From Malus domestica (Eukaryota; Streptophyta; Magnoliopsida; Rosales; Rosaceae): DNA of 64,000 nucleotides. Below the pieces are notes generated by a model that saw only the letters and a list, made by a program, of their open reading frames with translations, did not search any database and was not told the origin of the DNA. The stretch spans positions 21,410,501 through 21,474,500 of the forward strand of contig NC_091666.1 in assembly GCF_042453785.1 (NCBI RefSeq), read 5' to 3'. The position numbers and the translations under genes were made by a program. Shown piece after piece: positions 1 to 64,000 of the stretch. Positions within the stretch are counted from its first letter, which is position 1; every line of letters starts with the position of its first letter.

Positions 1-1389
1 GTAATGATTTCCTTCGATCTCCACAACCATTACACTCTCCTTGAACCCAAGAACAAAGCCCAAACAACCTTGGAGGTGGGAGAGCACCGGAGGCGACGGA
101 TCGAAACCACCCATTTCTAAGGTTTCCGGCAGGTTCGTGGCGAATTGAGGCTTTTCCCAGCCAAATTAGTCTTAGTCACATGTATGAAAGTTGCTCCACT
201 CATTGAGATCTTCATTCTTGTAAAATTTGGGAATTTTGGAGTTGTTCGATTTTCTAGTGAATCGAGGTGGTCAGCCGCCACGCATGGCAGTGCGTGAGGG
301 AAAACCCCAAGGTCCTTCCTTAGGTTCCTCGACGTGCCAAATCCGAATCCACCATCCGTTTTCCCAAATTCTAATGTTTTAGTAGAGTTTTACTCAAGGG
401 TCCATAATTGTGTTTATGCGTATTGGCGGGAAGCGACATCATCCTATCTAGCTCGAGTGGTTCTCAGGCAATAAAATCTGTGAGTGGACCCCTTCTTAAA
501 CTATATATTTTATAAATATTAGCCTAGCATGCATGATTTATTTCACGATTTGAACGTGATTTATATTATGGATTTATATTATGGCTTTATAGATTTCTAT
601 ACTTATGGTTTAAGTGAAATTAAGATTTACGAAGGTTATTATTTATCTAACCTACATTTCACTAAAGGTGATGAATTATGGATTTACATACAAAAATTAT
701 ATGGCTTTCAAACATGATTTATATTATGGATTCATGAGATGACGCTTTGAGTTTTGATGAGCTCTGGTTTTGATATGAGATTTTGAGTTATGTTTTTGGT
801 ACTTACCTAGTGTGTTATCATACGGCACATCTAGACACCATGGGTATAGATGTTTATGGCCATAGGACACAGATGATGGATGAGTGAGTTATGATATACA
901 TTATACTCCTAGCTTTACTGCCGAAGGCGGTGTTGGACAGCTTCATTAGCCACTGCTAGTGTCGGTGTGGATGCTTTGCTATTTAATTTAGCTTCACCTA
1001 CGGGTGATGGACAAGTTATTCAGCTTCACGTTCGGGTGATGGACAAGTACTGCATTCGGGCGATTATGATACGCCTAGTTAAGTACCTCATTGATGAGAT
1101 TTACGGATTTGCCTTCAGGCGACATTTTCAGCATTATTGAGCATGGTTTTACACGTACATGTTTTACAAAGGTTTTGCGTGGCATACTATGGTTTTCATT
1201 AAACCTATATGTAGTACTATATATGTGTTTTCAAAACAGGAGGTTACTATGTTCATAAAGAAAACTGTTTTTTATTATTAATATTATTATTATAAACTTT
1301 GGTCCACTCACCTTTTCTGTTTTTGCACCCCCTCAAGAGTTAGGATCGAGGCACATGATCCCAGCGTCAAGGTACTTCAACTTAGTTAT
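1..1389 (+). mobile_element. Left part of an outer LTR (LARD/Gypsy-like family), interrupted at 1390
   Basis: The segment shares blocks, in the same order, with the complete LTRs of this family elsewhere in the window. These are the block around 480 (GTGAGTGGACCCCTTCT), a block around 1305 (TTGGTCCACTCA) and one around 1340 (AGGATCGAGGCAC-like). The start lies outside the window. The LTR is split by the solo LTR at 1390-3595 and resumes at 3601-3832, where it ends in GGGGCATGTCA. No protein-coding gene was recognised; short ORFs here are not conserved. Superfamily assignment is by relation to the element at 33041-40712. Confidence 0.7.
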
Positions 1390-1576
1390 TGTGACACCCC
1401 GTCCTAGAATAAAATTTTATCGATGACATGAGATGACTATTCTGCCCTTGGACGTTTTGTGTGGTGGTGTGGTAGGTTAGAATTTGGACCAATTAGTGCT
1501 AGGTCCTATTATTTTGGAACCAATTAAGACTTAGATGGTATTTCTTTGGTTTTGGTTGTTGACCCACGTGTGCCCC

Positions 1577-1632
1577 ACACACACACACACACACTTACTC
1601 TCTCTCTCTCCCTCTCTCTCTCTCTCTCTTTC
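1577..1632. repeat. Compound (CA)n/(CT)n microsatellite
   Basis: A run of CA dinucleotides is followed by a slightly interrupted CT run, inside the nested solo LTR. Confidence 0.95.
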
Positions 1633-2577
1633 CTCATGGATTTTTCTGAAAATCTGTAAAATTGTACAGACGAACTTGGAACCAACCATTTCATGCACGG
1701 GTCGACGTTAAGAAGGTAAGATTTGAACTCCTTGCAAGTCTCTGAGTTCATATAGACCATTTTTAGATCTTAAAACCTTTAAAAACCTCTAGAACTTGAA
1801 CCCTATATTTCATGCACTGTTCATGCACTAATTAATGTGAAGTTTTTAGGAGTTTTTAAGGACATAGAGAGCTTTGAATCATCCTCACGAAGCTCAGAAT
1901 TATCGAGCTCTCTCCAGCAAGTTTTTGTTGATTTCAAGCCTTGAAATTGGTAAGGATGTGTTCTTCTAGTTATAAGCTTTAAATTGAGACCAATTTCATG
2001 AGTTTTGGTTAAGATATGACTGAGATACAAGGTTTTAAAGTTTTTCCCAGTTTTCGGTAACAGCGACGGTCGCCGGAGTTCGAAGGTACGGGATGATGGA
2101 ATATTCCTAACCACGTTGGTTAGTTTTAACGGTTTCTGTTACTTTTTAACTGAATATTCCTAATGGGGTTAGGGGATTCTGTTAGGGTCCCTGCGCGTAG
2201 GGCCGTGCCCTTGCCGGCCCGTGAGGGCTCCAAAATTATTTTAAAAATTTGGGTGTGTTCGTGTAGTTGTGTAGGTCACAATGGTATATTTATATACCTC
2301 ATTTGAGCAATGTATGAGAAGTTATTAGCTAGTATTGGTTATGTGCTTTAAATAACGTTTATTCAGTTATTTCACATATAGGTGAGACCTATCTCAAGGA
2401 CAAGCACAGTCAATGACGACTCGGGGGCTACGACCCTTCGACCTACCAGTGAGTGGCCTTTTGGTTTTAATATATATGTATATGCTTGGTATTTTCCCAG
2501 AAAATGCATTTAAATGAGTTATGATTTAAATTGCCATGCCTAATGTTTTATATTTAGAAAATTCATATGATGTTTGC

Positions 2578-2602
2578 ATATATATATATATATATATATA
2601 TA
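2578..2602. repeat. (AT)n microsatellite
   Basis: Uninterrupted alternating AT run inside the solo LTR. Confidence 0.95.
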
Positions 2603-3147
2603 ATTGTGGTGTTGAGGACGCTCAGGTAAGTCCCAGGTGAGTTTATGAATTGTGAATGTGAATAATGGTTGTGATTAATTGAGAAACATTGAGCTCATGA
2701 ACCTGCACCTTGATGTTAGTGATTTAGCCAGAGATATGGCACATGCATGTATATAATGTCACCTCCCGCACCATATGCTCACATTGGATCCAATTTAGGT
2801 GCACAGTCTTGTCGTATAAACCATTATAGGTGGTTCCGACTCATAGGTGACTAGCGATTTATCGCACAGCTATCATGAGAAAGTAGCATTGAGCATAACT
2901 ATATTACACCCAGTCTTGTCACATAGACCCTTCCAATGGTTCCGACTCGTGTGCAATGTAGTGTCGTATAGGTCACCTGTAGTGACTCCGGTTAGAGTGA
3001 CTAATGAGCTATGAATTCAGCCGTATAGACTTCTGCAGGGGTTCCGACTAATATGTTATTTTCCATGAATTTATTTTCACTTGAGTTACTTATTCTGTTT
3101 TATATTTGGCATGGCATACTTATGTTTATGGATATGTGAAGCATGAT

Positions 3148-3151
<4 letters not shown>

Positions 3152-3201
<50 letters not shown>
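3152..3201. repeat. (AT)n microsatellite, about 25 units
   Basis: Long uninterrupted alternating AT run inside the solo LTR at 1390-3595. Confidence 0.95.
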
Positions 3202-3203
<2 letters not shown>

Positions 3204-3600
3204 CTAGGAAAATTATACATGTTTTACGGCGAGGGGTTAGAGTGTTTGTTAATGAAATGATTTTGTGCCCCTCTAGGTTTTAGGTAGACTTGATGTTGGT
3301 GGCATTTGAGGATCTCGGCGGTTCTGACAGCATATAATATTCGTAAGATATCTTTTGGTACTGTATAACTAGTACTTGTCCTACTAGACTGCACCTAGAC
3401 TTTCTATGCTCTGATTAGGTGCATTTACACTTGTATCTCATTCCTAGCACTTCCTACTTATTAGTGCACATTAGTTAGCTTTCAGTTTTTATTTATTCGT
3501 ATATTTCTTATCCTTATCGCTTCCGCACTATGCACATGGCTACGTCACCCTCACGTGACGGCCAGCACACCTTGATTTTAGGTCGGGGTGTGTCAGTTAT

Positions 3601-3832
3601 CCTCGAGTCTTCTTGGCGTAGGTTTCATTTCCTTGTTCATATCTTTTTATAGTCATTCTTTCATGTTATTCTTAGTTGGTAGTATGCTCTAATCACATTC
3701 CTACTTTGGTATAATCGTTCTAATTACATACAGTTTAATTATGTGCTTGTTTAAAATGGTTTTGTCACCATCGGGTGTCGGTTAGCACGTGCTTACCTTG
3801 ATATTTGGGGATATCGGGGTTGGGGCATGTCA
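3601..3832 (+). mobile_element. Right part of the outer LTR
   Basis: It continues the LTR broken at 1389. The tail includes the family signature seen near 6990 and 15210 (a GTCACC...GGTGTCGG block), then GATATCGGGGTTGGGGCATG and a terminal CA. Just downstream begins unrelated CACTA-type sequence. Confidence 0.7.
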
Positions 3833-4260
3833 TCCCGCTTCCCATTTTTGGCACCCGCCCAAATTTAAGGATTTTGCGTGACGAAATATTATTAAATTTT
3901 GCTTCGTCGTGTAAAATTTATTAAAATAATTTTTACTATAGAATTTAAAATAAAAAATTAAATACAAAATAAAATAAACAAAGTTTATGCAACGAAATAT
4001 CAATATTCGTCGTGCAAAATTTAAAAAAATGATAAAAAAGAAAAAAAATTAGTTTAACAATATAAAATATAAAATTAAATAAATAGGGTTTAGGTGACGA
4101 AATATTAATATTCATCACGCAAAGTTTTAAAAAAATAATAAAATCTATGAAAATAAATTTATTTCATAATTTAAATAAAAAAGAAAATAAATTGGGTTTA
4201 GGCACGAAATATTTGGATTTCGTCGCGCAATGGTTTTAAATTTTTTATTTTATTTTATCT
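3833..4260. mobile_element. CACTA-family interior fragment with GACGAAAT repeats
   Basis: AT-rich sequence with recurrent CGACGAAAT / TTCGTCGTGC motifs in both orientations. These are the same subterminal repeats seen in the elements at 16798, 23623, 40771 and 48329. No terminal inverted repeat is present here, so this is an internal fragment. It closely matches 25650-26150. No coding sequence was recognised. Confidence 0.65.
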
Positions 4261-4267
4261 CCTCTGT

Positions 4268-4363
4268 AATCAACTCGCAGACCTTTTCACCAAGGCTCTT
4301 CACAAACCATGCCATGGTCTGAACAAACATGTCCTGCGTAGGAGGATGCTACAATTGAAATAG
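4268..4363 (+). pseudogene. Copia polyprotein C-terminal scrap (RNase H tail)
   Basis: A 31-codon stretch ending in TAG reads NQLADLFTKAL followed by a basic tail. This is the usual C-terminal signature of plant Ty1-copia RNase H domains. No reverse transcriptase or LTR is adjacent, so it is an isolated remnant. A second, frame-damaged copy lies at 26165-26257 in the same position relative to LEA5, so the scrap predates duplication of the unit. Confidence 0.6.
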
Positions 4364-5089
4364 TATCTCCGAATTCTTCTCTGGTATCATTGTTTTCCTT
4401 GTATAATTGTAAATCCTAATTGTACTTATTATATGATTCTTGCCATAATAAGTTAGAAAACAAGACAAATGAATGGGCATAGCAACGCTCATTGTATTTG
4501 TAGAACCTTGTTGAATCAATGCTATGTTTTAAGTGGCCTCTTTAGAAGTTCCCTTAATATCAAAGATACAAAAAGTAAGAGGTTTTTAGTTTTAAATTGA
4601 AATTGTAATCGTACTTCATAATTAAAGTCTTAGTCGATCGGAAATTGTTTGGTAAAAATCACGGGCGGAGCTAATGCACGCCTAGTGTGTGCAGGCTGTG
4701 CAGATGCGCTCACTTGGAAAAATAGTGCAGGCTTTGTCCGATTAATTTGGAGTGGCAAATTATAGAACCCGAGCGTAGTAAAACCTCCACTTAGAAAAGC
4801 AGTTGAGGCTTTGTCCCAATTGTAATTTCATAATTTAACCATATTTAGTTGATTTTTTTACGCTCCATATGAGTAATTAAAATTTTGGCTCTGTTAGTGA
4901 TAAAAATCAGCCTTAGTAAAACAAATGACAACATCAAGTGATTCAAAAACCAAAAGCAGCATTATAAACAACGTATGTATGTAGGAAATATAAAGATCAA
5001 TGAATTAAACAAGCCAATAACTAGTCTTGATCACTGGCAAAGATGTAGAGTACTAGTACTAACTCTAATGCCAATTAGCTACTCTGTTT
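4364..5089. other. 3' flank of LEA1, type-1 spacer
   Basis: Non-coding spacer shared with the flanks of LEA4 (17240-17465 plus 21363-21787) and LEA5 (26258-26438 plus 31383-31901). In those two copies it is interrupted by a hAT and a copia element respectively, so this copy shows both empty sites. No gene was seen. Confidence 0.75.
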
Positions 5090-5722
5090 TCACTTGCATT
5101 GCAAACTTTTGAGCGTCTTGGCTGACAGATCAAATGCAATGGTGCAGTCCATGGTGGAAGACTTCTTCTTCTTCATTATAAGCATCAGTTCAACCTTTCC
5201 AGTCACCTTAGCCGCACTGTTGAGAGTCAACACCCCGCTGCTCAATTCACTGCCAAGATTAGAGCCGCTTAATGCACTCGAACTCAAGCTCACATCGACG
5301 TTCATTTTTTTGGTGGAAAGCATTCCAGCCTTGCTCTTTGGAATAACGACTTGCCCAACAGCTGCGCCTTGGTACAGAAACGTGACAGTGCTTGCATCAA
5401 ACTTGTAAGGACCCCAGTTTGTGTTTTTCACCTTGATTTGGGTTGTGAATTTTGTGTCGAATAAAGGTGTTGCCGGGACGGAGTTGAGTTCTTGGACGTT
5501 GATGTTGCCTAGCCTGACCTTAGGGGTCTTAACTTTCATGACAGTGAGACTGATCACAGTTATGACAATGATCTGAAACACAATGAAAACACCGACATAA
5601 ATGGCCAACTTGATTCTCTTCTTGCGTTTGAGCTCATCGGCTGATTGCAAAGACTCTGCATCACCTCTCTGGTAACCATTTGCCGGTGCCAAGGGATAGG
5701 CCTGGTTGGTTTTCTCAGCCAT
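5090..5722 (-). CDS. LEA1: LEA_2 / NDR1-HIN1-like membrane protein
   Basis: Intact intronless 210-residue protein. Residues 1-37 are a polar N-terminus with a basic KRKKR patch at 32-36. Residues 38-62 form one hydrophobic helix. Residues of about 95-200 resemble the LEA_2 fold found in plant LEA14/NHL proteins and in At1g64065-like proteins. The expected topology is N-terminus in, C-terminal domain outside or lumenal; function in stress or membrane association is family knowledge only. The ATG at 5720-5722 is shared by all six intact copies. It differs from LEA3 at about three residues (Leu for Ser at 87, Val for Leu at 173, Ala for Ser at 201). Its upstream region is cut short about 150 bp from the ATG by a duplication breakpoint. 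Confidence 0.93.
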   Translation of the reverse strand: MAEKTNQAYPLAPANGYQRGDAESLQSADELKRKKRIKLAIYVGVFIVFQIIVITVISLTVMKVKTPKVRLGNINVQELNSVPATPLFDTKFTTQIKVKNTNWGPYKFDASTVTFLYQGAAVGQVVIPKSKAGMLSTKKMNVDVSLSSSALSGSNLGSELSSGVLTLNSAAKVTGKVELMLIMKKKKSSTMDCTIAFDLSAKTLKSLQCK

Positions 5723-5868
5723 GTTTCTTTTGTTTTCTGGTATGAAATGGGGAGGAAACTTTCCCTGCTTTTGTTTCGTGGGTTCGGTTTTCTTGGATTA
5801 AACTTGATAGTTGAGGAAGTTGTTTGTGGAAATATTGGAATAGTAACGTGCTATATAGTGGTTGAATT
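5723..5868 (-). promoter_or_regulatory. Truncated LEA1 promoter with TATA-like CTATATAG at 5851-5858
   Basis: The leader and TATA region match the other copies up to about 5860, then the sequence switches to an LTR fragment. The TATA element is two bases shorter than the TATATATA of the other copies. The upstream ACGCGT-containing block present in LEA2-6 is absent. Confidence 0.65.
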
Positions 5869-7056
5869 GTGAGTGACTCTTTGGAAATTTACCCAGGACC
5901 CTTCTAAGGGTAATTCAATGTCCTGAATCTGTTTTTGACGTTAGTTTTCTCAAATTCAATCGTTTGAGTATAGTTTTGGTAATCGTACTCTTTATATGCT
6001 TAGGTGCAATTTCTAGCGGCGATTCTGTTATTCCTATTTGTACGGTTGTGCACCAACGGTGTAAGGTGAGTGGACCCCTTCTAAAATGCATTTTTTTATA
6101 GTAGAAATGCATACATGAAAAGCATGATTTAATGATTATATTTTATGAAATGTTTTGATGAGATAACATGCTTATTGAGGCTAGTTTGAATTATTACTAT
6201 TTTTCTTATACCGTGTTTTTTATAGAATATCTGATGGATGACGATATAATATTTAGAACATGTTTCGAACAACTCTTTATAGTATAGATGATGGATGACT
6301 TTATACCATGAAGTTACTATTCAAATATATGTATGTTCAATGGTTTTGTACTTACCTAGTGGTCCCTATTCTGCTACGGGGCGAGGGATAGATTCCGCCA
6401 CGGGCAAGGTTACTATGTTGGCATAGGGCCTGAAAAAATAATCTCTAACTATGGGTTGATAGACACGGGAAGTTGACACGGGACCTGAAGGTGATTTTCC
6501 TCTGGCCATTGGCATAAGGACGAGGAGCTGGCACGGGGCTTGGAGTGAGATTGGACATTCACTAGCGATTACTATATATACGAGATATGTTTTGAGACAT
6601 TGCATGGCATGCTAGGTTTCGGAAAACTTATTTTTATTTATCATGCTATATGTGTTTTCATAAAACCTAGGGGGTTAGTATGTTGATAACTGTTTCAGTA
6701 TTATTATATATATCAACTTGGTCCACTCATGTTTGTTTTGTGCCCCCTTCAGGAATTAGAATCGAGGTGTACAATCCCGGCTTCAAGGCACTTCCGCATC
6801 GGCATCTTCGAGTCCTTTCGGTGTAGGACCCATCCTTTGTTTCATTCAATTTTATACTATTTCTTTTAGTGTTATAGTTAGTTGTATGCTCTGAACACGT
6901 TCCTTAAACGCATATTCATTATATTTAAATTTATAAGTCTGATTTATTTCTTGTTCTCAACATTTACATTCAAGAAATGGCTTTCGTCACCCTCAGGTGT
7001 CGGCCAACACATGCCTATCCTGGTGTTCGGGGAATATTGGAATCGGGGTGTGTCAC
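5869..7056 (+). mobile_element. 5'-truncated LTR fragment of the LARD-like family
   Basis: Nearly identical to the right-hand part of the complete solo LTR at 13146-15276. It ends in the same GGGGTGTGTCA followed by CAAATGATG. The left half is missing; the join to LEA1 upstream DNA is at about 5869-5874. It therefore arrived as part of the segmental duplication, not by its own insertion. Confidence 0.85.
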
Positions 7057-7328
7057 AAATGATGTCTCCTAAGACGTTTTGCACACATATAAATGGTAGT
7101 AGATTAAATTGTAATCTTACTGGCTTATGGAACCGTTGAATATATATGCCTAAAATGTAGTAAGTACAAACTAAAAAAAAAGAAAAAAAGAAAAAATAGG
7201 GCATCATATTTAAAAAATAAGTACAGCAATAATAATGTATTCCTGCAGAAAATACACTAAACTCACAAAGAGTGAAAAAAAATGAAAAAATAACAAATCA
7301 AGAATTAATATGGATCTCGCAAGTCTGA

Positions 7329-7961
7329 TCACTTGCACTGCAAACTTTTGAGCGTCTTTGATGACAAATCAAATGCAATGGTACAATCCATGGTGGAAGA
7401 TTTCTTCTTCTTCATTATCAACATAAGTTCAACCTTTCCTGTCAACTTAGCCGCGCTGTTGAGAGTCAACACCCCGCTGCTCAATTCACTGCCAAGATTG
7501 GAACCGCTTAATGCACTCGAACTCAAGCTCACATCCGCGTTCATTTTTTTGGTGGAAAGCATTCCAGCCTTGCTCTTTGGAATAACTACTTGCCCAACAG
7601 CCGCGCCTTGGTACAGAAACGTGACAGTGCTTGCATCAAACTTGTAAGGACCCCAGTTTGTGTTTTTCACCTTGATTTGGGTTGTGAATTTTGTGTCGAA
7701 TGAAGGCGTTGCCGGGACGGAGTTGAGTTCTTGGACGTTGATGTTGCCTAGCCTGACCTTAGGGGTCTTAACTTTCATGACAGTGAGACTGATCACAGTT
7801 ATGACAATGATCTGAAATACAATGAAAACACCGACATAAATGGCCAACTTGATTCTCTTCTTGCGTTTGAGCTCATCGGCTGATTGCAAAGACTCTGCAT
7901 CACCTCTCTGGTAACCATTTGCCGGTGCCAAGGGATAGGCCTGGTTGGTTTTCTCAGCCAT
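7329..7961 (-). CDS. LEA2: LEA_2 / NDR1-HIN1-like membrane protein
   Basis: Intact single-exon gene of 210 codons with the same architecture as LEA1: KRKKR patch at residues 32-36, one transmembrane helix at about 38-62, and a LEA_2-like domain from about 95 on. It differs from LEA3 at a single residue (Ala for Val at 142). It belongs to the subtype with Leu at 173 and SSKTLKS near the C-terminus, with the type-2 3' flank (GATCTCGCAAGTCTGATCAC just after the stop). Biochemical role is unknown beyond family membership; the proteins are thought to be membrane-anchored and stress related. Confidence 0.94.
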   Translation of the reverse strand: MAEKTNQAYPLAPANGYQRGDAESLQSADELKRKKRIKLAIYVGVFIVFQIIVITVISLTVMKVKTPKVRLGNINVQELNSVPATPSFDTKFTTQIKVKNTNWGPYKFDASTVTFLYQGAAVGQVVIPKSKAGMLSTKKMNADVSLSSSALSGSNLGSELSSGVLTLNSAAKLTGKVELMLIMKKKKSSTMDCTIAFDLSSKTLKSLQCK

Positions 7962-8090
7962 GTTTCTTTTGTTTTCTGGTATGAAATGGGGTGGAAACTT
8001 TCCCTGCTTTTGTTTTGTGGGTTCGGTTTTCTTGGATTAAACTTGATAGCGGAGGGAGTTGTTTGTGGAAATATTGGAAGAGTAGCGTGC

Positions 8091-8098
8091 TATATATA
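8091..8098 (-). promoter_or_regulatory. TATA box of LEA2
   Basis: TATATATA lies 130 bp upstream of the LEA2 ATG, in a leader conserved across the cluster. The ACGCGT (CGCG-box-like) at 8194-8199 lies about 100 bp further upstream and is conserved in LEA2 to LEA6. Confidence 0.7.
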
Positions 8099-8879
8099 GT
8101 GTTTGGAGTTTGGCCCATTTTCAATGAGTTAAGAGGGGGAATGTATTTCCAGGAAATCGCGAGTTGGGGTAAGAATTTTATTGCTGACGCCAAACGCGTC
8201 CAAAGCCGAATGTGAAAACTTACTTTTGACTTCTAGATGATGGATGAGTTTTGAGAGGACTTTTAGCATATTAATCATCAAGAGAAGCTTCGATTCTATC
8301 CGTTGGCATACACCACATCTCCCAAATGGCAGGTGAGATTGTGAATCATTACTCTATAATAATCACCCTTCACTAATCAAATTGTTTATAGTATTATCAT
8401 GATTTATATCTTCTTAATTTGATTGATTCTGTTGTCCAATAAGGTTTCCTCTTCAATATTGCTTGTGAACCATCATAAGCAAGAATTTCAAAACTCTTGA
8501 AGACTAAAAGTTTCGGTCCTTTAGAGCAGAGGGATTAATATAAATTATGAAGCTAATAGATGCGAATACAAAGCTGTAAACTTACAAGCCACAATTGAAA
8601 AATCTATCTGAGTTGCAAGTGATGAACTACCTTTGTGGATGCGGATTTCCTCTTCAACTTATTTCATCTTGGGTTCAAACTCCCCATTTTTATAGTTTAG
8701 ATGAATTTAGTTTAGATTATCCTATTGTTTGTCATAAAAAAAAAATATAAAAATCTATGTGCGTTAAGGTAGGGAATATAACCACACAACTAGGGCCGTA
8801 AATCAGCTCGAAACAGTTCGAGCTTGACTAGGTTTGGCTTGTGTTTGGCTCGTTAAGGTTCGGTCCGTGAAGGAATGGA

Positions 8880-9603
8880 GCAAAGTTGAAAATCAAGTAT
8901 AAAAGGAACAAATGGAATATAAAACTTTATTATTGAAAACAATGAACTACAGTTGCCAAGAAGGCTATATGAACTAAAGAGTCTCCATCTTGACTACGTA
9001 TAAAATACAAGCACTCCTATATATAGCAAGAAACCCTAAACTTAATGGGCAAGGAATCCTAACCCGTGTCCTCCAAGCAAGGTTCTAAAAGACGCTAGGC
9101 ACCAGTCGGGCAGCGGGCTGGGCTTAGCGCCTAGGCGGCTAGACGGGCAGCTAAGCGAACTAGGCGGATTTAAGTAAATATATTATATTTCGTATAAATG
9201 AGTGTTTGTCTATAATTAAAATATATATAATTTCATCATAAACTATAAAATATAATGATATATTATGAAGTATTGGAATATAATGAAAACATATGGGGAA
9301 CAAGTCTTTTACAATTTATTAAAAGAAAATAAAACACAAAATGAGAGTTATCTATTTTCTGTCTAAGTGAGTGGCAACCAATGCGGGTGCCTAGGCTGGT
9401 CTAGACGAGTGCTTAGAAGGTCTAGGCGGGTGCCTCAGCAGGTCTAAAAGCCATTTCTTAATTTTCAAACGCTTAAGCATTAATCGGGGTGTTTGCCAGC
9501 CGCCTAACGCCTAGACTGGGCCTAGGCGGCACTAAGCGAATATTTTTAGAATAGTGCCTCCAAGTAAACTAATAAAAATCATAATAAATTAATTTTCCAA
9601 CAC
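8880..9603 (-). mobile_element. Probable degenerate copia-type LTR, minus strand
   Basis: Read on the minus strand, a GGGGG tract is followed by TGTTGGAAAATTAA, which looks like a polypurine tract plus LTR start. A TATATATAGG box and an AATAAAG-like signal follow. The far end is not clear. A hAT MITE is inserted in it. The sister copy at about 44050-44290 lacks the MITE. Confidence 0.4.
9078..9556. mobile_element. hAT-type MITE, 479 bp, TSD CCTCCAAG
   Basis: Identical 8-bp duplications, CCTCCAAG, lie at 9070-9077 and 9557-9564. The left end is CAAGGTTCTAAAAGACGC; the right end, inverted, is CACTATTCTAAAAATATTCG. Both ends carry clusters of CTAGGCGG/GCCTAGG motifs. The sister copy near 44250 has the single, uninterrupted target site. 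It encodes nothing. Confidence 0.88.
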
Positions 9604-10629
9604 CCCCTGTCAAACCATGGTGGTAACAACATGAACTTTCTAAGAAGGAAACCAATGGCTAAGCAGAATTCCAATTCTAATGCAAACAACGAAAACCGAG
9701 AGCAACCAATGATGGGAGAATCTACTCAGTTTGTTTTGAGTTATCTACTCTTTTGGTTTTGGATTTGTAATTTGTGGGATTTGGATTGTGAGAGTTTAAA
9801 CACCCTTTTGTATCACCATTTATTTAGTAAAATTCCTCGTTGTTCTTCGTCCATGGACGTAGGCTTTTATGCCGAGCCACGTTAATATCTTGTGTTGTTA
9901 TTTTGAGATTGTTTGTTTTAGGAGTCGTCTATGACGTTGATAATTATTTTGTTAGAATTCGCTTCCACTTGCGCATAAAAGTACATCACAAAGAAGGCAC
10001 GGCCTCCTAACTAACCACTGTATGATGATTTGGTTTCTTTGTATTTATTTTGCATTCAGGGTTTCTTTAAGGAAATTAAAATAAATCAACACCACTCATA
10101 CCTAGCTGAACCAATCTTCGTGACCCGGGATTGGGTCAATTTTTTAGAAGCCCATGATCATGTCAATTTCAGCCGAGGGATACGTTTCCCCAACGATGTT
10201 TTTGTTTTAAATTTGTGTTGATGAATACTTTGAATATGACTACTATGATTGCTTGCAGTATTTTTAAGGATACTAATTCAAATAAGGCACTATTTGGTGG
10301 GTAAAGAACTAACCAAAGTTGTGAGTATAAGTTGCACATAGGATAAGTGAACAATTTTCGAGGCTAAACGTCGGTATTTGCAAAATATTGCAAGGGAGTT
10401 TAAAATCTCTTGTGGTGAATAACTAATCGAGTATTAGCTGTGTACATGTCGTATTTAGACCTCCTATCACAAGCCTCTGATCCTGTCACCAGAATTACAC
10501 ATAATTGAATGTGCCAAAATATGAGAAATTGCAAAAGGGCCAATCTCAAAAAATGTGATACCAACCAATCTTATTTTTAAGACCAAAATTTAATTGGTGA
10601 TTATTTAAACAACTAAAACTAATTAAAAT
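9604..10629. other. Non-coding repeat-derived spacer
   Basis: The sequence is collinear with about 44290-45245 in the second copy. No convincing gene was seen: the short ORFs here are not preserved between the two copies. It probably contains degraded retroelement sequence upstream of the gag remnant. Confidence 0.45.
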
Positions 10630-11350
10630 TTGTTTATATGTTTATTTTATAGCAATGACAAACTCTCTCTCAAAAACCTCAAAGAAAACAAGCTTATTGG
10701 CCCAAACTTTCAATATTGGCTCCGCAATCGATGCTATGTCTTAACTGTTGAGAAGTTAGCATTCCATATGGATAAGGACCCTCCTACTAAGAAGTTATCT
10801 GATAACGCCACTCAACGGAAAAGGCGTGAAAGGAAGACTTTGTTGGAGGCCAATGAGACATAGCATTGCTATATGCTAGCAAACTTGAGTCTCGAACTTC
10901 AAAGACAGATTGACAAATGAAAACCGCCAAAGTTATAATCGATCAACTTGGGAAGTTGTTCGGAGAAGATATCTGCACGGTCTGCAATGATGTTGTTAGG
11001 AAGTTCATATGAGCTCGTTGGATTGAAGGAGGTGATATACGAGCTCATGGAATCAAGATGTTCCGTTTGATCGATGACATAAAGAGGCTTGGGGTTGATC
11101 TTATCCTGGTCTTCAACATGACATCATACTGCAATCTATACCCGACTCATTCAGTAGGTTCTTCTAAACTACCATACGAATGACATCTCGTGTACGACAC
11201 AAGAACTGGTCCAGATGATGTCCATCGCTTGCAAAGATATCAAGAGAGCAAAGAGTTGCTCGCCATGGGAGAATCGTCTAAATCAAAGCCCAAAAAAAAT
11301 AGCAAAAGCCAGTACTTAAAAGTTGAAAGCCAAAGGCACAAGCCAAGGTT
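10630..11350 (+). pseudogene. Degenerate Ty1-copia gag remnant
   Basis: The first 77 codons contain the motif LIGPNFQYWLRN and then VLTVEKLAF, typical of the N-terminal region of plant copia gag (the LTGPNxxxWLRxLRxVL pattern). An in-frame TAG ends it at 10861-10863. Beyond, weaker similarity continues in shifted frames (CYMLASLSLELQRQ-like, then a PDSF motif near 11143). No protease or polymerase follows. The sister copy at 45246 has a different frameshift. Confidence 0.6.
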
Positions 11351-13145
11351 AAGATCTTAGGTTCGATTTTCATAAAAAACGAATTTGAACCACATTATTA
11401 CTAGCTCATTCTTCATTATTTAATTTTTTTTCTTCTAAAAGAGATAAACAAGATTAATTCAATCTAATGATTTAATTATTGACAAATTAATGTTTGTATT
11501 AATTAATCAATGTGATATAGTTAAAGTGTTTGAGAAGTGGGAGCTTGGGTGGTGCACATTGTTTGTATCATGCCATTAAATTCATCGAGTGGATTCAAAA
11601 TGTTTGACATAGTGAGAGTGCAACTTGAAAGTATTTTAGAAGTGTCAAGTAAAGTTGTAAAGAGACTATAGAATTCAAAATTTTAATTTGAAGCTCTAAT
11701 CCAATCAACAGTATCAAGTTTCCCTTAACTGCGGATTTGATGGGGCAATAGCTCAAGCCGTAAGACCGTATAGGTTTCATTGAGTAATTCTTATCGGCTT
11801 CTAATTCATATCCAAGTGAGATATGAGCATAAACATTCTTAGAGGCGATAATCCAAAAAAACGTAGTGGACACCATTACTCAATGAGTGATTAATGCATA
11901 TAACTGGGATGAAAATTCATAATAGTACGAATTGTCATGCGCATCAACTACCTTTTGTGCAAGTGGGAGATTATTGGAGTATGCCTGGAAAACAATTGAC
12001 GTGGCAACACGTAATTGGTTATTCGAGGTAACCCAATGTCGAGTCATCGACGACAAAGGGCAAGTGAGAACATCTGCCAAACACAAGACCTAATAGTAGA
12101 TTATGAAGCTTCGTTATTGATTAGAATGAGTCCAAGGAATAACGTAAGTAGCAAGGACCAAATGTAAAGATGTTCCAATCTTGATATACGTAGCCTACGG
12201 ATCTTAAGTCTAAAATTATCTTCCTAGCCATTGGATGATGAAAGGACTATCGAACATCAACAAAAGCCCGTTTGTGTCGTATTCATTAGTAAGTCTCGAA
12301 CAAAGCATGTAGTGACATGGAATAGGTATAAAAGTGCTCATCTATGAGATCGAGTTCACTGAATATTAACCAACCATAAAAGTGTACGAATGGAAGATTT
12401 CCTACTTGTCAATCATTCCACACTTTTGAGTTATGGATGCTACTAGTGCTTAGATATGAGGCTTCACTGGTTATCTTGTGTTAATGAATATGATCTCGAT
12501 CTTGCTTCGAAGCTCTCAAAAAATAGCTAAGCCCTTTAGCATGATGTTCGGGATCATGTGTATCAACATGGAGATACATGAATGCACAAAAAGAAATCTG
12601 TCACCTTGTAGGCAATTATGAAGGTTGATATTCTAGTAGCCCATTGACGATCTATATTCAGAAGCAGTCTTTGGCCAAAGCAACATACATGAGTTATATC
12701 ATGGCGATCATATTCATGCTTAGCATTTGACAAATCCCATGCTGTAAAATATATGATCAGAGTATAGTACAAATGAACCGAATTGCATTGTAACCGTAAC
12801 TAAGGTTCTAAATATGTGTTATATGAATTCAAACATAATCTAACTAATCTAGGTAGCTGAAGCCATTGCTAAATGTTACTATTTGGCTTGAAAATATTCC
12901 TATAAGATTGAATTAGAATGGGTTTTAACAATGTAAAAATGGTGAAGTTTGAATTGTTTATAGAAATGTTTTTTCATTTTATATTTGATTAATTGGTTTG
13001 GGCCTTATATATATTATAAGTTACTTGAACGAAAATAAGTAAGGAAGCCTAGTCCAAAAGAAAAGACCGAATTAACAAAATAAATAAAATAATAGCAAAT
13101 CAAGCTAAAACCCAATAACAGAGGGGGTGTGTGGCAAGCCCAAAT
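11351..13145. mobile_element. Degraded 3' part of the copia element, possible LTR from about 11975
   Basis: AGTGGGAGA at about 11960 resembles a polypurine tract and is followed by ATTGGAGTATGCC, a plausible LTR start on the plus strand. The sequence stays collinear with 47400-50700 in the second copy. No open coding sequence is shared by both copies, apart from a 93-codon minus-strand ORF with no recognisable family. The LTR's far end cannot be placed. Confidence 0.4.
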
Positions 13146-15276
13146 TGTAAAACCCCACCCCCGTTTTATTTAAAAAATGGTTTTTGGGTCCTAATTGGTG
13201 AACCCAAGGGGCCTACCCCTTGATTTGTGTCCCCTGGTCTCTATCCTCTTTGCTCTCTCCTTGTCCTCTCACTCATCACTCTCTCTCTCTTCCCGAAACT
13301 CTCTGCAACTCTCTCCTTCCCTCGAGACTCCCTCGTCAGGATCTCCAACCCATCGAAGTCTATCTCTCTCTCTCTTGCATTCTCTCTGTGCACAGTGGTA
13401 CCCCCACTGTTTGGAGTTCGACTCCGGCGAGATTTCTCGTCCCTCCGACTTGGGTAAGCCTCGAGAAACCACTTGTCATTTCACGTTGTGTGGTAGTAAA
13501 TTAAGTGTGTTGTATGTTGTTAGACACATAAACATGTCGGGGAAACATTCTCCATGTTTTCCGGTGAGGAACTCGGCCTTTGTTGGCATTCTCCGGTCAA
13601 TTTCGACGTCAACTCAACCTCTTCATGGTATATTCTTGTTCCTTGCCTTGATATCTACATTTTTTGTTTTTACATCGTTGATAATGGTTAAGATTCGAGC
13701 TCTATCGAAGCTCAGGAATTCTTCGGCTGAAATCCAGCCTTCTTCCTTGGCGTGAAGCGGGCTTCCAAGCCCAAGGCCAGTTGACCAAACCCAGGGCCAT
13801 GGCCCATTAAGCTTTAAACCCAACCCAAATATTTTTTATTTTATTTATTTGGTTTTCTTTTAAAAACCCAAAAACAATTGGGCCAGGCTTCAAGCCCAGC
13901 CCTAAACCCTTTAATCTCTTGAACCCAACCCCAAAACCCATAGGCCTTTAGCCCAACCTGTGACCCTTAAAACCCTTAAAAGCCTAACCCATTAACCCTT
14001 ATAACCTAGGCTTACGGGCCTAGGACCTTTTGGCCCAAACTCACCAACCCAGCCCAAATCCGATTGGACTATTCCAAGGAATATTCTTTGTGTTGACTCT
14101 TTGGAAATTTACCCAGGACCCTTCTAAGGGTAATTCAATGTCCTGAATCTGTTTTTGACGTTAGTTTTCTCAAATTCAATCGTTTGAGTATAGTTTTGGT
14201 AATCGTACTCTTTATATGCTTAGGTGCAATTCCTAGCGGCGATTCTGTTATTCCTATTTGTACGGTTGTGCACCAACGGTGTAAGGTGAGTGGACCCCTT
14301 CTAAAATGCATTTTTTGATAGTAGAAATGCATACATGAAAAGCATGATTTAATGATTATATTTTATGAAATGTTTTGATGAGATAACATGCTTATTGAGG
14401 CTAGTTTGAATTATTACTATTTTTCTTATACCGTGTTTTTTATAGAATATCTGATGGATGACGATATAATATTTAGAACATGTTTCGAACAACTCTTTAT
14501 AGTATAGATGATGGATGACTTTATACCATGAAGTTACTATTCAAATATATGTATGTTCAATGGTTTTGTACTTACCTAGTGGTCCCTATTCTGCTACGGG
14601 GCGAGGGATAGATTCCGCCACGGGCAAGGTTACTATGTTGGCATAGGGCCTGAAAAAATAATCTCTAACTATGGGTTGATAGACACGGGAAGTTGACACG
14701 GGACCTGAAGGTGATTTTCCTCTGGCCATTGGCATAAGGACGAGGAGCTGGCACGGGGCTTGGAGTGAGATTGGACATTCACTAGCGATTACTATATATA
14801 CGAGATATGTTTTGAGACATTGCATGGCATGCTAGGTTTCGGAAAACCTATTTTTATTTATCATGCTATATGTGTTTTCATAAAACCTAGGGGGTTAGTA
14901 TGTTGATAACTGTTTCAGTATTATTATATATATCAACTTGGTCCACTCATGTTTGTTTTGTGCCCCCTTCAGGAATTAGAATCGAGGTGTACAATCCCGG
15001 CTTCAAGGCACTTCTGCATCGGCATCTTCGAGTCCTTTCAGTGTAGGACCCATCCTTTGTTTCATTCAATTTTATACTATTTCTTTTAGTGTTATAGTTA
15101 GTTGTATGCTCTGAACACGTTCCTTAAACGCATATTCATTATATTTAAATTTATAAGTCTGATTTATTTCTTGTTCTCAACATTTACATTCAAGAAATGG
15201 CTTTCGTCACCCTTAGGTGTCGGCCAACACATGCCTATCCTGGTGTTCGGGGAATATTGGGATCGGGGTGTGTCAC
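13146..15276 (+). mobile_element. Complete solo LTR of the LARD-like family, TSD CAAAT
   Basis: It runs from TGTAAAACCCC to GGGGTGTGTCA and is flanked by CAAAT at 13141-13145 and 15277-15281. The empty site, with a single CAAAT, is present in the second duplication copy at about 50697-50701. It shares internal blocks with the LTRs at 33041-35225 and 38369-40712, which lie in the opposite orientation. A CT-rich run lies at about 13250-13390. The 186-codon and 94-codon ORFs near 13195-13755 fall in this CT-rich LTR and are not considered genes. Confidence 0.92.
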
Positions 15277-15547
15277 AAATGATGTCTCCTAAGACGTTTG
15301 GCACACATATAAATGGTAGTAGATTAAATTGTAATCTTACTGGCTTATGGAACCGTTGAATATATATGCCTAAAATGTAGTAAGTACAAACTAAAAAAAA
15401 GAAAAAAAGAAAAAATAGGGCATCATATTTAAAAAATAAGTACAGCAATAATAATGTATTCCTGCAGAAAATACACTAAACTCACAAAGAGTGAAAAAAA
15501 ATGAAAAAATAACAAATCAAGAATTAATATGGATCTCGCAAGTCTGA

Positions 15548-16180
15548 TCACTTGCACTGCAAACTTTTGAGCGTCTTTGATGACAAATCAAATGCAATGG
15601 TACAATCCATGGTGGAAGATTTCTTCTTCTTCATTATCAACATAAGTTCAACCTTTCCTGTCAACTTAGCCGCGCTGTTGAGAGTCAACACCCCGCTGCT
15701 CAATTCACTGCCAAGATTGGAACCGCTTAATGCACTCGAACTCAAGCTCACATCCACGTTCATTTTTTTGGTGGAAAGCATTCCAGCCTTGCTCTTTGGA
15801 ATAACTACTTGCCCAACAGCCGCGCCTTGGTACAGAAACGTGACAGTGCTTGCATCAAACTTGTAAGGACCCCAGTTTGTGTTTTTCACCTTGATTTGGG
15901 TTGTGAATTTTGTGTCGAATGAAGGCGTTGCTGGGACGGAGTTGAGTTCTTGGACGTTGATGTTGCCTAGCCTGACCTTAGGGGTCTTAACTTTCATGAC
16001 AGTGAGACTGATCACAGTTATGACAATGATCTGAAACACAATGAAAACACCGACATAAATGGCCAACTTGATTCTCTTCTTGCGTTTGAGCTCATCGGCT
16101 GATTGCAAAGACTCTGCATCACCTCTCTGGTAACCATTTGCCGGTGCCAAGGGATAGGCCTGGTTGGTTTTCTCAGCCAT
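15548..16180 (-). CDS. LEA3: LEA_2 / NDR1-HIN1-like membrane protein
   Basis: Intact intronless 210-codon gene: polar N-terminus, KRKKR at 32-36, one membrane helix at about 38-62, LEA_2-like domain at about 95-200. It differs from LEA2 at one residue, as expected for members of a recent duplication. Subtype 2, with Leu at 173, Ser at 201 and a type-2 3' flank. The TATA box TATATATA is at 16310-16317, 130 bp before the ATG, and a conserved ACGCGT lies at 16413-16418. Function is inferred from the family only. Confidence 0.94.
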   Translation of the reverse strand: MAEKTNQAYPLAPANGYQRGDAESLQSADELKRKKRIKLAIYVGVFIVFQIIVITVISLTVMKVKTPKVRLGNINVQELNSVPATPSFDTKFTTQIKVKNTNWGPYKFDASTVTFLYQGAAVGQVVIPKSKAGMLSTKKMNVDVSLSSSALSGSNLGSELSSGVLTLNSAAKLTGKVELMLIMKKKKSSTMDCTIAFDLSSKTLKSLQCK

Positions 16181-16309
16181 GTTTCTTTTGTTTTCTGGTA
16201 TGAAATGGGGTGGAAACTTTCCCTGCTTTTGTTTTGTGGGTTCGGTTTTCTTGGATTAAAGTTGATAGCGGAGGGAGTTGTTTGTGGAAATATTGGAAGA
16301 GTAGCGTGC

Positions 16310-16317
16310 TATATATA
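16310..16317 (-). promoter_or_regulatory. TATA box of LEA3
   Basis: TATATATA in the conserved GTGCTATATATAGTG context, 130 bp upstream of the ATG. Confidence 0.7.
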
Positions 16318-16797
16318 GTGTTTGGAGTTTGGCCCATTTTCAATGAGTTAAGAGGGGGAATGTATTTCCAGGAAATCGCGAGTTGGGGTAAGAATTTTAT
16401 TGCTGACGCCAAACGCGTCCAAAGCCGAATGTGAAAACTTACTTTTGACTTCTAGATGATGGATGAGTTTTGAGAGGACTTTTAGCATATTAATCATCAA
16501 GAGAAGCTTCGATTCTATCCGTTGGCATACACCACATCTCCCAAATGGCAGGTGAGATTGTGAACCATTACTCTATAATAATCACCCTTCACTAATCAAA
16601 TTGTTTATAGTATTATCATGATTTATATCTTCTTAATTTGATTGATTCTGTTGTCCAATAAGGTTTCCTCTTCAATTTATTGCTCGTAACCATTACAAGC
16701 AAGAAGTTCAAAACTCTTGAAGACTGAGAGTTTTGGTCCTTTAGAGCAGAGGGATTAATATAAAATATGAAGATAATAGATGCGAATACAAAGCTAT

Positions 16798-17160
16798 CAC
16801 TACTACTACTACAAAAAAAAAAAAAAAAAAAAAAACTTTGCGTGACGAAATAAGATTTGCTGTACAAAGTATGAATTCATCGCTCAAAGCCTTGCGCGTC
16901 GTTAATGGTTCATCGCGTAAAGCTCTTGAAGATAGGGTTTGTACGACGAAAATTAATCTTCGTCACACAAAGTTTTTGGTTTTTTTTATATTTTATTAAA
17001 TGGAATTAATTTAATATTTTGGGCCACAAAAATTCTTTTATTATTTCTCGTATTTTAATTTAATTACAGTAACTGTTTGCACGACGAAATATTTGGTAGC
17101 GCAAGATTTTTCGATTTTTTAATTTAATTTAAATTAATTGTATGACTTTATTTTTTAATT
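16798..17160 (+). mobile_element. Left end of a CACTA transposon (truncated)
   Basis: It begins CACTACTACTACTACAAAA, the classic CACTA/En-Spm terminal motif, followed by an A-run and CTTTGCGTGACGAAAT subterminal repeats. The right end is missing; sequence runs into LEA4 3' flank at about 17170. The same insertion point occurs upstream of LEA4 (23623), but upstream of LEA2 the site is empty (about 8575). Confidence 0.75.
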
Positions 17161-17950
17161 GCTTTAATTTAAAAATTCACAATAAACAATACAAAGAATC
17201 ATAATTCAACAAGATGATTTTCGACTGAAATAGAGAAATCAAGACGAATAAATGGGCTTAGCAACACTCTTTGTATTTATAGAACCTTGTTGAATCAATG
17301 CTATATGTTTGAAGTGGCCTCTTTAAAAGTTCCCTAAATATTACAGATATAGAAGGTTCGAAGATTCTTTTTTATTGAATTTGTAATCGTACTTCATAAT
17401 TAAAGTCTAAGTCGATCGGAAACTATTTGGTAAAATCACGGGCGGAGCTAATGCATGCCTACATTTAGGTCTGGCAAATGGGTCGTATATGTCGTTTTCA
17501 TGTTGTTTTCGTGTAACACATGTTATCTTAACGAGTCGTGTCGTGTCACATCCGTTATCTTAACGGGTCCTTAACAGGTCGGGTCAAATGGGTAAAGTGA
17601 CCCGACCCATTATGACCTATTATGACCCGTTAAGAATTTTTTTTTTTTCTTCTTAAATTTGCACATACCACACATTGCCACATAAATATTACTTCAAAAC
17701 ATTAAAACATATTTGTCCTTTAAATGCTACATCTACACTCGAAAATAAGAGCCTAATTAACAAACATTCATACACTAACATCCATACACTACTAGTCTAT
17801 TACAAAATATTAAATGTGCAAGGATATGCAAAATGAAAGAGTTTTTGTTTTCAAGGTTGTGAAGCATTTCTCAAAAGTTTAAACCTTATCAATGGAACTC
17901 AAAGCTTGCATGTTATTCCTTTTACAAAATCCTCAATTTTCATCAATCAT

Positions 17951-20900
17951 CATGACATAAGATTTTGTGGTATCCACTAGTGTAAATATTTTAAATTGAA
18001 GATCAAATTCATTCATGGTATTCATATAGCGTCAAGGAGTGTAGCTGTAAACAATCATCAAAATCAGAGTTAAAATAACTGTTAAATTGTGATTTTTAGT
18101 TGACAACCATGGAAAAGTTTTGTTTCGTTACTTGATCTTTGAATGTTTGTTTTTTGCAATTTTTGGCTTACGATATCTTGAAGTATATACAAATAAGTTT
18201 GACGGTTGGATCGTTGAAATTAGTTTCGCCGAATGCATATTCCATCAAAACGATATATTCACTAACATTTAGAGTTTATTTATACTTTCATTAAGTATAA
18301 CTAGTGTAAATATTTTAAATTGAAGAATGAATTCATTCATTGTATTCATATAGGGTCAAGGAGTATAGCTGTAAAAAAATCATCAAAATCAGAGTTAAAA
18401 TAACCGTTAAATCATGATATTTTGTTGATAACCGTCGAAAAGTTTTGTCCCGTTACTTGATCTCTGAATGTTTATTTTTTTGCACTTTTTGGCTTATGCG
18501 ATCTTGAAGTATATACAAACATGTTTGACGGTTAGATCGTTGAAACTAGTTTCGTAAAATGTGTATCTCATCAAAACAATAGATTCACTAACACTGAAGA
18601 GTTTATTCATACTTTCATTAAGTATAGTATAAGATTTTGTAGTATCAACAAATGTAAATATTTTAAATTGAAGATCGAGTTCATTCATTGTATTCATATA
18701 GGGTCAAGGAGTAGCTGTAAAAAAATCAGTAAAATCGGAGTTAAAATAACCGTTAAATCGTGATTTTTTGTTTATAACCGTAAAAAAGTTTTGTCCTGTT
18801 ACTTGATCTCTGAATGTTTGTTTTCTACAATTTTTGGCGTATGCGATCTCAAAGTATATACAAACATGTTTGACGGTTGGATCGTTGAAAATAGTTTTGT
18901 AGAATGCGTATCCATCAAAACAATAGATTCATTAACACTTAAGAGTTTATTCATACTTTCACGAAGTATAAATAAGATTTTGTGGTATCCACTACTGTAA
19001 ATATTTTAAATTGAAGATCGAGTTCATTCATTGTATTCGTATAGGGTCAAGGAGTGTAACTGTAAAAAAACATCAAAATCGAAGTTAAAATAACCGTCAA
19101 ATCATGATTTTTCGTTGATAACCGTCGACAAGTTTTGTCCCATTACTTGATCTCTGAATACTTGTTTTTTGCGATTTTTTGCGTATGAAATCTTGAAGCA
19201 TACACAACCAAGTTTTACGGTTGGATGATTGAAATTACTTTCGTAGAATGCGTATCTCATCAAAACGATAGATTCACTAACAATTAGAGTTTATTTATAC
19301 TTTCATTAAGTATAACATAAGATTTTGTGGTATTCACTATTATCAATATTTTAAATTGAAGATTAAATTCATTCATTGTATTCATATAGGGTTAAGAAGT
19401 GTAGCTGTAAAAAATTATCAAAATCAGAGTTAAAATAACTGTTAAATCGTGATTTTTTGTTGATAACCGTCGAAAAGTTTTGTTCCGTTACTTGATCTCT
19501 GAATGTTTTTTTTTTTTTTTTTGCAATTTTTGGCTTATGCAATCTCGAAGTATATACAAACACATTTGACGATTAGATTGTTGAAACTAGTTTCGAAAAA
19601 TGTGTATCCCATCAAAACAATAGATTCACTAATACTTAAGAGTTTATTCATACTTTCATTAAGTTTAACATAAGATTTTGTGGTATCCACTAGTGTAAAT
19701 ATTTTAAATTGAAGATCGAGTTCATTCATTGCATTCATATAGGGTCAATGAGTGTAGCTGTAAAAAATCATCAAAATCAGAGTTAAAATAACCGTTAATT
19801 GTGATTTTTCGTTTATAACCGTCGAAACGTTTTGTCCCGTTACTCGATCTCTGTATGTTTGTTTTACACAATTTTTGGCGTATGGGATCTTGAAGTATAT
19901 ACAAACATGTTTAACTGTTGGATCGTTGAAACTAGTTTCATAGAATGCGTATCCCATCAAAACAATAAATTTACTAACACTTAAAAGTTTATTCATACTT
20001 TCATCAAGTATAACATAAAATTTGGTGGTATCCACGAGTGTAAATGTCTTAAATTGAAGATCGGGTTCATTCATTGTATTCGTATAGGGTCAAAGAGTGT
20101 AGCTATAAAAAATCATCAAAATCGAAGTTAAAATAACAGTTAAATCATGATTTTTCCTTGATAAGCGTTGAAATATTTTGTTCCTTTACTTGATCTCTGA
20201 ATGTTTTTTTTTTGTGATTTTTGGCGTATGCGATCTTGAAGCATACACAAACAAGTTTGACGGTTGGATCGTTGAAATTAGTTTCGTAGAATGCGTAACC
20301 CATCAAAACGATAGATTCACTAACATTTAGAGTTTATTTATACTTTCATTAAGTATAACATAAGATTTTGTGGTATCCACTAGTGTCAATATTTTAAATT
20401 GAAGATCAAATTCATTCATTGTATTCATATAGGGTCAAGGAGTATAGCTGTAAAAAATCGTCAAAATTGGAGTTAAAATAACCGTTAAATCGTGATTTTT
20501 CGTTTATAATCGTAAAAAAGTTTTGTCCCAGTACTTGATCTCTGAATGTTTATTTTTTGCAATTTTTGGCATATGCGATGTCAAAGTACATACAAACATG
20601 TTTGAAGGTTGGATCGTTGAAACTAGTTTCGTAGAATGCGTATCCCATCAAAACAATAGATTCACTAACACTTAAAAGTTTATTCATACTTTCATTAAGT
20701 ATAACTAGTGTAAATATTTTAAATTGAAGATCGAGTTAATTCATTGTATTCATATAGGGTCAAGAAGTATAGCTGTAAAAAATCATCAAAATTGGAGTGA
20801 AAATATCCGTTACATTGTGATTTTTCGTTGATAACCGTCGAAAAATTTTGTTCCGTTGATCTCTGAATATTTGTTTTTTTACGATTTTTTGCTGATGCTA

Positions 20901-20970
20901 TCTTGAAGTATATACAAACAAGTTTGACGGTTAGATCGTTAAAATTAGTTTCGTAGAATTCGTATCTCAT
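17951..20970. repeat. About 9 tandem copies of a 345-bp repeat inside the hAT element
   Basis: The landmark CTTGATCTCTGAATG recurs at about 18131, 18456, 18802, 19146, 19491, 19842, 20189, 20534 and 20856 (some variants). Spacings are 322-351 bp, mostly 344-347. Each unit also has AGTTTATTCATACTTTCATT and GATTTTGTGGTATCCAC blocks. Units diverge by scattered changes and small indels. On the minus strand most units leave short, similar ORFs of 60-109 codons; 345 is a multiple of three. Confidence 0.92.
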
Positions 20971-21116
20971 AAAGTTCAATGTGGTATGTGTGTGTATATA
21001 TATACATATATTTATTAAGTAGATTTAAATTTATTTATTTTGTACATATAACACTTAAGAATTGAATGGTATGTATATTTAAGCCGATCCAATGGTCACC
21101 AATTTTTAATATTTAA

Positions 21117-21120
<4 letters not shown>

Positions 21121-21157
<37 letters not shown>
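21121..21157. repeat. (TA)n microsatellite
   Basis: Alternating TA run in the right part of the hAT element. Confidence 0.9.
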
Positions 21158-21159
<2 letters not shown>

Positions 21160-21362
21160 GTATAGTTTTGAGCGGTATAAAATTGTTAAATTAATATATA
21201 TAATTATTATAGTATTTTTTAGGGTTATAACCCACGTGTATACCCAAACCAACATGTTATCTTAATAAGTGCTTATCAGGTTACCCGATAACAACCCGAT
21301 TCGTTATCGTGTTGACCCGAACACCTGTTAATTTCGTGTCATGTCGTGTCGTGCCAGGTCTA

Positions 21363-21548
21363 CCTACATTGCCTAGTGCGGGCAGCTGCACTCACTTGGA
21401 AAAATAGTGCAACCTTTGTCCCATTATTTGGAGTGGCAAATTGAAAATTATACCTGTTAGCGTAGTAAAACCTCCACTTAGAAAAGTAGAGCAGGATTTG
21501 TCCCAATTGTAATTTTATAATTTAACTATATTTTGGTGGTCTTCTTAT

Positions 21549-21607
<59 letters not shown>

Positions 21608-21787
21608 TTTGGTTGATTTTCTTTACACCCCATATAAGTAAAATTCTGACTCCGTCACTAATAAAAATCAGCCATAGTAAAGCAAATGACAACATCAACG
21701 AATTAAAAAATCCAATAGCTAGACTTGATCACTCGCAAAGATGTAGAGTACAATTACTAACTCTAATGCCAAGTAGCAACTCTGTTT
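21363..21787. other. 3' flank of LEA4 with (TA)n run
   Basis: Type-1 spacer resumed after the hAT insertion. It contains a (TA)n run at about 21565-21606. No gene. Confidence 0.75.
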
Positions 21788-22420
21788 TCACTTGCATTGC
21801 AAACTTTTGAGCGTCTTGGCTGACAGATCAAATGCAATGGTGCAGTCCATGGTGGAAGACTTCTTCTTCTTCATTATAAGCATCAGTTCAACCTTTCCAG
21901 TCACCTTAGCCGCACTGTTGAGGGTCAATACCCCGCTGCTCAATTCACTGCCAAGATTGGAACCGCTTAATGCACTCGAACTCAAGCTCACCTCGACATT
22001 CATTTTTTTGGTGGAAAGCATTCCAGCCATAGTCTTTGGAAAAACTACTTGCCCAACAGCCGCGCCTTGGTACAAAAACGTGACAGTGTTAGCATCAAAC
22101 TTGTAAGGACCCGAGTTTGTGTTTTTCACCTTGATTTGGGTTGTGAATTTTGTGTCGAATGAAGGTGTCGCCGGGACGGAATTGAGTTCTTGGACGTCGA
22201 TGTTGCCTAGCCTGACCTTAGGGGTCTTAACTTTCATGACAGTGAGACTGATCACAGTTATGATAATAATCTGAAACACAATGAAAACACCGACATAAAT
22301 GGCCAACTTGATTCTCTTCTTGCGTTTGAGCTCATCGGTTGATTGCAAAGACTCTGCATCACTTCTCTGGTAACCATTTGCCGGTGCCAAGGGATAGGCC
22401 TGGTTGGTTTTCTCAGCCAT
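21788..22420 (-). CDS. LEA4: LEA_2 / NDR1-HIN1-like membrane protein
   Basis: Intact 210-codon gene of subtype 1 (Val at 173, Ala at 201). It is the most divergent of copies 1-5: Ser-Asp in place of Gly-Asp near residue 20, Thr at 28, GNIDVQ, NTNSGPY in place of NTNWGPY, DANTV, and VVFPKTMAG in place of VVIPKSKAG. Helix and LEA_2-like domain are preserved. The reading frame is intact, but a 586-bp solo LTR sits 41 bp upstream of the ATG, between the coding region and the native TATA box (23142-23149). Expression may therefore be altered; this is inference. Confidence 0.92.
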   Translation of the reverse strand: MAEKTNQAYPLAPANGYQRSDAESLQSTDELKRKKRIKLAIYVGVFIVFQIIIITVISLTVMKVKTPKVRLGNIDVQELNSVPATPSFDTKFTTQIKVKNTNSGPYKFDANTVTFLYQGAAVGQVVFPKTMAGMLSTKKMNVEVSLSSSALSGSNLGSELSSGVLTLNSAAKVTGKVELMLIMKKKKSSTMDCTIAFDLSAKTLKSLQCK

Positions 22421-22461
22421 GTTTCTTTTTGTTTTCTGGTATGAAATGGGGAGGAAACTTT

Positions 22462-23047
22462 TGTTGGAAAATTTAATAATAATAATATTATATTAAATTT
22501 ATTAATTGAATGGAAATTAGAAGTGGAACCTTTTGGTAGAAAGATGTGTTTACTCAAATGAAGAGTTGCAACTTTTGACTCTTCATGAATAGTCACATGT
22601 TTTCTAAAGAGGTATCTCACATTCTATAAATAGGGAAGCCCCCTATAATCACAAAATAACTTTTCATTATTTACATAACACATAGAGTGCACTCAATATT
22701 AGAGAGTCTCATTAAGTCTATATGAGAGAGTTTTCAACACAATAGTGATTCATGGAACCTTGTGATTTGGAGTGTTACTATTACAAGGACGTGGTCTTTG
22801 TATCTTGAGAGATAGAGACATGTGCCGATCAAACATGAGCACCGTAGTGAGGCGTAAACTTGTCTTAAGGACAAAGTGTTCAACATTTGCCTCAACCGTA
22901 TTTTTTAGGTTTTTCTAATCCATTATATCATGTTCATTTAACATTGGTTACTCATGTGCATGCATTATTGTGATATATAATTGCATGAATTATTTCTTGA
23001 TTTTCTATGCGATTTATTATAGCAATTAGACCTTAATTTTTCCAACA
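22462..23047 (+). mobile_element. Solo LTR (copia-like) inside the LEA4 5' leader
   Basis: It starts TGTTGGAAAATTTAAT and ends TTAATTTTTCCAACA, with short inverted termini. It is flanked by ACTTT (22457-22461) and AGTTT (23048-23052), a 5-bp duplication with one mismatch. The other LEA copies read straight through AACTTTCCCTGC at this point. A plus-strand TATAAATAGG at about 22625 is a likely LTR promoter pointing away from LEA4. Confidence 0.85.
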
Positions 23048-23141
23048 AGTTTGCCTGCTTTTGTTTTGTCGGTAAGGTTTTCTTGGATTAAACTTGATAA
23101 TGGAGGGAGTTGTTTGTGGAAATATTGGAAAAGTAGCGTGC

Positions 23142-23149
23142 TATATATA
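23142..23149 (-). promoter_or_regulatory. Displaced native TATA box of LEA4
   Basis: TATATATA in the cluster's conserved context. It now lies about 720 bp from the ATG because of the solo LTR; the conserved ACGCGT follows at 23244-23249. Confidence 0.65.
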
Positions 23150-23622
23150 GTGTTTAGAGTTTGGCCTATTTTCAATGAGTTAAGAGGGAGAATGTATTTC
23201 CAGGAAATCGCGAGTTGGGGCAAGAATTTTATTGCTAACGCCAACGCGTCCAAAGCGGAATGTGAAAACTTATTTTTGACTTCTAGATGATGGATGAGTT
23301 TTGAGAGGACTTTTAGCATATTACATATTAACAGAAGCTTTGATTCTGTCCGTTGACATACACCAAATCTCCCATGGCAGGTGAGATTGTGAACCATTAC
23401 TCTATAATAATCACCCTTCACTAATGAAATTGTTAATAGTATTATCAAAATTTATATTTTCTTAATTTTGACTTATTCTGTTGTCTAGGTTCGTCTTCAA
23501 TTTATTGCTCGTAACCATTACAAGCAAGAAGTTCAAAACTCTTGAAGATTGAGAGTTTTGGTCGTTTAAAGCCGAGGGATTAATATAAATTATGAAGATA
23601 ATAGATGTGAATACAAAGCTGT

Positions 23623-26160
23623 CACTACTATAAAAATAAACTTTGCGCGACGAAATAAGATTGGTTGTGCAAAGTATGAATTCATTACTCAAAACCTTGC
23701 GCGACGAATTTTTTGTTGCTAATGATTCGTCGCTCAAAGTTTTTAGTTTTTTTTTAAATATATTTTATTTAATTAAATTAATTTAATATTTTACACGACG
23801 AAAATTGTTTTATTATTTCTCTTATTTTAATTTAATTATAGTAATTGTTTGCACGACGAAATATTTGGTAGCACAAGATTTTTCGAGTTTTTACTTGTTT
23901 TTAATTTAATTTAATTATATGACTTTACTTTTTAATTGCTTTAATTTAAATTGATACATTCAAAATAAAATTACATATGAAAAATATTGATCAAATTATC
24001 CATAATATATATTATATTTAAAATGTACATATAAATTAATAAAGTACAATAATAAAATCCTAATTCTCAACTTTCTCCGTCAAAGTCCCAACGATTCCCT
24101 ATGAGAAACAAAACATGGTCAAATAACCAAAAAACAACATAAAATAATACCAAAAAATGGGCATAACCTCCCCTAAAATCGGCATACCCCAAATCTGACC
24201 TCAAACTCCCCATCACCTTGAACCTGACCCCAAACCCCATCCTAAACCCAAAATTAACTCCAAAAACACATTATTGAAAAAAAAAATTAGGGAGAAAATA
24301 CCTTTACTCAAGATTGAGAGTGAATGAGAGATTGGGAGGAGGAGAGATTGTGAGACAGTGAAAGGAGATGGTGAGAGAGAGGAGAGAGTGAGTGAGTGAG
24401 TGAGAGATAAGACAGAGAGGAGAGATTGAGTGTGAGTAAGAGGAGTGAGTATGAGAGTAATGGTCGGATTTGGGTTGAGGGAAAGAGAAAGGAGTGGTAA
24501 GAGAATAGGGAGAGACATTGAGAAATTTGTAGAGGAGTTATTTTAGTTTTAAAAACCGTATCACTTTGTGCAACAAATAATACAATTTTGTGCAACGAAA
24601 GATTGGTCACGAAAAGTCTTAAAAAAAATTCCCGCGTCCCATTTTTGGCGCCCACCTAAATTTTTAGAAGGGAGACTTTGGATGCGGTCCTTAGTTATGA
24701 ATATTCTTTGATTGAAACCTTGTTAGTTTTTAATTTTTGGTCGAGGTCATTGAAATCAATGTGATAATTTATTTCTATGTACGTTACTATATTTTTTTAA
24801 ATTAAAAATTAGAAATTTTAGTTGTTTATATAAATGAGATTTTAAATAAAAAACCATAATTTGTGGGATTAAAAATATTAAAATATAAATATACTATAGT
24901 GTGTGTGTGTGTGTAAACATGGGTACATTCTTCAAAATCACAACAAAAAAAAAAAAAAAGATATTAGGCTTAATAACATTGGTAAATTTCTTCGATTAAA
25001 CTTGACATGGATACATTTTAAAATCAAAGGAAAAAAATGTACCCATATAAGTTTAAAAATGGATTAGAAAAAAATTGAATACATTTTATGTAAAAAAATG
25101 GTACATTTTACATATAACAAATTGGTATATTTAAGAATGAGTACATTTTAAGATTAAAAAATTTTACATGAATGGGTACATATAATTAGCATGGGTACAT
25201 TTATCAAAATAAAAAGTACAAATAAAAAAAATATATGGGTATAAATACAAATAAACTTTAAAAAATATGGGCACAAAAAGAAATTAATATATGGCTACAA
25301 ATTAAAACTGAAAATAAAATTGGTATAAATTAAAAAAGAATTACAAATTAAAAACTAAAACTAAAAATATATGATAAAAAATTTAGTCATAAATATAAAT
25401 ATGCTAATTGTATTTTTAACATTAAATGAATATATTTAGAGATTAAAAAATATTTTCTATATTGAAATAATTAATGATGTTATTCATACCAAGGATCTTG
25501 ATTAAAAATTAAAAAGGAATAGAATTTTAATCAATGGAGTAGCAAAAGGAAGGATAATAACCTAATTTCTCCTTTTGAGGATTTTGTTCGATGAAAGGAT
25601 TGGTTGCTCAAAATTTTGTGCGACGAAAGATTGGTCGTTTCAAAGTTTTAAAAAAAAAAATTCAAAATAATTTTCCCGAGTCCAATTTTCGGCACCCGCC
25701 CAAATTTAAGGATTTTGTTTGACGAAATAATATTAAATTTTGTTTCGTCGTGCAAAATTCATAAAAATAATTTGTAATATACAATTTAAAATAAATAAAT
25801 AAAATAAACAAGGTTTACGCCACGAAAGATCAATATTCGTCGTGCAAAATTTAAAAAAAAATTAAAAAAAAATTATTTACAATTTAATATATAAATAAAA
25901 TAAAATAAATAGGGTTTAGGTTGCGAAGTGTTGATTCATCAAGAAAATAAAATAATAAAAAATAAAAAATAAAAAAAATAGTGTTTAGATGACGAAATAT
26001 TAATATTCATCACACAAAGTTTTTAAAAATTAATAAAATCTAAGAAAATAATTTTATTTTAGAATTTAAAATAAAAAAGAAAATAAATTGGCTTTAGGCA
26101 CGAAATATTTGAATTTCGTCATGTAAAGGTTTTAAAAAAGAATTTTTATTTTATCTCCTT
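23623..26160 (+). mobile_element. Non-autonomous CACTA element with an AT-rich insertion
   Basis: It begins CACTACTATAAAAATAAAC and CTTTGCGCGACGAAAT. The middle has GA/CT-rich sequence and many GACGAAA subterminal motifs to about 26150. No transposase ORF is present. A block at 24664-25573 interrupts it. The right terminal repeat is not evident; it may have been lost before 26160. Confidence 0.65.
24664..25573. mobile_element. AT-rich 0.9-kb insertion with GGGTACA repeats
   Basis: It interrupts the CACTA sequence, which is continuous in the related copy near 41880. It contains many degenerate (A)TGGGTACATTT motifs and a short (GT)n at about 24902-24914. Ends have weak inverted similarity (GAAGGGAGA and, inverted, AAAAGGAGAAA). 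Class unknown; no ORF. Confidence 0.45.
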
Positions 26161-26164
26161 TGCT

Positions 26165-26257
26165 AATCAACTCGTAGACTTTCTCACCAAGGCTCTTCAC
26201 AAATCATGTCATGGTTCGAACAGACTTGACCGGTATAGGAGGACTGCTACAATTGAA
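26165..26257 (+). pseudogene. Copia RNase H tail scrap, second copy
   Basis: It matches the scrap at 4268-4363 but has a frame disruption after the FLTKAL-like motif. It sits in the same relation to LEA5 as the other does to LEA1. Confidence 0.5.
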
Positions 26258-26438
26258 ATAGTATCTCCAAATTCTTCTCCAGTATCATAGTTTTCCTTAT
26301 ATGATTGTAAATCCTAATTGTACTTATATGATTCTTGTCATAATAAGTTAGAAAACAAGACAAATGAATGGGCATAGCAACACTCGTTGTATTTGTAGAA
26401 CCTTGTTGAATCAATGCTATGTTTTAAGTGGCCTCTTT

Positions 26439-26819
26439 TGTTAATGTGTAAATTGATGAATTGATTTAAGTAAATTACAAATATGTTTAGTGATGTCTCT
26501 TAGCTCATAGGCTAAGATTTAGTGATTCATTTTAAATATGCTAGTTGAGTCTCATAGGACTTGGTAGTATACAAATGTCTTAAGCTTAGTGGAGTATGAA
26601 TTGGATGGCTGAGATTGAATTGAGGATATGTCTCTTTCTCTCTCTCCTCTAACGATTATTACATTAAAAAGTGTGTAAGCTCACAACCTGTGTGCATATT
26701 CCCTAAAAATATGGAAAACTTTCAAAGAGTACTCTCACTCTGAGTTTTAAGGAAGAAACATTCTTATTCTTCTTCTTTCTTCAATAAAACCGCTGTATTC
26801 TTCTTTATTCTCTCTAACA
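26439..26819 (+). repeat. 5' LTR of the copia element
   Basis: TGTTAATGTG to CTCTCTAACA, 381 bp. Compared by eye with the 3' LTR, roughly 20 substitutions plus small indels are visible, about 5% divergence. Confidence 0.95.
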
Positions 26820-26836
26820 TGGCCTCAGAGCCAGGT
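26820..26836 (+). promoter_or_regulatory. Primer binding site
   Basis: TGGCCTCAGAGCCAGG immediately follows the 5' LTR and resembles the initiator tRNA-Met complement TGGTATCAGAGC with changes. Confidence 0.6.
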
Positions 26837-26939
26837 TGAGTCTGAACTTCTGGGCGTCGTGTTTGTGAAAGGGTGAGCTCAGATTCATAGCAAAAGCTCA
26901 TTACAGTGATTCAAGTTCATATCAGTGATCGAGTCTAAC

Positions 26940-29900
26940 ATGGTTGGATCTGGAGGAAGAGAACTCAAAGCGCCAGTCTTTAATGGCGAGAATTTTGATT
27001 TCTGGCAAATCAAAATGAAGACCATTTTCCGATCACACGAACTGTGGGATCTAGTTAAAAATGGGTATGAAACTCCGGCGAAGAAGGAGGAGGAGCTCAC
27101 GGAGGCAGAGAAGAAGCTGATGCGTGAGAATATGGTCAAGTATGCTAGAGCACTTGTAATCATCCAAGGTGCCGTCTCAGATCAAATTTTTCCAAGAATC
27201 GCAACCCAGAATAGTGCAAAGGCTGTGTGGGACATCCTGAAACAAGAATTTGTGGGTGATAAACAAGTAAGATCTGTGAAACTCCAAGGTCTTATAAGGG
27301 ATTTTGAATACACTTACATGAATGATAATGAATCTCTCTCTGTGTATATTGCTAAACTGTTTGACCTGATCAACCAAATGAAAAGCTATGGTGAAGATCT
27401 GAGTAATCAAAGAATTGTTCAGAAGTTGTTAATCAGTCTACCTAAGTCTTATGATAGTATTGCAGCTGTGATAGAAAATACTAAGGACTTAGACACCATA
27501 GATGCACAGAATGTTGTTGATATCTTAAAAGGTTAAGAACAAAGGCTTGATAGACATGGGGAGAGTAGTATGGAGAAAGCATTTACTAGTTTGAATATTG
27601 CACCAAAGCCAAATAGGTTTAATGGTCAGCCAAACAGTAGTAAATACCAGAAAAATTTTAAGCAAAGAGGAAAACAGTGGAGTAACAAGGCTGATTGGGG
27701 CAATAAGGCTAGTTTCCTTGTGAAGAATGATACCAATAACACTGGGGAGGAGTGTAAATTCTGTGATAGACTTCACTATGGAGAGTGTTGGGTTAAGAAC
27801 AAGGTCAAATGTCACAAGTGTAGCAAAATTGGTCATATTGCAAGATACTACAATATAAACAAGGTTGTGCAACAGGTGAATTTTGCTAATTAGATAGAGG
27901 AAACTGGAAACCTATTTTATGCTAACCATTCTAGAGAAATGAAGAAAATTAGTGATGAATAGTACATAGATAGTGGATGTAGTAATCATATGACATCCAG
28001 GGAAGATTTACTTGTTGACATTGACAGACATGTGAAAGCCAAGGTCCAAGTAGGCACTGGAAACTTAGTTAAAGTGACTGGAAATGGGACACTGATTATT
28101 GAAACAATGAAGGGCAGAAGATATATAAGAGAAGTAATGCTTGTACCTGGTCTTACAGAGAATTTGCTCAGTGTAGGAAAAATGACAAAGCATGGTTACT
28201 TTCTTCTGTTTGGAGATTATAAGGTAAATGTGTTCGATGATAAATCTCTAAGAAATCTAGTGGTCAGTGTAAAATAGAAGGGAAACAGATGCTTTCCTCT
28301 AAATCTCAGTACCAACAAAGAACTTGCATTGAGAGTAAATGTGCAAGATGATGCAAAGTTATGGCATAAGCAGTTTGGGCATCTGAATTTTAGGAGTCTC
28401 AAGCGGTTGCAGAGTCAAGGAATGGAATTGGGGCTGCCTGAAATCCAAGACAGTGATGATGTATGTCAAGGCTGTGTATTTGGAAAGCATCACAGAGAGT
28501 CATTCCCTAAGGAGACCACATGGAGAGCACATGAACTATTGGAACTGATTCATTCTGATGTGTGTGCACCTATGCAGGTTCCAACCACAATTGGAAACAG
28601 ATATTTCCTCACAATCATTGATGACTATTCAAGAATGTGTTAGATCTATTTTATGAGCAATAAATCAGAAGTGTTTGGAATATTTAAAAAGTTTAAAGCT
28701 ATGGTTGAATTGCAAAGTGGTTATTCACTGAAGAAACTGAGAAGTGATAGGGGTGGAGAGTTTAATTCCACTGAGTTCAATGCATTCTGTGAGTTAATTG
28801 GGATGGAAAGACAACTCATTCTGTCATATACTCCACAGCAAAACGGAGTGGCAGAAAGGAAGAATAGGACAGTAGTGGAAATGGCTAAAAGTATGCTGTA
28901 TGAGAAAGGACTACCATTTGAAGCTTATTAAACAGATGTCCTACAAGTGGATTGGATAGTGTCACACCATTTGAAGCTTACAGTGGAAGAAGACCTGGGA
29001 TCAAACATCTCAAAGTATTTGGTGCTGTGTGTTATTCTCTTATACCTGGAGATTTAAGACACAAGCTGGAAGCATCAAGTGTCAAAGGAATCTTTATTGG
29101 ATATGGAGCTTGTGATAAGGGATATAGAATTCTAAATCCATCTACCATGAAAGTGATCATATCCCGAGATGTAGTGTTTGATGAGAATGGAAAGTGGAAT
29201 TGGGAAGAAAATAAAGTGAAAGAGATATGTGTTCCTTTAATTTCATCTGATTTTAGAAAAATAGATGATATTGAAGTTGGAGAGTCCTCTCAGTCATCAT
29301 CTTCCATTTCTTGTGAAAGATTAAGTGCTCATGATGTATGTGCACAAACTCATTTTGTGGATACAGAAACTTTTGACTCAACTCCTTTGAAATGGAGAAA
29401 CCTGAGTGAGATATATGAACATTGCAATCTGTACATTGTTGAACCTGAAAATTTTGAAGATGCTGCAAAGGATGAAGCTTGGAAAGTTGCTATGCAAGAT
29501 GAAATTGATATGACAGAGAAGAATCAGACCTGGAACTTGGTGAATAGACCAACTGACAAACCTGTAATTGGAGTAAAGTGGGTATACAAGACCAAACTGA
29601 ATCTAGATGGATCTGTGCAGAAAAACAAAGCAAGGTTGGTGGCTAAAGGATATGCACAGAAGCCTAATGTGGATTATAACGAGACATTTGCACATGTTGC
29701 AAGGTTGGACACTATACAAACATTGATTGCTCTAGCTGCAAAGAACAATTGGCAGTTATTTCAATTAGATGTTAAGTCTGCCTTCTTGAATGGTGTTCTT
29801 CAGGAGGAAGTGTATGTGGATCAGCCAGATGGATTTATTGTAGAAAGGGAAGAGAACAAAGTGTACAAGTTGAACAAGGCTCTTTATGGACTGAAACAAG

Positions 29901-31009
29901 CACCAAGGGCTTGGTACAGTGAAATTGATGCTTATTTTGAAGACTGTGGGTTCAAAAAGAGTGATAGTGAAGCAATTTTGTATACAAAAGGAGATAAGGA
30001 TAAAGGAATACTCATTGTGTCAATTTATGTTGATGATATTATTTATACTGGCAGTAGCATTGAAATGATACAAGAATTCAAGGCTAATATGATGCATAAG
30101 TATGAAATGACAGATTTGGGTTTGCTACATCATTTTCTTGGAATGGGAGTTATGCAAACTGAAAGTAGTATTTTCATTCATCAAAAGAAGTATGCTACTT
30201 CTTTACTTGAGAAGTTTGGGTTACAGGATTGTAAATCTGTTAGTATTCCACTTGTTCCAGGTGATAAACTGAGAAAGAATGATGATAGTGGAGCAGTTGA
30301 TGTAGCATAGTTCAGAAAAATTGTTGGCAGCTTGTTGTATCTCACTGCAACTAGACCAGATATCACGTATGCCTCTTGCTTACTAGCAAGATTTATGCAT
30401 TGCTCAACTAATAAGCACTATGGAACTGCAAAAAGAGTGATGCGATACATACAAAGAACCTTAGACTATGGTTTGGAGTATAAGAAAGGTCAAGGAGTAA
30501 TGTTGTTTGGATTCTATGACAGTGACTGGAGTGGATCAGAGGAGGATATGCGAAGTACTTCAGGGTATGCATTCTCTTTTGGAAGTGGGGTATTTTCTTG
30601 GTCCTCAGTCAAGCAACACTGTGTTGCATTATCCACTGCAGAAGCAGAGTACATCAGTGCAGCAGAAGCTACTGCACAGGCAACTTGGTTGAGCTTTGTG
30701 TTGGAAGATTTTGGTGAAACACAGACTGTGGCAACTCCGTTGAAATGTGATAGCACCTCTGCTATTGCAATTACTAAGAATCCCATTTTCCACCAGAAAA
30801 CCAAGCACATCAATCGAAGGTATCATTTTATCAAGGAGGCTCTGCAGAATGAAATCATTGATTTCGTGTACTGTCCAACCAAAGATCAAGTTGAAGATAT
30901 ATTCACAAAGGCACTGGCCAAGGAGCAGTTTTGTTATCTCAGAGAGAAATTGGGAGTAAGATCAGTTCACAATTTAGAGGGAGTGTTAATGTGTAAATTG
31001 ATGAATTGA
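26940..31009 (+). pseudogene. Copia gag-pol polyprotein, disrupted
   Basis: Gag occupies about 26940-27893, ending in zinc-knuckle-like sequence near 27810 whose last Cys is replaced by Tyr. The protease signature YIDSGCSNHM is at about 27963. GAG-pre-integrase (LWHKQFGHLNF) is near 28360, and the integrase core with DDYSR and the TPQQNGVAERKNR motif follows at about 28540-28900. Reverse transcriptase follows, with FQLDVKSAFLNG at about 29760 and YVDDI at about 30028. RNase H contains KTKHINRRYHFIKE at about 30800. In-frame stops are at 27534, 27891, 27960, 28275, 28641 and 30308, and a frame change with apparent small deletion at about 28929-28951. Several stops are TAG where Trp is usual. 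No restored reading is given. Confidence 0.93.
30971..30983 (+). promoter_or_regulatory. Polypurine tract
   Basis: TTTAGAGGGAG lies directly before the 3' LTR. Confidence 0.65.
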
Positions 31010-31377
31010 TTTAAGTAAATTACAAATATGTTTAGTGATGTGTCTTAGCTCATAGGCTAAGATTCAGTGATTCATTTTAAATATGTTAGTTGAGTCTCAT
31101 AGGACTTGGTAGTATACAAATGTCTTAAGCTTAGTGGAGTATGAATTGGTTGGTTGAGATTGAATTGAGGATCTGTCTCTTTCTCTCTCTCCTCCAACGA
31201 TTATTACATTAAAAAGTGTGTGAGCTCACAATCTGTGTGAGAAGCATATTCCTTGAAAAAATGGAGAACTTTCAGAGAGCACTCTCGCACTGAGTTTCAA
31301 GGAAGAAACATTCTTCTTCTTCTTCTCTTCTTCTTTCTTCAATAAAACAGCTGTATTCTTCTTTATTCTCTCTAACA
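30984..31377 (+). repeat. 3' LTR of the copia element
   Basis: TGTTAATGTG to CTCTCTAACA, 394 bp. The 13-bp length difference comes from small indels near AGAAGCATATT and a TTCTTC run. Confidence 0.95.
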
Positions 31378-31382
31378 TCTTT

Positions 31383-31901
31383 AGAAGTTTCCTTAATAAT
31401 AACGATATAAAAAGTTCGAAGTTTTTTTTTTTATTTTTTTATTTTTTTTTATTAATTGAAATTGTAATCGGAAATTGTTTGGTAAAAATCACGGGCGGAG
31501 CTAATGCATGCCTAGTATGTGCAGGCTGTGCAGCTGCGCTCACTTGGAAAAATAATGCAGGCTTTGTTCGATTAATTTTGGAGTGGCAAATTATAGAACC
31601 TGAGCGTAGTAAAACCTCCACTTAGAAAAGTAGTGGAGGCTTTGTCCCAATTTGTAATTTCATAATTTAACTATATTTATGAGTAATTAAAATTTTGGCT
31701 CTGTTACTGATAAAATTCAGCCTTAGTAAAACAAATGGCAACTTCAAGTGATTCAAAAACCAAAAGTAGCATTATGAACAACAAATATACGTATAGGAAA
31801 TATAAAGATCAACGAATTAAAAAATCCAATAACTACTCATGATCACTCCCAAAGATGTAGAGTACTAGTACTAACTCTAATGCCAAGTAGCTAATCTGTT
31901 T
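31383..31901. other. 3' flank of LEA5, type-1 spacer
   Basis: Continues the spacer interrupted by the copia element; collinear with 4540-5089. No gene. Confidence 0.75.
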
Positions 31902-32534
31902 TCACTTGCATTGCAAACTTTTGAGCGTCTTGGCTGACAGATCAAATGCAATGGTGCAGTCCATGGTGGAAGACTTCTTCTTCTTCATTATAAGCATCAG
32001 TTCAACCTTTCCAGTCACTTTAGCCGCACTGTTAAGAGTCAACACCCCGCTGCTCAATTCACTGCCAAGATTGGAACCACTTAATGCACTCGAACTCAAG
32101 CTCACCTCGACATTCATTTTTTTGGTGGAAAGCATTCCAGCCTTGCTCTTTGGAATAACTACTTGCCCAACAGCCGCGCCTTGGTGCAAAAACGTGACAG
32201 TGCTTGCATCAAACTTGTAAGGACCCCAGTTTGTATTTTTCACCTTGATTTGGGTTGTGAATTTTGTATCGAATGAAGGTGTTGCCAGGACAGAGTTGAG
32301 TTCTTGGACGTTGATGTTGCCTAGCCTGACCTTAGGAGTCTTAACTTTCATGACAGTGAGACTGATCACAGTTATGACAATGATCTGAAACACAATGAAA
32401 ACACCAACATAAATGGCCAACTTGATTCTCTTCTTGCGTTTGAGCTCATCGGCTGATTGCAAAGACTCTGCATCACTTCTCTGGTAACCATTTTCCTGTG
32501 CCAAGGGATAGGCCTGGTTGGTTTTCTCAGCCAT
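31902..32534 (-). CDS. LEA5: LEA_2 / NDR1-HIN1-like membrane protein
   Basis: Intact intronless 210-codon gene of subtype 1 (Val 173, Ala 201). Private changes include AQENGY for APANGY at residues 12-17, Leu for Pro at 83 (SVLATP), and His for Tyr at about 117 (FLHQG). KRKKR patch, single helix and LEA_2-like domain are kept. The TATA box TATATATA is at 32664-32671 and ACGCGT at 32766-32771. About 500 bp upstream of the ATG a 7.7-kb LTR element (33041-40712) separates the gene from more distal upstream DNA. Confidence 0.93.
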   Translation of the reverse strand: MAEKTNQAYPLAQENGYQRSDAESLQSADELKRKKRIKLAIYVGVFIVFQIIVITVISLTVMKVKTPKVRLGNINVQELNSVLATPSFDTKFTTQIKVKNTNWGPYKFDASTVTFLHQGAAVGQVVIPKSKAGMLSTKKMNVEVSLSSSALSGSNLGSELSSGVLTLNSAAKVTGKVELMLIMKKKKSSTMDCTIAFDLSAKTLKSLQCK

Positions 32535-32663
32535 GTTTCTTTTGTTTTCTGGTATGCAATGGGGAGGAAACTTTCCCTACCTTTGTTTCGTGGGTTCGGT
32601 TTTCTTGGATTGAACTTGATAGTGGAGGGAGTTGTTTGTGGAATTATTGGAAGAGTAGCGTGC

Positions 32664-32671
32664 TATATATA
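32664..32671 (-). promoter_or_regulatory. TATA box of LEA5
   Basis: TATATATA, 130 bp upstream of the ATG, in the conserved context. Confidence 0.7.
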
Positions 32672-33040
32672 GTGTTTGAAGTTTGGCCTATTTTCAATGA
32701 GTTAAGAGGGGGAATGTATTTCCAGGAAATCGCGAGTTAGGGTAGAATTTTATTGCTGACGCCAAACGCGTCCAAAGCCGAATGTGAAAACTTACTTTTG
32801 ACTTCTAGATGATGGATGAGTTTTGAGAGGACTTTTAGCATATTAATCATCAAGAGAAGCTTCGATTCTATCCGTTGGCATACACCACATCTCCCAAATG
32901 GCAGGTGAGATTGTGAACCATTACTCTATAATAATCACCCTTCACTAATCAAATTGTTTATAGTATTATCAACATTTATATTTTCTTAATTTTACTGATT
33001 CTGTTGTCCAATAAGGTTTCCTCTTCAATTATTGCTTGTG

Positions 33041-35225
33041 TGACACGCCCCGATCCCGATATTTCCCCGAATACTAGGATAGGCACGTGCTGGCCGACAC
33101 CCGAGGGTGACGAAAGCCATTTATTAAGTGCAAATGCTGAAAACAACGGATATATAAGACTTATAAATATAAAAGAATAAAGAATATGCATTTAAGGAAC
33201 GTGTTCAGAGCATACAACTAACTAGAACATCGAAAGAAATAATATAAATTGGAGTGAACAAAAGAATGGATCCTACACCGAAAGGACTCGAAGATGCTGA
33301 AGCGGAAGTGCCTGGATGTCAGGATTGTACGCCTCGATTCTAAGTCCTGAAGGGGGCGCAAAACAAACATGAGTGGACCAAGTTGATATATATATAGTAA
33401 AACAGTTATCAACGTACTAACCCCCAGGTTTTATGAAAACACATATATAATGATAAACATAGGTTTTCCAAAACCTAGCATGCCGTGCAATATCTCAAAT
33501 CATAACTTGTATATATAATAATCACTAGTGAATTGTCCGATAACCCCCAGGCCCCATGCCGACTCCCCGTCTCTGAGCAGACAATCAGAGGAAAATACAC
33601 TTCAGGCCCCATGCCGGCTCCCCATCCCTGTGCTAAATAGCCAAAGGAAACATACTCCAGGCCCTATGCCAACACCAAACCGTCGCCCGGGACGGACCGG
33701 AATCTATCCCTACGTCCCGTAGCGGAAAGGACCACTAGGTAAGTACAAAACCACTGAACATATTTATATTGAAAAACAACTTCGTAGTATAAAGTCATCC
33801 ATCATCTATACTACAAAGAGGTGTTCTAAACATGTTCTAAATATCATATCGTCATCCATCGGATATTCTATAAGGACATGGGTTATAGGAAAAATAGTAA
33901 TAATTCAATCTAGCCTCAGTAAGCATACTATCTCATAAAGTACTTCATAAAACATAAGTATTAAATCATGCTTTTCATGTATGCATTTCTATTAATAAAA
34001 CATGCATTTTTAGAAGGGGTCCACTCACCGTACACCGATGATGCAAAGCTGTACCAAAAAGGTATAGCGGAATCACCGTTAATAATTTCACCTATTCACA
34101 TAAAGGAGTACCTTTGGTCAAACTCTATTCAAACTAAGTCAACAGTCAACTGGTCAGAGGTCAAAGTCAATTGGGCTTTGAATTGGGTTGGGCTGAAAAG
34201 GGCCTTAAAGGTTTTGAGGAAAAGGGCTTTCAGCCCCTTAACAGAAAATGGCCCAAAGGGCCCTAAATTCCTAAAACAGAAAATAAAATAAATAAAAACC
34301 TTAAAAGGTTTTTGGGTTGGGTCATGGGCCACATGCCCTAAACATAAACGGCCCGAGGGCCTTTGGGTCCTAAAACAATAACAATTAAATTAAATTAAAA
34401 AAAATAATTAAAAGGATATGGGTTAGGATTTGGGCTTCCCCACCACACGGGCCTAAGGCCCTCTTGCTACAGGAACCGGCCTGGAAGGCCTGGCCTCACC
34501 GGAGCACCACCACCGGAGCTTCACAGCTCCGGCCGACTTCCACACACAACCCTAGACTTCGATCTAGGTACCAAAACGAAGAGCAAGACGAGGGGAGAAT
34601 TTCTATACCTTCCTTTCGTCGTGGAACGACCGGAGATGGCCGGAATAACCCCCGAGGTCGCCGGAGTTGGGTGTGCTTACACCCGGCTTCGATTTCGTCC
34701 TATAACCTCCAAAAATCACGAATTAACTCCAATTAAACCTCAATCTCGCAAGAATCAAGGACGAAAAGAGAGAATTAGGGGCTTACCTAACCGGAGATTG
34801 AAAAATCTCGCCGGAGCTCCTTTTCCGGTTCTCTGGGGTCGCGGGAACGAGAGGGAGAGAGAGAGAGAGCAGGACGCGGTGATGAAGGGTGATGGGCTTC
34901 CTCGCGTGGGGAGATGGGTGCGTGCGTGTGTGCGCGGTGCAGAGAAGAGGGAGAGAAGTGAGAGATGAGAGAGAGCCGAGAGGGAGAGACATGAAGAAAG
35001 AAAAGAAAAACAAAAAAAAGAAGAAGAAAGAAGGGAGTTCACGGGGGGGAAAGAGAGAAGAAAGAGAAATTAGTTGGGGGGCTGCCACGTGGCAGATTTA
35101 GAAAGAAAAGGGATCCAATGCTTTGGATCCTGATTTGGTAGACAAAAAAGATGAAATTGATATATTTAAAACATTTAGGGGTAATTAAAAACATAAATCT
35201 TTATAATTAGGGGGCAGGTGTTACA
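33041..35225 (-). repeat. 3' LTR of the LARD-like element (minus orientation)
   Basis: 2185 bp. It is almost identical to the other LTR but lacks a 157-bp block present there at about 39463-39619. It contains (GA)n and purine-rich runs at about 34850-35070. Confidence 0.93.
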
Positions 35226-35245
35226 ATCTTCCCCCCTTATAAAAA
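35226..35245 (-). promoter_or_regulatory. Polypurine tract of the LARD-like element
   Basis: The minus strand reads TTATAAGGGGGGAAGAT right before the LTR start TGTAACACC. Confidence 0.8.
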
Positions 35246-35302
35246 TTTCGTCCCCGAAATTTAAAATTACTACTAAACTGAAATACTCTAAAATAGTAAG
35301 AA

Positions 35303-35348
<46 letters not shown>

Positions 35349-38300
35349 AGAAATCTAGTGAGAGTGGGTGCATCAAAGAGAATATGTCACACCGTCGCGA
35401 GCGGGTTGCAAAATCCTCTATCATGCCTCCAAACTCTTACTTTCATCCCCATCAGTGTAAAAATAGAAAACATACTTTAATAAGATATAAGGTCAAAAAC
35501 ATATATTGACGTAAGGTCAAAAATAAGTACATAAAATACGATAACGTCAAAATAGAGATATACTAACATATAGGTCGAAAACTCGAGCTGAACTTAAAAT
35601 TGAAAATGGAAAACACTTTCCTCTAAACATTTGTAACAACAAAAACAAATAACTAAAGTAAAGGAAGTTAAAATACTTATACTGAAAACCAAAACTGAAA
35701 ATGGAAATGGGTCTCGCCCAAGAATTCGTAACTTCACATACTCCGAGAAAAGATGTCTTTGGGTCGAGCCCCAAGAATATCAATTCTTAATCTGCATCAG
35801 CTGCTGTAGACGAATCTTCTTGTCCACTTGCTTAACGAACCCAACGAATAAGTTATCGATACAACAGTCGGCCGCCCGTGATATCGATCATATATTTGTT
35901 GTCTCGATAAGCAAGCAGTAATTTCCTGATGGTGCACAATTTCACATGTCGTAAATTCGATCCTCCGAATACAAGCTCGCACAACTCCTCTAACAACCAA
36001 TGTTGCATGTAGCAACTTTCGTACCATGCCGCAACAAGTGCCATACTCAAACCGAACAAAATACGAACTGTCGTCGTAAAACTTTATCCAGCACCAAGCA
36101 TCCTATCCTCCTCAGTTCTTCCAAATGTGACCAACTACTCCAGAGTATCACTAGTAAAGAACCCATTTGAAAATTGTACCTTGGGATTCAAGAGAAGTGG
36201 CTACCATGTTAGTAATAGACCCAAAAGCTCGAACCAAGCAAGCAGAAAACGAGAAGTCATCTTCCTCAACACGCAGTATCTCTTGGGAGTTGTTCTAATG
36301 CCCAATCCACTTCTCCATTTTTGCTTAGTTGCAGACTTCTAGTCAAACAAAGTCAAAGTTGGAGGAAAGAAGAAGGACTCTCAAGTGATCAACGTAAAAA
36401 CCCCATAAGAGCACACCCCATTCAATAGAAGTTTAAAGATCTTCCGATTCTCACCTCAACAGCACTGTGGTGACATTCCAGAGTGCACCAAACAGATCTG
36501 CTATAAGTGTTTCGACAACCACGTATTCATAACAATAAGGTTCAGAAGTGAAGCAGTGGAAATATACGTTGAGACGAACACATATCATCATAAAAAAGGT
36601 CTACCAGAGTAAGATATGATAGTTATGAATGGTAGCAACATAATGAGTGGTGACCATTCAATTCAGCATGAAGATAGTGATGCAATATGCTATTCATCTG
36701 CACCACAACCTTTCACCAGTATCTTACCAAAAGACGACTCAAACTTCACATCCTCGAGGAACTCTTTCTGGTAAGTCTGGTAAGCTTGTCAAAATATTAT
36801 GCTCCCAACATTCCTGCCCAAATCGATGAAAATTGAGCGCACACTTCCGCCAAATCGATCAATCGTGAATTCCTCATTGATTGAGCGAGAAACCATGTCG
36901 AGAAGGCTAAAAGAACACTCAAGAATTTGAGAGTCAAAACAAGTTTATTAAAACTGGAGCACAAGATATTGCGATTTGAACGAGAAACCATGCCGAGAAC
37001 AAACGTTTTTTTTTTTTTACACCCTCCGTATAATATCCCGGCATGATCTGGTTCACATTGAGAAACAAACAAGTGAAGGAAAATGAAGATGCAGAAATAG
37101 AAGTCACTGTTTATGATTATTTGGCTAATCATCACCATAAGGTTGACGGGTTTCTTAGCCAAAAGGGAAACAGGTCTAAGCTCAAAGAATAGTTAACAAC
37201 TGCTTATAAGATTTGACGAGGCCAAAGACATTTCGAGATTCACAATACTTTGTGAGAGCTGTTTCAAAGTTCATAAATTAAACATAGAACCTTCGAATCA
37301 ACAGAATGACGAAGAAGAAAGATACAAAGCAGCCTGCGTACGCATGCAGTGACACGATTGGCTACCTTAAAGTGATGCCCGTGAGCAAACCAAAGCTCAA
37401 TGAGTCTAGAGAATTTTATAGCAAAGCTCGATCTTCATACAATGATGAATATGGTAGAGTATCAAGCCATTACGCTGAAAATTACAAGGTTAAACAGTTA
37501 GTGGACAAGAGCACTAGTCAGTTGGGCCACAAGCAAGAGGCTAAGTTCACCTTTACGTAAAAGTGCGTGGACAAGGAGTTAGGGTTTACCGCCGAGTACC
37601 AGACCCCGGTGAAATTCAAGGAGTCTAATTATCCAAACAAGACTGGATCTTCATCATCCAAGTCCAACTACCATAACAACAAGAATTGTAACTCCATTTA
37701 GGGAAATTGATGGGAATAGCATCTGCTACCGAGGAGTTTCCCAAGAAAAGTAATTAATGCGAACGAAGTCAACACTCAAAGAATTTGGTATGAAACTGAC
37801 GGTCAAAGGTTAATGAACTTGATTTCGTCATTGGAATAAGCAAGAAGGTTATCAATAGAACAATCGACAAAGATTCATTCTAAAGATTCACACGAATGTC
37901 CTCAATGGAAACGAGTCTGAGAACATTGATTTTCTCCCAAGATTTCGATGCAAAGTCGACTCCGCCCGCAATTCCTAAGGAACGCATGTTGCAGAGTGGC
38001 ATCGCCATTTCGAATTTACAACTAGTCTTGACCAGACTTCCTCAAACTGAGATTTCTAAAACACGTCGCTTCCAAGTAACACCGACTATGCCCGTCATTC
38101 CCAAGGAATGCACGTCGTAGAGTATCAATCTGAAGCTGAAAGTCGTCCAACAAATCAAACACGTCACCGATGAGGCACAATCCCGACACGAATTTTCTTA
38201 TATTTCAACCGGAATGTGACAATTCAAACAGAGAAAAGCTCGCACAACTGTGCCGAATGACATCAAATCTAGAAGTCCTGACATCCAAATGATGTCAAAA

Positions 38301-38353
38301 CCGACACACTACTTTAGTAAGAGAATATCCTAAGTATGCTCTGAACAAACCAC

Positions 38354-38365
38354 GCTCTGATACCA
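38354..38365 (-). promoter_or_regulatory. Primer binding site of the LARD-like element
   Basis: The minus strand reads TGGTATCAGAGC, the standard initiator tRNA-Met PBS of plant LTR elements, three bases inside the LTR boundary. Confidence 0.9.
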
Positions 38366-38368
38366 ATC

Positions 38369-40712
38369 TGACACGCCCCGATCCCGATATTTCCCCGAAT
38401 ACTAGGATAGGCACGTGCTGGCCGACACCCGAGGGTGACGAAAGCCATTTATTAAGTGCAAATGCTGAAAACAACGGATATATAAGACTTATAAATATAA
38501 AAGAATAAAGAATATGCATTTAAGGAACGTGTTCAGAGCATACAACTAACTAGAACATCGAAAGAAATAATATAAATTGGAGTGAACAAAAGAATGGATC
38601 CTACACCGAAAGGACTCGAAGATGCTGAAGCGGAAGTGCCTGGATGTCAGGATTGTACGCCTCGATTCTAAGTCCTGAAGGGGGCGCAAAACAAACATGA
38701 GTGGACCAAGTTGATATATATATAGTAAAACAGTTATCAACGTACTAACCCCCAGGTTTTATGAAAACACATATATAATGATAAACATAGGTTTTCCAAA
38801 ACCTAGCATGCCGTGCAATATCTCAAATCATAACTTGTATATATAATAATCACTAGTGAATTGTCCGATAACCCCCAGGCCCCATGCCGACTCCCCGTCT
38901 CTGAGCAGACAATCAGAGGAAAATACACTTCAGGCCCCATGCCGGCTCCCCATCCCTGTGCTAAATAGCCAAAGGAAACATACTCCAGGCCCTATGCCAA
39001 CACCAAACCGTCGCCCGGGACGGACCGGAATCTATCCCTACGTCCCGTAGCGGAAAGGACCACTAGGTAAGTACAAAACCACTGAACATATTTATATTGA
39101 AAAACAACTTCGTAGTATAAAGTCATCCATCATCTATACTACAAAGAGGTGTTCTAAACATGTTCTAAATATCATATCGTCATCCATCGGATATTCTATA
39201 AGGACATGGGTTATAGGAAAAATAGTAATAATTCAATCTAGCCTCAGTAAGCATACTATCTCATAAAGTACTTCATAAAACATAAGTATTAAATCATGCT
39301 TTTCATGTATGCATTTCTATTAATAAAACATGCATTTTTAGAAGGGGTCCACTCACCGTACACCGATGATGCAAAGCTGTACCAAAAAGGTATAGCGGAA
39401 TCACCGTTAATAATTTCACCTATTCACATAAAGGAGTACCTTTGGTCAAACTCTATTCAAACGATTGAATTTGGGAAAACGGACTTCAAAAACGAGTCCA
39501 GGACGTCGAAATTAGCCTAGGAGAGGTCCTGGACGAAACCTCGAAAAGTCAACTCAAAAAGTCAACGTTGATCGTTGACCGATCAAAGTCAAAGTCAACT
39601 CTGACCGTTGACCGTTGACTAAGTCAACAGTCAACTGGTCAGAGGTCAAAGTCAATTGGGCTTTGAATTGGGTTGGGCTGAAAAGGGCCTTAAAGGTTTT
39701 GAGGAAAAGGGCTTTCAGCCCCTTAACAGAAAATGGCCCAAAGGGCCCTAAATTCCTAAAACAGAAAATAAAATAAATAAAAACCTTAAAAGGTTTTTGG
39801 GTTGGGTCATGGGCCACAGGCCCTAAACATAAACGGCCCGAGGGCCTTTGGGTCCTAAAACAATAACAATTAAATTAAATTAAAAAAAATAATTAAAAGG
39901 ATATGGGTTAGGATTTGGGCTTCCCCACCACACGGGCCTAAGGCCCTCTTGCTACAGGAACCGGCCTGGAAGGCCTGGCCTCACCGGAGCACCACCACCG
40001 AAGCTTCACAGCTCCGGCCGACTTCCACACACAACCCTAGACTTCGATCTAGGTACCAAAACAAAGAGCAAGACGAAGGGAGAATTTCTATACCTTCCTT
40101 TCGTCGTGGAACGACCGGAGATGGCCGGAATAACCCCCGAGGTCGCTGGAGTTGGGTGTGCTTACACCCGGCTTCGATTTCGTCCTATAACCTCCAAAAA
40201 TCACGAATTAACTCCAATTAAACCTCAATCTCGCAAGAATCAAGGACGAAAAGAGAGAATTAGGGGCTTACCTAACCGGAGATTGAAAAATCTCGCCGGA
40301 GCTCCTTTTCCGGTTCTCTGGGGTCGCGGGAACGAGAGGGAGAGAGAGAGAGAGAGCAGGACGCGGTGATGAAGGGTGATGGGCTTCCTCGCGTGGGGAG
40401 ATGGGTGCGTGCGTGTGTGCGCGGTGCAGAGAAGAGGGAGAGAAGTGAGAGATGAGAGAGAGCCGAGAGGGAGAGACATGAAGAAAGAAAAGAAAAACAA
40501 AAAAAAGAAGAAGAAAGAAGGGAGTTCACGGGGGGGAAAGAGAGAAGAAAGAGAAATTAGTTGGGGGGCTGCCACGTGGCAGATTTAGAAAGAAAAGGGA
40601 TCCAATGCTTTGGATCCTGATTTGGTAGACAAAAAAGATGAAATTGATATATTTAAAACATTTAGGGGTAATTAAAAACATAAATCTTTATAATTAGGGG
40701 GCGGGTGTTACA
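38369..40712 (-). repeat. 5' LTR of the LARD-like element (minus orientation)
   Basis: 2344 bp, including a 157-bp block with repeated GTTGACC/GTCAAC motifs that is deleted from the other LTR. Confidence 0.93.
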
Positions 40713-40770
40713 TTGTGAACCATCACAAGCAAGAAGTTCAAAACTCTTGAAGACTGAAAGTTTTGGTCCT

Positions 40771-41607
40771 ACTACAAAAAACACTTTGCGCGATGAAATA
40801 AGATTTGTTGCGCAAAGTATGAATTCGTTGCTCAAAACCGTGCACGACAAAATTTTTGTCGCTAATGGTTTGTCACGCAAAGCTCATGAAGAGAGGGTTG
40901 CGCGATCAAAATTAATCTTCGTCGCGCAAAGTTTTTGGATTTTTTTTGGTATTTTATTTAATTAAATTAATTTAATATTTTGCATGACGAAAATTGTTTT
41001 ATTATTTCTCTTATTTTAATTTAATTATAGTAATTGTTTGCATGGCGAAATATTTGGTAGCGCAAGATTTTTTGAGTTTTTACTTTTTTTTTAATGTAAT
41101 TTAATTTATGATGACTTTATTTTTCAATTGCTTTAATTTAAATTGACACATTCAAAATAAAATTACATACGAAAAATACTGATCAAATTATTCATAATAT
41201 AAGTTATATATATATATATATATATATCTAAAAATTAATAAAGTACATTAAGAAAATCCTAATGCAAGTATATTGTAGTGGTGCTGGCATGGGATATGGT
41301 CCGATAGCATCCTAATTCTTAACATCTCAACTTTCTCCGTCAAAGTCACGACGATTCCCTACGAGAAAAAAATGGTCAAATAACCAAGAAAACAACACAA
41401 AATAATACCAAAAAATTGGCATACCCCAAATCTGACCCTCAAACTCCCCCCTCACCATATACCCGACCCCAAACCCCACCTTAAATCCAAAATTAGCTCC
41501 AAAAACACATTAATGAAAAAAAATATTAAATTTTAGGGAGAAAATACCTTTTAGCAAGATTGAGAGTGAGTGAGAGATAGGAAGGAGAGAGTGTGAGACA
41601 ATGAGAG

Positions 41608-41661
<54 letters not shown>

Positions 41662-41950
41662 GGAGTGAGTGTGAGAGGGTCGGATTTGGGGAGAGGGGAA
41701 GAGAAAGTAAAGGTAAGAGAATAGAGCGAGACATTGAGACATTTGTGGAGTTATTTTGGTTTTAAAAACCGTATCACTTTGTGCAACGAATAATACGATT
41801 GTGCATGACAAAAGATTGGTCACATAAAGCCTTAAAAAAAAATTCCCACATCCCATTTTTGGCGCCCACCCAAATTTTTTGGATTTTGCACGATAAAAAG
41901 ATTGGTTGAGCAAAGGTTTGCGCAACGAAAGATTGGTCGTGCAAAGTTTT
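40771..41950 (+). mobile_element. CACTA-family element, partly degraded
   Basis: It begins ACTACAAAAAACACTTTGCG followed by GCGCGATGAAATAAG. It carries internal GCGCAAAG/GACGAAA repeats and a (GA)n at about 41610-41657. It ends in AACGAAAGATTGGTCGTGC at about 41942, next to LEA-type upstream DNA. No transposase gene. Confidence 0.65.
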
Positions 41951-42090
41951 AATCATCAACATAAGATTCAATTTTATCCGTGGCATACACCACATCTCTC
42001 AAATGGCAGGTGAGATTGTAAGCCATTACTCTATAATAATCACCCTTCACTAATCAAATTGTTTATAGTATCATCAAAATTTATATTTAG
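41951..42090. other. Orphan LEA upstream fragment
   Basis: Matches the region upstream of the LEA genes near 8270-8420 (GGCATACACCACATCTC, CTATAATAATCACCCTTCAC), but no LEA coding sequence lies next to it. It marks a lost or rearranged eighth unit. Confidence 0.7.
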
Positions 42091-42318
42091 GTAATTTAGC
42101 CAAAGGTCAATAAAATTTTTACTATTAAGCCATATATCAATGACATATTTGTGTTTTGGACTTTATCAATGATATATTTTTATTAATTAGGCATAGGTCA
42201 ATGATTAATGCCACATAGGCTTTAAGTCATTATAAATAGTTAGAATTTGACTATTCTATCATTTACTGTCTCTTTCTCTCTCTATAAATGTTATATGGGG
42301 TTAAGCTATTATAAATAT

Positions 42319-42992
42319 GGATTTAGATCATCTCCCGATCAATTTGTGGAGATCCTTCGAGCCGATGGATCTCATCCATTGATACAAATCCAACGGCCAA
42401 AATCTCTTATCCTTCCTCTTTTTCCCTCAACTCTTCTCTTTTTCCCTCACTTCGAAGCTCTCAACCTCGAACCACTAACTCCTCAAATTCGAAATTAAAT
42501 TCAACCCCACCTCAAAATCAGCCCCAACATTACCACAACCCACCCAACCCACGACCACCAATTGAAAGTCCCTCACCTTACCCTCTCCAAAATCAGCCCC
42601 AAACACCACCACATCCCTCAGTTGCAAGTCCCTTGACCTTAAAATCTTAGTCGATGTTAATGAAACAACAAAGAGAGGGGTCGTGCAAACCAATGTCTTT
42701 TGGTTGCAGAGATCTTTTTCATAACTATGGAAGAATTAGAGTGAGAGAAATCTCAAAGATGAAGAAGAAGGAAGAGATGACAAATAAAAAACTAAAATAG
42801 TAAGGGATAGTGAAAAAATAAATCAGACTTAGTGCACATATGACCTGCAATTGAATTTGAGGTTTCTTAACAACGATGCGGTGTAGGGGTGCGAGGGAGA
42901 AGTAGGAGTTGAGGGGGAAGAGAGGCGGGGGAGGAAGATTTGGCCGTTAGATTTCTATTCCTATAGAACTGATCTTGAGAGGATCTGAATCC
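42319..42992. mobile_element. Possible MITE-like inverted-repeat element
   Basis: GGATTTAGATCATCTCCCGATC at the left (split by a few changes) is mirrored at the right by GATCTTGAGAGGATCTGAATCC, and both have AACGGCCAAA(A)TC further in. No clear target duplication, so class is uncertain. ORFs inside are not recognised. Confidence 0.45.
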
Positions 42993-43079
42993 AACAAATA
43001 GTTAGAAAATGTATATTATATCACTCTCTCTTGCCCTACGTTTACATAAAGGAGTCTACTCAAGTAAAAAAAAAAAGGG

Positions 43080-43465
43080 GAACCAAGAAACAGACATTGC
43101 ATTACAATGTTCTAATGCAAATGTAAAAAACATAACCAGGAAACAGACACTACATTACAGTGTATGAATCTAAATGTAAACAATAGAGCTAGGAAACGAA
43201 CATTGCATTACAGTGTCTGAAGCTAAATGTAAAATCATGAGTTGCATGAGGTGTGTAGGAGACATGTGAGTGATGGAAAAAGTAGAACTAGGAAACGGAC
43301 ACTGCATTGCAGTGTCTGAATCCAAATGTACAAAGGAACATGTTGGAGGTGTGTGAGTGATGGAAAAAATGAAAACAATAAATAGACACTACAACTCAGT
43401 GTCTCAATCCAAATTTAAAAAGCAGAATAGAGAAACAGACATTGCATTGCAGTGTCTGATCCGTA
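43080..43465. repeat. Six hairpin-type repeats GACAYTRCATTRCAGTGTC
   Basis: Variants of GACACTGCATTACAGTGTC, an imperfect palindrome, occur at about 43090, 43145, 43200, 43278, 43385 and 43438. They are separated by similar CTGAATCCAAATGTAAA and GGAAACAGA spacers. Spacing is 52-107 bp. No coding content. Confidence 0.7.
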
Positions 43466-45245
43466 TTAACTTATTCAAAATATAAAACTATAAGAAAGAG
43501 AGTGTTAATTGAAGTGGGTGCCAGCTGTAGTTGCAGATTTTGTAATTTTTGTTTATTTTAAATGCATTTAAGTATCACAATACATGATTGATCTATTTAT
43601 AAAATTAACATAAATATTGTTGGTCTATTGTTGCTTGTGAACCATCATAAGCAAGAAGTTCAAAACTCTTGAAGACTGAAAGTTTCGGTCCTTTAGAGCC
43701 GAGGGATTAATATAAATTATGAATCTAATAGATGCGAATACAAAGATGTAAACTTACTAGCCACAATTTAAAAATCTATCAAAGTTGCAAGTGGTGGACT
43801 GTCTTTGTGGATAAGGATTTCCTCTTCAACTTATTACCTCTTGGATTCAAACTCCCCATCCTCATAGTTTAGATGAATTTAATGTAGATTATCCTATTGT
43901 TTGTCAAAAAAAAAAAAAAATCTATGTGCGTTAAGGTAGGGAATAAAATCACACAACTAGGGCCGTAAATTAGCTCGAAACAATTTGAGCTTGACCAGGT
44001 TCCACTCGTGTTTGGCTCATTGAAGTTCGGTTCATGAAGGAACGGAGCAAAGTTGAAAATCAAAGTATAAAAGGAACAAATGGAATGTAAAACTTTATTA
44101 TTAAAAACAAAGAACTACAGTTGCCAAGAAGGCTACATGAACTAAAGAGTCTACATCTTGACTGAGTTGTTCATAATAAATACAAGCAGTCCTATATATA
44201 GAAAGAAATCCTAAACTTAACGGGCAAGGAATCCTAATCCGTGTCCTCCAAGTAAACTAATAAAAACCATAATAAATTAATTTTCCAACACCTCTTGTCA
44301 AACCATGGTGGTAACAACATGAACTTTCCAAGAAGGAAACCAATGGCCAAGCAGATGTAGATTCCAATTCCAATGCAACCAACGACAACCGAGAGCAACC
44401 AATGATGGGAGAATCCACTCAGTTTATTTTGAGTTTTCTACTCGTTTGGTTTTGGATTTGTAATTTTGTGGGATTTGGATTGTGAAAGTTTAAACACTCT
44501 TTTGTATCACCATTTATTTAGTGAAATTCCTCGCTGTTCTTCGTCCATGGACGTAGGCTTTTATGCCAAACCACGTTAATCTCTTGTGTTGCTATTTTGA
44601 GATTGTTTGTTTTAGCATTCGTTTATTATGTTGATATTTAGTATTTTGTTAGAATTTGCTTCCACTTGCGCATAAAAGTACGACACAAAGAAGGCACGGC
44701 CTCCTGACTAACCACTGTATGATGATTTGGTTTCTTTGTATTTATTTTACATTCAGGGTTTCTTTAAGGAAATTAAAATAAATTAACACCACTCATACCA
44801 AGCTGAACCAATCTTCGTGACCCGGGATTGGATCAAATTTTTAGAAGCCCATGATCATGTCAATTTCAGCCGAGGGATACGTTTCCCCAACGATGTTTTT
44901 GTTTTAAATTTGTGTTGATGAATACTTTGAATATGACTACTATGATTGCTTGGAGTATATTTAAGGATACTAATTCAAATAAGGCACTACTTGGTGCGTA
45001 AAGAACTAACCAAAGTTGTGAGGATAAGTAAACAATTTTAGAGGCTAAACGTCGGTATTTGCAAAATATGGCAAGGGAGTTTAAAATGTCTTGTGGTGAA
45101 TAACTAGTCGAGTATTAGTTGTACATGTGGTATTTAGACCTCTTATTTAAACAACTCTCTCTCAAAAAATGTGATAGGACCCAATCTTATTTTTAAGACC
45201 AAAATTTGATTGGTGATTATTTAAACAACTAAAACTAATTAAAAT

Positions 45246-45834
45246 TTGTTTGTATGTTTATTTTATAGCAATGACAAACTCTCTCTCAAAAACCTCAAAG
45301 AAGACAAGCTTACTGGCCCAAACTTTCAATATTGGCTCCGCAATATTCGCTATGTCTTAACTGTTGAGAAGTTAGCATTCCATATGGATGCGGACCCTCC
45401 TACTAAGAAGTTATCTGATAACGCCACTCAACAGAAAAAGGCGTGAAAGGAAGACTTTGTTGGAGGCTAATGAGACATCGCATTGCTATATGCTAGTAAA
45501 CTTGAGTCTCGAACTTCAAAGACAGACAGACAAATGAAAACCGCCAAAAGTTATCATCGATCAACTTGGGAAGTTGTTCGGAGAAGATATCCGCACGGTC
45601 TGCTTTGATGTTGTTAGGGAGTTCATTTGATTGATGACATAAAGAGGTTTGGGGTTGATCTTTATCCTGGTCTTCAACATAACATCATACTGCAATCTGT
45701 ACCGGACTCATTCAGCCGATTCTTTTAAATTACCATACGAATGACATCTCGTGTACGACACAAAAACTGGTCCGGATGACGTCCATCGCTTGCAAAGATA
45801 TCAAGAGAGATGAGGGGAGCAAAGAGTTGCTCAC
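45246..45834 (+). pseudogene. Degenerate copia gag remnant, second copy
   Basis: Contains LTGPNFQYWLRN and VLTVEKLAF, as in the copy at 10630. A base difference in the GAAAAAGG run moves the frame, giving a stop at 45444-45446. The remnant is then split by the solo LTR at 45835. Confidence 0.6.
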
Positions 45835-47335
45835 TGATGAGTAGATTTTATATTATATATTTTACCCTAATCTTAGTATATTTTGGTTAATATTTTACAA
45901 GAATTTTGATACTTTGAATTGTATTTCTAATATATGACTTTCGACTTCCTCTGGAGCAAAACAGGATCAAATGGACGAATTTTGGAGTAATTAATTCTAG
46001 TCGGAGGATGTTCGTGAGTCACTTAGCTTGATCGTATCAAAATCTGGGATTTTTCCACTAAGCGGTTATTTTCTGGCGATAAAATAAAGGAGCGATGCGC
46101 AGTGCTGGAAAATGACGTTTTTGGGCTTAAATTGCGTTTTTGGAGCCAAGATGACCTCGGATAGGTTTGTGGCCTTCTGGAGAAGTATTCAGAATATTCC
46201 AAACATTAAATCCAGCTATATTGGGCCAGTTTTGGAGTAGCTTATAGGTCCAAAACGTGGCTGTTTAGATTTTAGGCGAATTTTACCATTTAATTTAGGG
46301 TTATGTTTCCTATTTTATTTTATTATTATTTTTAGTTTCCTAGTGGGAATAAATGACCTGTTTTTAGGGTTTGTGTGGGGGGGGGGGGGCTTAGCAGATA
46401 TAATTGGTTGGCCGGCTACCATATTTCGCTACGCTTTTCTTTTATGCAATTTTGGAGACAGAGAGAATTGTTAGGGTTTTGAAGACTTTTTACTTGAAGC
46501 TGCTTTCAATCATTTTCTTGAATATATTTTCTATGATTCTAATTATGAATATGCGTAACTAATTCCTTTTGCTAGGGCGAAGTCTTGGGTCTTAGCATGA
46601 ATATGTGATTTTTATTTAATTGCTTATGATTGATTGCATGCATACTTTGAATTGTTAATTACCGGGAAAAAAACTATCTAATTGTCTTAATGTCTGATCA
46701 CCATTAGGATCTTTAGAAAATTAATTTGATGCAATTTTGGTCGGAAGGTTCCCTGAAATTGACGTTGGCTTCTTGTGATTAATAATTATAATTTCACTTA
46801 GGATGAATACCACGTCTTAAGGATTGCATGGTTTTTCAAAGGATTTTCATAAAGAATAATGAGTCTTTCATGTTCAGATTTGATCCGAATGTCCGAACGG
46901 GTTGCATGTTAGATATACGTTCTATGTTGGAGGTTCCAAGTAGAATATGAATTAGGAAAATCTAACCTTCAAAGTGGCATGTGTAGATCATAAGTAATTG
47001 GTAAAAGTTCATAGGATTGCTAGGTGATGGTGGAACCCTAGTGCTTTCTTAATTTGATTTCTCCCAAAACTGATTTCTTTTTCCCCCAATTTTAATATTG
47101 CAGATTGTCTTATCTTTAATAGTTAATTTCGTTTTTAATTTAAGTAGGTTATAAAATCAATCATCTCAATTTCTACTTTACAATAACTAATTGGAATTTG
47201 GTTAGTTTAGAATTATTTAATAATCCCTGTGGAGAACAACCTTGCGAGATTCGTTTATATTACAACAACCTTGTGATTCTTGCAAGTATAATAGGAGTTT
47301 TTAGCTCGTTCACATGAGTAGTAAAATCCCTATCA
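45835..47335 (+). mobile_element. Solo LTR, 1.5 kb, TSD CTCAC
   Basis: Starts TGATGAGTAG, ends ATCCCTATCA, flanked by CTCAC at 45830-45834 and 47336-47340. The empty site is in duplication copy 1 near 11265. The GTGGAGAACAACCTTGCG motif near the end resembles tails of some plant Gypsy LTRs; family assignment is tentative. Contains a 13-base G run near 46379. Confidence 0.9.
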
Positions 47336-48328
47336 CTCACCATGGGAGAATCATCTAAATCAAAGCCCAAAAAGAAAGCTAAAGCCAGTACTTAAAAGTT
47401 GAAAGCCAAAAGCCGCTAAGATCTTAGGTTTAATTTTCGTTAAAGGCGAATTTGAACCACATTATTATAAGTCCATTGTTCATTATTTAATTTTTTTATT
47501 AAAGGGATAAACAAGATCAATTCAATCTAATGATTTAATTATTGACAAATTAATGTTTGTATTAATTAATCAATGTGATATAGTTAAAGTGTTTGAGAAG
47601 TGGGAGCTTGGGTGATGCACTTTGTTTGTATCACGCCATTAAATTCATCGAGTGGATTCAAAATGTTTGACATAGTGTGAGTGCAACTTGAAAGTATTTT
47701 AGAAGTGTCAAGTAAAGTTGTAAGGAGACTACAGAATTCAAAAGTTTAATTTGAAGCTCTAATCCAATCAAGAGCATCAAGTTTCCCTTAACCGCAGATT
47801 TGATGGGGCAATAGCTCAAGCCATAAGACCTTATAGGTTTCATGGAGTAATTCTTATCAGCTTCTAATTCATATCCAAGTGAGATATGAGCATAAACATT
47901 CTTAGAGGCGATAATCGAAAAAAACGTACTGGACACCATTACTCAATGAGTGATGAATGCATATAACTGGGACGAAATTCGTAATAGTACGAATTGTCGT
48001 GCGCATCAACTACCTTTTGTGTAAGTGGGAGATTATTGGAGTATGCCCGAAAAGTAATTGACGTGGCAACACGTAATTGGTTATTCAAGGTAACCGAATG
48101 TCGAGTCATCGACGACAAAAGGCAAGTGAGAACATTCGCCGAGCACAGGACCTAATAGTAGATTAGGAAACTTCGTTATTGATTAGAATGATCCAAGGAA
48201 TAACTAGGAATAACTTAAGTAGTAAGGACCAGATGTAAAGATGTTCCAATCCTGATATACGTAGCCTATGGATCTTCGGTCTAAAATTATCTTCCTAGCC
48301 ATTGGATGATGAAAGGACTATCAAACAT

Positions 48329-49796
48329 AAAAAAAAAAAAACTTTGCGCGACGAAACACACATCGTCACGCAAAGTCACTTTGCATGACAAAACTTTAAA
48401 TTTCGTCACACAAAGTCTTTACAAAAATAAATAAATAAAATAAAATTATTTTTTAAAAAATCTTTGTGCGACGAAACCAAATATTACGTCGCCTAAACCC
48501 AATTTATTTTTGTTTTTATTTATTTTTATATTATAAATTTTAAAATATAGTTATTCTCATAAGTTTTTATTATTTTTTAAAAACTTTTGCACGACAAATA
48601 TCAATATTTCATCGCCTAAACTTTGCTTGACCAATTTTTCATTGTGTAAGATCGTATCCTTCGTCGCACAAAGTGCTACGGTTTTTAAAACCAAAATAAC
48701 TCCTCCACAATTTTCTCAATGTATCTCTCAAGTTCTCATACCTCTGCTCTCTTTCCCTCTCCCCAAATCCAACCCCCTCTCTCACACTCAATCTCTTCTC
48801 TCTCTCTCTATCTCTATCTCTCACTCTCACTCACTCTCTCATTATCTCTTCTCAGCCTCTCCTCTCTCTCTACCTCTCACTTACTCATCTCTCTCCCTAT
48901 CTCTCACTCACTCTTAATCTTGCCAAAAGGTATTTTCTCTCCAAATTTTAATATATTTTACATTAATATGTGTTTTTGCAGTTAATTTTGGGTTTAGGTG
49001 GGGTTTGAGGTCGGGTATAGGTTGAGGGGTGGAGTTTGGGGTCAGATTTGGGGTATGCCAATTTTAGGGGAGGTTATGCCCATTTTTTGGTATTAATTTA
49101 TGTTTTTTTTTTTATTATTTGACCATGTTTGTTTGTTTTTTTTTTTTGTAGGGAATCTGTCAGGACTTTGACGATGAAAGCTGAGGATTATGATGCTATC
49201 GGACCATATCCCCCACCACCACCACCCCCAAAACAAACTTGTATTAGGATTTTATTATTGTAATTTGTTAATTTATATGTATATTATGGATAATTTGATC
49301 ACTAATTTTCATATGTAATTTTATTTTGAGTATGTCAATTTAAATTAAAGTAATTAAAAAAATAAAGGCATACAATTAAATTAAATTAAAAAGGTAAAAA
49401 TTCAAAAAATCTTGCACTACCAAATATTTTGTCGCACAAACAATTACTATAAGTAAATTAAATAATAGAAATAATAGAAAAAAAATTCAATTTAATTAAA
49501 TAAAAAAATAAAAACTAAAAACTTTCGTCCGCAAAATCTTGCACTACCAAATATTTCATTGTGCAAAATATTAAATTAATTTAATTAAATCAAAAATCAA
49601 AAATAAAAAACTTAGCGTGACGAAATATTTTGTCGTGCAAAGTACCTTCGTGTTTCGTTGCGCAAACCCTATCTTCACGAGCTTTGCACGACGAACCATG
49701 CGTGACAAAAATTTCATCGCACAAGGTTTTGAGCGACAAAATCTTACTTTGCGCAACAAATCTTATTTCGTCGCGCAAAGTGTTTTTTGTAGTAGT
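48329..49796 (-). mobile_element. Non-autonomous CACTA element, 1.47 kb
   Basis: The right end GTGTTTTTTGTAGTAGT is the inverted CACTACTACAAAAAACAC terminus; the left terminus is worn to an A-run followed by CTTTGCGCGACGAAAC. Dense GCGCAAAG and GACGAAAT motifs occur at both ends. The interior has CT-rich DNA and exon/intron-like boundaries (GCCAAAAG/GTATTTTC and TTTTTGTAG/GGAATC). Copy 1 near 12258 is the empty site. Confidence 0.8.
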
Positions 49797-50759
49797 ATCA
49801 ACAAAGGCCCATTTGTGTCATATGCATTAATAAGTCTTGGACAAAGCATGTAGTGACATGGAATATGTATAAAGGTGCTCGTCTATGAGATCGAGTTCAC
49901 TAAATATTAACCAACCATAAAAGTGTACGAAAGGAAGATTTCCTACTTGTCAATCATTCCACACTTTTGAGTTATAGATGCTACTAGTACTTATACATGA
50001 GGCTTCACTGGTTATCTTGTGTTAATGAAACTGATATCAGTCTCACCTTGAAGCTCTCAAACAATAGCGGAGCCCTTTAGTGGGAGGTTCGGGATCATGT
50101 GTATCAACATGGAGATACGTGAATGCACAAAAAGGAATCTGTCACCTTCTAGGTGATCATGAAGGTTGATATTCTAGTAGCCTATTGACGATCTATCTCC
50201 AGAAGCAGTCTTTGGCCAAAGCAACGTACATGAGATACATCATGGCGATCATATTCATGCTTAGCATTTGACAAATGTTCCATTCTCTAAAATATATGAT
50301 TGGAATATAGTAGACAAATGAACTTAATTGCATTGTAACTGTAACTAAGGTTCTAAATATGTGTTATATGAATTCAAACATATGCTAACTAATCTAGGTA
50401 GCTGAAACTCATTGTTAAATGTTACTATTCGGTTTGTAGATATTCCTATAAGGTTGAATTAGAATGGTTTCTAACTATGTAAAATTGATGAAGTCTGAAT
50501 TTAATATGAATTGTTTATAGAAATCTTTTTTCATTTTATATTTGATTAATCGGTTTGGGCCTTATATTTATTATAAGTTACTTGAACTAAAATAAATAAG
50601 GAAGTCTAGTCCGATAGAAAAGACTGAATTAACAAAATAAATAAAATAATAGCGAATCAGGCTAAAACCAAATAACAAAGGGGGTGTGCGGCAAGCCCAA
50701 ATGATGTCTCTTAAAGACATATGGCACACATATATATGATAGTAGATTAAATTGTAATC

Positions 50760-51850
50760 TACGTTTGTTGCACCGGACTATTTCGGACTGGACTAGCTTT
50801 AGGGACTAAGCTAGACTGGCTTAGACTAGACTAAGCTGGACTGATTTAGGGAAGTGTTTGGTGTAGCATTGGACTAAGAAGCAGGATTACAATATTATAT
50901 TATTTTATATTAATTTACTATATATCGATTAATATTTTATTATTATTATTTCTTTTTCTTTTTATTTCTAGAATCCTCTTCTTCATTTTGGAAAGATCTC
51001 GTCCATAAACCCACTTAGGCAAACTGACATTCCACTTTGAGAAAACAAAGCAGCAATCCATCTCGCAAAGCCTTCTCTCTCGCGGGTAACTCTCAATTGT
51101 TCATCAATCTTTGCTCTTCAATTATTAATCTATCTCTTATCAATTTTATTTTAGATTTTGTGCTTAAACCTTCATGGGTTTTAATGGATATTTCAAAATT
51201 TTGTTTTCTGCCCCTTTCCCTTTTTCCCCATTTTTGTCCCTCCGCCTCTCCCTCCCATTTCCCTTTTCTCCCCATCTTTGCACCTTTTTTTTTTGTTACC
51301 AGTGTCTCCCTCCCCTTCCTTTTGTTTCTCTCATTTCTCCTCTGTATAATGTTCTGTCTCCCATCGCTCTCTTTGTATTTATTTTTTCTATTTTCTTCAA
51401 ATTTGGTTCTTGTATTTTCTAGGCAAATCATAGTTGGTCAAGAAAAATCACTCAGAGTCATTGCACCAATGCTAAAGTTTTCAATCTTGCTGTCAGCGGA
51501 AGAATCTGGATCACCATCAGACCCATTTTTGCCGTCGTTCAGGTAGACCCAGATGGAAAAAGACACCAAATCATCGACCCAGATGCCAAAAGGGCGCTGG
51601 GTTTATGGGACGAAGGAGGGTTGGTGCTGCTCATGCGGGTTTGAGCGACGTTGCTTGCAGAACAGGGAGACGGGACTAGCAATCCCGTGGTTTTTAGGGG
51701 GTCTAAGACCTCTTAGTGAAGCCTTTAGTGTAGGCGAGTCCGGGCTAGTCTCATTAAGACTAGTCCCGCATGATAACAAACATCAGACTGGACTAACTAT
51801 TAGTCCAGTCCAGTCCAGTCCCACTTAGTGAGGACAAACAAACGCTCCCT
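50760..51850. mobile_element. Non-autonomous TIR transposon, possibly PIF/Harbinger, with gene-like interior
   Basis: It interrupts the LEA6 3' flank; the LEA2 and LEA3 flanks read straight through TGTAATCTTACTGGC. The left end has CGTTTGTTGCACCGGACTA; the right end, inverted, GGGAGCGTTTGTTTGTC. Both have several GGACTGGACTA motifs. The interior at about 50980-51560 looks like a CT-rich leader, an intron start and a TTTTCTAG acceptor, then an ORF segment. That interior could be a captured host gene piece. The 169-codon ORF at 51037-51546 spans the supposed intron and is not called. Confidence 0.6.
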
Positions 51851-52063
51851 TACTGGCTTATGGAATGGTTGAATATATATGCCTAAAATGTAGTAAGTAC
51901 AAACAAAATAACGATAAGAAAAAAAAAAATAGGGCATCATATTTAAAAAACAAGTACAGCAATAATATCGTATTTCTGCAGAAAATACACTAAACTGACA
52001 AAGAGTGAAAAAAAAAATGAAAAAATAATAAATCAAGAATTAATATTGATCTCGCAAGTCTGA

Positions 52064-52696
52064 TCACTTGCACTGCAAACTTTTGAGCGTCTTTGATGAC
52101 AAATCAAATGCAATGGTACAGTCCATGGTGGAAGATTTCTTCTTCTTCATTATCAACATAAGTTCAACCTTTCCTGTCAACTTAGCCGCGCTGTTGAGAG
52201 TCAACACCCCGCTGTTCAATTCACTGCCAAGATTAGAACTGCTCAATGCACTTGAACTCAAGCTCACCTTGACGTCAATTTTTTTGGTGGAAAGCATTCC
52301 AGCCTTGCTCTTTGGAATAGAAACTTGCCCGACAGTTGCACCTTGGTACAAAAACGTGACAATGGCTGCATCAAACTTGTATGGACCAAAATTTGTGTTC
52401 TTGACTTTGATTTGGGTTGAGAATTTCGTGTCGAATGAAGGTGTTGCTGGGGCGGAGTTGAGCTCTTGGACGTTGATGTTGCCTAGTCTGACTTTCGGGG
52501 TCTTAACTTTCAGGACAGTGAGACTCATCGCTGTTATGACCATGATCTGAAACACAAGGAAAATACCAATGTAAATGGCTAACTTGATTCTCTTCTTGCG
52601 TTTCAGCTCATCAACGGATTCCAAAGACTCTGCATCACTTTTTGTGTAACCATTTGCCGGTGCTAAAGGATAAACCTGTTGGTTCTTTTCGGCCAT
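52064..52696 (-). CDS. LEA6: diverged LEA_2 / NDR1-HIN1-like protein
   Basis: Intact 210-codon gene. The N-terminal two thirds differ at many positions from LEA1-5: MAEKNQQVYP, YTKSDAESLESVDE, IYIGIFLVFQIMVITAMS and NTNFGPYKFDAAIV. It shares NTNFGPYK and VSIPKSKAG with LEA7. The last 40 residues or so are identical to LEA2/3 (Leu 173, SSKTLKS). This is a mosaic pattern suggesting gene conversion. Single helix and LEA_2-like domain are preserved. TATATATA at 52784-52791 is 88 bp from the ATG, closer than in the other copies. ACGCGT at 52891-52896 is conserved. Confidence 0.93.
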   Translation of the reverse strand: MAEKNQQVYPLAPANGYTKSDAESLESVDELKRKKRIKLAIYIGIFLVFQIMVITAMSLTVLKVKTPKVRLGNINVQELNSAPATPSFDTKFSTQIKVKNTNFGPYKFDAAIVTFLYQGATVGQVSIPKSKAGMLSTKKIDVKVSLSSSALSSSNLGSELNSGVLTLNSAAKLTGKVELMLIMKKKKSSTMDCTIAFDLSSKTLKSLQCK

Positions 52697-52783
52697 GTTC
52701 TTGTGATTGTTTGAGGTGTATGTTTTCAGGGATGAAACTTGGAAGTGAAGGGAGTTTGTGGAAATGACGGAAGAGTTGTGCGC

Positions 52784-52791
52784 TATATATA
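52784..52791 (-). promoter_or_regulatory. TATA box of LEA6
   Basis: TATATATA in the GCGCTATATATAGCG context, 88 bp upstream of the ATG. Confidence 0.65.
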
Positions 52792-52896
52792 GCGTTTGGA
52801 GTTTGGCCTATTTTCAATAAGTTGTGTAGGGGAATGAGCTTCCTGTAAAGTGAGAGTTTCAAGGGAAGAATTTGATTGCAGACGCGCCAAACGCGT

Positions 52897-53697
52897 CCAA
52901 AGCCAAAGGTGAACTTACTGTCTTCTAGATGATCGACGACTTTGGCGAAGCATCTAATATACACTTTAGATCATCTTATATTGTTATTTTTTCTTGCAGC
53001 TGTCTTGACATTGACATTCAAAATATCAACGGAAGCATCTATTAGTACACTTTAATATTTATAAACTTGGACAAGAAGGACATTTCTAGGGTGATTTTCA
53101 CACTATCAATTTCTCTTTTTGCACTTTTTAATTAATTATTTATTTTTCTTTAATTTATACAATCGTAAGACTAAAAAAATGTAGAAATACAGTAGCAGAA
53201 AAAAAAATATTAGATGAGTGCAGAGGAGAAAATTGAGGACGAAAAACACTTGTTTCTGTTTCTTATGGAAAAAGTAGAATATGGGTTCTCAAATTATAAT
53301 ATTAGACTGAAAGATATTTCATATTAATCCAGAAAAAACAAGGCTTAAGAAACTTAAATTAACATCCAAGCTAATATTTTGTTTCACATGTGATTGATAT
53401 GATTATTATAATAGAAAGCACATAACTCATAATACTAAAGTACAGGGAACATTTTAATATAAACTTTGCCTAGAACACAAACAATTGGATCTCTACAAGT
53501 CTTACAGAGAAAGGCACCTCATGTGTTATTTTGTATTTTATATCCATTTCTTTGTATGCTATGTGACACAAAAGACTTCTTCCTACATACAGCCGTCTAG
53601 ATTGATCCCGAATGTCAAAAACCCTACCCTATACGCGCGTTTTGGTTACATTATTTGAGCATTTCCTAGAAGCTTGTACCACACAACATTAACCCTC
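52897..53697. other. Divergent intergenic region between LEA6 and LEA7
   Basis: About 1.1 kb separates the two start codons. The sequence is AT-rich, without a recognised repeat or gene. It contains both promoters; an ACGCGCGT at about 53632 may be the LEA7 counterpart of the ACGCGT block. Confidence 0.6.
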
Positions 53698-53705
53698 TAT
53701 ATATA
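53698..53705 (+). promoter_or_regulatory. TATA box of LEA7
   Basis: TATATATA lies 140 bp upstream of the ATG at 53838, similar to the spacing in LEA2-5. Confidence 0.6.
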
Positions 53706-53837
53706 ACACACTACTCTTCCATCATGTCCACAAACTCCCTCCACTTCCAAGCTTTCATCCCACAAAGAAACTAGCAAAAGCTAGCGGATAACTAACATTG
53801 TTTCCACTTTCACATCAGAAAAGAATAAGAAATTAAT

Positions 53838-54429
53838 ATGACTTGGAAAAGAAATGATGAGGAATCTTTGCAATCTGCTGATGAGGTGAAACGCCAGAAA
53901 AGAATCAAGTTGGCCATTTATATTGGTTTTTTTTATTGTGTTTCAGATCATTATCATAACCACGATGAGCCTCACTGTCATGAAAGTTAAGACCCCGAAG
54001 GTCAGGCTAGGCAACATCAATGTCCAAGACCTCAACTCCATCCCGGCAACACCTTCATTCGACACTAAATTCACAACCCAAATCAGAGTCAAGAATACAA
54101 ATTTTGGTCCATACAAGTATGATGCTGGCATTGTCACGTTTTTGTACCAAGGCGCTACTGTCGGGCAAGTCTCTATTCCAAAGAGCAAGGCTGGAATGCT
54201 TTCCACCAAAAAAGTTGATGTAGAGGTGAGCTTGAGTTCAAGTGCACTGAACAATTCCAATCTTGGCAGTGAATTGAGCACCGGGGTGTTGATTCTCAAC
54301 AGTGCGGCTACGTTGACTGGAAAGGTTGAACTTATGTTTATTATGAAGAAGAAGAAGTCTTCCACCATGGACTGCACCATTGCATTTGATTTGTCATCAA
54401 AGACGCTCAAAAGTTTGCAATGCAAGTGA
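53838..54429 (+). pseudogene. LEA7: frameshifted LEA_2 copy
   Basis: ATG at 53838 opens a shortened N-terminus (MTWKRNDEESLQSADEVK) lacking the MAEK...YPLAPANGY part of the other copies. The basic patch and first helix residues follow. In an eight-T run at 53928-53935 the frame shifts by one base; the rest of the helix and the full LEA_2-like domain continue open in the next frame to the stop at 54427-54429. The C-terminus ends SSKTLKSLQCK, as in LEA2/3/6. It could be a recent pseudogene or an assembly error in the homopolymer. The downstream frame is otherwise intact, which favours recent damage or error. Confidence 0.85.
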
Positions 54430-55431
54430 TCAGACAAACCAAGTAGCGCAGTACAGGAGGGTGGAGTTGAACTGCATTCTTTCTGTAACATCTTTAGGAT
54501 TCAAATTGCGAGTGAACAAGACTAGTTCTTGATTTATTATTCTTTATGCGACCTTGAATTTGAATTTGATACAAATTTTTTAATTATTTTTTTAACCATT
54601 TATGCCAGTTTTTCCTTTCTTCCTGTCTCCAATATATGGTGCAGTTTCAAGTTTAAAACCTTTTAGATGTGTGCATTTTTACGCGTGTACTTGACTCTAT
54701 CATGGTTACTGTGTACTTGTTGGGCTAAAGGTTGCTCTTTAACTTGGTAATGTAAAATGTCACTTCTTCCCTGCGAATTAATTGTTCCCAATTGTGGCTG
54801 CCGCTAGATTTGAACGGCATCATTCTATCCTCACATATGTTTCTTGTGAGCTTCGTATAACTGTCAGTGAGTGTGAGTTTCTCAGAATCTGCTTTCTACA
54901 GTAAGACAGTCCTCTCAATTCTAGTGAGAGAAAATGTTTCATCTCTGTGAAAAATCATGAAAGTAGGAATCAATTCTTCTTGTATTCTCAAATTGATAAG
55001 CATTGCCTATTTTGAAATTATATGTTTTGATGATATATCGTTCTAATTATCAACGAAAGCTTTTGAGCCGCAGTTCATTTGAGAGAAACTTAAATATTTT
55101 CACTGTTGGATGCAGATTTCATACTAGCTGATCAGTATTATTTTTCATATCAGAGGATCACAAATCATTCTCTGTATTTGTGTTTAAAATAAACTTCTAT
55201 TTTCACAAATCATTCTGTATCTGGTGACTGAGCTTGGATGAAGATTGAGTTGTAACGATGGTTGCCTTCCTGAAACAGCTTCGGTAGAGGAGACTTGAAG
55301 CTACAGAGGAACTCGCTGCCACTTAGATTAGAATTGAGTGATCATTGAGCTTAAATGTGTACTTGTATTGCCATTCAACTGTTACATTGTGGTGGTTATT
55401 GACTTCTAGATGATCGATACCAAGAAAAAAA
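54430..55431. other. Downstream spacer of LEA7
   Basis: AT-rich, about 1 kb, with no recognised repeat, RNA or gene. Confidence 0.5.
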
Positions 55432-55925
55432 TGTTGGAATTTAAGTAAATTAACAGAAACTCTAATCACAATTCACAATACATATATATTTATATATCCA
55501 TCGTTAGTCTCAAACCTTAAACCCTTTCGATCCTTGAGAGGTCTGCCAGTTTCGATCCCATGACTAATTGGATTTGAACCTCCCTCAAACCCAACAACAT
55601 ACATGGATGTCAAGTAGTTTCTTCTACCCACTAAGAGACCTTATGTTCAGATGGTGATAGAGCCAAGAATGCTGAACGTTTTTCTCTATGAGCAGGGAAC
55701 TCTTGCACTTATAGAAGCAATGACAGCCAACTCCCATCTATCGTGGAGGGTTGGTTATTTTCTCATTGCTTCAAATCCCGATCATGGAGAGGTGGTTGTG
55801 ATTAGTGCTTCCTTTCAAATGCACGATGTAGCTTTCCACGTATCCAAACTCTTATTAATTTGTATTACCAACATATTATTTCTCCTTTATCTTTTACTAG
55901 TGGAGTCCACATAGGATTCTTACAT
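55432..55925 (-). mobile_element. Probable 3' LTR of a copia remnant, minus strand
   Basis: The minus strand reads TGTAAGAATCC (start) to AATTCCAACA (end), about 494 bp, preceded by the polypurine-like TGTGGGAGAA at 55926-55935. The opposite LTR was not found. An ORF at 55651-55914 lies inside and is not considered a gene. Confidence 0.6.
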
Positions 55926-56064
55926 TCTCCCACATGGACATTAACTAGTTCTGAAATAATATGTCCATGACAAATTATTCCTTAGTGATCACCTTTGAGT
56001 TTATCGCAGCTATCATCATATACACATCCATCAATATTCGTTTGAGACTTGAACCCTAGAAAGC
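55926..56064 (-). mobile_element. Copia remnant interior next to the 3' LTR
   Basis: Non-coding tail between the LTR and the hAT insertion. It continues on the far side at 59773. Confidence 0.5.
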
Positions 56065-56208
56065 AATGCATGCAGTGGCGGAGCCAGAAATCTTACCACA
56101 AGGGGTCTTAGTGTAAAAGTCCAAATAAAAATTTAGGATGGAAAAACATAATGAAAATGAAATCATAGTACTTTCATTCATAATTCATAACGGAAACAAT
56201 ATTACAAG

Positions 56209-58563
56209 CTATAATTGTCCACGACGAGGTTTCATATTTTGAAAACGAAGCATTATAGCTTCATTTTCAATACAAGCAAAAATATCTCTCTCAATATAAA
56301 CAAGCAAGCTATCACTCAACCATTGATCTCCCATTTTGTTCCTAAGTGGACCCTTAACAATATTCATGACAGAAAATGCTCTCTCCACTGAAGCAATTGC
56401 AACTGGTAAAACTAAAGACAATGTAATGAGCAAATATACATAATTGAATACTTGATGCATCCTTATCTCCACCAATTTTTTTGCAAGATCACCAATCCCT
56501 TCCAATTGAGAGAAATCACTACTGAAACGCACATAATGAATATAAATCTCAAGTTGATCTTCAAGTGCCAAATGATCCTCATCCGAAAAGTCTTGAGGAT
56601 AAAATTGAGCAAGACGAAGTAACTTTGGTTTATCAAAGGCTACAAATGAATCTTTCGGACTCAAACATGCCAAACAAATAAGCAACTCAGTATTTACCTC
56701 ATTAAAGCGATCCTCTAACTCCGTAATTTGCTCATCAATGACATAAATGAAGAGCTCCACACGATAATGATGACGATTCGTCTTTATTGGAGCATTACGC
56801 CTTGACCTCCCTGGAAGTATAAATGCCTCTTCCATGTTAGGAACATCAATATGATGTTTTTCACAAAAAGAAGATACTTCATCAACCAATGCATCGAACC
56901 CATTATTCCTCATCCAATGTAGCTTTTCCCTGCATGATTTCATTAAAGCCATTGCATTCACAATTTCTTGATCCTTCATTTGCAATGTTTGTGACAAATC
57001 ATTTGTGAGTCCCAATATGACTTTCATCAAGAAAAGGTGAAACACAAACTCAAAAGTACGTATGTCTCTCATTAACTTATTTGCTTCACCCGCACTTTCA
57101 TTGGGATTATCATCAATAACCATTTGAAGCACATGAACCACGGATGAAAACATGGAAATGATGCTAATCAAGGTACCATAGTGTGAATTCCATCGTGTGT
57201 CACTGACACGTTTGAGACTTGGTTCTTGATTTAAGCCTCGCCCCGTTATAAGACAATCGTTTTCAAAAGCTATCACAAGCTCTTCTTGAAGTTGTTGTCG
57301 AAGTAAATCACGCCGCTTACAAGATGCTCCAACATAATTAACCATACTATTAGCCGTTACAAAAAAAGAGGCAATGTCTATATTCTTCTTTGCTACAGCA
57401 ACAAGAGCTAGTTAAAGTTGATGTGCAAAGCAATGAACATAATATGCACAAGGTTGTTCTCTTAATATCTTTGTTTTAAGGCCATTCAACTCACCTCCCA
57501 TATTGCTAGCACCATCATAACCTTGTCCTCGTAGCTTGGAAATGCTCAAACCATTGCGAGAAAAGAATGTGTCAATAGCATCCTTTAGTGAACTTGAAGT
57601 AGTGTCGGTAACATGTTGGATACCCACAAATCTTTCAATTACATGCCCGTTGTCATCCACATAACGCAACACCATAGCCATTTGCTCTTTCACCGACACA
57701 TCACGTGCTTCATCCACCAATATTGAAAAGAATCTATCTTTTAGACCATCCATGATAGCATCAAGTGTTTCAAGGGCACATGAATTCACAATTTCTTTTT
57801 GAATGGAAGGAGTTAGTAATTTGAGATTCCCCGGAGCATTTTCCATCACAACTTCTCTAACTTTATCATCATTATCTGCAAGGAATTTCAATAGCTCCAA
57901 GTAATTTCCCTTATTGCTTGAAGTGGCACTTTCATCATGGCCACGAAAAGCAAGACCTAATAAAAACTTAGTGCACTTGATTGATGCATTCAAGCATGTG
58001 CGATAAGCCTTACGAGCTTGGTCGGAGTGTTTGCTCACTGCCGTTTCAATATGTGTAGCTTGATTCATCAAATTTGTAGCAGCTTCTCTAACCTTATTAT
58101 GAACACTCCCAACCGTTCCAACATGCATCTTAAATCTTTCTCTCCTTTTCTTCCAAGTCTTAAATCCATCTCTAGTGAAAGCTTCACTACCCATTTGTTC
58201 AAAATTGGTTTTAAAGAGATAGCAATAGAGACAAAATGCCGCATCTTTAGATATACTATACTCCAACCAATCAAACTCATTAAACCATAGGGGAATGAAG
58301 TGTCGATTAATTCCGGACATATTAGTTATTGGGAAATTATGACCTCTAGGTTGACGAGGTCCTTTTTGTAGATATGATCTTCGGACCTCATCTCTCATAT
58401 TAGCATCATAATCTATCATTTGAATTCTTAATCCATGATCAGCTTGAAGATTACCCAAAACATCATCTAACTGACTTTGTCTTGAACTTGGAGTTCTTGA
58501 ACTACCAACAGTATTCGAACTACCCGAACCCGATGATGACTTTCTCTTAAAAAACCGTTCCAT
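56209..58563 (-). pseudogene. hAT transposase (TTF zinc finger / DUF4371 / dimerisation), one nonsense codon
   Basis: From ATG 58563 the frame runs 784 codons with a single in-frame TAA at 57412-57414. Residues of about 1-30 are Ser/Lys-rich. A TTF-type zinc-finger region with FDWLEYS and AFCLYCYLF lies at about 95-120. A DUF4371-like catalytic part with FSILVDEARDVS and YDGASNMGG follows to about residue 383. After the stop the frame continues and ends with a hAT dimerisation region (LPVAIASVERAFSVMN, then LVYIERD) at about 705-755. It resembles plant zinc finger MYM-type 1-like proteins. With only one stop and otherwise open frame, it appears recently disabled. Confidence 0.92.
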
Positions 58564-58564
58564 A

Positions 58565-59095
58565 ATAATTCTACATATACAAAATATTCAAAATAAATAC
58601 TCACAATATAAACAAACCATCAACATAATCAAAATAAATATGAATTGGATTTCAATTAAATTAAATATATTCTACATATACAAAATAATGAAAATAAAAA
58701 CTCACAATATACACAAACCATCAACATAATCAAAATAAATATAAATTGGATTTCAATTAAATTAAATATATTCTACATATACAAAAAAATGAAAATAAAA
58801 ACTCACAATATAAACAAATCATCAACATAATCAAAATAAATATGAATTGGATTTCAATTAAATTAAAGATATTCTACATATACAAAATAATGAAAATAAA
58901 AACTCACAATATAAACAAACCATCAATATAATCAAAATAAATATGAATTGAATTTCAATTAAATTAAATATATTCTACATATAGAAAATAATGAAAATAA
59001 AAACTCACAATGTAATCAAATCACCAATATAATCAAAATAAATATGAATTAGGTTTCAATTAAATTAAATATATCATACATTATACATAGGGTTT
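58565..59095. repeat. Five tandem copies of a 101-bp repeat in the hAT 5' region
   Basis: TCACAATATAAAC-type landmarks recur at 58601, 58702, 58803, 58904 and 59005, a constant 101-bp period. Each unit has CAATTAAATTAAATATATTC. The array lies just upstream of the transposase start. Confidence 0.93.
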
Positions 59096-59334
59096 AGAAC
59101 TTACTTGAATTGTGAAATTTCACAATAACAATGTCAATGAGCAAATATAAAGAGAGCTGGCGCGGCACCTCAATGGTGGCAGCAAGGGAGGAGATGGAGT
59201 TGAGGGTTTGGGGGGGGGGGGGATTGAGTTTGGACTTAGGGTTGGAGGAGGAGAAAACAAAAGAAAATTGGGGGTTTTGGAATGGGGGAGTCGGATCTGT
59301 GAAAAAAGAAGAGAGCTGCCTTTTTTTTTCTTTT

Positions 59335-59575
59335 TAGACCTGGCCCAAAATGACGTCGTTTTGGCCAGGTCATTTAAAAAAAAATTGACTGAGCCAAAAC
59401 GACGTCGTTTTAGCCAGGTCATTGAAAAAAAATTGCCTGGGCCAAAACGACATCGTTTTGGCCAGGTCATTTAAAAAAAATTGTCTGAGTCAAAACGACG
59501 TCGTTTTGGCAAGGTCATTTAAAAAAAATCCCTGAGCCAAAATGACGTCGTTTTGCCCAGGTTGTTTTAAAAAAA
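59335..59575. repeat. Five 48-bp repeats with palindrome AAAACGACGTCGTTTT
   Basis: GACGTCGTTTT (one GACATCG variant) occurs at 59352, 59401, 59449, 59497 and 59544, a period of 47-49 bp. Each unit joins TGGCCAGGTCATTTAAAAAA to the palindrome. They are subterminal in the hAT element. Confidence 0.92.
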
Positions 59576-59772
59576 AAGGCCCGCGCGGGCTCCTCTTTCT
59601 TCTTCAACCTGCAAGGCTGCCTTCTTTCTTTCAAACATTCCGTCGAACAAGTGGTGTGCAGCTCCAAGGGATCGAACCAGCAGCTCCAAGGGACCTCTAA
59701 GGTTATTTCCATGGCTTCCAAGGGGTCGTGCGACCCCATTGACCCCACTGTGGCTCCGCCTTTGAATGCATG

Positions 59773-60362
59773 TACTAATACTGCACGCACCCTAGAATCA
59801 CAATCCTCAAAACCATATTATATGATGCATTTGATATACCTTTATATATACATTTCATTCAAGTAATTTACTACTCATATCACTACCAAACCCTCCCACA
59901 TTTTTACCTAGTATACCTTCATAATTCCGGTTTCAAGGCTTCATTCTTAACCACTGGACATTAGCCCCTCACATTTCTGCATAACAAACTAAATCAATAT
60001 GCTCTTTGGAACACTGATTAGTTATTTAATTGCATGTAACAAAATTAAACCTGTATGACATCGTCAATTCTTAAGTTTGAAGGAAAATTATCCAAAGTCT
60101 TGCAATAGAAGATACAACAAAACATGTAGTGGCTTACTGTACTCCCACATTTCAGCATATTCATAACCATTATGCACATCCATATTTGAAAAATGGTTTT
60201 TAAAACTCCCACATCCAGTGGGTTTGTCAATGGGTCAACTAGCATCAGTCTCGTGTCGATGCCATCTGTCGACACTAGTCTCATTTCCCCACATGAAAAC
60301 ACCATCAAAACATGATAAACAAGATGATTAATGTATTTTGTAATATGTGTCCAATGAAACAA
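59773..60362 (-). pseudogene. Degenerate copia polyprotein end (minus strand)
   Basis: On the minus strand the ORF at 60045-60362 contains LVSTDGIDTRLMLVDPLTNPL, a decayed form of the C-terminal signature of copia RNase H regions (xTDxMxADPLTKPL). It sits at a suitable distance upstream of the LTR at 55925 once the hAT is discounted. No RT motif was seen upstream. Confidence 0.6.
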
Positions 60363-62477
60363 TCATCTTTGGTCCTTTATCAAACTCATTGGAGTTTGCT
60401 TTAATGCTTCCAATGAAGCCTCGATTTCGTCTTGCATATAAACTAATTATTCAATGAATAACTATGTCATGAAGTAGAAAATAAAGATGTACTTTATGTG
60501 TCTGCAAACATCTTCATTTTATGATCCTCTTCATCAGTTTCCAACGAAATTCTTCAATGCTTCAAATGAAGCTGACCTTAGTTGCAAGTACTGCTAATAA
60601 TCATACATACATAAGCACTCTCAAAATGCAACTAAATAAAAGCTTTAGTCTCACAAAATTATTTCAAGAATCAAACACTCATGAGTAAATATGAATGATA
60701 AAAATCACAACAGTATCACAATTAATCTTTCATGCATAATATTCCTTTAACATTCATTTAAATATGTATGATGGATACACAAAACCAGACCAAAGAAAAC
60801 CAAACGGTACAAATCAATTAGAAAATAGTTGTACCGATATTTAACATTTGTTCTTAATGCCCTCAAACTCTTTATTATGACCAATATGTAACCATCCAAT
60901 GAAACCATATGAATGAGACAAGGAAGATAGACAATGCACATATGCATCATTTATACATTATATATATATTCATGCAATTTAATCATGTTGTATCTTAAAG
61001 ATCGTGATTTAACTCCAAATCTTCAGCAACCATTTTCAAAAGTACTAAACATTTCATCAGAGAAGAAAATTTTGGCTTTCGTTCACTCTTTCAACTTGAT
61101 TGTGACGATACAAGAACAACTCCCACAATCTTTTACAACTCAATGTCTGTAGAAAATGTTAATGAACTGAAACCCAAAATTTCTTACACTTATTCTCCCA
61201 ATTGGGCAAAACAATCATTAATTTATTATTTCATGAAAATTACGAATGATAGTTGCTTAAAATTTTAAACACCATAGATTAGAAGTCTAAAACTAGATTC
61301 CATGAGTTAGTCTCAATTACGTTAGGATTTACTATAATTGATTTTACTTTTATAAACAAACAAACAAGAATTCTTGTGCAATTCAGAGTGCGGATGGGAG
61401 AAAGGAATCAGCATCTTCATACAAAATACTTAAAAAGAAATAGCCTTGAACTCTTTTCACAGGATGAGAAAAAAACCATCGAACCAAAGCCATATAAGAA
61501 AAGAACGCTCAAACCAAAGGCAGACAGGTTTCAAGGAAACTAAAACTGGTCATCAAGTTCCAATAACCGAAAAAGCAACCAACAGGGAAATAAATTGAAC
61601 TTCTAGAGATAGGCAAAGGAAAATGCAATTTATTGAAACAAATTATTCCAGCAAGTTCTGGTTCACATACCAATTGAAAATTTTCAAATTAGTTTGACTA
61701 AGTATGAAAAGTATGCACAACATCACCCAATATTTACTCGACTAAGAGTCCTGCCTATAAATATGGTTTCAGACTTTGACCCACACCAATCTTTGTATTA
61801 TTCAAGGCCAATACTGAAGTAAAAATCAAGATTTGTTCTGCTTAAAACAATTATACTGCAGCCAGCCTTTCAAAGACTAATTGCACACCCACTAGCACCC
61901 TATGTCATTGAACTAGAAGAGAAGGTTGTCTCATAATTTCATGAAATACAGTACACTGTATCACAATTTGAACCATTCATTATGTCTTCCTTCGGAAAGA
62001 TTAGTCTCATGTAATAAACTGTTGGTCACAATTTCATTTAAGAAAGTCCTTGAACAAAATTTCCTAATAATTCCCACTTTGGTGAAAAATTATATAAACA
62101 TTTGTTCAAGAATGATTTATCATTGTTAGTGCTCTTACAAAAACTATTAGCTTCACTAACCTTTGAGTTGATTTATCTTTATCCTCATGCCTTTCAACCT
62201 GCGTTTGAGGAACTTTACACACATGAACAGTGATCAATATTCAAGACAACAAATCCAGGATCAATTTAAGAAAACAACTTTATAAAGGGCATGATAATTC
62301 ATTTAAGGAGACAACAGACTATCAATATCTGAAGAAATTCAAAGTTCATAAATGTATGTTCATGTCACACCTTTGGGCAAGAAACACAAAGTGTCATTTA
62401 TTGTTTATATATTCGTGTTTTCTTTCCCTACAACCAAAACTAATGCTAAAAAGACAACCAAACTTTGAGGCAATCAG
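60363..62477. other. AT-rich region without a recognised gene
   Basis: About 2.1 kb with short non-conserved ORFs (longest 107 codons at 62230-62553). It may hold more decayed copia sequence. No repeat boundaries, RNA genes or domains were recognised. Confidence 0.4.
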
Positions 62478-64000
62478 TGTGAAATCCCATCCCCGGAATT
62501 TCACCATTTATTACGTATTTCATAATTTAAATTCGTATTTCGTGATTACATGATCTTTATTAGTTAATTTTAATTCCACTAATTATAAGTTTAGTAATTG
62601 ATTAGTTGTCGAGTTGGAAGTTTCATAATCAATCTTTATCTTTCGTTTATATATTTCGAAGTTACAACTAGTGTTTTTAAATTGATCTTGAATCCACAAA
62701 CGTATAGGCGAAAGCCGTTTGCAAGTCTGAATTATAACGGTATAGTTACGGACGTTTGAAGTTGTGAACTTTAGATTGTGGGAAGCATGGGTTAAAGGTT
62801 AAGTTAGTAAAGAAAAAAATAAAAAATAGAAAAGTGAGGACCTATTAGATTTTTAAAGGGTATGAAAGTACCCATTTGGAAAAAAGAAAAAGGAAGGCCA
62901 CTTCTGGCCTTCCCCCCCCCCCCCCCCAATTTCGTGAAACCGTGAGGTACACCAAACCCTTTTTTTTATTTTCAAACCGACCAATTTTAGGCCAATTCCT
63001 ACCATTTCTCTTCTGATTTTTCCTATCTCCTTCACCTGCAACTTGCTCAACTACCTTCCTCCTTCCCTCTCTACCAAAAATGAGTTTTTAAGGTCTATTT
63101 CATGTAGAACTCCATAGGAGAACCCGGGGGTTCTCGACAACGAATTGTCATTCCGGAGAGTATCACCATTCACCATCACCCTTAATCAGCTTCCCTTGGA
63201 CCCAAGAACAAGACCCAACTGGTGGTTGGGGCGTTGGAACACCAAGGAAGCCGAATTGAAGAACACCCACCTTAGGGTTCGTTGGGTGTGAGACAATTTG
63301 AGGGCCTTCCTGGCCAAATTGGACTCAGCCACAGGTATAAAGTTTACTCTACTTGTTGAAATCTTTATTCCTGTAAAATTTGAGAATTTTTGGAGAAAGT
63401 CAAATTTCCAGTGTGTGACATTCGATTTATGAAAATGTTCTTGGTTGAGTATTTTATCGATATGCTCTGCCACTTGATTATTCTAACGATTGATGATCTT
63501 ACCATTGAATTGACACCAATTTTAGTATGCTATGGTAGATAATGTTTAAGGACCTTAGGGACTTACAAGTGAAAATCTAGTGATTGGATATTATGGAATA
63601 AGTGACGTAAGATCATGGACCCTACCTTAGAGTGACGGTTCGATTCCTCATTAAATGTTGTTGTGAGAGATATATGAGAGTTTTTAAGTATGTGAATTAT
63701 CAAAGGAAATCTAAATGTGGCGTGTACCTTGTTAGGCGGTGATAGAACATAATGCCTTGACTCTCGTGTTTGAGTGCGTTAGTGTGAATCTCAGGTGAGT
63801 TATTCTAATCTATGTGTTATGGTTATTTCTTTGAAATCTTTTGTGCTAATAAACTTTGTGGTTAAACTATGGATTCTTAAAATATTTCTGATCCTAAATA
63901 ATTGTTGCTATTAACTTGCCGTCGATCTACTTATAAAACATTAGGTGACTTGGATATTTGAACTGTGATGGATTGTGTTTTGGGATATATATTTGATGGT
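62478..64000 (+). mobile_element. LTR of the LARD-like family, running off the window
   Basis: It starts TGTGAAATCCCATCCCCGG. From about 63180 to 63400 it follows the same block order as window positions 35-245 (CTTGGACCCAAGAACAA, GGCCAAATTGGACT, TTCCTGTAAAATTTGAGAA). Contains a C run at about 62911-62927. The far end is outside, so solo or full length cannot be decided. Confidence 0.65.

Follow-up and report, generated by a model that had tools for sequence, protein, structure and literature searches.

Background

The Ac/Ds system of maize belongs to the hAT superfamily and has internal-deletion derivatives. The family described here resembles it in its 8-bp target site duplications (TSDs), short terminal inverted repeats (TIRs) and deletion derivatives that keep both ends, as well as in the PF14372 and PF05699 transposase of its coding relatives. 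It differs from Ac/Ds in a variable array of 345-bp units, which lies upstream of the transposase gene and is retained in the derivatives.

Transposons are already known as carriers of tandem arrays. Tnat1 and Tnat2 of Arabidopsis are transposable elements with central tandem repeats of 60 or 240 bp (PMC10794571); compared by description only, they are likewise plant elements with central tandem repeats and differ in unit length. Tetris, a foldback transposon of Drosophila virilis with no known transposase, is described in PMC4079207 as having internal tandem repeats of ~220 bp in variable number. These are located within its long TIRs and have expanded into arrays with as many as 66 copies. 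On that account the likeness is one of internal tandem repeats that vary in number within a transposon without known transposase, whereas the array of the present family is internal, occupies one side of the gene and has known coding relatives. CACTA and Helitron elements with arrays include ENSAT1, Jozin and DINEs, and ENSAT1 is said to derive from the 5' UTR of Atenspm (both from PMC9659126). These arrays are also transposon-borne but belong to superfamilies other than hAT; the word "hAT" occurs twice in that source, both times in its reference list. Passages on Rosaceae transposons in PMC11197308 make no mention of such a hAT array, and no hAT element with an array of this kind upstream of the transposase gene was found in the literature that we searched.

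Results and discussion

The element and its insertion site

The window (the whole stretch of 64,000 nucleotides of Malus domestica DNA analysed here) contains the element whose features are listed in Table 1. Judged by its sequence, the element is one copy of a recently mobile plant hAT transposon family with 345-bp repeats.

Table 1. Positions of the element, its parts and its empty sites in the window
Feature	Position	Strand	Remarks
Whole element	17466..21362	+	3,897 bp; non-coding, probable deletion derivative of a hAT family
TSD, left copy CCTACATT	17458..17465	.	
TSD, right copy CCTACATT	21363..21370	.	
Left TIR TAGGTCTGGCAA	17466..17477	+	
Right TIR TAGACCTGGCAC (minus-strand reading)	21351..21362	-	
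Left segment	17466..17954	+	87.5% match to the L065 (coding copy) left end; in L065 the transposase gene follows with its 3' end
Tandem array, 345-bp units, nine unit starts	17955..20973 (about)	+	Left edge at the deletion junction of the window-copy class (~unit position 313), right edge at position 264 of the unit
Right segment	20974..21362	+	Corresponds to the coding copies' right end
Paralogous segment without the insertion (empty site)	4455..4860	+	82.9% to the joined flanks
Second paralogous segment without the insertion	31378..31678	+	79.4% to the joined flanks

The original prediction of a hAT insertion with an 8-bp TSD is borne out by the direct repeat that flanks the insert and by two paralogous flanks without it. 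The two segments, which belong to a duplication of LEA genes in the window, align to the joined flanks in one piece with the insert absent; since ~15 bases at the insertion point have diverged in both, these empty sites show the absence of the insert, not the exact target. The ends had been described as matching. TIRs do exist, but in the window copy they are imperfect, the two ends sharing 9 of 12 positions and differing at three, and most other copies match better. The predicted lack of a transposase agrees with the absence from the window copy of the transposase domains PF14372 and PF05699 and of any stop-to-stop frame of at least 150 aa in the element.

Two other identities were considered for the element. 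Helitrons are not known to have a TSD or TIRs, and the presence of both rules out that assignment. A foldback (Tetris-like) structure is ruled out by the lack of long end-to-end inverted repeats: of the 79 inverted pairs within the element, the 25 longest are AT-rich or unit-to-unit matches only, and none of them pairs one end with the other.

Seven or more open frames of a single LEA_2-like protein (one scanned frame falls just under the Pfam cut-off) lie within 5090-54429 in the segmental duplication, in which one 2.7 kb duplicated block is 99% identical. A Copia LTR element at 26439-31377 (RVT_2 domain, TSD TCTTT) sits ~90 bp into a paralogous copy of the segment struck by the hAT element, and an LTR element at 33041-40712 has long near-identical terminal repeats (1,094 bp at 100%; 1,095 bp at 99.3%) and the TSD TTGTG. 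The window also holds a second hAT-like element at 56073-59764, with TSD AATGCATG and ends CAGTGGCGGAGCC and CAAAGGCGGAGCC. A single stop interrupts its DUF4371 transposase frame, and tandem arrays of 101 bp x 5.2 and 48 bp x 4.8 adjoin the 5' side of its gene.

A family of elements with arrays

The genome (651 Mb in 19 contigs) was searched with the whole element, the unit, the left end and the right end, which gave 3,278, 2,678, 1,278 and 1,696 first-look candidates, respectively; 40 were scored per query, and copy number is known solely as these candidates. All 40 scored candidates of the whole-element search match. We studied 36 copies, namely 20 from the whole-element search, 13 found by the left end, two coding copies and the window copy; L001-L008 were excluded because their loci were already in the set.

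Perfect 8-bp TSDs, every one different, flank 23 of the 36 copies, four more have a TSD with one mismatch and one has two mismatches, while no TSD pair was found in the remaining eight (L010, L013, L014, L020, L024, L028, L043 and L065). Among the perfect TSDs, T is favoured at position 3 (16 copies) and A at position 7 (15 copies). Many copies carry the TIR TAGGCCTGGCAA at both ends. Each of the 36 joins the array to at least one family end and holds at least ~2.4 units, and over the arrays examined the number of units ranges from 2.4 to about 17. The 13 newly fetched left-end copies, from 40 scored, all carry array units. The repeat is therefore carried by other hAT elements. The original picture of an element stuffed with repeats holds insofar as the array is present; the array is, however, not foreign filling of one element but a regular constituent of the family, and in coding relatives it sits on the upstream side of the transposase gene.

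Coding relatives

The hAT dimerisation domain was used as a query (150 of 1,495 scored; none in 14 control genomes), and a match inside an array element at C15:37.5 Mb led to the coding copies L065 and L066. In both, the order is left end, last exon, intron, main exon, leader, 345-bp array and right end. The last exon is a 118-aa frame with PF05699 and the main exon contains PF14372 (E 3.6e-33 and 2.9e-26, respectively, in L065); a BED zinc finger was not reported by Pfam in the L065 main exon at 0.001. The gene reads from right to left, on the antisense strand of the element in its drawn orientation, which places the array on its upstream side. The distance from array to first ATG is about 320 bp in L065 and about 1.96 kb in L066, where an insert makes the leader ~1.3 kb longer. 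The leader ends with a pyrimidine tract and AG directly before the ATG; this end resembles a splice acceptor, which from sequence is suggestive only.

The main exons of the two copies are 99.7% identical. L066 has a perfect TSD, TGTAGGTA, and a stop within the main exon frame, while the main exon of L065 is open and its left tip is lost, so that neither copy seems fully capable of moving on its own. At seven more candidate coding loci one expected place was probed, and the array was found there in two: L067 has leader and array, L071 the array, L068 the leader only, and L069, L070, L072 and L073 have neither at that place. The window copy is ~87% identical to the coding left end, hence its direct parent is not among L065 and L066. 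In the coding copies, a 57-bp direct repeat (84%) lies on either side of the array, in the leader and in the right end (L065 3548-3604, reverse complement; window 21074-21130), and may be left over from the duplication with which the array started.

Because the coding relatives hold an antisense transposase gene and the same array between the same ends, the window copy reads as an internal-deletion derivative. In all likelihood it is non-autonomous and arose by internal deletion within a hAT family; in the coding relatives of that family, the array lies between the transposase gene, on its 5' side, and the right end.

Array borders and internal deletions

The right border of the array is nearly constant. 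Compared with a unit profile, 31 of the 36 arrays stop at position 264 or 265 of the unit (the others being L014, L028, L033, L043 and L044), and in all 20 fetched right ends, from 40 scored, the junction is at unit position 264. The left borders fall into classes, given here as position in L065 and position in the unit: 1016-1017 to ~304-315 (the window copy and eight others), 966-970 to ~282 (10 copies), 1216, in the last exon, to 298 (four copies), 1158 to 202 (eight copies), 1850, in the main exon, to 14 (one copy) and 1002 to 6 (one copy). L024 has no left end. These six distinct junctions have exact homology of 0-3 bp, and those of the 970 class carry filler-like bases. They look like independent internal deletions, although the neighbours 1002 and 1017 could share a history. 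Two of the classes keep pieces of transposase exons adjoining the array, and all six retain array units.

For 202 of 252 units, the nearest unit in another element belongs to the same deletion class, against a shuffle mean of 46 and a maximum of 95. The window class is the exception, with the nearest relative within the class for 19 of 54 units and in the 970 class for 32 of 54. Average-linkage clustering of the units gave no usable groups; principal components together with deletion classes grouped them better.

Mobility and change in unit number

Six young copies (L029-L032, L035 and L036) of 3,574-3,585 bp are 99.1-99.8% identical end to end and lie on chromosome contigs 2, 6, 10 and 11, with a different TSD in each. 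Between L031 and L032 there are one mismatch and six gap columns over 3,587. Corresponding units of L032 and L036 are 0-3 bases away from those of L031, compared with 10-29 bases between places within L031. The presence of near-identical copies on four chromosomes indicates that arrays move whole, and the proposal that the transposon mobilises the array is thus upheld, unit for unit.

The number of units also changes. L039, of the same class as the six young copies, has one extra unit that is a near-copy of no other unit, which fits unit loss in other copies of the class. Units 1-5 of L011 recur as units 6-10, 0.4% apart, and in L013 a three-unit block recurs, several copies being without difference. 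In the coding copies the array has about 12 units in L065 and about five, four of them full, in L066. The first nine full units of L065 are identical, and its units 10 and 11 resemble units 3 and 4 of L066 (1.5% and 0.3% apart). Taken with the 99.7% identity of the main exons, the nine identical units imply a very recent gain of single units beside the transposase leader. Unit number can thus change on the time scale of transposition, the coding copies differing by about seven units.

The array in the window copy

The expectation of about nine 345-bp units forming most of the element is confirmed by TRF (period 345, 7.8 copies, 84% matches, score 3717, 18300-20970) and by nine unit starts located with an anchor sequence (17985, 18309, 18657, 19000, 19345, 19698, 20043, 20388 and 20713); the last unit is cut short. 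Among the first 21 copies, the units of the window copy are the farthest from the family consensus (0.072). The array keeps a period-three pattern (lag-3 mean distance 0.113, P 0.015), and its units 1 and 8 are without the same 21 bp at the unit end (18276-18330, 20690-20720).

C and G sites in the array change ~5 times as fast as A and T sites. CpG observed/expected is 1.43 in the array (17955-20973) compared with 0.69 for the window, so there is no depletion. The fast change at C and G fits methylation decay, yet CpG stands above expectation and the explanation is incomplete. A known RNA family was rejected, the only two matches both lying far below the family gathering score. Exact-pattern searches of viral and prokaryote collections found no copies, as is expected of a plant repeat.

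Alternative explanations

The array might be what is left of a gene encoding a protein of 115-residue repeats, an idea for which the original prediction had left a little room while doubting present coding. The period is a multiple of three, only three stops interrupt one minus-strand frame of the consensus, and the longest open stretch in the window array, at 114 aa, is just above the 95th percentile of base shuffles (108). However, changes are spread evenly over codon positions, both in the nine window units (74/74/72, permutation P 0.99) and in 168 units from 21 copies (938/875/1073, P 0.55), which bears out the doubt and removes the room. In none of the six frames does the synonymous share depart from expectation by more than one standard deviation, as computed on a 346-base consensus whose frames slip one base per turn; unit lengths vary in steps not divisible by three, and no open frame in the young copy L029 exceeds 103 aa. 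On these tests, a repeat-protein gene is refuted for the copies examined, and we give it almost no credence. It is also improbable, though less extremely so, that the repeat is a genomic satellite in its own right, captured by the transposon or arisen from it. Units are numerous among the first-look candidates of the unit search, and arrays gain units in place. Against this, clusters in the unit search often end at unit position 264, which is the transposon's own junction, and every studied copy links its array to a family end. A 5.7-kb array query gave 2,043 candidates; among the 40 scored, the longest arrays reach about 5.3-5.9 kb, or 15-17 units, and no free long satellite was seen, bearing in mind that repeats collapsed in the assembly would escape such a search. 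The idea that the transposon seeds satellites consequently has no support so far.

A third alternative deserves more weight, although we still consider it unlikely: the array could be a functional cis module, with a role in the promoter or leader of the transposase gene (perhaps within a 5'-UTR intron) or as a set of extra contact sites for the transposase, with unit number tuning expression or mobility and selection keeping the array in derivatives. The retention of units in six of six deletion classes is in line with such a role, as are the position of the array upstream of the gene, the pyrimidine tract and AG just before the ATG, and the very recent change of unit number in a coding copy. 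Yet the array is the longest part between gene and right end, and chance breakpoints would often fall there; moreover, L033 and L044, with 2.4-2.9 units, have perfect TSDs. AAACGG is an Ac-type motif. It is not recurrent in the arrays, being absent from 14 of 15 copies and present once in the remaining one. A 20-bp stretch of the unit changes less than its base make-up predicts (P 0.03 at 15-20 bp), but the signal loses support at 30 bp (P 0.28); its raw counts looked ~six-fold below the mean, but the signal is marginal once base make-up is corrected for, and the stretch was set aside as a conserved 20-mer.

Origin and possible role of the array

The copies themselves document past mobility, the recent gain of units, the deletion junctions and where the array lies in coding copies, and the array is most simply a passenger. 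Under the preferred reading of the window copy as a deletion derivative, deletions that begin on the gene's 3' side and reach into the array would remove the transposase and leave shorter elements with both ends. Transposase made elsewhere, with the coding copies as its presumed source, could then move these derivatives, array included. Units may be gained or lost through template slippage in gap repair after excision, or through unequal exchange.

We can also speculate, with considerable doubt, that the array is a tunable control module, seated in the promoter or the leader of the transposase gene and perhaps in a leader intron. Slippage in post-excision repair would alter the number of units, which in turn would set transposase output or mobility, and derivatives would keep the array as an aid to movement. 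If this were true, the transposon would carry its own fast-changing dial. Coding relatives, near-identical young copies and several deletion derivatives occur together in a single genome, along with histories that can be read unit by unit, and in this system the movement, multiplication and retention of the array, and any role it may have upstream of the transposase, can be asked about directly.
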